Positions 1 to 64,000 of a stretch of DNA of 64,000 bases are shown here, one piece after another. The stretch is from the NCBI RefSeq assembly GCF_964204645.1, contig NC_134025.1, forward strand, positions 28,302,001 through 28,366,000, read 5' to 3'. Position 1 is the stretch's first letter. Every line of letters starts with the position of its first letter. The translations under genes were made by a program, and so were the position numbers. Origin of the DNA: Tubulanus polymorphus (Eukaryota > Nemertea > Palaeonemertea > Tubulaniformes > Tubulanidae). The notes beneath the pieces were generated by a model, which saw only the letters and a program-made list of their open reading frames with translations, was not told the DNA's origin and did no database searches.

Positions 1-409
1 GTAAAAACGATTTTTCTTATTTTCAATTTTATTTTTACGATGATCCAGCAGTCAAACTAATCCCAACAATTATCATTAAATGAGTGTAGACACTATTAAC
101 TGGATTGTTTAGTTTTAGAACTTCGATAAATATCATTGGTTAGGTCACAATAATCGAGTGACGGACATTAGGCTTCGATACAGATACTGTACAATATTCA
201 CAAAACGATTAAACATCGTTAAAAGGAATTATCATTAATAAATCATTTGCAATCACTACTGCAGTAATAGAGGCAAACTGAACTTAGGGGACCAAATAAA
301 TATCATTAAAAAACCTCAACTAAGGGTAATAAGCACAAAATAAAAGTTTTTTTGTAACTGCTGCACAGCGCTTAGTTTTCAATAGTATTTACTTCCAAAT
401 TGTGGGATC
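1..409. other. 3' flank of OLA1, no gene seen
   Basis: AT-rich sequence downstream of the OLA1 stop codon on the minus strand. It probably holds the OLA1 3' UTR. An AATAAA hexamer on the minus strand lies at 28-33, about 380 nt after the stop, but nothing in the sequence proves it is used. A short AT-rich word (TATCATT) recurs four times between 66 and 310, which I take as base composition. No coding frame of note. Confidence 0.5.
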
Positions 410-3026
410 TTATTTTTTCTTTTTGTCACTAAGCCCAGCACCTGCATTAAACTTAATCAGCAAAATATCGCCATCATGAACGATGTAGTCACGACCTTTC
501 TGCAAATATTTCCCGTTTGCCTAAAAAACAAAGTTTTTTAGATTTTACTCACTGATAAAATATGACAACAGACCATCAATCAAATTACAAACAGGGAATT
601 TAATTTTACCTTGACAGCACTTTCACTGCCTAATTCCTTAAAATCATCGTATTTCATGACTTCAGCCATGATGAATCCCTTCTCCATATCGGTATGAATT
701 CGACCGGCTGCTTGTGGAGCTTTCGTACCTCTCTGTAAAAAGTACGGTTGATGGATTTTGTAAGCGAGAATTTGCAATTAATTCCTTTCACTTTTATTCG
801 ACTTTTTCTGATAGCATATTTACCTGTATCATCCAACATTTCACCTCATCGGCACCAACCGTGAAGAAATATTCTAACTGTAGAGTTTTGTAGCCGGTTT
901 GAATGATCTTCGTTAGAATACTAGAAAAAAAATTATCAAAAATGTGTTCCGTTCAATGAAGTATCAGAGTCTTAAGAAATCATGTCTCTCTCAGTTACCT
1001 ATTCGTTTTCTTTTCTTCTAAATAAGCCTGACGATCGGCATCAGTTTCCAGATCGAGTAAATTAGTTTCGAGGGCACCACTGAATGGTATAATCACAGCA
1101 CCAGGATCATTAACATCTACCCATTGTTTTATTTTTAGTAACCTGCAATAGCAACAGAGATTCTCAGGATGAAACATCATCGATGTTATGCATGTAAGGA
1201 GGTCATCTTTCTTTACTCCTCATACAAGTTATATTCGCAGCACATAATGACTGACAAATCAGAGATTAGGAAGTTTGTAAAGTTTTTCTTGCCATTTATT
1301 CTTTTTTCTGATGTAATCTTTTTCGGATAAATTGATTAAGTAGATTATTGGTTTGGCAGTCAGGAACAAATGTTGATTCAAAACTTCGATCTGAAATGAT
1401 GAAATTACCAATCAAATAAAATATAAAATTGTAAGTAAAAACGATACACTTAAATGAAAGAATGATTGCTGTTACCTCCTTTCCATCCCACACAGCAAAA
1501 CGAACTCCCTTCTTATCTTCTTCCAACAAATGTATTACTTTCATCATTGTATCCTAAAAATACAATTCATGTATACTTATAATTTTTTTGTCGCTGCACA
1601 ATTGTCGGGAATATGATATGAACTTACGTATGCCGGTTTGAGTTTTTTATCTCCACCTCTGACCGCTGTCTTCTCTAACCCAGTTAACCTTTCTTTAGCG
1701 TATTCGAGATCTTTTAAACGTAGTTCATCGAATATAATTCCTAAATCCCGAACGGGATCCACATCGCCTTCGACGTGTGTTACATCTTCATCTTCAAATG
1801 CGCCTATCAAATCACAAATATCATAACTCTATATCCTAGGCCCGTGGACCCTTAGACTCGTGGATGTAGGATGGGATTATTCGATATGTTTGAAACATAT
1901 CGAATGATCCCACCCTACATTAACGATTTATATATCTATCATTCTAATATTTTCGAGATAAACCTCAATCTCATCTTCAGAGAAATTGTGTGATTGTGTG
2001 TGATAGAAATTTCTACACTGAAAATACATCAGTCTGAGTCATTTTGTAAACAATATATTTCCTTTCACTTGATGATCGGACCTAGGCTTGTCTACACCAG
2101 GGTCAGATTTAGTCAATGAAATGCTGTAGTTTACTATCACAACCGGATATTTTTCTGTCCGATTATTCTAATTTTAATTAAGTTTAACCGCACGATTAGG
2201 TCACTAGCTAGGTCACAGCCTGATCTACATGGGATGTTATAAAATCTGACGAATTGTGAAAAATATCTTAAAATACATACGCGACATATGAAACAAGGCA
2301 TCACACGCACTGACATGAGACAGAAATGCATTTCCTAAACCTTGACCTTCGTGCGCCCCTTTCACCAAACCAGCTATATCTACGACCGACAGAAATGCTG
2401 GAACTTTACTGAAAAACAATCAATTACCTCATAAAATAATAATGTAAATTCAGGAGCCAATAGCTCTCGGTTAAACAATGATCTAAGTGAAACTCAACCC
2501 ACTACTATGAAACTGAACCGATCAGTCATTTCTAAAATTTTACCTCGGCGGTTTAAACGTCTTGCACAGAAAATCAAACCTTTCATCCGGAACTGCAACT
2601 CGACCTACGAACATTTAAGTAAACCGTGTTAGAAATAAGCAAAGAACACGTGACAAATGTAAGGGAATTATCATTTCTTCTTACTTTCATTTGGATCTAT
2701 TGTACAGAAAGGAAAATTCTCCGCTGGTATCGAACTTTTAGTCAGAACATTGAAGAACGTCGACTTTCTGAAATAAAACAATATTTTTCAGGAAAGAATA
2801 TACAAATCACATGTAACAGGAGGCGTCTACACTTCATTATTTTGCCTCTCGAGACAATTATCAGTGATTATCAATCAGTATCATCAGTCAACTCGAATAT
2901 CATCATCATTCATTGAACTTACCCTACATTTGGTAAACCCAGTACCCCACACTTTAGACTGGTGCCGATTCTACCAATCAATGGTGGATGTTCAACTTCG
3001 CCAGCACCTTTCTTTTTGGGAGGCAT
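410..3026 (-). CDS. Obg-like ATPase 1 (OLA1/YchF family), 11 exons
   Basis: P-loop NTPase of the TRAFAC/Obg family, a cytosolic protein that prefers ATP to GTP. Exons read from high to low coordinate: 2923-3026, 2685-2767, 2544-2604, 2281-2408, 1628-1803, 1476-1553, 1293-1390, 999-1142, 824-920, 610-732, 410-520. Together they encode 400 residues, close to the family length of about 396. The start [20 protein letters not shown] is the family N-terminus. Visible motifs are G1 GLPNVGKSTFF across exons 1-2, G3 [19 protein letters not shown], and NLSEKDY in place of NKxD, the change known to relax guanine specificity. The C-terminal TGS domain runs from [13 protein letters not shown] to [17 protein letters not shown]. 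The intron between 1293 and 1142 starts with GC rather than GT. Family assignment is secure; exon borders come from splice consensus and reading frame. Confidence 0.96.
1864..1920. repeat. near-perfect 28-bp hairpin in an OLA1 intron
   Basis: Arms 1864-1891 and 1893-1920 are reverse complements at 26 of 28 positions, separated by one base. The structure lies in the OLA1 intron between 1804 and 2280. The arms begin and end with ATGTAGGATGGGAT and its complement. It could be a foldback remnant or a recent inverted duplication. Confidence 0.85.
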
Positions 3027-3280
3027 TTCTCCGATCAACTGAAGGTTGCAAAGAATGATGAAACAATTTTAAACGGATTAAACGCAGACTATTCTTCACA
3101 TATAAATTCAGGGCAAATTCAGTTTCATTCCTACGATTCGCTTTATCTAAACATTTAAATAACGTTAAAAATTAATTAGCAATTTAACCACATAAGTTGA
3201 AATTGGCGAAAAGAAGCAAAATAGGTATTTAAAGACAAATTAGGGCCGGCTTACCGACAAACGTGTACTGGATAGGCGAT

Positions 3281-3300
3281 CTTAGATGGCGCCACTGTAT
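3281..3300. promoter_or_regulatory. promoter motif copy 1 (GGCGCCAC core), upstream of OLA1
   Basis: Sequence CTTAGATGGCGCCACTGTAT, followed by GG, about 255 bp upstream of the OLA1 start codon. It shares the core AGA(T/G)GGCGCCAC with copies upstream of the DBHS gene and between the dynein and MPPED genes. Its ATGGCGCC part resembles a YY1-type site, and the reverse complement GTGGCGCCATCT resembles half of a CTCF site. The protein that binds it is not known from sequence. Confidence 0.5.
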
Positions 3301-4803
3301 GGTTCATAATCATGCGGCCTAACTGCAGTTTCCCCAGTACTGTCACTTGTATCCAAATGTACTAATCAACGACACACATTCGCAACGAACGTCCCACCAG
3401 TTTTGAGTGGCCACAAAATAAAGCTACCACATACGCCTCTATTATTGAAAAAAATCAAAAAGAATATGCTGAAAGTCACATTTATAAAGACTCAAAAATT
3501 TGCACTAATTAACAAAATATCAAATAACTTACTTTTTACAATTTACAATGTTATAGTAATTATTGACATGAAATATACAGTAGGTTAATTATTTTGATAG
3601 ATAAGCAATGATAGAATTTATGATCTATCATCAATGTATAATTTAAATCTAAGTTGATGAAATTCAGAACCAACTTTCTTTTAACTGTGTGAAAATGTAT
3701 AATGTATATGGATGTATATATAACAAGTTTCCTTCTCAGCAACGAGGTTACTATAAATAATTATCATGAATAAATTTCAAGTAATACGCAAACCATGTCC
3801 ATTTTGTGCCTTTATAAATTAGGCAATATTCTAGTCTCTTGTAAAATATTCCCATGTCATCATTACAGCCATCAACTACCAAATAGGGTCTGACTTCAGC
3901 ACCCTAATGAATAGATGAATCTTTCAGACCGCAGTCCCGCCGAGACATTTCTACAAACTGGCTTATCAGCATACTCAAACTTCATTTTGTTCACGAGGAA
4001 TGTTGTCTAGAATTTATGTATTTTCCTCTTAGACTTCTAAATTCTTTATTCCACAAAGAGAAGACCTCAAAGTAATGTCAAAGGTTCTAACTAATAACTA
4101 CTATCAATTCACAGGACATATACTGGCAATTCTAAATCGTCAAGTATCTAAAGTGCCTGGTAGGCTATGTACGACTTGGTCAGTCCTGAGGAGCCAGAAA
4201 TGAACTAAATAAGTTCATGTTTTCTCACAGAAGTCAATTTCAACAAGAAATACCAGTATAAAACTCAACCAATTCAGAAATACTGATATCACCGAAGAGT
4301 AGAAATCAAAATTCTGTTATCACAGCTTGAAGCCCAAAAGTGTTAACACTATAGGCCTACCCACTACTGTAGATGGAATAAGACTCCAACTTTTTTGTAA
4401 TTCTACCAGTACTTAGCCACTAGAAAGTCTTTGCATTAAGTGTTCAATGCATTTGTAAGCTGAGTCAATGATCTCACCGTATGAAGGCATTACTAAATAT
4501 ACAGAAAAATATCTGTAAGTAGAAAACTTTCAAATCAATTCATCACTAGACAGACAGCGTAGAGAATGTATCACCCTCGCACCAACATCATTGGGAGCCA
4601 TCCGTCAGAATGATTACTCCAAGCATCATCTACCCGGCATTCTTATTCATGATTCTTCATTTCCAGGTGATCTACCCCTGATGTCTGCGACAAACCAACC
4701 CTTCCACACCAAGTACACATACATGCCATCAGCATCTATACGAGTAACTTCTATATCATTGTTTTGTATAAAGTCAGGTAAACTTGTACACGGTCAAATA
4801 AGA

Positions 4804-4971
4804 TTGGGGATCATTCATTTACTACGTACGCATAAAATTTGACTTTTTCAACCCCCCCTGTACGCAAAATCGGCCATTTTTCCATATACATTAAGCATTA
4901 AAGTACGCAATTGCACTTAGCCTACTCTTCCCCCTCCCCTAATGTGTACGTAATAAATGAACGATCCCTTG
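4804..4971. mobile_element. MITE-like element with 26-bp inverted repeats
   Basis: Terminal inverted repeats at 4807-4832 and 4943-4968 match at 23 of 26 positions; both begin GGGATC and contain CATTTA followed by TACGTAC. The element is 162 bp and is flanked on both sides by TTG, consistent with a 3-bp target-site duplication. GGG-starting ends with a 3-bp duplication suggest a non-autonomous PIF/Harbinger-type transposon, but that family call is inference. There is no internal coding capacity. Confidence 0.75.
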
Positions 4972-5972
4972 ATATATTGTACATATCGATACAATATATC
5001 AGTGCAGTGTTCGAATTGTTTAAAACGCTCATCAATGTTTCAAATTCATCGGTTTTATCTATCTCATGGTTTCTTATCTCGGTGATAGTAGTCTCTTGAC
5101 CAACACTTCTTCTCTGATCTCGGAAAAAGAAACCTAATCTGAAATCTAGCCCTTGGCGAGTTAAGGGTTTCAGAAACTGGTTTGTACTACATGTACATAA
5201 TGATTTTTTATGTAGAGAAAAGGTTGTTTATCTTCTTATAATGAATGAGAAATATGTGAATGTTTAATGATTTAATACTAAGAACAGCAGGCAGGTTTAT
5301 GAACACATGTTCCGAGCAGCTGTGTCTTAATTATGTCTAAACACATCTTTCGCACTGTAACTTAATACTGATAGTGAATTTTTTTCAGACAATGCATTCA
5401 TATGTCTCCAAACTCGATCCCTGTAAATTAACATCAACCATGAAGATAGAATTGCTCGATATATAAATTGATGACCTGTAATAAGAATTTTGACAAGACA
5501 ATTCACAAATGTATACCACCCCTCATGCCCATTGGTACCTTGGTCGTTGGATTTAAACAGTACGAGTAACCAAACCCCGACCCTAATGCCAAAGAAAAGA
5601 CATATTCTGAAACGATTAAAAATAATATTGAGTTGCCGCTTTCTGATGATCACGTGTCTTTCATACTAAGTAGATAATATACTCATTGTCTTCACATGGT
5701 GTGTATATAACTGCAGCGGTCTCCATGTAATATTGTCTGTATTCAGCCACAAATATTCTATTTTTGTTTAAATAATGAGAAATTATTTCAATTTCTCTTG
5801 CAAATTCATTCACTATTGTAACAACAGATCGTTAAGGTAAACCACAGATATATCCACTACTGGACATAACAACCTCAATAGCCCCCTCTTCACGATATAC
5901 AGAATATACTGTAAAAAAAACACATGTTATGTTATAATATAGTAACATTTTATGAATAATCACTTACGGTAC

Positions 5973-6013
5973 TGTCAGTCAGTGACAACTGACCCATGTC
6001 AGTCAGTGACAAC
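5973..6013. repeat. two-copy 24-bp tandem repeat
   Basis: The 17-bp word TGTCAGTCAGTGACAAC occurs at 5973-5989 and again at 5997-6013, giving a 24-bp period with one full and one partial copy. Function unknown. Confidence 0.7.
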
Positions 6014-8100
6014 GTCCTTAGCTTGAATCTTGTAGCAGAGAAAGAGGTCTGCAACCTCATCGCTTTTCATTGAATCCGCTTCTGAGAAAATCATTCATCG
6101 TTACATCGAATAAAACAAAACAATCTGGATACCAGTGTTAAAAATGGCATTGTATTTTACGAACAGTTACATCGACTTTACAAACCACTAAAATATATGT
6201 GTATTTTTTATAATTATCATCAACCAATAACTGATTAACACCGAGAATGTATTTCAGTTCTTTCAACAGCACAAAATTCAATACCAGCAATGCAGTAAAT
6301 ACTTTAAATCTGGAGATATATATTTGTTTGTATGCGTGTATATAAAGCTGGTTAAATTGTTCACTATTAACTATGCAGTGATGTAGTATCTTAACTAGTA
6401 TCACCGGTTAACAACAAACAATTTCAGAAATTATGCCTTCAAGTCCCCAGAAATATGATCAATTAATTCTCACCACAAGCGCTTACTGGGTATTCCATTA
6501 TCAATCTCCCCCTTTTTCTTGAACATGCGATACAGATATCAGATATTGTATACTTTGTTTTTGCCAATGATGTTGAAAAAAGATTTATAAAGCCAAACGC
6601 ATGACAAGGAAACAATTGCAGAAAAATCTATTCACTGATCATTATTAAGTAGAGAGCTTCGGTAAAATATTTACGAAAAAAAAATATTTCCACATTTCAA
6701 TCCCTCTTGTGGTTGCAAATGCAATGTAATACATGTATAAGAACTGAGCAATATGTTTTTATCAGACAAGAACATTAGATTTTTATGAAAAGCAAGAGAA
6801 ATGGCTGAAAGTAGACTATCGTTGAGTACATGCGAGAATAAATGAATTTTCTTTAACGTTTTCGTGGACCGTACGATTTTATCTGCTGTTTCCGATGTGA
6901 ATTTTCGGCAGTAATCAAATGCAGTTTGCTTATCGTATATAGGTCATCATCAGATACAATGCTCGCTCACCAAAATAACCCAGTCCCAAATCAAGGAAAA
7001 TAAATACCAAGTTTGAAATGATCTAAAATGGAGTGTAAAACTCGCAACATATGACCATCATTACTTCACCCATGTTAGAATCGAAGTTGCCAGATATTGA
7101 AACATCAGTTCTTCCACTGCAAAGTTATTTCTGATATTACTATATGTAAGCATTATGTACTAAGCGGATAAGCGAATGGCCTATTTCAAAGCCGATTTCG
7201 ATAATATGTCATATATGTTTCAGACAATAATTTGACATTTACAACATCTATAACAATCGCTAGAATAATAATTGGTGTTAGACAATAGTCAGTAGATAGT
7301 GATACAATCCTGATTCATTTTCAAGCTGGTTGCCAGTAAACTCTATTCTATAGGCAGCCTAGCACTGACCCCCTTAATTCGAAGACGCATTCCAAACATG
7401 TACTAAAACTTAGGACGTGCAAAATTTCAGATGTAGCAGTAAAATTTTCATTCGCACACTTTTGAATTTGAAGACTTTAAAAGACATCTTCATTGATTTT
7501 GAGTGGTAGTTCTTTAACTCCGACAATGATGAACCCTTGTTTAGTACGTACTAAAATATTGTATATTTACAGTCTGTCTTATTGTTTGGAGCTTCGTTAG
7601 AACTAGGGCTCTTATTATCGATACTGAATGACACGGTTGAAAAAATGGAAAACATTTGAATTTTAATAACGATCGACTATACGAACACCCTCCCACTGAT
7701 ACTATATACAGATGAATACATTCTTATCAGAAAATGTAGAATGAAGAAAAAATGCAAAACTGTCGTCATCATTTGAGACTTATCATCGACGTTTTCTATC
7801 CAAATGAAAAAATACCATTCAAGCAACGCTCATCAGTGTATTTTGTCCGTAACAGCTGGGCTACTTAGCACCAGCAGTGGAACGAACAGTGCTCAGTTAT
7901 ACAAGTGTATTTACAGATATATTCTATTTCACGTTTATATATATATAGAAGATCATTATTTCATCCGTTGAATAAAACACTTTTAAGATAATAATGAATG
8001 GAACGATAATGTATTAATTATCCGCAGAGTCAATAAAATCGTGATACATCTATCGAATGAGATCAGTCGCCGATATTCGCTCGATCTTATAATCAACGTT

Positions 8101-11100
8101 TCAAAATCTTCTCGGTCTCTTTGACTCAAAGTCATCTCTGGCTTCACGACGATCCATCATGTGTTCACGCATATTACCCGACATTTTAGCCATATTGCCT
8201 CCTCCCATATTAACCATGCCACTTACGAGGCGTTGGTTGTTGTAGTTGGCGGGTGGCTGGTCAAAACGTGACTGGCGCTTAAATAAGGGTAAATGCACGT
8301 AACATAAATGTCCGAGGAGGTTGTATAGATTTATATCGTCAACACACCAGTTCACACAGCGACATATAAATGAAGGAAAAAAGAGAAACATCCATAGTTA
8401 GTAATCAGGAATGATCCTTTCAATGTTTTACACAGGTTTGGTTACCGGCAACCCTAAATGCGGTTTCATATAAGGCGGGTAAACTATACGATCGGATGAG
8501 GATAATATCTCCACCAAGCACAAATCAGTAATCCATACCATACCATATCGGCCTGTACGGGTACAAGACTAATCTACATTGGTACTACCAATATCAACGA
8601 GGGTATTCATTGGAATACCACAATAGGCCAACCTACACAAGAGCATTATAATAAAACCAAGTCTTTATCGCTAGGAGGTCAGTATTCCGGTCAGCAAAAT
8701 CAGGCATGACTTAAGACCAGTTATAGAAAAGCGTATGATCAGGGAAGTATCCCTGGTATGATAGAGCGCTGCTTTCTCTGTAGGGCGGGTTCCCATAGAA
8801 ATATACGCTCTTTGATGTTCCGTGCACCTTTCGTAAGGGTTTAGCATGAGTGAGAGTTTCAACTATTCGAAGGCCAGGTAGAAACCTTCAGGCCACTGAG
8901 CGTTTAGGTCCAAGAAATCATCCAAGTCTGATTTAAACACGTAAAAGTCTGTCAGTCAGCGGATCATCAGTAGCCTCACAATGAAAACCCAACATGGCTG
9001 ATATGACTATTCAAAGGGCAAACAGCTACCTGATGTCCGCTACGCGTTTAGTCCAAATCATCCACATACGATTTTACTGCATTCAGTGTGTCTGTCAATA
9101 GATCATGAGGAGCCTAACAATAAAACACCCAACATTATTTCCATATGATGAGTTATTGAAGCAATCATCTGGTTCGTCCATGTCCTATAGAACTCCCCCA
9201 TCATGTTCTCATTTGAGAATGCTGTTTATTCATTTCCATCTTTTGCTGCCTTCTGCCTCATACTCAACATCAACAAACCAAACCTTCTTCAAACAGATTC
9301 CAAACACGGTGCAGTGTTACCCTGAAGTCACCCCGCCTGTACGTAATAATAGCATATACTTCTATGTGAACCCAAAAACCCACAGAACCCAATTTTCATA
9401 AGCGCATCAATTTAACACGAGTAAAAAGATGCCAACATGAGTAGCTTTTCATGAATTTTTAGCTTAAATACGAAATGCAATATTGTCTCTCTTGTGTAGA
9501 TTGGCCCTATGGCGAACTCTGCACCACATGGGTAACTCCAAAACCCAGCTATATACGTCATAATGCATCATGATTAAACACGATTCATCATGATCTCGAT
9601 TCAGTAGTTAGATTCAGAGATGCCGCTCTTTACACGGATGTACTAATGAAGTCACACATTTCACCCGAAAAGTGAAAAATAATTTCAATTCCACGGGAAC
9701 ATTTATCATTTTATATCTACAGTTATAGGGATGAGTAGTATGCTATAATTGTCCAGACGAGGTGCTATCATCGGATAAGAATTTACAATCATCATCTACA
9801 GTTTTCACCTGTCTAGGACACGTAATCATCGGGAAAAACTACTCATCCCTGAATCGATAAAAAAACAGTTAAACAATCGTTTCTCTTAGCGAAAAATCGC
9901 GAATACGTGCGAAGAAAAGATCCCCGTATCATCCAACAGATTCATCCCCATACTACGTGTACCGACAAGTCAAGAGACTGAGACAACTTGAGGCTAGTCT
10001 TGAGTTTATCAGTTCATACCGTCTACACTATTACTAATGACGTAATGAGAGTAAGTGCATATAAGATGCAGTGAAGCATCAATTTCTCGAACTTGAGACT
10101 TAACCGAAATTCAAGTCTCTGTTACTAGTTATCCTCACATCGCGCCCCAACTCACGCTACTCAACGTGAATGAATTAAGATCTCATAAGGCATAATACTA
10201 TCGGTACTTGAACGGGGAATGTCGGTATTCTAGAATTCGAGCAAAAAGGTGAAAATTTCAAAATTAAGTCATAAGTGAAAATTAGCAGGACTAATAATCT
10301 AAGTGAATAGGAACACTACTGAGTAATGGATCTTTCTCAAAATTCAAAGGAGTTGCAATCAAAATCTAAAATATCAGAGGAGTTTTCAAGGGCTAGTTCG
10401 AGTATCAGAAAATCAACGATGAACCTCATTAAGTCATTAGCGCAACCATTCTTTAATGATTAACTAGTTCAAGGTGATGTGACAGATCATATGATCTATC
10501 ATTATCATTAGACGTATTCAGTCACAGGAATATCATATGTCAAACTGCGTTTATAATTATGATAGATTATTGTGGTAAAGTCAACATGAATGTATCCAGT
10601 ACAGCCGTAGACAATTATCCGGGTGCTTTTAGCAAATTTTTACAATGGCTGAACGGCAGATCCAACCGAAGGAAAACATGCAGCAGTAAAGTTTTAAAGG
10701 TTGCAAGGACGAAAACTAGTCTATTACCAATCCACCATCATTGAGACTTATATCAATATCAACCTAGTTTTTTAAACTAATAATTATCAAAATTACGTCG
10801 CCAATAAATATATAAGATTTTATAATCCCGACCCAAAATATAGAATTTTAACATTAGGATGAAAGAAATGAGAATTTATTCACTTTTCAGAGGAAGCGAG
10901 AGCCATAGCTGCGACGCTGCGATCCCACTTGGAATCATCACGAAAATCATAGCACAGATGTATTATCGATATACCGGATACTAACAGTCAGCGATGAATC
11001 TACGCTCAATGCGATACATGCTTCAAATCTATCGTACCCTTCATATCATCCACTCGCAGTAGTTTCTGCTACTGATTTTTCGAGGAACGACTATCAAACC

Positions 11101-13689
11101 CCGACCCGACCACCCACATTCAAATATATGCATAAACGTACAAGCTTTTTCATCAATACAGTTACGATAGGTCGATAATTTCAACTATTTTGAAATGTTC
11201 TTTCGTTCAATGATCTATGACATTGTCTCTATGGTATAGTAGTATAGTATAGTTAGTAGCAGCTTACCTCACTAGACTCTCGACTCAATCCGAAACCGGC
11301 AGGAGGCGCCGGTGGAGGCTGCATCGGCGGAGCATTCGAATGTTCAGCTTCAGAATGATTTCCCATTTTCCATCCGTGCATATCCTACAAACAGAACAAT
11401 ATTCAAACATCAAAACTGCTGGAAATAAAGGAGTTTTATAGGAGAAAGTTTCATGGAAGTGACCATATCTCGGTAAACCATTAATTCGGTGGTTTTGTAA
11501 TCAATATTTACCTGAGACATTTCTCTTTCTCTCTGATTTCCACGCATGTCTCTCATACTCTCTCTTCTGTTATCCTGCTGTCTTCGATTATCCTAGAGAA
11601 TATATTATTGCAATTACTTCAAAAATCCGGAAACGTTTTGAAAATGTATAGTCAATTTAGAGGAGCTTTCAAGGAATCAATGAGTAGTGTATGAATCCTG
11701 CATTGCAGGAGGATGATGAAATAAATACCGCCATTTCTTGTTTACGCATGTCCTGCCAGCCCATACTCTGCTGCATCTGTCGACGTCTGAATTGTTCTTC
11801 CTGTTGTTGTTGTCTCATCAGACGGTGTTGCCTTTGAGCTTCTTCTTCTTCGCGACGGATTCGTTCGTCTTCCTGTCGTCGCATCGTCATTTCTCTTCTC
11901 TTCATCTCTTCGGCGAGACGTTGCTCTTCGAGTCGTTGTAACTCTGATAAACATCAATCATTAACACAGTTATTGATCGCGAACGGCTGATTATGAGATA
12001 GAAAATTGCGCCAATATATCATCAAATATCTTACCTTGACGTAGGAGATTTGCCTGTTGTTCGTGAACTGCATTCGACATTTCCATTTCTAGTTTATCCA
12101 CTGCGTCTTCCATCTCTTTCTGTAAGCGTTCTTTTTCTTTCTGTTCCATCTCATATAGCTGTTTCCATCTCAAACCGAATTCGTATTCGAATGATTTCGT
12201 ATTAGCGAATCTCGGCATTTGCTCGCGCTCCCTGAAAAAAAAAAACCCAATGTATCACTTGACATAATCAATAACAATACCCAAATGGGTAGAAAATGCT
12301 AACAAGTTTATTTCAATTGTAAATACAGATCATTCTTTTTAAGAAGGAAACACTTAATTATCAACCGATCAAAAACAATACATACTTGGAATATCCGGAA
12401 TTTTTCTGTATATACTTTTCAGGCAACCCGTCTTCTTCATCTTTTTGTTCGAGGGGTTCGACTATTATCGGTTTCGGACTGGTTCCCAGTAGGAATACTC
12501 CGTCGTTGATGCTGGTCATCGCTTTCTGCGCGCCGGGTTTCCGCGCGAACTCGACGATACCCTCACCGCTCGGACGCCCGCGGTCATCGACGATAACTAT
12601 AGCCCGTTCTACTTGACCGAATTTCGAAAACGCCTCCTCCAGTAATTCGTTGCTGACGAAGGGTGAAATGTGACGCACTTTCAGCGCGGCTCCGTGAGTC
12701 GCGAATCTCACTCGTAGAATTCGACTTTTACGAATCGTTCCGTCGAGTTGCATTTTCGCTTTCTCCGCGTTATGTCTCGTATCCTGGAAACAGTCGTTAA
12801 ATAAGATTATCGTTTGAAATAAGGAATATTGAACTGCTTATCTTAGCTATCACAAATTTCCCCAAATGATTTTTAGTTTTTTCGTAAAACTCCCCGACTT
12901 CTTTTAAGGAAAAGTAAATTTGCTGACTTTTCCCCGATATCCAGGTGGTCACCCTCTGATTAACTAACACTAACCCATTAAATCTATTTCTAATCCTGAA
13001 ATGTTACTCAAACCCTATTCATTTTCTACAATCCATTGTTGTCTTAAAGATTGATTATTTCTAATAATTATATGTATTGCCAAAACTGATGATGATTTCA
13101 GAAAATAAATTACCAATCTGATAAATCCAAATCCTTTCTGTTTATTCAGATAAACTTCCGAGACGTCTCCAAATTCGAGAAACATCTTCTTGAAATCTTC
13201 TTCCTCTAATTCCGGCGTAAGATTGCCGACGAACAATCGACATCTTCCCGTGAATTTCTTTTCTTCTTTCGGTTTATCTTCGACTAACATACTCGTCGTT
13301 TCACCGCGATCCATTCCACCGCCGCGATTATTATTGCCGTAAAAATCTCTCGAACCTCCGCCGGCTCCGTGGTTCCGATCTGTGTCATGATGGTCACCGC
13401 CTCGCTGCTGCTGGCCACCACCACCTTTTCGGTCGTGAAAATTACCTCGATTACCTCTGTAACCTCCTCCTCGACCTCCTCTTCTAACGCCGCCTCCTCG
13501 TTCGTTGCGACCCCCTCCTTTATTTAGATCGTTATTAGCTGGAAGGTTTATCCCTGCTGCAGGAGGGTTTGCTATCAACGGTGCATCAGAATCTTTTTTG
13601 GCTGGAGACTTGTTTGTATTTTTGGTTTTATCTTCACCTGCTGCATTTTCAGGTTTCCCTATAGCCGCTGTTCCATTTCCTGATGCCAT
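8101..13689 (-). CDS. DBHS-family RNA-binding protein (NONO/SFPQ/PSPC1; fly nonA type), 7 exons
   Basis: Nuclear RNA- and DNA-binding protein of the Drosophila-behaviour/human-splicing family, which acts as dimers in splicing, transcription and, in vertebrates, paraspeckles. Exons: 13114-13689, 12386-12783, 12035-12231, 11729-11943, 11512-11592, 11268-11384, 8101-8277, encoding 586 residues. The first 130 residues are low complexity, with RGG-rich stretches around 55-130. RRM1 starts near residue 149 ([17 protein letters not shown], then KGFGFIRL). RRM2 follows in exon 2 ([19 protein letters not shown]), then the NOPS segment ([20 protein letters not shown]) and a long charged coiled coil ([20 protein letters not shown] onward). 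The C-terminus is Pro/Met/Gly-rich and ends KRPRRF. The last intron is about 3 kb. The family is certain; which of the three vertebrate paralogues it matches is not meaningful for a single invertebrate gene. Confidence 0.95.
9727..9850. mobile_element. foldback/MITE-like element in the last DBHS intron
   Basis: AGGGATGAGTAGT at 9727-9739 is repeated exactly in inverted orientation at 9838-9850. Inside these ends, a second imperfect pair (GTCCAGACGAGGTG against the complement of CACCTGTCTAGGAC) continues the pairing, so most of the 124 bp can fold back. No clear target-site duplication is visible. Non-coding. Confidence 0.6.
12880..12960. repeat. probable dispersed-repeat fragment in a DBHS intron
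   Basis: C/T-rich segment with repeated CCCCGACTT/CCCCGATAT-like words followed by CCAGGTGGTCACCCTC. This wording is reminiscent of dispersed repeats in invertebrate genomes, but I recognise it only by style. It lies between the exons ending at 13114 and starting at 12783. Confidence 0.3.
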
Positions 13690-14438
13690 CTTCGATTACA
13701 AGCGCTCTAAATATTGGCGTCAAGTTTCGTAATTTAGACGAAAATGCACTCAAAAAGCGTATAGAAAATCCGTGGATATGTTTTTAGTAACAATGGAGGA
13801 TCGGAGTAGCCAGTGAGAGGGCGCCACAAGACGGTCATAGATCGAAAATTGAAACTTCTTGTTTAACGAACTGAAACGTCGGTCGAAAAACCTCAACTGG
13901 GTTCGAACCCGGGACACCCATTTATCCTTTATTCAGTTTTTGGACAATACAGAGTTCCATCTCATTTTAAGATATGCGTCTTACAAGTGAAATCACATAT
14001 TTTCATCTTTCATGCCATGTACAACCAAACAACCAAAACAACCAAAATGCCACAACGACAAAAGACACAAATGATTAATTAAGTAAATATATAATTTATT
14101 AAACTAAATATGGTAATTTCTTTACAAAACAACAATTTCGAAAAAAAGAATATTCTTCAATCTCTGATTAACAATTCAGTATATAAATGGACGGTATAAT
14201 CTCAGCGGAACTCTGTGGTGTCATGGAATCTATTTCTTGTTGCAAGGAAGAGAACATCAAGATTTTAATGTATACATATCTATCATAAAAAGAAAACTTT
14301 AAACTTACATATATCAAAACTCTTTAACATGGATTTCACTATCAATCCAACTGATAAGCAATTCACATCCAAAAATTAATTTTCTAAAAATATTTTCACA
14401 TCAGAAATCATTCATAATTCAGTTTATTTACAATTGAA
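13690..14438. other. DBHS promoter / dynein 3' flank
   Basis: A 750-bp gap between the DBHS start codon and the dynein stop codon, both genes on the minus strand. It holds promoter motif copy 2 at 13815-13834, a GGTTCGAACCC palindrome near 13899 and an A-rich stretch near 14020-14050 (AACCAAA words). For the dynein transcript, AATAAA hexamers on the minus strand lie at 14423-14428, immediately after the stop, and near 14095. Confidence 0.6.
13815..13834. promoter_or_regulatory. promoter motif copy 2 (GGCGCCAC core), upstream of the DBHS gene
   Basis: GAGAGGGCGCCACAAGACGG, about 130 bp upstream of the DBHS start codon. It is nearly the same as the copy at 44481-44500 in both core and right flank (AGAGGGCGCCAC, then ACGG after three or four bases). 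Confidence 0.55.
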
Positions 14439-17400
14439 TCAGTAAGGTCTACAGGTAGCGGATAAGCCTCTCAGAGACCAGCGAGTTGCCGGTATTCCGT
14501 CGTGTCTTAAATCAACTTCCATAATGACATCATTAGTATTATTACGAGTTGGAAACACGGGGCACGTATAAGTTTCGCTGACTCTTAAAATATCTTGCGA
14601 ACCAGGTTTTTCGCTAGTCGGCCAACATGTAACGTGTATTACTGGTAATGTAGTGCACGTATGACGTGACGGAGCATCCTGCAGTTCACCGCTAGTTTTA
14701 TCCCACGAACATCCCCAGATATATATACCGTATATAAACATGCCTTCAGGCGGAGGATCGCGCAACTGAAATATAGAAATACAAAATTTATTACAGTTTT
14801 CTTCGAAACCAGTTTAAATGAAAACGATGAAATGATTTTGAAATCGTAAGAAACTTACATGATCTTTATCGCGTGCGGTAAGTTCAGTTTGGAACACGCA
14901 TGGCTCCATGTTTCCTGATCGATCAAAGTGATTGTAATGTTTATACGTGTCTTGTTTCAATAGAGCAAGGAGTCCTCTCGGATTAAAGAATGCTCCCAAC
15001 CAATAAGCTGGCATCTTTTCACGACCCTAAGACAACAATAACATATATATATATGATTTACATTCAGACTAGAGTTTAATCAAGAAATGACCTTTATAAA
15101 TTGTCATCTTACCAGAGCGAGAATCTTCTCAAAATGCTGTGTTCTATTTGTAAGGTCGTTTAACCAATTGATGAGGCTAAAAGATTTTGGAGGTGCCGAT
15201 GGACCAGCCAGTTTTAGCCAGGATTGAGGAATTTGATTGTGATAAAGAGCATCTGCTGTTTCAACTAATTTTGGAGAAAGTTGATCTCCGAATACTGTCA
15301 CTTCAACGGCAGCCTTGATTGCCTGAAATAAAGATTGAACAAAATTTTTGAATCAAGAAAAAAAAATTTGTGAGGGATGAACTTTGTTTAACGTCTAGAG
15401 TACCTGCAGAGAAGTCTTTATGTCAGTTAACAAAGTCATCATCATGTTGATCTCCCTCTGTATATAGATATTGAATGGAGTCAATCCACCGATCTTCTTG
15501 ATGCGTTCAGTCAAATAATCCTAACGTAGACATTAACATAATCGTTACACATTGATTCAATTTACAAGAAAGATTGTAGATGATTCTAGTTTACTTACTG
15601 AACTATAAATTCGTGGAACTTTCGGTATCAAATTATGACATATCTCCCATAGTTCGACATCTTTCTTCATTTTGATAACAGCGTGACTCGCAGATGCAAA
15701 TACTCCGGTGTTACTGACATATGGATTTGTACTATTGATACTTAAAGTAGTTGCAGGAGTTCCTAAATACAATACATGAAATGAAGATTAACATTTACTT
15801 CAGTTTGGTCAATATGTACAAGAGCCTTAACTACAACACTTACCATCAAAAGGTGTTGGAGGTCTTGGGAACAGTTGATGTGATAGTGTGTCCGATGATG
15901 GCATGCAATCCAGCAATCTATTTAGTCGAGTAAAAACATATTGATCTACTGCTAATATTGTCTAAAATACAAACGATACCAGAGTCAGTCACTTCATCAA
16001 ATACAATCGAAATAGACCAGCAGATACTATAAGAACTAACCTCTGAGCTTGGGTGTAAGTTACAAGCTTCTGGTGCTTCAAGGAGATGAATCGGAATAGA
16101 CTCTAAAGCCCTAGTTATAGTACCAATAGTGGCATAAGAGCTAAAGAACACTGATGGATGTTTGTACTTCACTGAAATATGAAACAAAGAATTCGTTTAT
16201 ATGATAGAATTACACATTATATTGATAAAAAATTAGAAATATGAATCAACAGACAACTTACATTTAGCCAGTTCAAATTCCTTTTTAACGGCAGTTGGAG
16301 ATATCCAGTAGTCAACCATCGCTCCTAAACTCAACTGATCATAGACATCTGATATAGAGTTTCCATATAACATCTGCATTGACAAAACAACATTGAGGAA
16401 ATAAAATTTACAAAAAGCATTGTGGGATACAGGATCGAAATTGTTAGATTGAACATAGTTTGTGATATATACCTCAGCTAACATGAATCTCATTCCAGCC
16501 CAGGACGGATTCCTGGCAGTCAAACTTCCATCAGCTGAAACTGCAGTAATGCTATCTTTGAACTCTGAGTATGCGACCTTAATTGCTTCCTATTCAAATG
16601 AAATGAAACGGAAAATGTTATATCTCTGATGGGGAAAGATTACTGCAAGGCAACAAAATCTAGATTTTTTCTTACATGAAGCTGTGTATCATTGATATGC
16701 TTGAAATCATCTGGAACATTCCACCCTCCACGACCAAATCTACTCCTTAGTTTTATAGCACCGTGCAGATAACATAGATTATGCAGTAGTGGAGTCCATT
16801 CCGGACGATTGCTGATTTTCAAAAGTTCTGTATCGGCATTACTGAAGAATCTTACGAGATTATCCTTCATTATCTAAAGGAAGAAAGAGAACAAATGTAT
16901 ATATTTTGAGTTTCGTATGAAATTTTAAAAGGTTACACATTGTATATTACAAAATTACCTTTGGTGGATCAATAACTAATTTCACTGATGACTGAAGGAG
17001 TTGAGTTGGTAAAGGAATTGATCCTTGTAATGAAACCCAACAGCGGAATTGTTGGTTGACCTGGTCATTTTCATTCAAAATACTCTGCAAACCATTGAGT
17101 AAATGCGGAGAATTGTGCGCATCTTGCAGGAAAATCCATTCACCCTAAAAAACATCAAAACCAAATATATCATCAGAGATGAAATACTTTTTACTCTCTA
17201 CAAAAATATGAAATGCATGTGGGGTACTTACATTTTCCATTGCTCTAGATATAACCTTCTTTACATGTCTCTCTTTCACTGAGCTTCCATCATTTATTGG
17301 AATGATTTCAAATCCATTCCCTTGCTTCCCGGCAAATTCTTTAAAAAGTTCACCAGTATTTGTTTCTGTCATAGTGATGAGAGCTATTGGAATATTCGGG

Positions 17401-20400
17401 GTACTCTGACGAATAAGCATTCCGAAGTCCACACCAATATCAGCTGTATATCTGAAATAATGACAAATAAAACATTGATCCTTTATATTTCTGCTACTCT
17501 TGTCTTCTATGACACATAAATCGATGGTAGACCATGAACTCACTTCTTTCCTAACACAGAATTGATAAATATTGTCGTTGCTTGCATCAATCTATCATTT
17601 CTCACTGCTCTGAGTATCAGGAACCGTTGAAGGGGTGCGAAAGTGTCATCCATTTTATCGGGTAGCGGAACCAGTTCTGGGAAATCATTTTCGCACAAAT
17701 TTCTCCATTGCGTTTCGCGACCATCTCGAGGCATTCGGTCAAACATGTCCTGGAACCACGGGAAATGAATCGCCAACAACTGTAGATTAGCGAACTGATC
17801 ATCAAGCATCCAATCAAACGCTTTCTTAGCATTAGCAATTTTAGGATCAGTCGGTTGCGCTGACTGGCCTGCCATGACAGCGGCACCAAATGTAGGCGAG
17901 ACAAGAAATTCACGTTCTCCAATTCCAACACGCCCCAAAGAATCCTCGACCTGAAATTCAATAATTTAATGAAAACAAGGGAAATTGTTTTAATGATAGT
18001 GAAAACAACTTGATGAATTCAAAACATACTTCAGTTGCGAGAAGCAGTGTGTAAATAATACGATCTTGTTCTAATAAAGATCTGGCTGTTGTTACGTATG
18101 ACGTCCAAGTAAGTCTTTCAATGACTGCTTTCATAGATGTTCTGAAAAATAGATACAAATGGAGATTCAACAAATTCGACCACCGTATAAACTAACCAGA
18201 AGTATTTTTGATGTGTATTATGTGATTTACCTGTCCGAATGATTGATAGCAGTATCATAAACACTGAGGAACTGATTAAATGACGTCTGATATAGAGGAT
18301 TGATTTCACACATATACTGACTCGTATCAAACAGTACAGCAGCTCGTTTAGAGATTAATCTGAATCCTTCTCTCGCTTTCAATATCGTACTAATAGCAGA
18401 TACAGTTCTAGATTTACTGAAATTTGAAATACATGATATACAATATATGTTATCCAGTTCAAATGCATTCCATTAGCCAAAGTATTATCTGAATGGGAGG
18501 GTCTTAAGATGCGTCGTGAACTCGTCTAAATCCATAGATTGGTAGCGACAGAGATTTGTGGGATGCATATTGATAAACTCTTGATCCAAATGATAGCCTC
18601 ACCTTTCAATAGATTCATCATAATGCTTTTTCAAGTCTGCAAGTTTTTTAGTCGTCGATAAATCATTCATGAGACGAATATCACTTCCTAAACACGTTAC
18701 CATTTCATCATCTATCTTTTTCAGGACTTCCATATGTCCCAAATATTCCTAAGAGAAATATGACGATAAAACTGAATGAACTGTTTGAATGGACACCGAT
18801 TAGTTTAATAATCAAGCAGTAATTTCTACCTCGTTTAGAATCGTCTCCTCTTCTTTCAGACGAGTTTTCTCTTTCTTCATGAATCGATCGAGAAGCTCTT
18901 CCTCGATACAACTGCGAGACAGATTGAAACGGATGACGTTGACGTACGCGCAGAGAATGTGCGGAATCAGATGAGGCTCGGTAGATGTGTGTATAAACAG
19001 ACGGAATGAAGGCTGACATTCAACTTCATGATCACCAACCTAAAAATACAGTAAATCTATTAGAATGACGGATGATTTACAGTGAGTTTCTGATGTACAA
19101 ATAAACATCATAAATATCGTAGTTACCATGATTTTGAAAGGTTGTGAACCATTCAAAAATGCTTCTTTCTTGTTTAAAACGACTCTGAACCTTTGATCAA
19201 CGCTCAGCTCATCACAGTTACAATCGGTAATCAATAATGGTTGACCATCAGACAATGATGTTTCGAGCTGCGATCTCAGATCCTGAAAAAGATAGTTCAT
19301 ACTCCATGAAGCACATCGAACACAGTTAAATAGAACGAAATATCATATTATATGAATATCAATGAAGATAAAGACTTACATGGTACCGAACAACGACTAA
19401 ATTACTGGATTTTAGATAAAACTTCATCCAGTCAATTATACGACTTGTAGTATCACAAATCAGTGGCCAAGCATTTATACTCTGTTCCTGCATCACTAAA
19501 CTAGCATTCTCTAGCATCAGAGGAGTCTTAGGAAGCTCCAATAAATCGAGCTTCTTAATCTCGATCTGTAATGAATATCAAAAGCAAGCCATATTTGAGA
19601 TGAAGCTGTTGGTAAAATGTTGGAAATCTCATTACAGAGAAAATTTTTCAACATACCGGCGTGTACAAGAAATCAATAAGTTGTGTATTCCTGAATAACT
19701 GTTTTGGGTTGAGTTTGATTCCGTGATGTTCACAGGCATACATGAAAAACTCACCAAGTCGCTTTCTGAAATCATATCAGATACGGGTAATCGATGAGAT
19801 TTGAGACTTGAAAGTTAGTTTGTAATACAGCCATTGACTATTATGTTTACCTAGTATCAGTAGCCATACTTCCACAGTACACGAGGAATGCAGCTGCTGT
19901 GATACTGTTTGCCAACAAGGTTTCATCAGTTTCATATTCTTCGACAAACTTCTGCCACAGTTCTTCTTGCGTTTTCAGGCTAGAGAATTGAAATAAAAAC
20001 GATAATTTCTCTGATAATTATAAAAGACCATCAACTCTTTCATGCTCAAGGCTTACTTTTCGATCATATCGGTTGTTGCTTTAAGGCGTTCTTTCATCGC
20101 TAACAGTTGCATGTCATATGAATGTTTTTCAACAACCGATTCGTCATATTTAGCTTGGAGTTCATCAACTAGTTTTTGAATCTTTTCCAAATCGTCTTGG
20201 GTATAATCATCCATTCGTTCCTCTCTGGCTGCGTCATCTTGATCTTGTGTGTCCTGTAGCTGAAACAGTACATAAAATATGCATCAGTTATGCTATCAAG
20301 AGAGGCTTATAGCGGTAGATTAAATGACAAATCAAATGGGAAGCTTATTATGAACTAACACATTGTCTAGTTGAAAAGAAAAGAGCTATTATGAAACTAA

Positions 20401-23400
20401 ACTAAACGTGTTCTAACTACATTCTAGGCATGCACGTAACTTGGTAAAGTTGTGTGAAGTAAATTGGACAGTAATATTAGTTCATAGTAACAAAAGGAAC
20501 GTGTTAAAATAATTTTTGTTAAAATGCACAAGTATAGAGACTTTTTAACAAACATACAGGAATTAGAGGAGATTTTTACTAAAGGGACAGCTTTGTAATA
20601 AAATAAAAATTGGTAAATTCAGGCATTTGTTATGATCTATATATACATTGTAAAATATCATACTTTTGCCTCAAATTCTTCATCTTTCTTATGTTGCTGT
20701 AAACAGGAACAATATTATGATGTATGTAAGTGTACCTGTGCTAATGAATAGTTTGTAGCAAAGAGATTAACAGAAAAAATTGAATGTGTTCTCTAAATGG
20801 ATGTTCTAGTAAGCGCAGCTTCAGGAAATCACTACTCAAAGAGTGTTCAAGTGTGTGAATTACATGTGTAGAAATTGACTTGAAGAATATGATTTCTAAT
20901 TCCAACTAAAAGCTTTCATCCCTTGTCTGAGAAAGATCATCAAAAATCCATATAGAGCATTTACGGAAATAAAATATTCACAGCAATTTATAAACTCAAA
21001 GAACATCTCTCTCAATCAATGACTCACCTTAGCTTCTTTTTCTTGTTGTTTCCTTTCATTTTCTTCGATTTCTCGTTCAAGTTCATGTTGTTTTTCAAGC
21101 GCTGCTTTCAGAGGCTGACAATACTTCGTGTATTCCACGATGGCTATAGTATATTGAACGAGAGTAGCGGCATCTTCACTAGCGAACCTAGCAGCAGCTA
21201 ATGTTATACCTCTCGTATTGTCAGGTGAAGGTGTTCGTCGCGTTGGCGGAAATGGTCGGTTGTCTAAAAAGCAGGTTTAAGTTTTATATATGAATATAAG
21301 GTAAATAAAACTAAAAAGTTTTCGGAGTTTATGATGATATTGCTACCTGGTGCATTTTCTAAAAGAGTTCCTTCTCCAGTGATGCCTAACTGACCATCTC
21401 GACCTTTAGCCAGGAACGATTCAACCGATTTAGAAACATCGGTCTTTAAACCATCTTCCCATTGAACGTTGTGTAACATATCGACAAACTTTGTTGTATC
21501 ATTCATCGCTTGCGTAATGGCTTTCCACTGAGCTCGATCAACACGTTCATTCAGGCTCTTTTCTTTAGAAGAGGCTGAAAAATTGAAATATCCACTCGTG
21601 TATTCATCTATCTTATATCAATGTTACTCTACTGGGGTACTGCTAGGTTGTCAGATTCGTGTGCAGTGTGGAAATTCAATAGCCTTTGGTGTGGGGAGTG
21701 GATAAGCATTAAAATAAGCGAACACACATTATTTTCTTACAATATACATGTTCAAAACAAATTCAAGAATGATTCTCATTTAATAGTTTTGTTATAATTT
21801 GCATGCAAGGAAGGATGTTAGTAAGTTACTTACGCATTTTAACTGATTTAAGTTTTGCACTCGCTTCACTACCTGACAGTCGACTGCTGCTTTCATCACG
21901 AGGATAGTTTATAGAAGCCGATGAATCTTTAGTGTCGGGTCTGTGCGAGTTTGGAACGCGCTTCCCAATCAGTGTCATAACCATTTCCATGACTTGTCCG
22001 ACTAGTAACGGCGGGCTTCCGAATGCCTTTAAACGTTCGATGCAACCGCGATCAACTTTACCGCGCCATAGATTCACCTGAATTATCATAGAATATTTGC
22101 TGTATTCATCGATATCTATTCAAAACTATTAAGTGTTGAGTGTAAGTCGTACCTGTTTTCGTGCGCCCTCGAGCTCGTGACGACAATGTTCAACTTGTTT
22201 AATCGAAGCCATCAGTTCCTCTTTAGCTTTCACGTGTCTGTTACGCATGTTTTCCTCTCGTAAACGATCAAACTCTTTGTCATATTCATCATAATCATCT
22301 ATGAGGAATATTATCGAAAAATTCAGGAATATGAAAATTACAGAGATAGGAATGTAATTTGAACCCACATTATGATTTCTTCTGATAAAGTCAATATGTT
22401 ATGAACAATTCACCTTGTTTTAGAAGATCATCTTCTTCTTCGTCGTCAGAAGACATTTCATTAAGCTGCAGGAAAGCACTAAGAGCATTACTTTCGCCGA
22501 CTTCTGCCTTCAATTTTTCGAGTATCGTCACTTTCGTCGTTAGTTCTCTCAGAATTTGTGCCGTGTTAGATTTAGCTTCGTCATATTTTCCTATGATGTG
22601 TTTGATGGCTTGACGCATCGTCTTCGCATCAGTTCGACTCTGAGCCAGAGCAGCTAAGACTTTTCTACGAGATTCAAGAGAAATTTCTAGCAAGTGTCTT
22701 TTTAGAAAGCTGGATGGAGTTTTGAAATTGTAACTTACTTCAACTTTTCTACAGTTTCAGTTCGTTCAATCGATTTCTTGTTGTAAATATGATAGAATGT
22801 ATTCATGAACCGACGATAGGTCAATGGACCGACAAAAACTTCATTCTTTCCGAGGCCACTAGCCAGTCTATGCTTTTGTCTGAAAAATGATCAAATAATC
22901 GACTAATTAAAACAAATTGCTGAATCTAAATCTCTCAAAAATAACATACCAATCTCAACTTACTTAATATTTTCCAGTACCATTGTCTTAGAGTATGGTA
23001 GGTTTGGTACTTTGATCGATGTTGATTTGATCAGATCTTTACGTTTATCTTGAACGCGTATATTTGTCATCATGATCTCTTCACTTGCGTCACCGGCCCA
23101 CGGTATTTGTTTACTCTCGGTCAGGATGAAATTGTGAATATTTGCCATACAGTTGATCACACTTTCGCTGTTAAGAATATGAATATCACTGTATAATGAT
23201 GGTTTCTTTTTTCTAACAAATATTTTCTCTGAATATGTTATTATACCGCAGCTTACCCAATTTCACTATCAACGAAAGCAAACTGTTTTTGAGCGGTGAA
23301 AAAAGAGGCTTCTTTGAGTAAGGCTTCCTGTGGCCAATCGCAAACCCAATCAACTTGACATCCACTCAGCAATCCTGGATATTCACTACAAATATCAAAT

Positions 23401-26400
23401 CACGAAGTCTTATGATGTGGCCAGATATTTTTCAATATAAACATGTAAGAGAAGTTTTTTTGAAAACAACTATTACCTGGCAGCGCTATACACAAGATGA
23501 TGTCGAGGAGGAAGGCAAATAATTATATGCAAATTACTTTTCACTCTTGAAACGAAGAACTTCATCGGATCTGCGAGAAGAGCAGGATTCTCACGCTTCA
23601 GAGCTGGATAAAGTGCCTGTAGTAAACCATCCATTTCATCATTAGAAAATAGATGTAGATATTCTCCAGCGACTAGAATACTGTTTATAGCATCCAAATA
23701 CGAGTCATCTTGTAAATCACGTGCCTGAAATTAGAAACGAATTGGCAACATTAATTCAATCCTGTTCATATTCCACTACAGATAGAAAGAACAACTACAA
23801 CTGTATATTGTATGTAATGGGCTTACTGTGAAGAGAAGTGATAAGACTTTTCCCTCTGAACCGCTCATTCTAACTGCAGATCGTAAACCATCGAAGAACG
23901 TATTCGGTTTACTACTATCGATAGGTAGAATGGGAATATCTGCGACATGAAGAGCCAGTTTACACAGCGTCGCCAGACGAAATCCAATAGCACTGATCAG
24001 CAATGCATTACCGCTGAAAATACCACAAAATAGCCGCTGAATCAAGCGATTAATGTAAGAAAATCCACTTCATAAAGATTTTCTAGTTACTTGATCCTTG
24101 ACTTACCCGTGATGCAGACTTAGAATGCGATGCAACCTAACAAGATGAACTATCACTAATTCAGAGAGTGAAATCTCCAGTTGTACATTTCCAAGTTCTT
24201 CGTTATAACGTGTTTTCTGAGCTTGTAAACACGTGAACAAATCTGCATATTTTTCAATAGGCTGTAAGGCAACTTTGACTTGTTTTTGCCCAGTAACTGA
24301 AGTCATCGGTCTCTGATACACACGCATATCAATTGGGAATGTAACAAAGTTTTCGTGAAGGGATCCTTCTTCCAGATTTGGCCAGAACTGAAAAACAAGA
24401 TTTCATTAGATTCACCACAGCACAAGGAAGGACATGTATCAGGCAGATATTGTTCTTATTTGTAAGTAAATTACCTCTTCAACGATTTCAGTTACTTTAT
24501 TTTTGAACCAGCTCACATCTGAAGTTCTACAAATTCTATCCCCGATGATTCGTTCCATTTCGTGTTTCCACAAAGAGAGAACCATTATTTCATCCGCTCG
24601 ACTTTCATCTGGCATTCTCTTTAAACACTGTTAAACGATAGAAATACCAGGTGAAAAAAAGGTTGTTTCTATTGAGTTGAACCAACCGATTCAAACAGTT
24701 TTAATTACCTGGAAGCATTTCGTAACCTCCCTCAATGTAAACAGATAATGCTGTCTGCCAGGCATATTTGTCATTCGTAATACAGACTGTACATCAGTGA
24801 GCAGTTTACAAGATGCACCAGAAATAGCGTTCTGTAAATCGATGTCTAAACCTGGTTGTTCGTTCTGTAACATATTGGCTTCCAATATTCCGCTAACTAT
24901 ATTCTTCAAAGGTTCATCTTTTGGCATTCGAGTGCGAAGTACAACAAAATGACGCTGTAAGAGTGAAAACATGGCTGAGTTTGAAACATCTTTCAATAGC
25001 CTTTATACAGCCCCCGGCTTGGAGATGTCCTTTTCTCAAATCACCAGACGATGATCTCTAGGGTGAGATCGAAACGTCGTGTCTTTTAAATATTTTAGAT
25101 TTAATAAATAAATTCTGGTTTTTAAATTCTTTTAATCTGTAAATTGTGGGATTTTATCTGTATTTATGTGTGTATATTAATTATTTGTAATCAGAGAGAA
25201 TAAAGCATTCATTCATTCATTCATTCATTATTCAACCCCCTAAGCCTCCAACTTACCATTAACCTAGAACTGAGAAGCCGGTTTACTACACTGGGTGTTT
25301 CACTGAATGACATAGCTGCGAGAATAACTAAATCTTCCACAGAACGCCATTCAAACGGTTTCTGCTGCGTGCACAAGACTTTATCATCGAGTAGTTGTCT
25401 TAACAACTGAAAAAAAAAAACAATTTCACATTCTCTTCATACTGCCTTACTTCATTTTAAAGGATGAATTGAGTTGAACAAAGAAATCAAACTAACCTCA
25501 TTACATTTCTGCACACCGTACTGATCAGGAACTGGTAGATTCAAGTCATCGATGAACAATTGTAACCTCTTGTTGTCTTTAGCGCCATAAACAAATCCTA
25601 GAATAAAATTCAAGTGATTAGATGACCTTTTCCTCACAATCCTGTTAAATGCTTAAATGTCTATTTCAAATATACCTTGTCTGTGATAGATATTTGATTC
25701 TATGAATTGATGGAGTTGTTTAGCGGTTGATGCTCCGCTGTAAACTAATTTTTTGCTCACTCGGGTTTGAGAATCTACAAAAAATTACGATTAAATTACT
25801 AGAAAATTCCCAAAAATAGAGCAATACCCGGTATATGCAGTATTAATACGGTGCTTACCTTGACCATTGATGAAGTCATTGACTATGACAGTTTTACCAG
25901 ATCCAGGAGGTCCCACTAGTAGAACGTTTTGACCAGAAGCTACAGCGAAATCCATCAACACTCGAGTTCGGATCTGAAATCATAGGAATGATTCACAGTA
26001 TTCTTGCTCAGTTAGAAGAAGTCTGTAGTAAAATGAATGTCTCACATACCGTATCAACTGTATCAATAACTATCTCTCCTAATTCATCCTGATTATCAGA
26101 ATAAACTGCTTCAGGTACCCTGAAATCGAAAGAAAATCATGCTCTTCAAAGACTGTAATTTATAGTGAGGTATGACTAAAAACTTTTCTGAGCTTTCTAT
26201 GTACCTCGACTGCCAGGGGTCCCATTCTCCAGATTCGTCGACGTAGTAATCAAACACACAGATATCTCGATCGTCATCGGGTAACCTGCAAAATCATAGA
26301 CAATCATCGTTCATACTTTCAAGCAAACTGTGTTATGAATCCGGGATTTTCCAGCCAAATTTTGAAGTTACTCACGCTGATGACAATGTCTTCAATAAAT

Positions 26401-29400
26401 CGCTGAATGTTTTACGTTCAGCGTCTTCTAATAAACCACCAAACGACCAGATCAAACAGAACAGGTACAACCTCTCAATGTGCAACTCTCCACCAATTTG
26501 TACATTATCAGCTAGCATGGCTGACAACAGATTGAGACAACTCTTGAACATGCCAACTTCTGTCAAACGGATATTCGGCCTGGAAAAAAGATGAAAGTTA
26601 GATATGTTCGCTCAAAGATGAAGGATTCTAAGACTTAAACACAAAGACACGATGAACTTACTTAGCTTCATGCAAAACATAATGACTAATTGCATCCACA
26701 GTGTTATCAAAGGCTCTCTGTAACACCTGTACAAAATAAGTAGATACTTCAGTTTTTTTTAAATAAATGGTAACTTCTTAGAAACATGAAATGATGTTTC
26801 CATTTCTTGGTAAATTCTGTTCAGAATGCCAAAGTTTTTCTCTACATCGATTTCAACAAGCCTGTCTATTGTAATAGAAATAACTGCATTGAATGACAAT
26901 ATTTGTAGGAGAGATTGAGAAGCAAAGCAGAAACCGACACAAATGCATAAGATGGAATGTATGCACATCACCAAGCGAAATAGAATAGACAATTACAAAA
27001 CCCACATAGATACATAGGATATATGCAGAATAGATAACACACAACACCAAATAGCAATTACTTTATAGTTCAAACTGACATGAATGGAATTCTAATTACG
27101 ATATTCAAAATACTGCAGGATAGAATCACAATAGCAAGTGATGCACATAAACCAACATGCAACCAGTGCAAGCGAAATGATTATATAACTCATCATTCAG
27201 TACCAACTGAGAAATACCCCGGTACTACATAGGACTTACTTCCTGCAAGAATAAAGGAAGCATGGAATTATTTTTGACAAAGTCAATAATCGTGGATTAT
27301 ACTAGTCAACCTAAAGTTCACTCTCTATTATTTCCTGATCACAGAATGAGAAAATCTCAAAAGATAAGACAATAGATTTACAATGATTTGTAAATGAAGT
27401 TGAATAATGGGACTTACGTTCACTTCTTGTTGAGATCTTGTCTGCATCCATGCTTGAGCAATAGGTCGCCATCCAACTACAGTTTTACCAACAAACACGA
27501 TGCCCTGAATAAAATTTAGATTTTTATATCATAGGTCTTTGATTCAGGTTTGACAATACATCTAAACATCAAAATACTTACAGCTCGTGAGACAGTAGCT
27601 GGTGAAGCTTTCGTTAGATCATCCGTCTCAAACAACAGTTTGATATTATTGGACAAGAACAATCGATCACCATTTCGAAGATGTAGTGTCTGAAATGATA
27701 TACTCGTTTTAAAAGTATTTCATAAAAGCAGAGAATGAAATTTGAGTGGATTTGTGGCAAATACCTTTCCTGAATCTAATACAGTACTGAAGTTATCAGC
27801 CCATCCAGCGTTTAATGGTCCATCTAATGAAAGCCAAGTCGTGCATTGGTTCTGAAAACAAAGAATTTGATTCTTAATCAATAAAGAAATCACAAAATTT
27901 TATGGTAGAAGTTCAAAGTTCCACTTACTCGACTCGCTTTCTTCCAAGCAGATGTGAAAATACCATCAATCCAATCCATATTGTGCAAATATCCGAACAT
28001 CAATGAATCGTCATCAACGACTAATGGATTTATCTTCTGCAAGCGATGGTTCATTTCAGCGGAACCTTTCATACTGGATGCCGAATGGCGCGAGAGGCCT
28101 CGTGGATTATCCGCGCACAGAGCTGTAACTAAACTCTGAATCATTCCGGATTTACCAGATCCCGGCGGTCCGGCAACAATTATACCTAGAAATCAAACGA
28201 CATTAATTTGTTAATTGTCAATGCACAAACTGAAGTACTTTTGATCACAGTTTTCAAATCGTTACCTCCGTGAACCAACGAAACGTTGTAAAGTTGAATA
28301 CATTTATCGACCCAATCTTTAGTCGGAATCAGTCCATTTTCTTTCGCAGTAGAATGTAATGTTAATTCTATTTCCTGTATACGCGTATGCGCTGAAATGG
28401 CTCTATGTGAACCAGGTGGATCTGGTAAACCTTGAAATACATCTTTCACGATCTGAGTGAAGACCGAACAGATCTGAAAAATGATGAAATTTTAATGAAA
28501 AAATTCAAACGTGTTCAAATATTTTCATATCATAAACCGATGAATACATACATCACCACTTAATCGTGGACCGATGATTTCTAGTAAGGCTTGTCCAACA
28601 ATAGAATGTTCCATCTTTGCAGCAGGAGTGAGAGGATTTGGAGTACCAGTTTTACGACTGTACCGATCAGCTGGAGTTCTTCCCTGCGAAACTATTAACA
28701 TTTATACACAGTTAGATATTAGAATGAATGTACGTTTATCTGTTTGAGACAAAACTAAAATGAAGTGAACATTAGAAACTATGTTGAATCTATTGTAATA
28801 AATAAATCTACCTGTAAATGTCTAGCTATGTATGGTTTTTGAAGATATAAATATGGTAAATGAGAAAGTTAAAAGACTACGATTAGAACTGTCTCGGAGA
28901 TGTTGTCAATTTTCTGAGCCCAAAAAATTATACATGCTAAACAAGCAATACTCGACTAACCACTATCTATACCTGGAGCCAGTTTTTATAAGTACTGGTT
29001 TGGCTAGAGAGAAGAAAATTGCTGCAGGAAAGCACTAATTCAAATTATAAAATGTACCTTTCTTTTTACGCTTTGAGCGTGGAGAACCATGACCTAAGTC
29101 AACATTGTAAAATACAAGAATAACTGAACATAAGTGCGTGGAGAAAACTTACGAAACTCGCCGGAGTATGGTTGAAAATAAAAACTGGACAGAAAAGAAG
29201 ACATTAAAGGAATGAATGCTGTATTAAGGAGAGACATACCATTAGATGAACTGTGCTGAGCGTAAACTGATTGATTACTGCTCGAACGAGTCGCGTCTGC
29301 TTTATCGAATGATTTTTCTTCTCTGATGAGTTTACGTCGATGACTGGCGAATCGTAACACATTCACAAGTGATGAAACACTCAGGTTGTGATGATCTGCT

Positions 29401-32400
29401 ACTGGCCTGTCAAACATACGATTAACTATCTTAATTCATTCATAATCAATAACATGAGATGAATAGATCTCAACCAATGTGCATTTGAATATGAGAATCA
29501 AAAAGTTATTTGCTTACAGTTGATCTTTAGAAAGTTCCATGACAATCTTGAGGCGGTTGCTGAGAATATTTGGTGCACGGAATCCTAATCCTGAACACTT
29601 CAATTTCAGAATCATGTTATAATCCGGTTTGAGTAAGTTGACAGTGCGGAATAGTGACTTGATTTCCATTGGGAGTTTGAATTTTGCAGATGTGCTTTGA
29701 TTGATAGTGAGGAACAGGGTAGTAGAAGGATTGATCAATATCTGAAATGTGCACATAATGTGTTTCATTCGTTCAATGAAATTCTAAAAAATTCTCGATT
29801 TGATCTAATCGTATACTAGAGTGTTAAGTTAATATACCTCTTGTCCATCGCGGAGTGTACATGTTTCTTTTGCGGCTCTTAAACTTCCATATATGGATGA
29901 AACATAATCGAGCAGAACAGATAAACACTCTCGATTCATTGAGTGAAGTTCATCAAAACATCCCCAACATCCATCCTAAAGATAGGATATACAATGTATA
30001 TAATCCATCAACGAGTTAAAAAGTAGTTACACTGCCATAAAGTATAGTGACCAATAGGAATACTAACCATAGCAAGTCCTGTAAGAATCTTTCCCAGCGC
30101 ACCAGGATCGGAATGTTCCGAACATTGGAATATTGATAAGTGATGGCCCAACAACTGAGCGAAACCCTGTATTTAACAAAACACTGTGAATAGATGAATA
30201 AGCGTAAAATTATTAAACCTCCAACTGAAGACATTGATTATATACTTACACTGACGGTTTCAGTTTTACCAGATCCAGTACCTCCGGCCAGTGTGACCCC
30301 CGTATGATTCTGCATATATTGAGCCATTGATATGAAACAGCGTTCGGTAGTCGTAGTTAATGAAACAACAGGTTCAGCGCCGTAAAACTCGCAACCATAA
30401 TCGTATTTTGTATCCAACATATACAAACATGGTTTCAATTCACCGCTTTCATCTAAAATACACGAATACCGGGTAATTGAAAAAGAAATTCGAGAAAAAA
30501 TGTTAAAACTTATTGCTTCGTTATATAATCAACAAACCTGTATCTTGTAGATAGCATCGCATATTTCTTCTCCAATCAAAATCAGTAGGTTCTCTGATTT
30601 TTCTGTTGGCCATACTGTCCAGAACATCGCGTAGATAGATAGAGTACTGTTAATAGAAATAACAGAACATTTAACTTGTAATTTCTACACAGACAGATAT
30701 CAAACCTATTGTGAAATATACTTACAGTAATCAGATTCTCTAATCTCAAGCGATGAACCGCTGTAAATGGTTCTTCAGCAGTTTTCGCGTAACCTCTGCT
30801 CAGCACAGAGTTCAGTTTTCCCATATTCGTCGAGAACTTTTTGCCCAAGTTGTGCAGAGCTTTACGATCATATTTGATCTCTTGGACACCGACTTCGCAT
30901 TCTTTAGTCCAATAGAACAACATTCCAAACCGACAAATCTGGGTCGGATACTAAAAAGAAGATAGAATTGGTAAATGAAGGTAAAAAATGAAGTTGCAGT
31001 TCAACCAAATTTCTGCGATCTATACCTTTAATACAAGTTCTTCCATAGAAACTCCTTTGTTTACATCTTGCATCACTTCATTGAACAAAACTGACAGAGA
31101 CTTATGAATAATATCCTTCAAATGAGTCAACCAAGTTTCAACTCCATCTGCTAATGATACCTACAAATAACAACAAGATAGAGATTCATTTATAACTATG
31201 ATGAAACTATACGCATGAATGAATGAATAGACGGCAATGATTGATTACCTTTTCACATAACTCAAGAATTTCACCTTCACAGCTTATGACAGCGCTAGCC
31301 TCCCAAGTTGTTCTTTCTTGTACAATATCTTCTGATGGCAGCAAAGAAATGTGATGTTGAATTGCGGCAGGAATTTGCTGAAAATTCACAAGAACATTTT
31401 ATCATACATTTCACACACAAAGTTTTTAGCGGCTTATAATGCAGGCCCTATTTAACTGTGCCCAGGATCAGCTCCAAGAAAAATCCGAAAACGTCTTTAT
31501 AGCCGGTACCGGTACTATAAATTGAAAAGAGGTTTACTGTATGTAAATACGATTTGAACTACAGGGATATTACAGCAGGATAATAATGCTTTCACACTAA
31601 GCAAGTTACAATAATTAGCATCGATAAACCATAATGTTGTTTTTAGATCATGTATTCAGTGATTATCGACTCTAACCTAGTGAATTAAGCATGCGATCAG
31701 TTGGGAATGAAGCAAATTTCAATCAGTCTCAAAAATACCATGCATATGTCATAAATGTTGTTGGTGTTTGTTGTGCGTAAATTGAGCTATTTTAGATGTA
31801 ACTGTAATTGAACGAAGCGTGATAAATGCATCTCTTATAATATTGATATACCTGCGGAGGTAGAGCTGGAGGGTTGGGTTGGGATAAGGCAGTCTTTATC
31901 ATCAGAAAGAAGAACAAATCTTTATATTAACAGCACATAAATCACACACATGCAGAATTTACCATTAAACATTGTTACAAAACGTGCAGCATGCAAAGGG
32001 AAGTGAAATTATAAAACAAGATGAGATATGACACAGCTTTCAATCAACTGGATATAACCACTCATTCCAACAGAACAAGAAAAAGTAATAATATAGACAG
32101 ATACATGATATACAAGCTCAAATCAATGTTTCTTTCAAATAACAAGAAAAACAACAGCAAGAAAACAAAATAATTATAGGACAGAAACAACATCAACCAA
32201 ACCACCAATAGGGCTCACCTTTCTCGGTTTTTTCTGCAAAATTCCCTTCAATTTGTCTTTACCCTAATTCATGATTCAATTTCAAACCATAAAATTACGT
32301 ATCGCACATAGGTTTTTTATCACAGTAGCTAAGGCTAAGATTTAGAATGCCGGGTGTGGAGCTTACCTGTACGTGGACTAGTCGTTTGTCTAGTTTAGTT

Positions 32401-35400
32401 TGAGCAGTCGGAGCAATAATTGGTTGAGAAGCGAAATCAGTAACGACACTCGTTGGTCGAGTTGTGTCTTCATGGACCGATGGATTTTGATCTAGAGTGA
32501 TTGAACTACCCATAACTGCTTCTAACTTCAAATCTCGAACAGCAGTAAATATAGACCTGTGAATATAAATCATTTCGACATGCTTCACTTTACTTGATTT
32601 TGTCTTATAGAATGAACTCCTAAAAAAAACTTACTTTAGGTAAGGTTTGATGGAGTCCAGTTCATTCGGTCGACTCAGGATTGCCAGTAGTATAGGATCA
32701 GAAACGAAGAAAAACCTAGGAAAAGCCCTTCGTTTACTGTCGAGATAACCGATCAAAGATTTGAAACATATCTCTAGTTCTTCATGGAAATGTTTGAGCA
32801 CAACACCCTTAGGGACCTCTCCACCGTAACAACACTGAAATCATGAGAAATAAGTTAAACTTTGGAGAAGAAGATCAGGATCAAAATCAGTGCTTTGGAT
32901 GAATATGACGATTACCTGCAGGACATTTCTAGTGTCATAAGCTCTTTTCATCATTTTTGTCCAACCTTTATCAATGCGGCTGAAACGTTTTGCTTCTTGT
33001 GGCAGCTCCTATGAAATAATTCATACGCATTTACGAATGTACTTAATAAATTGTGTTTGAATTATGATCATTGCCAGAATGAGTGTATGGGATGCATGCA
33101 ATATATTTATCCTTATTAAATGATTTGAAATTATTTTCATGCAAATTAGTCACAAATTGTATCAGTCATGCTATTATTTCTCATTCGAAGGGAAAATATT
33201 GATAGTCATATTAAGATGAATATTTCAGTTAAGATCTGTGGTCAATAATGGTTTGGCGATTAAATTTTTAACAGTTCTACTGTAAACCAGTGACTCGAAT
33301 ATTCAGTTATATACTTTGCATTTAGAATATACATAAGTAAATGTACATGCAGTTTAATTTCCACGAAGAGCAATTAGAGATAACTGATAATGAAGCAGTA
33401 ATGATAAGAATATTTCAGCAATTGCATAATAGATAGAGATGAGATCTTATATGTTTGATAATAAGATAACAGTGTTTCAACGAAAATTGAATATAAGTGA
33501 ATTTATGTATTTCCATGTGCCATTGTTGTGTTTCAATGCTGTACATATGTACAGCCCAAAGCTGTGATTTTGGCAACACCAATGTGTGTAAGGCTCAAAA
33601 TATACCATCACAATAGACTTCCAAATAAATCCAACAATTGTTTGTATAAACGGATTCAAATAGAAATGTTTCTATTATTGATGGTTTCTGATGAAGTATA
33701 TTTCGGGTTATTTCACAAAGTGATGCCTGTAAAGTGGCTGTCATAATTTTTTACCATCTCTTCAGATCCATCAAGATATGAAATTACCACAGGAGCAAAG
33801 AACGACTGAAGAAATTAATGAAGCAAGGAATAATGAATGTTATGCATTTGATGATAATCATTGATAAATGTTCATACTTTTAACTGAAATAGAATAAAAC
33901 CTGTATATTGTATGCCTAGATTCCACACATAAATTCTCGGTAATGTAGATATGAAATATGCATATACATGAGACTAAAACTCATCTTTTTTGAAATGCAA
34001 AGCCGTCAAGTATAAATATAGTAAAACGCCCCACTAAGCAAAATTCAGATTGTACAATGGAAGAGACCTGCCAAAAAATTGCTGCAATATACTCAGTGGA
34101 ACCAGTAGGGGTTCGAACAAATGAGTTGTCTTGATCCTAGAAACACATTTCAAAAATCAATCAATTCTCAATTTAGATAAAATCAAAATTGATGCAAACC
34201 TAAATGGATAAAGATCACATAAAATACAGGAAAACGTGAGGAGGATTTCACCTGAATAGTCTACACTTCTCCAAAACGAAATAAATGTATGAAACTAATT
34301 AGAAGAGATACAAGTAAATGTACCTTTGATGCAGTTGGGTTGCTGAAAACGGCCTCTAAATACTGCCATAAATCTTGTACTTCGAGCCACTGTTCTAGAA
34401 CCTCCCCGACCTCTTTCAGTTTCTCAGCCCATGATGCGGCTTCCTCTCTCAACGGACCGATGTGACGACTCGTTAACATGTTCGCTAACAACGCTTGAGC
34501 ATCTTCTAACTGTTCCAGCAGACGCTCCGTGGACAGTTTCTCCAAATAGATCGGACCTCGGCGTTTGTACGGCTCGAATGTCAAAACCTGTTTAAACACA
34601 TTCACACAGAATAAGGATTCAATGTATACGACAGTAGTTTAGGGCGAGATTGCAGAGTGTGAATTAACCGATAATGTTTACCTGTTCTGTCCATTCCTCT
34701 TCAGTCACACGCAGTTTTACTTCTAATTCCAACTCCTTACCAGCGCATCGGCATATCTCTTCAATTTCAGCTCTGTGCCTGGAAAACATCGCAACACGAT
34801 GCACCAGGTTTATCACGGTTATACACAGGAAGTAAGACAAGACAAGATATTTCATAACTCATACTTGATCAGCCCAATGTCCAATAGATGACAATTCTTG
34901 AACATGTTTGCTTCAAGTGGGAATGAACTACCGGTTACTTGCATTACTTGCAGCCAGTGACGATTACGAATTTCCTAGAATTAAACAATAACACAACAAA
35001 CTCATTCAGATGCATTAATTTATATGAAGTTTCAGAAAAGATGAATGATGTACACCATTTAACTTAGAAATGTAACAAATTAACTTGAATGAAATCTCAA
35101 ACTGACCAACTGATGAGTAATCAAGAAAGGCAAAAAGCAGAATAAGACTAACTCGGTACTTACTTCTATATCATAGCGTTGTTCTCTCTAAAGTTAGTAC
35201 AACAAAGAACAGACAACAAAAACAGTTAGCATCGAAATTAGAAAACGTTAATCGGAGATATAGAGACTCACATCTAAACCAGTGCTGTATATGAGCTGAA
35301 GCAACAACACTACTACAGTCATAGTGTCTAAATCATCTAATATTAACAATGCGTGTACGTTTCATTTAGTATCTAGCAGTGTTGTTAGATAGTCAGTATT

Positions 35401-38400
35401 TTTGTTATCAAAATAAACCGATCTACTATCTATTCTTCTTACCTTGGATGACAGTTTATGCAAAAGCGGAATAACGTCCAGATAGTGCTGTATAGCGTTC
35501 TTCATGTCCTGATAAGCGTCCCAATCTTTCAGTTTACTCGGCAGAGCCAAACATTCATCCCAATAACCTTCCACCTAAAAAAAACATCCGACTTCATACA
35601 TTTTCTCAATTCTAGTCTAGGCCTATGTGAAGGTGTAATAATAATATCTATTCTGTACATAGAATATCTCAACAAACTTTACAGATTATAGATATAAAAC
35701 ATTGGACAAATAAATAAGATACCGGTAACTGTAAAAAAAGTTATGTTTAGAGTGTCAGAGATTGAAGTGAATGAAAAGATTTGACATGTCACAATTTAGA
35801 TGAAAGGAGCTACAAATGTATACACATAACAGGCATATAGTTAGCTAGGTTCTTTCAGAAATATTTCAGAAAATAGATTTTCATTTGAACGGAAAAAACC
35901 AGTCTTATGTACCTCATTGTTAAAGTCACCTACGTATCAATAATGATAAAAAGATTAATCTTATTCCTAACACATAATTCTATCAGCATACCTGTTTCTT
36001 AATAACCTAAAAACCCCAGATAAAACGAAACCACAATGAACGAAATGAATACAAACAATGATTATTTGTGTAAAGATGAATATTTGATATTGTATATGAT
36101 TTACCTCTTCGGTCGCATTTCGTAAATCGACATCAGACCACAATGTGTCCCTGAAGTTGTTATCAAACCTGATGAACTTTTGGAACAGGCCGTACAACTG
36201 ACCAAGAAGATCCAACTCCTGCAAAATGGAAATAAATTACACAATAAAATCATATGAAATCAATCACTTTGGTGGTTTAGCTCTGTTTAGCTCTGTGAAA
36301 CCGACCTCTCCTGTTTTATCCAGTTCTGGGAATGGTTTACACGGAATACCGAACAATTTCGATACAGAGTCTAGTGTGCGTCTTTTTGTGTCATATGCTG
36401 AGAATTTCTGCTGGAAATTGTGAAGTCTGGCAACCGCTTCAGCTGGTGGAATTCCAGGAACAACCGGTCCCTGAGCATCAAACGCATTGCGGAACTGAAT
36501 TACTTCAACAACGAATGTCTGAAAACAAAGTTCATCATTAGAAATCAGTAGTTTGAATAAAGACTACATGTTTAATCATCATGGTTAAAACTTGGTAGAA
36601 TTTACCTTAACTTGTTTGTCTAATTCCTGTTCAAAAGCCACACGTCTCTCCTTCAGAAGAACGTGTCTCAGATTATCTGCCAGTTCTAACAATTCCTGCC
36701 ATTTATCTCGCAATGAATCGACGTTTTCCACTTCATGACGAGGCAAACGCAATTCAAACTCTCTGTTAAATGTATCAAAATATCAATTACTCGCAAATAC
36801 AAATTCACATTTATAGATAGACACGAAAATATGATATAAATATTGTTGATAAAGAATGTGAAATACGTATTAGGAAAGTGTACACATGCTCTATAAACAG
36901 ATTGGTGTCAAAGATACTGGTGGTTAATGGAATTCAAAAACCTCACCTGAGATGGCTGTACATTGTTTCTATCGGAAGATAAATTGCATCGATCTTATTC
37001 TCCATGTCTTGTATTTCCTCCAGTAAGTGTAATGTACTATTTAACTGATCGAGGTTTAGTACACTAAGCTCTAAGCGACTGCAAACATTCATACGATACA
37101 ATAACGCCGCATCCAGCTTTTTCTATAAACCATGCAAATAAAAAGTGCCATGCAAATTCATACATGAAGTGATATAGTGATATATAAGATAAAATTAAAG
37201 AAAATTATTCTAACCTTAGCTTCTTCATGTAAAACTGCTGCGTATTTGCATTTCCAAGCAACAGCAAATCCGTGAAGGGCATCTTTGATCAAATCAGTTT
37301 TCAAACACACAGGTCCGGCGGGTAGGTTTGATGGAATATCATCGATGTTGCTTTCAACCCTCTGCAATCGTTCGACTTCTCGACGCAGAAAGTACGGTCC
37401 CGGTTCGTGTTGTATGAACTCGGTGAAATTGCCCTGAATGTCGTCTTTCCATAAGAAATCATACATTTGAAAATGCATGATGTGCTTGTTCAATATCAGT
37501 TCTAAATCTGTATAAAGACGAGACAGATAAATTAGCTACGGACGAGACAAATCAAAACAACAAAATTAGGTTTTCATTTATACCTGCGATAACAGAACTC
37601 AATTGATGAAACATATCCTGAATAACCTTATCATCATTAACATGTTGAGAAAAGGTTTCTCCAATGTCATTACCGTTATTCCATTTAACACCTGAAACAT
37701 TTCAACACATCTTTCTAAATCATGCCTCCTATAACTTTCTACAACCTCATAGAATCATATTTCTTAATAGCCAAATATTTCCTGATAAAAGGTTTACGAA
37801 CCTTTCACGACATCTCTGATTGCAGAAGCAATGTTATCAATAGTAGACTGAATGGCGTCCATCGCAGGATTTAAAGTGATGTTTGGTATTGCGTAGTTTA
37901 CTGTCACTTCAAACCTAAAATAAACCCATCGCAGTCATATTAGAACATGATCAACTACTAAAATGTGTTCATATTCAGAGAGTTATTCACTTGTTCCCTA
38001 GTTACCTCAGATATGTGATTTCTGCAGTTCTTTCTGTTGTCCATGTCATGTTTGACAGCATTGACATGACGGACACCGGGCGTTTATCCGATTTCGCTGA
38101 CATCCCTCGACTGAGCGGTCTCGGAGTAGGTGCTCCACTCAACGATACAGCAGAATTCGACATCAAACTCACAGAACGGACAAGATCGCTGTCGCAACCA
38201 CAAGATTCAGCCAACGTGACAAGAGATCGGCATGTGGCAGTTAGAATCGCTTCATAGATATCATCACAGTAGTAATCTGAAAGTAAATCATGAATCAAAA
38301 TTCATCCAAAATGCTTATAGCTACTTGAGAAGATTTTCTGGGAAATAAAATTACCTAACAACTCAGAGACTATGTAATCCTCAGGGTTACTAACTGATGA

Positions 38401-41400
38401 CATGCCATAACCACTTCTGGAAGCAGTGAGTAATTTCATATCTCGGCTCTTTGACTCGGATTTAGTCACACTAGACGTCTACGGACAAAAAAAAATCTGA
38501 TATAATACAAATATATATCGGCTTGAATCTAGATTATCTCGATCACAACAAACTACAGGAAATCATACAAAAACATAGCAACCATCACCAAGATTTTAAG
38601 CCCATTAAGGCAACTCGACAACTAATTTCACTTATAAGTATAAGTGCTACCAATAACCAATCAGTTAAACAGTTAATCAGTGTTCAGTTAAAGTCAAGAA
38701 ACTATAGCGTTATATTTGTCAACTGCGGTGCCAGAGGATATTGAAATAAGAATTACGTTGTCGCGTAAATCATTCATGCTCATTTGGAATCTATTTGAAT
38801 GAAGTCCATCACTTTCTGTTCGCATAGCTTGCAATATAGTAGCTACGGCTTTAAAAGTTAATTTCTATAAGCAAAATAATTCGATTAAAAGATGATCAGT
38901 AATAGCATGAATTGATTCAATACATGTTTGATGCTAGAAAGCAAAGCAAATGGTCCCATCTTAAATCAGAAGGTCCTATAAAAACAATTCAATAAACTGA
39001 CCTTTCTCTGAGATAACATATTGGCAGCTTCTCTCATTCCATTCTCAATAATCAGTATACTATCGTACAGATCCTGTGCTTTAAGTTTGATCGAATGCAA
39101 CATATCGACAGTGAATTCTTCAGTTGGCTGAAAACAAACAAATCATTACGTACAAATGATACTTCATTAGGTTTAGCAGTTTTTCAAAAAACAAAATGAT
39201 GAAATTTACCCATATTTTGGAGAATGCTAAGTCAATGTCGAAGAATATCATTTCAGAAATCTTAGTGATTGTGTTGACTATTTTGGTTGATATGATTTCA
39301 TTGACTCGTTCAACTTGATATTTCAATTTTGCAGTCGCGGTGTGAACTTGATGTAGAAATGCATCTGAAAGCAGAATAGTAATTAGATCAATTCAGCCTT
39401 GAATAACAATTCGAGTTCCAAAGTTTTAAGAAATCTTACCAATATTCATGCTATTCCAAGCTAATGTAGAAAGTCCTGGTTGAAGCTGTTGTTTAACAGA
39501 TTCGATGCTGTTCACAAATAAACCTTTAAAAGGTGCGGGGATTGCTTCGCGAACATCTCGGAACTCTTTCAAACAGTGCTCGATGTTGTCCTTGTATTTC
39601 TTGAATCGTAATTCTTGCTGTAAAACGACCATGGCCGATTCGGGAATCTGAATCCCTAAACGCATCAACCATTTCGCTTCTTGTATCAATTCCACAACTC
39701 TGAAAGATTAGAACCATGAATTGATATGAAGTTTATCAAAATTGACTGGATAAATCTCAAAAATTTTTTAAATATGAATGAAGAATAGAATATTTTACCC
39801 TTCATCAGTATTAGCAACAATTTCCTTAGTCTGCGGATGATGAATAAGAAGTGTAGCTTTCAATCCGATCTTCGCTTGTTCGATATGAGCTCGAAGTTGT
39901 CCAAACCACAAACTCTCAAACGTCACTAAAGCGGTCGCTAGTTTATTATAGATTCTCACGATACGACCGTAATCTTGAAGACACGTGACAGCTTTTGTTT
40001 CTTTGAAAATACGCATCGGATCCTCGATTTGATGAAGCAACTGGCGAGACCAGAAAATTGCACCGGCAACCGGGGGTGCATTCCTGGGCATCGGTGGGTT
40101 TTCCTAAATATCAGAATATTTAATACATACCGGTATATGTATAATTGATGAATCCAATTTAATGATATTCTAGCGAATGACAGCAGTATTTACCTTATGC
40201 TTCTCATAAGCTTTCTGTACTTCGATCAAATCATCTTCGTACATATTGAAAATATCGACGTATTTCTCAGCGATGACGTGTTTTACTCCGTGACGATGAA
40301 GTATTGGAGAAAATCTAAAATAGACGCATTCGATTAGTGCTTGATGAAATTATAGAAACATTAATGCTCGACGGGGAAGATTGCTTACTTCGTAAGAAGC
40401 TGTAAACTTTCTTGTGTTTTCATTTTGCGAGCGAGCACAGCGTGAATATACGCTTCGATAAAACTTTCCAATTCTTTAACGATGTTCTGAAAGCTTGCGT
40501 AAGCCTCGTTGAAAATACCTTTCTCCTGTGATGAGAAATAGATGTAGATAAATCGAGATATAGAAATCTAATAAGATTTTATGACCTATAACTATAGAAA
40601 TAGGAAGATCATATCGATGAATTCCGGAATTTAAAGGTACAATAACATTGAGTGGTTACTGATCATAATTTGGACAGATTAGAATAAAATTTCTCAAACT
40701 TCAAACATTCTTAAACTTTGTGTATAAATTCTGAGCTCCGCAGTATATGGCCGTAGAAAGGGGATGAAAATATTTTTCATGATTTTAACGTTTTTTTCAA
40801 AATTTTTTAAGTACATATTCATTTTTCACATCATTCTACCCCCTGAAATTTGACGTACCTTGCTTTCTACATCAAGCATTACTTTCGTATTAACAGCTTC
40901 TAACATCGATTGTTTCATATCATTGATATGATCGCGTACAATCGATATCACACTCGGGCCATCATCAGTATCCTCCATGTGATAATATCGTTCAAGAATA
41001 TCGACCTCGTCTTGAGTCAACCCTTGAGAACCGTACAGCATTTCATAGATATAATTATCATGCGGAGATTTCTCGGCCTCATGAGCTTCATCGGCGAACT
41101 CCGGAGGTAACTCAATACTGTTATGAGCTTCTTCCTTTTCTTGAGGTTGCGGAACATCTTTCTCTTGGCTAACGACGATTTTAACCTCTCCAGCTGTGTT
41201 CTCTTGTTGTTCGTTGCCCAGTTCTTCATCTTCGGTTATTGTGATCAGATTTCCGTGTTCGGATACAGAAGGTATCACGGGATGTGGTTTTCCATCTTCA
41301 TTTGGTTTAGGCGGGGGTAAATCTGTGGGGAAAATACCAAATCAACTCAAGTGAAACTGGTAGCCTATTATCATTAGAGCTAAGAGTTGATATTGAGGAG

Positions 41401-44094
41401 TTTTTTACCTTCAACGGAATGTGTTTCAAATTTGTGAGAGACATTTTTCTTACTGAGCGATTCTTCGACAACAATATCTTCTTTTCTCGGACGCGGAATT
41501 CCACTGATTTGTTGAATTACTCTATGATTATAAAACATAAGAATATAACTATTCTACTATCACTCTTGGGATGGCTGGAGGTTGGTAAAAAATTATTCTA
41601 ACTGAACTTACCGTTGATATTGACATAAAGTGTTAATAACTTCAGTGACTTGTCTCACGCGTGAACAGAACTCATCAAAATGTCCCACAATTCCCTCTTC
41701 ATCGGTCATCGCGATGCCATAATCGCAAACAGATGATGAATTCTTCTTGCTCGGTGACTGACCCGGGGTCAAACGAGTTGACTTCTGATTTATTACGCTA
41801 GGTCGTTCTTTCTGACTGTAAGAAAATTAAACGTGTTACAAAATCAAAACTCGCCTACAAATTTCCCTTCCATAAATGTTTAGTTTAATTAGTTACGTCT
41901 ACTCACAGCTGAGCCGTACTATTCGGGGAGAGGCTCGTAATGGATCCGAAATGTGACAAGCTGTGAAGCCCGATACCATCACGCATGTTCCTTATTGCCT
42001 CTTTATAGGTCGTATGAACTGACAAACATACTTTCAACCGATCCATCAAACTTTTGTCCAGCACAGTTTGAGACGATTTCAAATCACGTTGTTTCTTCGA
42101 CTGAAATGTTTGAATAATTCTACAAGTCATTCTCAATTCAGTAAATAGTGTGGATAGTTTTAAGATGATGAACTTACACGAAGTTTGCTATCAACTTGAG
42201 TTTTCAATTGTTTCATCCGTGCGTCAAAGTTATTGGATGTATCATTTTGTTGACTTTCCTGATCGATTACTTCCCATAAGCAATCATAATCATCATCCAA
42301 ACAGAGCTCCTTGATGTGCGCCTTGCAGATCAATACGATTTGATTTGTAATCTGAAAATATACACATGAAATAACACCACTGTTTGATATGAACTTGAGT
42401 AATAATGGAACTAATTTTTCATTGATCAATTTGATTTTTCATACCTTGTTGAGAAGGAAACCGAGATAACCCTGCCTCGCATAGAAACGAGAAACTGAAT
42501 CCATCTGTTTCAAACTGTTCATCAGATTCGGTAGGGCAGTATTGATTATCGTAGATGGCGTTGCTTCGTAATAGAATTGATCGAGATGACGTTTGATCGA
42601 ATCCAGAAATTTCACCTTGTCTTTAGCATCGTTCAACGAATCGGTAATACTGAAATCATAAACAGACTATTAGAGCCATAATTCAAATAGCAGAAGGAGG
42701 TTTAGCAAATTACTTTAAATTCATACTTCGCATCAATCATTTTCCACTTTTTGAGCAGTTTTGATTTAGCAGCAATGAGCGTTCCGATCACCGCTTTACA
42801 TTCTTTTCCTTTCAATTGTTCCGTTATACTGACTAACATTCTCTGACGCCGGCGCCACCTATCAAACTCTATTAACGGCCCCGATAACAAATCTTGCAAT
42901 CTGTAAAATAAAATTTTCACATGTAATGTATACAAGGGATTCCACCAGTACAAATAGAAATGTTCTCTACAATCTTACCGCTCTTCACCATTATCAATGA
43001 TCACATTTTCTATGGTAGTAATCCAATCAGTAACTAGTTCCTCATACTCTGCTATAATACCCTGATCTAACGCGGCCATTCTCTGCTGTTTGTATTCATT
43101 ACTAACAACATTTTCCGGTTGTCTCAGCATCTGCAGTAATAACATAAAATAGAATATATCTAAGCAAATAATTCAATAAAATGTACCAGTTATGTAAAAT
43201 GTACTACAAACCCAGTAATTGGTATTCGAAAATCCCCAAGTTTTTCCCTAATACATGGGGGATTTTTTAATTTTGGTTAAAATGGAAATGGGGCCTTCAT
43301 GTGATAAGTGAACACGATCACACTATAGAAGTATCGACATTTTAATGGCGACTGATTGATAAAGGTGATTAATTTTCAAGGAAAATTGTTGAAAGCGAGT
43401 TCCTTGACATCCCAAAACTATGCTACATGAAGTTTAAAATGAGTTGCCTAGAGAAATATCGATACTATTCTCAAAAATTTCCAACCCGGGAAATATTATT
43501 TTGAAATTCCAAAAAAAGATTTTCCGCATTTCCCGGTACTGTGTGGGAACCATGACATACCATTTGTTTAGTACTGTGTAAACTAGTAGTACCAGCGGCT
43601 GAATCTGATAAAGCATGGATACATTTCTCCATGTTTGTAATAAAATGGGTTTGCTGTTCAGCTGTGCACATGCCCCAATCCTTTTTACATTTCAGTAACG
43701 GGATACAAGCTTCCGATAGTAACGAATGTAAAGATTCCATTGTCTGAGCTTTCAGCTCACCGCAATAAACATCTTTCTCCATATGAACAGGATCGACGTC
43801 GCGTTCGACATCGTGCCGAATAAAAAACAGCACGGAAACCTCTTCCAGGTTTACATCTTTCAAATTAGTGAGATTTCCGGTGACGTGCAACTGACGACTA
43901 AAAGGCGTATTCGAATCCGGTTTATCCGTATAGAAAAATAACCTCCGCGGACCGTGCGCTCCAAGAAACTGATTTATAATTTGAAGAGTATCGTCTCTGC
44001 ACATAAAATCCTCGAGCAGAGTCGGATTGTCAAATCCACCGACATGAAAACTCTCCTGGATTTTACTCGTGATCCACCAATGTCGCTCATCCAT
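14439..44094 (-). CDS. axonemal dynein heavy chain, DNAH5/DNAH8-type tail with divergent motor; many exons
   Basis: Ciliary force-generating ATPase heavy chain. Start MDERHWWITSKIQESF at 44094; last exon 14439-14765 ends LRGLSATCRPY. The DHC_N1 tail occupies about 44.1-38 kb (for example PPVAGAIFWSRQLLHQIEDP near 40.05 kb), with an acidic insertion in the exon near 40.86-41.3 kb. Tail and linker segments such as LPQEAKRFSRIDKGW and LDSKRRAFPRFFFVSDP match outer-arm gamma chains. Motor: AAA1 P-loop GGTGSGKTET (about 30.26-30.29 kb) and Walker B CFDELH (about 29.95 kb) are atypical but keep the key K, D and E. AAA2 GPPGSGKS is near 28.15-28.17 kb; AAA3 GPPGSGKT near 25.89-25.91 kb with LFIDDLNLP. 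AAA4 (GGNALLISAIGFRLATL, about 24.0 kb) has no P-loop. CC1 lies at about 22.7-22.1 kb, the microtubule-binding domain at 22.1-21.3 kb and CC2 at 21.26-20.06 kb. Several short phase-0 exons are listed separately. The N-terminus is probably complete; I did not sum the full length. DNHD1 was considered, but the tail fits DNAH5/8 better. Confidence 0.93.
20664..20696 (-). other. 33-nt phase-0 microexon in dynein stalk helix CC2
   Basis: The minus strand reads ACAG, then the exon (QHKKDEEFEAK), then GTATGA. The flanking exons end KQQEKEAK and begin LQDTQDQDD, both in phase 0, so inclusion or skipping keeps the frame. It would add 11 residues to the second stalk helix. Confidence 0.65.
24990..25233 (+). 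mobile_element. 3' end of a retroelement filling a short dynein intron
   Basis: The fragment contains a hairpin (GATCTC, loop TAGGGT, GAGATC, then GAAACGTC pairing back to GACG at about 25046-25085), AT-rich sequence, AATAAA and a terminal (ATTC)n tail at about 25207-25230. The tail style fits the 3' end of a CR1/L2/RTE-like non-LTR element; the GATGA...GAAAC arrangement also recalls the hammerhead-bearing ends of Penelope-like elements. It lies antisense in the intron between exons ending at 25257 and starting near 24953 and makes up most of that intron. Confidence 0.5.
29058..29093 (-). other. 36-nt optional exon near the AAA1/AAA2 boundary of dynein
   Basis: Reads CTTAG, then 12 codons (VMVLHAQSVKRK), then GTACAT. 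It follows a 32-nt exon at 29153-29184 (VFIFNHTPASF in frame) and precedes the exon beginning GRTPADRY. The 32-nt exon is needed to keep the frame, because joining its neighbours directly gives a stop; the 36-nt exon is frame-neutral and so could be a cassette. Confidence 0.45.
31852..31893 (-). other. 42-nt Pro-rich microexon in the dynein linker
   Basis: Encodes TALSQPNPPALPPQ between splice consensus sequences (AAAG before, GTATAT after), phase 0 at both ends. It joins in frame to the next exon, which begins QIPAAIQHHISLLPSEDI. The 3' splice site has a weak pyrimidine tract. Confidence 0.5.
32219..32263 (-). other. 45-nt basic microexon in the dynein linker
   Basis: Encodes GKDKLKGILQKKPRK between TTAG and GTGAGC, phase 0 at both ends, downstream of the exon ending LVHVQ. 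With the 42-nt exon it forms a short basic then proline-rich insertion. An internal acceptor (TTTTGCAG) could give a shorter KKPRK version. Confidence 0.55.
33755..33805 (-). other. 51-nt optional exon in the dynein tail
   Basis: Reads TTTCTTCAG, then 17 codons (SFFAPVVISYLDGSEEM), then GTAAAA, phase 0 at both ends. It lies inside the interval between the exons ending VFSNPTASK and beginning ELPQEAKRF. In DNAH5-type chains these two segments follow each other with no extra residues. Confidence 0.5.
34068..34136 (-). other. 69-nt optional exon in the dynein tail
   Basis: Reads TTTCTAG, then 23 codons beginning DQDNSFVRTPTGST and ending AIFWQ, then GTCTCT (a weak donor), phase 0 at both ends. 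It lies in the same interval as the 51-nt exon and would also insert residues between VFSNPTASK and ELPQEAKRF. Confidence 0.45.
35164..35187 (-). other. 24-nt microexon REQRYDIE in the dynein tail
   Basis: Strong splice sites: ACTAACTTTAG before and GTAAGTACC after; phase 0. It lies between the exons ending PLLHKLSSK and beginning EIRNRHWLQVM, which align to the family without a gap when joined directly. Confidence 0.6.
35272..35295 (-). other. 24-nt microexon LIYSTGLD in the dynein tail
   Basis: TTGTTGCTTCAG precedes and GTGAGT follows; phase 0. It lies in the same intron interval as the REQRYDIE exon, so the two could be used separately or together. Confidence 0.55.
35992..36006 (-). other. 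15-nt microexon VIKKQ in the dynein tail
   Basis: TTTTTAG precedes and GTATGC follows; phase 0. It lies between the exons ending LRNATEE and beginning VEGYWDECLALP. Without it, the distance to the conserved KDW motif equals that recalled for DNAH5. Confidence 0.5.
43200..43555. repeat. probable dispersed repeat just downstream of a dynein splice donor
   Basis: Contains an inverted pair AAAATCCCC/GGGGGATTTT (about 43229-43270) and a right end with TTTCCCGGTACTGTGTGGGAACCATG, a wording typical of dispersed repeats. It occupies most of the intron between the exon ending KQM (donor near 43560) and the exon ending near 43135. Identification by style only. Confidence 0.35.
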
Positions 44095-44858
44095 GTTCAA
44101 TGTCTATTCATTCAGCCATCAGCTATGACGTCACTCGTTTCTGTTCCTAAATCAATAGATAATAACTTCTTATCGATTGATGTTAGATTGACAGCTAGCA
44201 ATAAAATTAATTGATTTTGATTGTATCATGTTTCAGCTGAATTTTAAGTGTTATTTTATTGTTTTAACGTTAGATATTCACTGTTAATTCGTTAGATAGG
44301 ATTCAATCATTCAAAGTGTTATTGCCGTTGGTTATTCATCGGTTAAACTGCTCTACATTTCCTTTCAAACAGTTTTTTGTCAAAGTTTTATCCCAAAAAC
44401 GATACGGTACCGGAAATGATATATTATAGTGTACAGTATCCATAACAACAAGAAGCGAACTGTGGCACGCGAGAAACGACGAGAGGGCGCCACTATACGG
44501 TAATAGTAACAGTGATTTCTGACAGGTAAATAAGTATTCTGTCTGTGTTAATTCTATGATCGATAGTTCCATCAGTCATTTGAAAAATTAATCCATATTT
44601 ACGACTCTCTATATATGATTTATGTCACCAGACTGGGGGTGATTGTTATTCTGAATACTGAGACATTTTAGAAAAAGTGAGTGTATGGCCCGATCTCACT
44701 GACTGACTGTTGTTGTCCAATTTCGTAACTGCTAATAATAGATTTGCCCCCACTATTCCTATATAGAAAGTATTTTGTATACAGGAATAGTTCAGTTTAC
44801 GTCACAGTAACGTTTTGTGATAGAAAACATATTTTACTTTAAATCAATTTTTTCCAGA
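44095..44858. promoter_or_regulatory. shared divergent promoter region, dynein (-) and MPPED (+)
   Basis: The 764 bp between the two start codons must contain both promoters. Promoter motif copy 3 sits at 44481-44500. The MPPED ATG follows a splice acceptor (TTTTTTCCAG, ending 44858 or one base earlier), so its 5' UTR is spliced; CAG followed by GTAAAT at 44526 is a possible donor. No TATA box is evident. Confidence 0.6.
44481..44500. promoter_or_regulatory. promoter motif copy 3 (GGCGCCAC core)
   Basis: GAGAGGGCGCCACTATACGG, roughly midway between the divergent dynein and MPPED start codons. It agrees with copy 2 at all but a few positions and with copy 1 across the GGCGCCAC core and the AGA left flank. 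Confidence 0.55.
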
Positions 44859-45875
44859 ATGGATCGTTTGAGAATTCCAAAACCTCCACCGCCGCAGGAG
44901 GTCACTGCTCTACCACTGACAACTCCTGTATCCTCAGGAAATGTACGCTTCGTTTGTATATCTGACACGCATTCTCGGACACAAAAACTGGAAATACCTC
45001 CTGGAGACATTCTCATACATGCCGGTGATTTCTCGAATGAAGGACGTATTTCGGAAGTAGCTAATTTCAATAAATTTTTAGCTTCGTTGCCTCATACCCG
45101 TAAGATAGTAATCGCCGGAAATCATGAACTATCGTTTGATCCAGAGACGAATATGATCTCTTACGATCAGATGTTAAAAGAACTTCACGGTAAAGATAAT
45201 ATACGTGACCTGCTGACCGATTGCACTTATTTAGAGGATAGCGCTACCGATGTATTTGGTTATAAAATCTATGGTTCTCCATGGTACGTCTTTTATGGTT
45301 GATGACTGAAGTCAATAATCAATTTGAATTTTCATTCTTGTCATCTGTCAATTTTTCAGGCAACCCGAATTCATGGGATGGGCTTACAATTTGCCACGAG
45401 GAAAAGCATTACGAGAAAAATGGGACATGATACCGACTGACACAGATATATTGATAACTCATGGTCCACCATACGGTATAACCTTTGAAGTATCTGTTGT
45501 ATACTGAATGTAGATGTATTTGTTTACATACAGTTAATGGTACCTTGCAGGACATGGTGATGTCACTAGAGGTAGGAACAATGTTGGTTGTGAAGAACTT
45601 CTGAAGACGATACAACTGAGAGTCAAACCGTTGTACCATATATTTGGACACATACATGAAGGTATATAGTCCAGCGCAAGAAATGATATCAGTTAAAATC
45701 TACAAATTGGAAAATTGAAATGAATTAATTTTTTGTTTTAGGCTATGGAATAACTACTGATGGTACAACAAACTATATAAATGCATCAACATGTACTATC
45801 ATGTACAAACCTTTAAATCCACCGATAATATTCGACCTTCCCCTAAAAGATGGCGTCACTAAGGAAAAACATTGA
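44859..45875 (+). CDS. metallophosphoesterase, MPPED1/MPPED2 (UPF0046) family, 4 exons
   Basis: Calcineurin-like metallophosphodiesterase; relatives hydrolyse cyclic nucleotides or similar phosphodiesters with bound divalent metals. Exons 44859-45283, 45360-45475, 45551-45661 and 45742-45875 encode 261 residues. Metal-binding motifs are complete: FVCISDTHSR (DxH), HAGDFSNEGR (GDF), IAGNHELSF (GNHE), LITHGPPYGHGD and YHIFGHIHEGYG (GHxH). The N-terminus is proline-rich (RIPKPPPPQEV). The start is the first ATG after a splice acceptor, so the 5' UTR is probably spliced. It is divergent from the dynein gene and convergent with CDC37. The family is clear; the substrate is not deducible. Confidence 0.94.
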
Positions 45876-46132
45876 AATTGTTGAATTTGGTCAGCTGAAA
45901 ATGCTTCATCTGTGATAGGTTAATGGTGCTAACAAATTATTATAGTTAGAATCAAGTGTGCTGTGTGTCCTCCTCAGGAATGTAAATAATCAATCTATAA
46001 AACTGTATTATAATATACAATTTATTTCTAAATGCTGTGGTATGCAATTAGACACAATTCAACAAGGAAAATGCAACATACATTTCAGATTTCATTTGCC
46101 AAACATTATAATACTCACTGTACGTTAAAGTT

Positions 46133-46138
46133 AATAAA
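46133..46138 (+). terminator. candidate poly(A) signal for MPPED
   Basis: AATAAA about 260 nt downstream of the MPPED stop codon in an AT-rich stretch. The hexamer alone is weak evidence. Confidence 0.3.
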
Positions 46139-46354
46139 TACATCTACATAATTCATCAAAAATAGCAATTAGTTAAATTTTTTATTGAGTACAAATTGGA
46201 TTTAACGGCTACTCTTTATCAACTGAAAACTCTCGGGAGCCACAAAGAAGGTTTGATACCTAGCATTTCTGAATGATCTTGAAATGAAGCCAAAGATTCC
46301 GTACATAGTTACAAAAATTTACAATTCATTAAAAAAACTGGATACTCAATATCG

Positions 46355-46360
46355 TTTATT
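46355..46360 (-). terminator. candidate poly(A) signal for CDC37
   Basis: AATAAA on the minus strand about 115 nt downstream of the CDC37 stop codon. If both signals are used, the two convergent transcripts would not overlap by much. Confidence 0.35.
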
Positions 46361-46470
46361 ATTTTGAGTATTTCATTGAATTCATTCACTGAAGCTGACA
46401 ATATGATTCGAAGTCGAATCATGTAAGAAAATTTCTTCACAGTCTGTTTTACATTTTTTAGCGAATGGTC

Positions 46471-48965
46471 TCACGATTCAGCTGCTGGTTGAGTTTCAGG
46501 CTCTGATTCCCCTGATTCGCCCGGGACCCACAGACCAGAATCAACACATCGTTTTATATGATATTCCGCCTCCTCTTTCGGAAACTTTGTAATTGCTTCT
46601 TGTAACAGCGCAATATCTTTTTTCTCAAAACATTCTTGCAATTCCTTGAATAAGAAAAAACAGAGGGTCAAGGAATAGATTTGGCACTATACTGAAGTTT
46701 GTAGGTCGACTTGTCAAAGCTGAACTTCAGAGAATGAGATTAGCTCACCTTTGGTAATGATTCGAACACTTCTTGAGGGTCCAGACCTCCCGGTCCTAAT
46801 CGCTTTTGACGTTCCTCCTGAAATTGAAATGAAAGATCATTCATAACGATACCAACGTAAACAGATCTGAAACATGTTTGATTGGTAACTAACTTCTTCA
46901 TATTCGCGCACAGCTTCATCAATACGGGCCTGAGCACGTTTTCTAATCCTTTCCTTGAATGAATCTAATTCGTCGTCAAAAGCTTCCATGTACTGCTTTT
47001 CAGCCATTTTGATTCTACAAATATAATAACCACCGGAATAAGAAAAAGTTTGCCATTTTTAACAAATTTTTTTTACGGGCAGCAAACATCTACAATACCA
47101 GTACACACCGTGAGAAAAATGGGCCGATACATTCCCTCGGATCTCGGTCTAAAGATTGAGCTAACTGCAGAATAAACTGCATCACTATAGTTTGATGAGC
47201 AACATGTTCCATTAGTGATGTTTTCTGAAATAAAAGTAATATTGTAAGACCCAATAACTACATACAATTCTCTCCAATCAAATCAAATATACGTAACATA
47301 ATCTTACTTCTTCGACTTGTAAATTGATGCACCAAATCACTAGATGATTCGCAGATTCATCACAAACCAAGTCTCGATTCTGGAGCAGATACTCTTGACT
47401 GTCTTCATACTTTCTCATCATTCCAAACTTTTCTATTCTACTCTTATTTTCTTTGACAAATTTTTGCTATGAAATGACAAATAGCCATAATGTTACTAAT
47501 TTGACAAATCCATCGCAACCAAAAACATATTTGAATATTCAAAAAATTCATGATGCCCAAAATTATATATTTACCAGTCTTTCAGCTTTTTCATCTTCAG
47601 TTAGTTCCTCTTTTTTCTTCGGAGTATTTTTATTTATGACCTAAAACAAACAAGAAATACTTGAATAATGTAAAGACCTGTGGTGTCAAAAGAACAAACA
47701 AGACTTCAAATAATTTTCACTTACAGTCCGTGTTTTGCCGTCATGACAAAGTGTATCAACATTCCACGGAGTGAGCTGTAAACAAACATGAACAAAATAC
47801 ACATTACAAACTGAAGCAATTAACAAACCAAAAATACAGCTTAAGAAATACCAAACAAAATACCTTCTCTTGTTTCTTTAACTCATCTTCCTTCTTTTTC
47901 CAATCTATCTCTTGTTTTTCAATTTCGGCAGCTTTTATTTTCAGTTCATCAAGTTGTTCGGATAAACTTGGGTTCTAGAAAAAAATAATGGAAATATATT
48001 TCAGTTCAGCGTAAGATGAGAAGCGACGAATTAAATCGGCTTGTAGATGATTGACTGATGTTTTACCTGTTCCGCTTCTTTTATCTTCTGCTGTATAGCT
48101 ACCTTTTTCTTTTGGTGGCTGAAAAATAAATATGTTTCCCATGTTGCCTAAAAAAGTGTATTTTCCCTCTTTCCTCATTTAGAATTAGAAATACTTACTC
48201 AGCTATTCCTTTTTCGAATGTTTCTCTTTTTTTCTTTTGTTCTTCCATGCGTTCTACTCGAGCTTGATGTTTCCATCGGAATAAACTGGCTGTATCGACA
48301 TTTGGATGGGTATCGTCTTCATCATCAGAGATCTAAACAAGAAAACAATTGGTAAAATACATTTTATTGAAAAAACAACAAAAATCTTCATAGCTAAAAA
48401 TAATACGACGTGGCTCCGGTTAACGCATGCGCAATACAGTAGAATTCCGACTTGCAATAATTGGGATTCAAAACCAAATGAAAAATTAGTGGAGTCCTTT
48501 ACCCACTGACTGAGCCACAGTACACGACTGGAAGCTGAGGGAGTTAACTCATATATAGCCTCAACTAACCCTAACCCTATTCCTTCACGCATGTGCAAAC
48601 GTAGATATAGTGTAGATTCTCTCGTAACCGGAGCCAGTTTAAAAATAATAATATAATATTAAAATCAAGGGAAATGGATTTGGAGTTTCACAATGAAATT
48701 TGTGTGCAATCCTTTTTTTAGATGTTTTGATAAGTTATTAAGGTCGTTATTAGTAAGTAGGGATAGATGGAAGTGAACACTTTCTTTCCTCTCGGCTCCA
48801 CCACCTCTCCGACTCTATCCCCCGGCCTGTCGTCAGTGTGTTGGTCTGCCTCTTCGACTTCGAACTACTAAAAGTAAGCTATAAATAGTAGACCTCTCAT
48901 ATTTTTACATATACTCAATTTCTTACCTCTATATGATCCCATTTACTATAATCTAACCTTGACAT
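46471..48965 (-). CDS. HSP90 co-chaperone CDC37, 11 exons
   Basis: Cytosolic co-chaperone that loads protein kinases onto HSP90. Exons: 48927-48965, 48199-48332, 48067-48118, 47864-47974, 47725-47775, 47575-47640, 47308-47466, 47109-47224, 46894-47014, 46749-46817, 46471-46644, encoding 363 residues (human about 378). The N-terminus, [20 protein letters not shown] followed by a segment including [12 protein letters not shown], is the kinase-binding signature. Ser15 in ISDDED corresponds to the conserved CK2 phosphorylation site (Ser13 in human). A charged coiled coil follows, then the HSP90-binding core ([19 protein letters not shown]) and the C-terminal domain ([29 protein letters not shown]). 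The end is short and acidic. Confidence 0.96.
48395..48650 (-). mobile_element. tRNA-derived SINE / TIR composite element in CDC37 intron 1
   Basis: TGGCTCCGGTTA at 48411-48422 is repeated exactly inverted at 48625-48636. An 11-bp direct repeat TAAAAATAATA flanks it at 48395-48405 and 48640-48650, as expected of a target-site duplication. On the minus strand there is a tRNA-like head: an A-box-like TGGCTCAGTCAGTGG (about 48502-48516) and a B-box-like GGTTTTGAATCCC (48463-48475). Two TTAGGG-like units lie on the same strand. The combination suggests a SINE; the inverted ends are unusual for one. Confidence 0.6.
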
Positions 48966-50387
48966 GTTACTGCGGCTTTAACTGCGGAATACCGATGAAT
49001 GAAAGGGAAAGGCAAAAGAAGGCAAAACCAGATTTCACACGATCGAATAAACTAGAAATAGAAAACCCGGAAGTAAGCCGTGGTTAATTCGTAGTCGACG
49101 GAGTCAGTCATACTAATTATCCGCTTGGACACCGACAGAAATTAACACACATCGTCCTAGGTTTAAAACCGACTTGATATCTCTAGCCTAGGATTGAAAA
49201 AATTCTACTTGCGCCCGGAGTTACTCTTTTCAATGATTTATTTCTAGTCAAGTGAATTCCAGCGAGATATTTAAACCAAAATTGATTCACTTCAATAAAA
49301 ATCAAAACTAACACAAAACGCCAGTCAGTGTGTTGCAAAATTAGATTTTATTTTATTAATTAATACGGATCAATGTATTTAAAAAGCGCTATAAAAATGT
49401 TGAAATTCACATCAGATAAATTCTACCAATAATAAGAGAATGATTTAATCTCCACAATATAAAACATCACTAATGACATGATGAATTCAGTAATCTTCAG
49501 GTTATGTACCTGACATAGCCCCATCGATAAATGATTTGAGTACTAATCATTCTATCTTACACTCATGGAATACAACATACACTTCAACGGTAATACTACT
49601 GTTTCCTATATATACTCCTTAACATAATTCAATTAATTCTAATTCTATTCATTTATAATTTGTCAAATAGATTAAGACGAGCCGTAGGCAGTGGTCTGTT
49701 GATATAAATAAAAATGATCATATACAAAGTTATTACAAAAAATATATACAAAAAAATTGGATTTACATCATATATATAAAATAGTATTTAATACACTCTA
49801 CACAAATATTTCTAAAATTTTCATCTAATTTTCTTTCACTTGCCAAATCCTGTTGGCTGCATCATACATTGACCAGCAATGCAATACAATGCATGGAAGA
49901 CACAAAAATAATGGGACCCTAGTTCCATAATTTGAGCTAGATTTAACTCAGTCAGTCAATTTTCTAAGTCCTAAAATATGATGTAACTCAAAATTATGGA
50001 ACTGCGTCCCCCGGGTTTGTCTGTCTAAGAACCATGAGCAGATGAGTGGTGATGTCACTGTCCATAGAACAGAATTCAAGATTCTTTAAGTTGATGTTAA
50101 CAGGATAAATGCAGCAATAACAACGGATGAGTGAAATGGAAGAACTAAGCTGCCTTTAGTTTCAGTTCTCAATACTAAGTCTCACACTAAGTTTCACAAT
50201 ACTCTAAAACACAAGTGCAATTCACCGTACAGACAATACCTATCTAAAACGCCTCAACCTCTGAATGTCTGGACGTTGTTTTGTAAAAATTCTATAAATT
50301 CAACTAGAAATAAATAATAGAAATAACACTCATTACAGCATTATGATAAAATCTATAATTCCTCACTGCATTCGAATAATAATGAAC
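48966..50387. other. CDC37 promoter side and CEP128 3' flank
   Basis: 1.4 kb between the CDC37 start codon and the CEP128 stop codon, both on the minus strand. It contains the foldback element at 49913-50010 and AT-rich sequence; the left part must carry the CDC37 promoter and the right part the CEP128 3' UTR. No further coding sequence recognised. Confidence 0.55.
49913..50010. mobile_element. 98-bp foldback element with about 26-bp inverted repeats
   Basis: Left end 49913-49939 (GGGACCCTAGTTCCATAATT, then TGAGCTA) matches the complement of the right end 49984-50010 with a few mismatches and single-base gaps. No clear target-site duplication. MITE-like and non-coding. Confidence 0.65.
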
Positions 50388-53300
50388 TTATATAATATCC
50401 AGATCATCGTACGATCCTAGAACTGGTGACTTGGGTATAAAACTTCTACGGAATTCATCATCGGTCATGTAGAGCGGTTGAGGAGTTTTCTGATCGACTG
50501 CAGGACTACTACTGCGAGGAACAGGCCGTAGAGGAACGGGAGAAGACGCTCGTAACGGAGACGATGATCGTAGTCGACTCGACCGATGACTGTGGCGATC
50601 GTGAGTGGGAACATTTTCTTCGATTCTCACGCGTCGTTTAGGTTTCGGAGAGGATGAAGGGCTACTCGTAGCGCTGATACGAGCTGCTTGCAGATCCGCA
50701 TCCAGTTTGTCCATCTAAATATACAATAATGACAAGACTTATATAAATAACGAGGAAAATAAAAGTTTCAAAGATAAGTTATATTTGTCGAGCTATTGGT
50801 TCATACCTTGTACTCATCGGCACATTTTCTAGTTTCTAGAAGTTCATCTCGTAAACGATTCACTGTCTCTTGTAATCTGTGAAAAAAATTCAGCAAACGA
50901 TTAAAACATTCAGATTCAATTGAGTAGATGACTGCCGGTCCAACACGGTTCACATACTTCGCGTATCTTTCATGAATTCTATCTCTTTCTTTGTTTGAAT
51001 CTTGTATATCTTTGATTTCTTCTATGATATAATGCTTTTCCGCCTCAAGTTCTATCGATTTGTTGAGGTTTTCCTCCTTTTGTCGACGAAGAGAATTCGA
51101 CAGTTCATGTACTTGTTCCTTCGAATAAAATTTGTTACCGTTATTCATAGTCAGTTGCCTAGATAATACAAATTGAATGATTTATAACACTTACTTCGAG
51201 AACTTGAACCTCATCTGTTTTCAATGCTTCGCGCTGAGCCAGGACTACAAAAGAAATGTCTAGGAATGAGTACAAAACTTTTACTTGACACAATAATCAT
51301 CCCCGCAAATTAAGACACGTACATTGTTTCTGTATGACTAGGTCTTCTAAGACTTCATTTTGTTTTTCCAGTTCATTCACAAATAATTTCCTATCAGTTT
51401 CGACTGATTGTACGGCATCCTTCATATCTATTTTAAGGCGAGTTTCTCGAGTTCTTTGTTCCTTCATCTGTGACTGTAACCATTGCAATTTACTCTACAA
51501 AATAAAAATAAAAAACATGTTAAGAATCCATGTTGGAATTGAAGAGCGGCAAAATGCTAGTTTATCTTATCCTGGTATATCCTACCTTCATATCAGCTAG
51601 CCATCGTTGAGGGTCACTGTGGCACTTTCCTGGAGACAAAGCCTGGCGATAGAAATTGAGCGATGAAAGGTTATTCACATTTTTTACGCATACAGTCATG
51701 ATTATTGTAGAAATGCTTACATCATAAGTTTCACTCGAATCAAGAGTTGCAAGTTCAACTAAACCGTTTACTTCAACACCAATTGAATGTAAAATATTCT
51801 ACAATAAATAAAGCCATGCATTGATAGTTTAGCCACATACAGTGAAGTAAGAACAGATCCACGAAACACTTACGGTAATTCAACTGACATTAAAAATAAG
51901 TATGAATTCTTACCCTCTGGTCGCGCTCTAATTTTTTTATACAGTCTTGAACATCCAACAACTCCTCTTCAACTTTCCTGGCCCTGAATCAACAAAAACA
52001 CAATTCATCACCATTGCTAACAAATCAAAAGATGATGAATATTATGGAGGGAGCAAATACCTGCTTATATCATCATCAGCTATTTGTAGTTTAGTTTGAT
52101 ATTCCTGTCTTATTTTCAGTATTTTACGTTTCAATACGGTGTTATCATCTTCTAGTCTTCCAATCTCATCGTGAAGTTTATCGATATCATCTTTGCTCTT
52201 ATCATCTTTAGCCTTTAACATTTTATAAGCAGATCTATGTTCTGAGACATCAATCTGTAAAAAATACCAGAAAACAGAATTTAAATTAGCCCCCCATTGG
52301 CTCCATAGTGATGAAAATTCCATGGTTTCATCTATCACTTAGCAACCACTAAAGCAACTCTATAGAAACTCCAGCTATTTGCAGAAAAGCAGAAAGGATT
52401 TCAGGTAAGTATCTACTATTTGTCTTACTTTTAGGGCTTGTATTTCAGCTTCAAATTCAGCCTGATCCCTTTTCATTCTTCTCGACATATCTTGTACAGT
52501 CTGAATTTCTCTCGCCTGAAAATGACATCAAAAACATCATGATTTAAATGAAATACACAAAAAATATCATTGAGCGTCAATTCTTACAATTACAACCTAC
52601 AAGTACAAATGAATCTAGCTGTGATAGTTACCTTGATATCTTCCATTTGTCGGCGTAACTGTTCAACATCTCGTAAATGTTTCTCATTCTCCTGAACAGG
52701 GGTAAATTATATACATAGATGATAGTTATTTTATTAGGCTTCTTCAGAATATGAAATGACATTTATACACATTAATTGAAAGGTTATGAATCGCGAATAA
52801 TGCAGCGATGAATGTATTTAACAATAATGAAATGTTAAATGCACAGTAATGAAGAATGGGTAATGTGAGTAATAATAGTTAGACAGACAGCAAACTGACA
52901 TTACAGCAAAATTTTTTAAGTTGAAATCAAATAGAGCTTACCTCTCGGTTTTGCTTTGATAACAATGATATTTCTTCCCTGAGTGTTTGTTCTATGTGAT
53001 GCGCACCCATCAAACTGTTCTTTAATTCCTAAAAAAAACCCAAATAACATGATGTATTACAAAACACTGAAGAAGACTAATCAGTATTCTGAAGTTGACT
53101 GTTGATGGTATATTTCTTACGGTGCGTTGTGTTTGCATTTCCTGAGTTTGAGCAGATAGTTCAGCTTTTAGTAAGCTCACTTCTTGTAGTTCTCTCTGAA
53201 AAAAATCATCGTCAACCATTGGTTATGAAATAAAATGATTCAGCCTAAAATGTATGAACTATATCAATCAATTGACTATATTTGCAAACATACTCTAAGT

Positions 53301-56300
53301 GTTTTACATTCATCCTGAGCGACGAGACACTGAGCCTCGACGCTGGATAGTTTCTCTTCAAGATGGCCGCGTTCGTCTTTAATCTGCGCATACATCACCT
53401 CTGATGAATGTAACTCCTCTTTGAGCTGAAGAAAAGAAGTATCCACATTTCACTACTGAATCGGTCAACATTTTATAATGATTCAACAATGTCTATAAGT
53501 ATAATATCTATCATACTTTTTCATTCATGCCTCTGTAATCGCGAACATCTTTATCCAAGTCACATTTAATCGCCTTAATATCGCTAAGCTGAAACAGAAA
53601 CATTAGTTATAATTACTTTCAAAGACATATGTTCAATATAATAGAATGAGAGGAATGAACAGTATCTCAAAACTCACCTCTGCATCTCTGAGTCTGAGGT
53701 GTTCTTCTTGTTGAGCACGAATTTGCTAAAATACAACAAAATGTTTAGAAATTCAGTAATAATTTCATTACTACTCAACACTTACACGTCTCACAGTAGG
53801 TAGATGATGAACTTACAAGAATGTCTCCCATTTCTCGTTTCATATTTTCTAATTGTTGACTGGCAGTGCAAAATTGAACTTTCATCTGTTCGTGATCTTT
53901 TGTTAAATGCGTGTTTTTCTGATTGAGTTGTTCAGATTCCGTGCGATATTTCTCCAGCTCTTTTTCTAGCCGCTTACATTTCAGTTTCCACCTGGGAATT
54001 TAACAGAGAAAATTCACCCTATTGAACCGAAACTCAGTTTCAATGACTCAAGCATTTAAGACTCACATTTTTACTGTTTCTGTTGCTCTAGTCCTCATTT
54101 CGTCTTGGCGTATTTCAGTTTCTTGAAGCTGATTGTCTGTTTTCTTCAATTCGTCTGCGTATCGATCAGCCTCTCTCGTTAAATCTCTCAACTGTCTCAG
54201 GGCGTCTTCTAATTGAGAAACCGCCGTATTCCTCTGACGTTCACATTCTTCATATTTTATCTTAAATTCTTGTAGTTCCGTCATCAGTTTTAAAATATGC
54301 TTTTCTTTGTTTTCCATGTCTTTTTTCATGACCTTAAGGGACGAAAAAAATTTTTATAATCATTTCTTAAAATTCAAATCAAGTGCTGATTCAAAAAAGT
54401 TCATTTAATAACAACCATTACCTCAACACTATCAGAAAGTTGAGATTTTTGACGTTCAGTTCTATCCAGTGTTCTTCTTACATCCTCGATTTCCTGAGAT
54501 CCTAAGTGAGTTGATCGCGATATTTGTTGTTTCAGTTCTTTTATCTCTCGTTCCAAGTTTCTACGCTCATTTTCACGTTCCTCTTTGGCTAGAATTATTA
54601 AAAATTTCCAAATGAAATCAGCAACAAAAAGAAACTTATACCATTTACTAGTATTATTGAAACTTACCAGTTTTATAGCGTTTTCTTTCTTTTAGTTCTT
54701 CTTCGGTTTTCATTTCTTCCAATTTTGATCGCAAAGTCGTGCGATCCTTCTCAGCATTTGAAAGCTGATGCCTCAATTCTTCCATCTGAAAATGATTTCA
54801 CCTTGTTATTATCGGCAGAACAAGTGTTTAAGTGGATTAAAGAATTCAAAGAAAGGAATCAATGAATGAATCTCACCTGTCTCACTAGAGCAACTTTACT
54901 ACCTTCTGATTGGTCAAATCGTCTTTTGATATTTTCTAATTCGCCCTCAATCTATGAATGAAAATAAATAAATGAAAAAAAATGAAGTAACACGAATCTG
55001 CCATGTAAATTTGGCTCTTATCTCATTCATTTGATTTTTATTTAACGGGCCCAGAGCCAAATCATAAAGCAAAAACTGTGAAACACCTTTCTAAAGTTTA
55101 CCTGTTTTTTCTGAGTATCAGCCTGACTTAGTCGGTGTTTCCACATACTTTCCTCAGCTGACATTGCTGATTGTAAAGCTGGTACTTGTTGTGGCTGTTG
55201 TTGCTGCTGTTGTAATGCCTGTTTTAAATAACACAACGTATCATATATATGATATCCCCCTTTACTTGTCTGCTACATTACTTCTTCGAAGGAATTTAAT
55301 TTACCTGTCGTAATTCAGTAGAAAGTCGTCCTACATCGTATCTTCTTTGTTCAGTAGTTTTCTTTTCACCTTTCAATTCTTCCTGTATATTATGCAGGCG
55401 TTTTTCTACGCTATCGCTCTACAAATATTCATCGCAGATTTCATGAATTGCGGTGCACATTTTCAAGAATGAAACGTAGTTAAAACATCCACACTAAAAC
55501 TTACAAGATCGGCATTTGAGCGCCTTAAACTATCAGACAATTCAATCATCGATCTTCTATTTTCAATTTCATCTCTAAAAAATGTCAACAAAACAGTTAA
55601 AAATTTTATAATGATCAATTACACGTATAACACTGTTCAACCTCGATAGAGAGTTCAAATGATTAAAAATCCATAGAAGAACAAAAGTTTTGCATCATTT
55701 GTGACTTGTCTTGAGAAGGGGTATGAACATTCGACATATTGAATTCAACATGATATGTATGAAAAGTGAAACTGTTTGTTCTTCTATGGGTTTTGTAACA
55801 TTTCACTTGCTTGTTACGTCTGTCTAACTCTCTATTCAAATCATCTCGTAGTCGATGTTGATCCGTCGATAAATCTCGCACATTCTGATGTATCTCGTGA
55901 ACCTCTTCAGTAGAAGCCGTCATATCATCAGTGAATCTAACGGCGCTTCGTCCGGCGCGGCCTCTCCGTCGACTCGACGCTTCTATATCGCTTTCCGACG
56001 AACGCTGATCAGAGAAAAAAAAGCAAGATCGAGATATCATTATTGAAAACTTTCAAAATGGGAGCAAATCAATATCATTCAAAATAGCATATATCATTTA
56101 AAGATAAATTCATTGCTGCATATGAATAATTAAAGTGATAATCACGAGAAAAAAACTCAACATACCCCAAACTCTCTGAATGATGGGCCTCTTCTCCTGC
56201 GCCGTACTGGATAAAGAGAATAATACCGATACATGTTTACTCAAACAGGTCCAAACATTTATAACTGAGTTTAAACAGGTGGAATTCAAAAAACACTGTG

Positions 56301-59300
56301 TTCATCTATTATACTAGATCATGATTTATGCATAAACTGGTAGCAAAAAATATACATATATATGCATACATAGACGAAAGTTCGACAAAAGTAAATTTGC
56401 TTAAATGCGGGTGTCGAATTTCAAATTTTACTATAAAACGTCATCTACCAAAGACAGAAATGACAAACAGTGAATACTTGTACGAATAAAAGAATGGCTT
56501 TTTAAGCCGATCTGAATGAATAACTGGTGAACTAGTAAATCGTACAAGGCACGTGTAAGCATAATGAGACACCCATACAATACTGAACTTCATATTATCA
56601 GACAATCAGCAGGATACAACTGACTTAAAAAACTACTCACCTCTAATACCATCTTCAACCTCTAGATCACTAGATCGGAGGGGTCTCGATAGATCAGGAC
56701 TGACACTCGCACTACTAGCTGCTGATGCTCTGATTCTTTCTTCTTTCAATTGGTCCATTGTTTTATCTAAATCTCCTCGTAACTGAAAAATATCGATTTT
56801 GCTCTTTGCTCATTAAATCAACAATAATCAAGTATTTCTAATGATGAAAGAATTAACAGAACTCTTAATCATTACAAAAGATTTAAGCAGTTTCAACTTA
56901 ATTTGAAGTCACGCTAACTGTGCCTAGTAAAATATTGTGCTTTATTTACATTATCTAATCACAAACATTTCAGGGACAAATTCAGATTCATGATAAAATG
57001 GAATTTTAAACAGTTGAGATTTAAAAAATCAATTTAAGGCCTAATTCATTTTTCTCAATCATCAAGAATCCATACACCAAACCAAGAAGACCTTGCGTAG
57101 GATTTATTAGCAGTATGGAAATGGTTCTCAACAACATGTTTGTGCAAAAACTGTACATGAATCAATTTTATTACAGACATCATCATCGTCAAAGCATGAC
57201 CGGGTGTTTAGCGGTATTCGTCAATTAAACACACTGAGTATTGGATAGGATAATCATGGATAGATATATTTCATTAATAATAGACCAGCTCGCTCGATTT
57301 ACAGCCTACTGTTTGAGAAGCATTATTGTTATTCGTTTCATTAACACTACAAACTTCAAATGGCAATTCGAAAATCTTTACAAAAAGATTCCGAACAATC
57401 GACACGCTTATGACCACAGCTTGGCAGTTAACCAATGGAATTAATCATAATCAGAAGAATTAGTAACAAATATCACGTCTAGTTATAACTTTAAAAAATC
57501 CATACCTATAGAAGCGTCCTAGGGTCATGATTTAGAAAAATTATTTGTAGGATTAATTCCGACATAATATCTCGGAATAAAATTGTCAAACTTTTTAGTT
57601 TAATTGAAATGATTTTTCTCTGCGATATTATGTCAGAATTAATTCTTATTTGTTATGAATCAATGGAAATTTCAACTACCTAGTATCTGTTGTCCTGGGG
57701 ATATTTTCATTGAATAAAACAAATTCTGAATTACTTGGGGATAATCTCAGAATAAAACATTTTATATACATCACATTAAAGAATTTGACAAATTTGCTCT
57801 GACATGATATCTCTGAACAATATAATTTCCATTGAGATATAAATGTATAATCTTTGAATAGATTTTTTGAAGAAAATGGAGTTGGAATTTCCATTGATTA
57901 AAAAAAAAATTGGAATTTTTTTTAGAGTAAGACGAAATATCTGGAAAAATATTTCGATTGAATAAAAAATTGAAATTCAAGATATCAAAACTAATTCCTA
58001 AAATATCATTGCTCTCATGTCCCCAGGACACTTCTGTACATTAAAGGATAGATTGTAATGAAAGAAAGTATGCACAGTTCAAACCAACTGCAAAATAATA
58101 ACATTAAGGCCTAGGTACACCAAAAATACAAAAGTATTTTTGTCTATACACTTAATAAATAAAGGTAAAGCTATCTCGTTTTAATGCTCAGAGGTAAAGA
58201 TACTAAAACATGGACTTACCCTTTCCATGGAGGACGATTGTTGGGTATTTAAATCTCTATATGTACCCAGCATCCGATCTACTGAGCGTAGATTCCTATT
58301 TGTGTCCTAAAATATTACAAGAAATAAGTGCATTTTAAAAACAAACAAAAAATAGGCTACAATGAACAGAGTTTCATTTTTGCTAGTTTCCACCATATTG
58401 TGACAAAACTAAACTAAAACCATTAAAGAACAAATAATGTTTATAGGCCTAATGTGAGAACAGACCTCAACGCATTCCTTCAGTTCTTCCATTTTGACTA
58501 TGATTAAAAGTCCACTTAAGGCTACGGCCTATAGGCTTTGCGTTATCCAGTCAGTCACAAGAGGACTCCCCAGACCAAATCGTATAGTACACTGAACATT
58601 TTTATATATCGTAAAAATAGAATTTCACACTCGCACTCACAAGTCAGAACTGAGTGACTGAATAATAATTGAGAGACAAAATAAATGACCTAAATTATTA
58701 ATGGAAAAGATATTAGAAAGAAGAACAGGATTTCTACATAAACGCTGATTTGTAAAGCGTTAAAGATCTTTCATAGATCCTGACTTTCAATTTCCTAAAT
58801 AGACAGTCACATACAATAGAATCCTGTTTAGAATTTCAAAAGTGATCAATTGGCAGTGATCGATAAGATTTTTGAATTATAGATTACAGAAATACCGATA
58901 CTAAAACTAATTTCAGTATATTCTAATACATTTAATATCCAGGGTAACTAACTTACAGTAAAATACATGATACAGAACAGACTCCGCGCAGAATGAATCA
59001 ATAATCATTTCAATTATCGGTTGATACCGAGTGGAGACAGGCCACGCATTTATTCATCCATTCAATGACTCTCGCGCAGTCCATATCTCAATAAACCAGA
59101 CCTGACTTGCAATCATTATTAACTGCCAATTTCCAACTCACACGAATAATAGCAAAAACAACATCAATCGCGACAGTGAATATATTATAAACACTGCGTG
59201 CACTAATCACGCATGAAAATCTATAAATATCAAATCAAAAATCATCAACCTTACCAGTTAGCCTGCGCATAAAATTTAGAAAAATTTTTCAGCATTTTAT

Positions 59301-59750
59301 CTCATCTTTTGAATATTCACATCAAATATCTAATTTTTTTGAAAATTTTCATGCATGTCAAAATTTTCGAATAACAACATTTTTCAAATTTTTCATATTT
59401 TTCCCTATTCTTCGCAGGAATCTTAAATCTTAGGATTGTTCAAATTTTCCATATCAATCACTACCCAGTGTAAACTAGCTAATTAAACGAGAACCTTAGA
59501 GTAGGATGTGACAGGTTCCAAGCAGACTTTTATGTCTTAATTCAAATGTAGGGATGTTTGGAATAAAAATAGACATTGTATCTTAGTATCTTACCTTTAA
59601 AGAAGAACTTATGATCCCAACTTGACCGGAATTGACATTTTGCATTCTTTGACGCGCTGAATGTCGCGGAGAAGCTAACGATCCTTGAGTCGAACCATCT
59701 CCGAATATATCTGAATCATCACCACTGGAAATATCTTCACTATCGGCCAT
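50388..59750 (-). CDS. centrosomal protein CEP128, many exons
   Basis: Coiled-coil protein of centriolar subdistal appendages and basal bodies. Start MADSEDISSGDDSDIFGDG at 59750; stop after YDDLDII at 50388. First exons: 59595-59750, 58220-58306, 56641-56782, 56166-56206, 55811-56004, 55505-55574, 55305-55418, 55102-55218, 54877-54951, 54668-54785, 54422-54588. Family landmarks in order: DTNRNLRSVDRMLGTYRDL; an arginine run (VRRRRRG) before AVRFTDDM; NVRDLSTDQHRLRDDLNREL; about 800 residues of heptad-rich helix; then DPQRWLADMKSKLQWLQSQM. The C-terminus is Ser/Arg/Pro-rich (from HDRHSHRSSRLRSSSPLRA). The intron after exon 5 begins with GC. The 5' UTR is spliced. Assignment rests on the N-terminal and DPxRWLA blocks. 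Confidence 0.88.
57551..57644. repeat. 23-bp inverted repeat in CEP128 intron 2
   Basis: Arms 57551-57573 and 57622-57644 match at 20 of 23 positions around GACATAATATC / GATATTATGTC, with a 48-bp spacer. Related words (GATATCTC...GAATAAAA) recur irregularly to about 58030, so this may be the best-preserved part of an old repeat array. Confidence 0.6.
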
Positions 59751-60480
59751 AATTCTGAACTATTAGCAATAACAATCTCACTACACTGCACACAACAGCA
59801 ATACGACCTGGTGAAATTGAAAAATAAATAAGCTAGGCCTAACACTACATCACATTGATGAATACAGTGTAGATATTTAACAGGGCCTACTATGGTGAGA
59901 GCGTTCTCATTATTAGGCACTGAAACCAGTAGGCAGTATAAAAGTCGACCAGCCACAATTCCTAAACTAAAAGTGATTTTTTGACACTGAAAAAAAGATG
60001 TGCAACCTTTTTTGATGATGTGTACAATATAATATGATGCACGAGCCAAGGCCTAACCATTTACTACAAAACAAGAAAAGGGGCACTTGCGTTCATCTAA
60101 ATATGGATTAGGCCTAGGCCTAATTAATTTAAATGGACTGAAAGCTAAATATTGCTTGCCCGAGCGCATCTATGTAGTAGTGTGTATGTAATACATAGGC
60201 TATACACAAACAATGCCAACAAGGCAAATCATAAATGCCGGTTTGTGTTTTTGTGGTGGTGGATTGAATCGGTTGACCAATTCAACGTTTGAAATTTAAA
60301 TTTAAGACCCTATGAACCGATTTCTCTGGACTATTTCGCGTCTTAATTAGAACAAATACTTTGAACACGCCACCCGAAGTTAATTTTCACTCTCTAAACG
60401 CAGCCTTGAATTGAAATGAAGTATTAGATGCGTTCAACTCACCGTTAATTAACAGTTGAAGAGGCCGCCATTGGTACACA
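59751..60480 (-). promoter_or_regulatory. CEP128 spliced 5' UTR and promoter
   Basis: On the minus strand CACCAG|GTCG (exon from 59807) precedes the start codon, and AACG|GTGAGT gives a donor with the exon ending at 60443. Just upstream lies CAATGGCGGCC (CCGCCATT at about 60465-60472 on plus), a good match to the YY1-type element found close to transcription starts. The start of transcription near 60460-60480 is inferred. Confidence 0.5.
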
Positions 60481-61505
60481 AACAAACCTTCATCGCGCAG
60501 TGAATTAAGAATTCAATAAAACCATAAACCAGCACAGCTGAGTCTAATAAAATCGAATAATCCACTAACAAGCGGACATCATACTTGAGAAATGGAAATA
60601 AATTGCAAAATTCCTGTAAAACAGTGTTTATTCTATATCAGGTGGACTCAAAATGTCAAGTCAAACATTTTGTGCAATCAAAAATTACAAAATATTCGCC
60701 TCTATAATTCAAAATATAAACAAATGCACGTGGGTAGATGTTATCATGTTTTTTTCTGGAAAAAGTCAATGGTAATCTCTTTTTCAAAGGTAAATTAAAG
60801 TAATTTTGTAAAGTTTGATGATGTTTCTATCGTGTCTATGCGATTTGATTTTCAATGGGTGTATTCTCCGAGTTAAACCAACGGAAAAACTTTTAGGAAT
60901 GAGCCTCTGCTATAGCGATAGATGGCAGCATAGTGGAATAACACTCACTTGCCTCGGATGGAAACTACCGTACGGACAAACGAACGGACCAATTCAATGA
61001 AGCGCTCTATTGAGCATTACGCAACGGTGGCACTAGTAAATTCGTGAACGTCTTTAACAAAATATCTCAGGATATTTGAAAGTGCGCCTAGTCCTAAGAC
61101 CGATGAACAAGCCTACGATCCTAGGACTGACCAGTCAGTAAGGAAGACCAAAAAACTTTTATAGTGCAGTGAAAACCATGATAACACTTTTATACTAAAA
61201 CCGCCGATCCGCGGGCCCGGTGGGGTCACCTATTAATCGTCGTGTGTGCGTGAACTGTATCGTAAGAATGTTTATATTTCCCACCTATGAGGCGAATTCA
61301 TTACGAATTAACAATTTCGACGTTTTAATCAAATATACATATACATATATAGTCCTTATGGATTATCGGACAGTCCTCGGTCAATTCAATTAAGTCGCGT
61401 TTAAGGAACACCGCGGTATAGTGAATAATTGATTTGAATTCCGTTACATAGTGAACTAAACATATCATTGGAAATTTAAGTGTGATTAATCTATGATTCT
61501 TGAGA
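60481..61505. other. divergent intergenic region between CEP128 and the WDY-like gene
   Basis: About 1 kb of non-coding DNA that should hold the promoter of the plus-strand gene. A weak relative of the shared promoter motif (AGATGGCAGCATAGTGG) occurs at about 60920-60936. Nothing else recognised. Confidence 0.45.
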
Positions 61506-61782
61506 ATGGATCGTAGAGCGGGGATGTGGTGAGTTCTAAACTAAAAATACCTTACTTCAAACCGTTAGAATCAAAAATATTTTCTCAAAGTTACCTGATA
61601 TATCGACAAATATGATTCGAACTATGATATCAGTAATCTGCTATGAACTAGCGAATATTGAATAAATACATGTATTTCGAAAAATAAAGTGACGCCAATA
61701 GCAGCGAGTAAAATGAAAGTTACTAATTGGAAATAATTCTTTTTCAGGATTTCGATAAATGGTACCATTCTGAAAAGATAAC
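61506..61782 (+). promoter_or_regulatory. spliced leader and possible upstream ORF of the WDY-like gene
   Basis: A splice donor (ATGTG|GTGAGT, exon ending 61528) and acceptor (TTTTTCAG, exon starting 61748) suggest a 5' UTR intron. If so, an ATG at 61506 opens a 19-codon upstream ORF ending TAA at 61779-61781, one base before the main ATG. An in-frame TGA at 61771-61773 shows that the main frame cannot start earlier. Confidence 0.4.
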
Positions 61783-64000
61783 ATGGACAGCCCTGATGAA
61801 AACGCTGGTCAAGGAAACACAACTGTGTGGACAGCAAGCCCAGATCCGGAAAAAGTTCCCAGACGTACATCAATTTGGTCGAATGACAGAGAAGGTGCAG
61901 ATTCAGGTTTACAAAATGGAACTCCCTCGCAGCAAGAGCGTCGTATGTCTCAGTTTAGCCAAAAGATGGATTCACTGGAAATTCCTCGAACATCGCGTTC
62001 CGTATTTCAGAAAGTATCCAGCGCTGTAATTGCGATCAACAGAATGAAACGCGCCGTCAACAACGAGAATAATGAGCTTGAAAACTCATCTGCTCAACTC
62101 GTTCAAAGCGACGGAAAAACGACGAAAAAATCCGGCGATTCGGTGAAACTGGAGGAACAAATAACGAACGAAAAACTAACGAATTTACAACAGATATTCG
62201 AAGAGGCGGATGAAGATGGCGGGGGTGGGTTAGATATAGACGAATTTCGATACGCCATGAGGCAGACCATGGGTGCCGTCGATGACCACGAGTTGGAGAT
62301 AGTTTTCATGAAAGTGGACACGAATTGCGATGGAACTGTCGACTGGGATGAATACCTGTCCTATATGTTGCTCGAGTACAAAGAGAAAGATCAAATGACC
62401 AGTATGCTTCAAGAGAAACCGTTCCCTAAATCTCTCAAAGATGTCGAATGCAATCACAGAGATGATATAACGACGATTACGTTTTTACCATCTCTAATAA
62501 ATCGACACGGTAATTCTGCCGATGATATAGATTACCTCCACGGACGATACATTACAATCAGTAAAGAAGGTGTCATCAATTTATGGTCGTTAGATATGAA
62601 CCATCTGAAAACGTACCACGCAAACGGTTCGAACGAGAGAACTAGATCTATTTGGGTAACCGATTTGGTGTGTATGCCTAATGTTAGTATGGTGGCCATT
62701 GCTTCAACCCAAAGAGATATCGCACTTTACGATCTTAATGCAAGTAAGTTTGAAAAGCATTACCGTATAAGTGGATTAGATCATTGTGCTTTATGCATGG
62801 ATTACTGGTTTGACACTAAAGATATGAATAAAGGAATTCTCCTTTGGGGAGACGGAGGAGGTAACGTGTGCGGGGTCAAATTTAATGAGTGCATGTTGGG
62901 TGGATTGTTCGGCGCATATCCCGGTAAGCAGGTGCACGGTCAACGGATACCGTTTCCCGAGTTGCTGAAGGGCCAAGCGAAGGGTGTGCAAGCGTACAGG
63001 ATGACTGGTTTACACGATGACTGGGTTAGTCAAGTGAAATATTTTCCCACGTTAGACTCTTTCATATCTTGTTCGGTATCGAGCACAAATTCGATGTATC
63101 TCGGCGATTTTGAACAGAAAAAGTCCAGTTCGTACTTCAGCGTGAAGAAAGGAATTCTATGTTTCGACTATAGTAAAATAACGAACATCATCGTCACAGG
63201 AGGAGTCGATCATTTGGTAAGATTGTGGAATCCATACGTCACCAGTAAAGCTATCGTCGTCTTCAAAGGTCACGCTAAAGCGGTCACTCACGTCATGATA
63301 AACAATGTCAGAGAACAAGTGATAAGCATCGCTAAAGATAAGACAATTAGAGTATTCAATATGGCGGATCAAAGTTGCGCGCAGGTTATACCCGGGATCA
63401 AAATACCGATGGGTCCACACGTGATCTCAGCGGCATTTTACAATCCGCAGACGCAATCTCTCATCCTTACTACCAATCAGTTAGCGTATTTTGAACGTAA
63501 AGACGAAGAAAGGCATCAGGAAATAAAATCGCACATGAAGCCAATATGTGCCGCACTTTATAACAAATTATTCAACCAGGTCGTAAGTGCGTGCCATGCG
63601 TCGGTCGTCAGTGTTTGGGATTTGGATACTGGGCAAAAGGTCATCCAATTCACAAATGCCCACAAAGTAGTGGAACGTGGAGAGGAACGAGGTGTCGAAA
63701 TAACAGCCATGGAATTCGATCCAACAGGTCGGCGATTGATAACAGGGGCCAGGGATGGAACCGTTAAAATCTGGAATTTCAACAACGGAGCCTGTCTTAG
63801 AGAGCTCGATACGCCAGGAGGTTGCGAGGTCACAGGAATCGTCTGTCCGAAGCAGAGGATTGTGATCGCTGGTTGGAACAGGCGAATATCTACATTCATC
63901 GACGCGAAAGATGCAGAAGACATCGGTAAAGTTTGGGCATCTTGGCACAAAGATGACATCCTCTCAGTAGCATTTTACCCGCGCTCGAGTATCATTGCAA
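61783..64000 (+). CDS. EF-hand / WD40-repeat protein, WDY-like (EFCAB8/WDR49/WDR64 group), 3' end outside window
   Basis: One frame stays open from ATG 61783 to the window end: 739 codons with no intron. The N-terminal 100 residues are polar. Two EF-hand loops follow: DEDGGGGLDIDE (residues 143-154) and DTNCDGTVDWDE (179-190). WD40 repeats come next, for example YITISKEGVINLWSLD (near 258), IIVTGGVDHLVRLWNP (near 470), VISIAKDKTIRVFNM, VVSACHASVVSVWDLDTG and RLITGARDGTVKIWNFNNG. The EF-hand pair plus WD array is the layout of 'WD repeat-containing protein on Y chromosome' in flies and its relatives in other animals, several of them linked to sperm or cilia. The first loop has glycine at coordinating position 5, so its calcium binding is uncertain. 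The lack of introns is unlike all neighbours. Confidence 0.88.
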   Translation, partial: MDSPDENAGQGNTTVWTASPDPEKVPRRTSIWSNDREGADSGLQNGTPSQQERRMSQFSQKMDSLEIPRTSRSVFQKVSSAVIAINRMKRAVNNENNELENSSAQLVQSDGKTTKKSGDSVKLEEQITNEKLTNLQQIFEEADEDGGGGLDIDEFRYAMRQTMGAVDDHELEIVFMKVDTNCDGTVDWDEYLSYMLLEYKEKDQMTSMLQEKPFPKSLKDVECNHRDDITTITFLPSLINRHGNSADDIDYLHGRYITISKEGVINLWSLDMNHLKTYHANGSNERTRSIWVTDLVCMPNVSMVAIASTQRDIALYDLNASKFEKHYRISGLDHCALCMDYWFDTKDMNKGILLWGDGGGNVCGVKFNECMLGGLFGAYPGKQVHGQRIPFPELLKGQAKGVQAYRMTGLHDDWVSQVKYFPTLDSFISCSVSSTNSMYLGDFEQKKSSSYFSVKKGILCFDYSKITNIIVTGGVDHLVRLWNPYVTSKAIVVFKGHAKAVTHVMINNVREQVISIAKDKTIRVFNMADQSCAQVIPGIKIPMGPHVISAAFYNPQTQSLILTTNQLAYFERKDEERHQEIKSHMKPICAALYNKLFNQVVSACHASVVSVWDLDTGQKVIQFTNAHKVVERGEERGVEITAMEFDPTGRRLITGARDGTVKIWNFNNGACLRELDTPGGCEVTGIVCPKQRIVIAGWNRRISTFIDAKDAEDIGKVWASWHKDDILSVAFYPRSSIIA

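Follow-up and report, generated by a model that had tools for sequence, protein, structure and literature searches.

Variety among axonemal dynein heavy chains is generally attributed mainly to the large number of genes that encode them. In a 64,000-nt stretch of the Tubulanus polymorphus genome (NC_134025.1, 28,302,001 to 28,366,000; hereafter, the window), seven small open segments were noticed in introns of a dynein heavy-chain gene, and it was proposed that they constitute an alternatively spliced microexon programme that tunes the tail of the protein. If at least the two strongest of these segments were genuine exons with optional inclusion, a single gene for a ciliary motor would yield several isoforms that differ by 5-8 residues at the link between tail and motor. 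If they were constitutive or false, they would be a useful warning on calling small exons by eye in AT-rich introns. The question is how many of the seven are likely to be exons, and of what kind.

Using a purpose-built exon model, we found that the gene runs on the minus strand from approximately 44100 to 14500, and comprises 96 exons called with confidence; its introns have a median length of 87 nt. Its tail and linker, translated without the small exons, matched the Chlamydomonas gamma chain with 478 bits, the DNAH5/8-like chain of 9fqr with 453 bits and human DNAH5 with 429 bits. Together with two further outer-arm-type chains, these covered a range of 421-478 bits; ciliate outer-arm chains scored 334 bits and all other heavy chains 229 bits or less. 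The AAA2-AAA4 region of the motor matched DNAH5 (374 bits), the DNAH5/8-like chain (367 bits) and gamma (343 bits), with all others at 287 bits or less. Because of this similarity of both tail and motor, the predicted protein can be placed firmly in the gamma/DNAH5-8 class of outer-arm heavy chains.

Three canonical DNAH5/8 genes (L024, L025 and L026) are present elsewhere in the same genome. Identity among these three is approximately 70%, compared with 34-36% between the window gene and any of them. Its AAA4 domain has lost the Walker A motif (23827-24013, minus strand), reading SAIGFRLAT where DNAH5 has GVGGSGKQS. The AAA1 domain (29838-30452) retains a Walker A sequence (GGTGSGKT) and the DE residues, as GGTGSGKTET and FDELHSM, and comparison with L024 showed that it contains neither GPAGTGKTET nor FDEFNRI. 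Canonical nucleotide-binding motifs in both AAA1 and AAA4 were thus not found in this gene. These motif changes mark it as a divergent member of its class. As judged from its sequence, the window gene is a fast-evolving fourth gamma/DNAH5-8-class paralog and not a typical outer-arm DNAH5, and expectations drawn from DNAH5 therefore weigh less. As a separate observation, contig C6 carries around 10 Antp-like homeodomain exons in a 320-kb stretch (5318228-5634747), each of them on the plus strand; this is a compact Hox complex and identifies the source as a bilaterian. A search for COX1 gave no match.

The linker of the window gene contains approximately 73 extra constitutive, low-complexity residues (31249-32556, minus strand; DNAH5 1755-1764), which neither DNAH5 nor the paralogs have. 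Low-complexity stretches that are long and either acidic or rich in serine also occur in constitutive exons at 40859-41322, 38006-38276 and 21834-22077 (minus strand). Across the intron at 28684-29239 (minus strand), the exon model failed to make an in-phase join, so at least one exon must be missing from the model there; a 36-nt candidate at 29058-29093 scores 13.1.

Each small candidate was scored on its acceptor, donor and codon content, with a background model blind to the introns under test. The candidates, and the constitutive exons around them as defined by the exon model and alignment, are as follows, in the order of transcription.

36105-36218, minus strand: constitutive flanking exon, ending LRNATEE
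35992-36006, minus strand: 15-nt candidate exon VIKKQ, between LRNATEE and VEGYWDE (DNAH5 1445/1446); score 15.5
35443-35574, minus strand: constitutive flanking exon VEGYWDE...HKLSSK
35272-35295, minus strand: 24-nt candidate exon LIYSTGLD; score 10.4; average splice strength, coding score approximately 0
35164-35187, minus strand: 24-nt candidate exon REQRYDIE, between LSSK and EIRNRHW (DNAH5 1489/1490); score 14.3
34865-34974, minus strand: constitutive flanking exon EIRNRHW...
34324-34587, minus strand: constitutive flanking exon VLTFEPYK...SNPTASK
34068-34136, minus strand: 69-nt candidate exon DQDNSFVRTPTGSTEYIAAIFWQ; score 7.3; weak donor
33755-33805, minus strand: 51-nt candidate exon SFFAPVVISYLDGSEEM; score 7.9; weak sites
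32916-33008, minus strand: constitutive flanking exon ELPQEAKRF...
32367-32556, minus strand: constitutive exon SIFTAVRDLKLE..., bearing most of the 73-residue linker insertion
32219-32263, minus strand: 45-nt candidate exon GKDKLKGILQKKPRK; score 10.7; inner 15-nt form KKPRK
31852-31893, minus strand: 42-nt candidate exon TALSQPNPPALPPQ; score 7.5; acceptor -2.4
31249-31377, minus strand: constitutive exon QIPAAIQHH...SAVISCEGE...

The positions and lengths given for the seven in the original prediction were borne out. All are open, are multiples of three, lie in phase 0 and have AG before and GT after them on the minus strand. The four introns that hold them (530, 468, 1315 and 989 nt) are among the longest of the gene and are themselves phase 0, as are 52 of its 95 introns, so the phase of the candidates is not an independent coincidence.

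The flanking exons had been said to align without a gap at three intervals, and this was the case. At LRNATEE/VEGYWDE, HKLSSK/EIRNRHW and SNPTASK/ELPQEAKRF (human DNAH5 1445/1446, 1489/1490 and 1646/1647), no gap was seen in alignments to five solved chains of the DNAH5/gamma class, comprising two kinetoplastid-type chains as well as Chlamydomonas gamma, human DNAH5 and the DNAH5/8-like chain of 9fqr. Therefore, skipping and inclusion would both give a plausible protein. The same cannot be argued for the candidates of 45 and 42 nt, which sit within the linker insertion region (DNAH5 1755-1764), because that region already carries its extra constitutive residues. The description of the junctions as canonical did not stand. 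They are not conserved DNAH5 exon junctions: L024-L026 lack an intron at LSSK|EIRN, and near the remaining two junctions their introns are shifted several residues further on. Small exons in the paralogs were considered and rejected, the introns of L024-L026 being at other positions.

Intermediate chains bind the N-terminal half of the dynein heavy chain. The candidate sites map to the DHC_N2/linker half, and not to the part of the tail to which the original prediction had assigned them as the site of intermediate-chain binding. The VIKKQ site lies in a stretch of nearly constant length among the five best solved chains, which counts against this exon; given the pattern of the sequence and what is generally known of dynein structure, the site is probably within a helix, where an insertion would shift the register. 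On the same grounds, the REQRYDIE site appears to be a turn before the conserved RHW helix, at which eight extra residues may be tolerable.

All seven candidates had been considered to possess usable splice sites. The flanking AG and GT are present in every case, and VIKKQ and REQRYDIE are at the level of constitutive sites, but the sites of the 69- and 51-nt candidates are weak. When ranked among the constitutive splice sites of the window gene, the VIKKQ exon has an acceptor at the 91st and a donor at the 69th percentile, and the REQRYDIE exon an acceptor at the 48th and a donor at the 93rd. The corresponding values are 21st and 6th for the 69-nt and 10th and 9th for the 51-nt candidate, and no constitutive acceptor scores as low as those of the 45- and 42-nt candidates (0th percentile). 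An inner form of the 45-nt candidate, 32219-32233 (15 nt, KKPRK), scores higher than the 45-nt form. On the same scale, most of the gene's known short constitutive exons fall between 10 and 28. VIKKQ and REQRYDIE consist chiefly of charged or polar residues.

We compared the number of candidates in the real host introns with several expectations, using backgrounds that were trained on introns other than those under test, on introns of the paralogs or on random genome sequence. At three score thresholds, which were chosen after the finding was already known, the host introns contain 7, 4 and 2 candidates; the second of these counts comprises the upper four and the third the top two, VIKKQ and REQRYDIE. 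Dinucleotide shuffles gave 1.5, 0.28 and 0.02. GC-matched natural genomic DNA, which is the stricter control because it may hold exons itself, gave 2.9, 1.1 and 0.07 (P = 0.038, 0.048 and 0.0007). Random genomic DNA without composition matching yielded 6.0, 2.4 and 0.7 candidates per 3302 nt, and on this control all but the top two would read as chance; it was set aside because its G+C content is 38%, compared to approximately 31% in the host introns, and because it contains real exons.

The direction of the excess was the same under eight background models. With splice matrices derived from the paralogs only, the excess persisted and the margin of the top two was weaker (P = 0.02). By length class, there were 7 in-frame candidates as compared to 1 and 3 in the two out-of-frame classes, and no candidate in the paralog introns reached the score of the top two. 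The antisense strand of the same introns gave 4, 2 and 0 candidates under an order-2 model, so the middle of the ranking is insecure. Pooled codon content was 14.4 for the seven, between that of chance candidates (-5.9, sd 6.2) and that of true exon pieces (22.9, sd 6.2). The earlier estimate that chance could give one or two was thus about right, the expectation being roughly 1.5 to 3. The seven represent a modest excess over this, carried mostly by two; each of the other five, taken by itself, could have arisen by chance. These values suggest that the seven are a mixture of two likely real exons, one or two possible ones and three that are probably chance. VIKKQ is the most probable candidate exon and REQRYDIE the second most probable; LIYSTGLD and the 45-nt candidate are uncertain; the 69-, 51- and 42-nt candidates are probably chance occurrences.

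The sequence pattern, the splice scores, the excess over chance, the divergence of the gene and its other insertions are best explained, in our estimate with a probability of around 55%, if a fast-evolving, insertion-prone fourth paralog has one to three genuine small in-frame exons in its few long introns. The genuine exons would most likely be VIKKQ (15 nt) and REQRYDIE (24 nt), perhaps with KKPRK (15 nt), alongside several chance look-alikes. The most likely mechanism would be exonisation, in which a frame-neutral open piece of intron gained usable splice sites on both sides, and splicing would then add 5-8 polar residues at tail-to-linker junctions with the frame intact, either routinely or optionally. 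The heavy chain looks as if it were tolerant of insertions at many places. Within this explanation, a special form is that the strong candidates are constitutive small exons that always add 5 and 8 residues, like the adjoining linker insertion. We regard this form as tentative. Since the splice sites of VIKKQ and REQRYDIE match constitutive ones in strength, these exons are no less likely to be inserted constitutively than to be used alternatively; the gene is also rich in lineage-specific insertions, and inclusion of the 15-nt exon would leave an upstream intron of 98 nt, close to the median. Against it, the alignments to the five best solved chains show no gap at the junctions.

Alternatively, all seven may be chance, given that AT-rich introns of 468-1315 nt hold several in-frame AG...GT stretches and that the search covered the gene's largest introns. 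GC-matched natural DNA does yield approximately three candidates that equal or exceed the weakest of the seven, the host introns are long for this gene, for several candidates the acceptor or the donor ranks in the lowest tenth of constitutive sites, and the coding scores of the 69-, 51- and 24-nt (LIYSTGLD) candidates are near 0. What this reading does not account for is the top two, for which 0.02-0.07 were expected and 2 were seen, the skew toward in-frame lengths and the lack of any equally high-scoring candidate in the paralog introns; it is possible, though less likely than a few genuine exons. A coordinated programme of alternative microexons that tunes the outer-arm heavy-chain tail by tissue or stage would fit the gapless flanks, the frame-neutral sizes and the modest excess over chance. 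However, five of the seven are individually at chance level, no regulatory motif is common to them, the sites are not in the half of the chain that binds intermediate chains, and the constitutive-strength splice sites of the two best candidates lend alternative use no support. In addition, a 33-nt in-frame candidate in the stalk region, QHKKDEEFEAK (20664-20696, minus strand, in a 774-nt intron), scores 14.1, on par with the best tail candidates. The claim of tail specificity therefore fails, since the phenomenon, if real, is gene-wide. We consider a coordinated programme very unlikely; a dynein paralog that is prone to insertions and has one to three real small exons is a better fit. Similarly improbable is a wider version, in which several genuine, alternatively included microexons in the tail-to-linker region and the stalk would let one gene encode a family of motor isoforms.

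A UGC motif upstream of the acceptor is a hallmark of the vertebrate SRRM4 programme. It was found in the last 25 nt upstream of only 2 of the 7 candidates and is not common to the set, and no motif unites the seven. A search of the genome for SRRM_C gave no match, which carries no weight because the same search found nothing in any control genome. Origin from a repeat or transposon was rejected, the introns being single-copy except for one 65-nt dispersed repeat that overlaps none of the seven. This repeat occupies approximately 35656-35720, in the intron that follows the 15-nt candidate, and five other copies of 76-91% identity were found.

Microexons of 3-27 nt are known from the SRRM4/nSR100-dependent neuronal programme. 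The candidates resemble these in being very short and frame-neutral, with good splice sites and few polar residues added. They differ in that they share no upstream UGC and lie in a ciliary, not a neuronal, gene, and the 69-, 51-, 45- and 42-nt candidates are larger than the usual size of such microexons. With canonical DNAH5/DNAH8 (8j07, 9fqr; L024-L026), the window gene shares its heavy-chain class, but it differs from them in intron positions, in its linker insertion and in the loss of the AAA4 Walker A motif. Full-text searches on microexons in dynein, on cassette exons of DNAH5 and on the splicing of axonemal dyneins turned up no described case, as judged by title and abstract. The nearest documented case that we found is a mutually exclusive exon in the cytoplasmic dynein heavy chain of Schistosoma mansoni, SmDHC1 (PMC3228551). 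There, too, a dynein heavy-chain gene has alternative internal exon content that was inferred from genomic sequence. However, the two SmDHC1 exons are homologous, of equal length and mutually exclusive, and they belong to a cytoplasmic chain, whereas the window candidates are short and mutually unrelated and would be extra.
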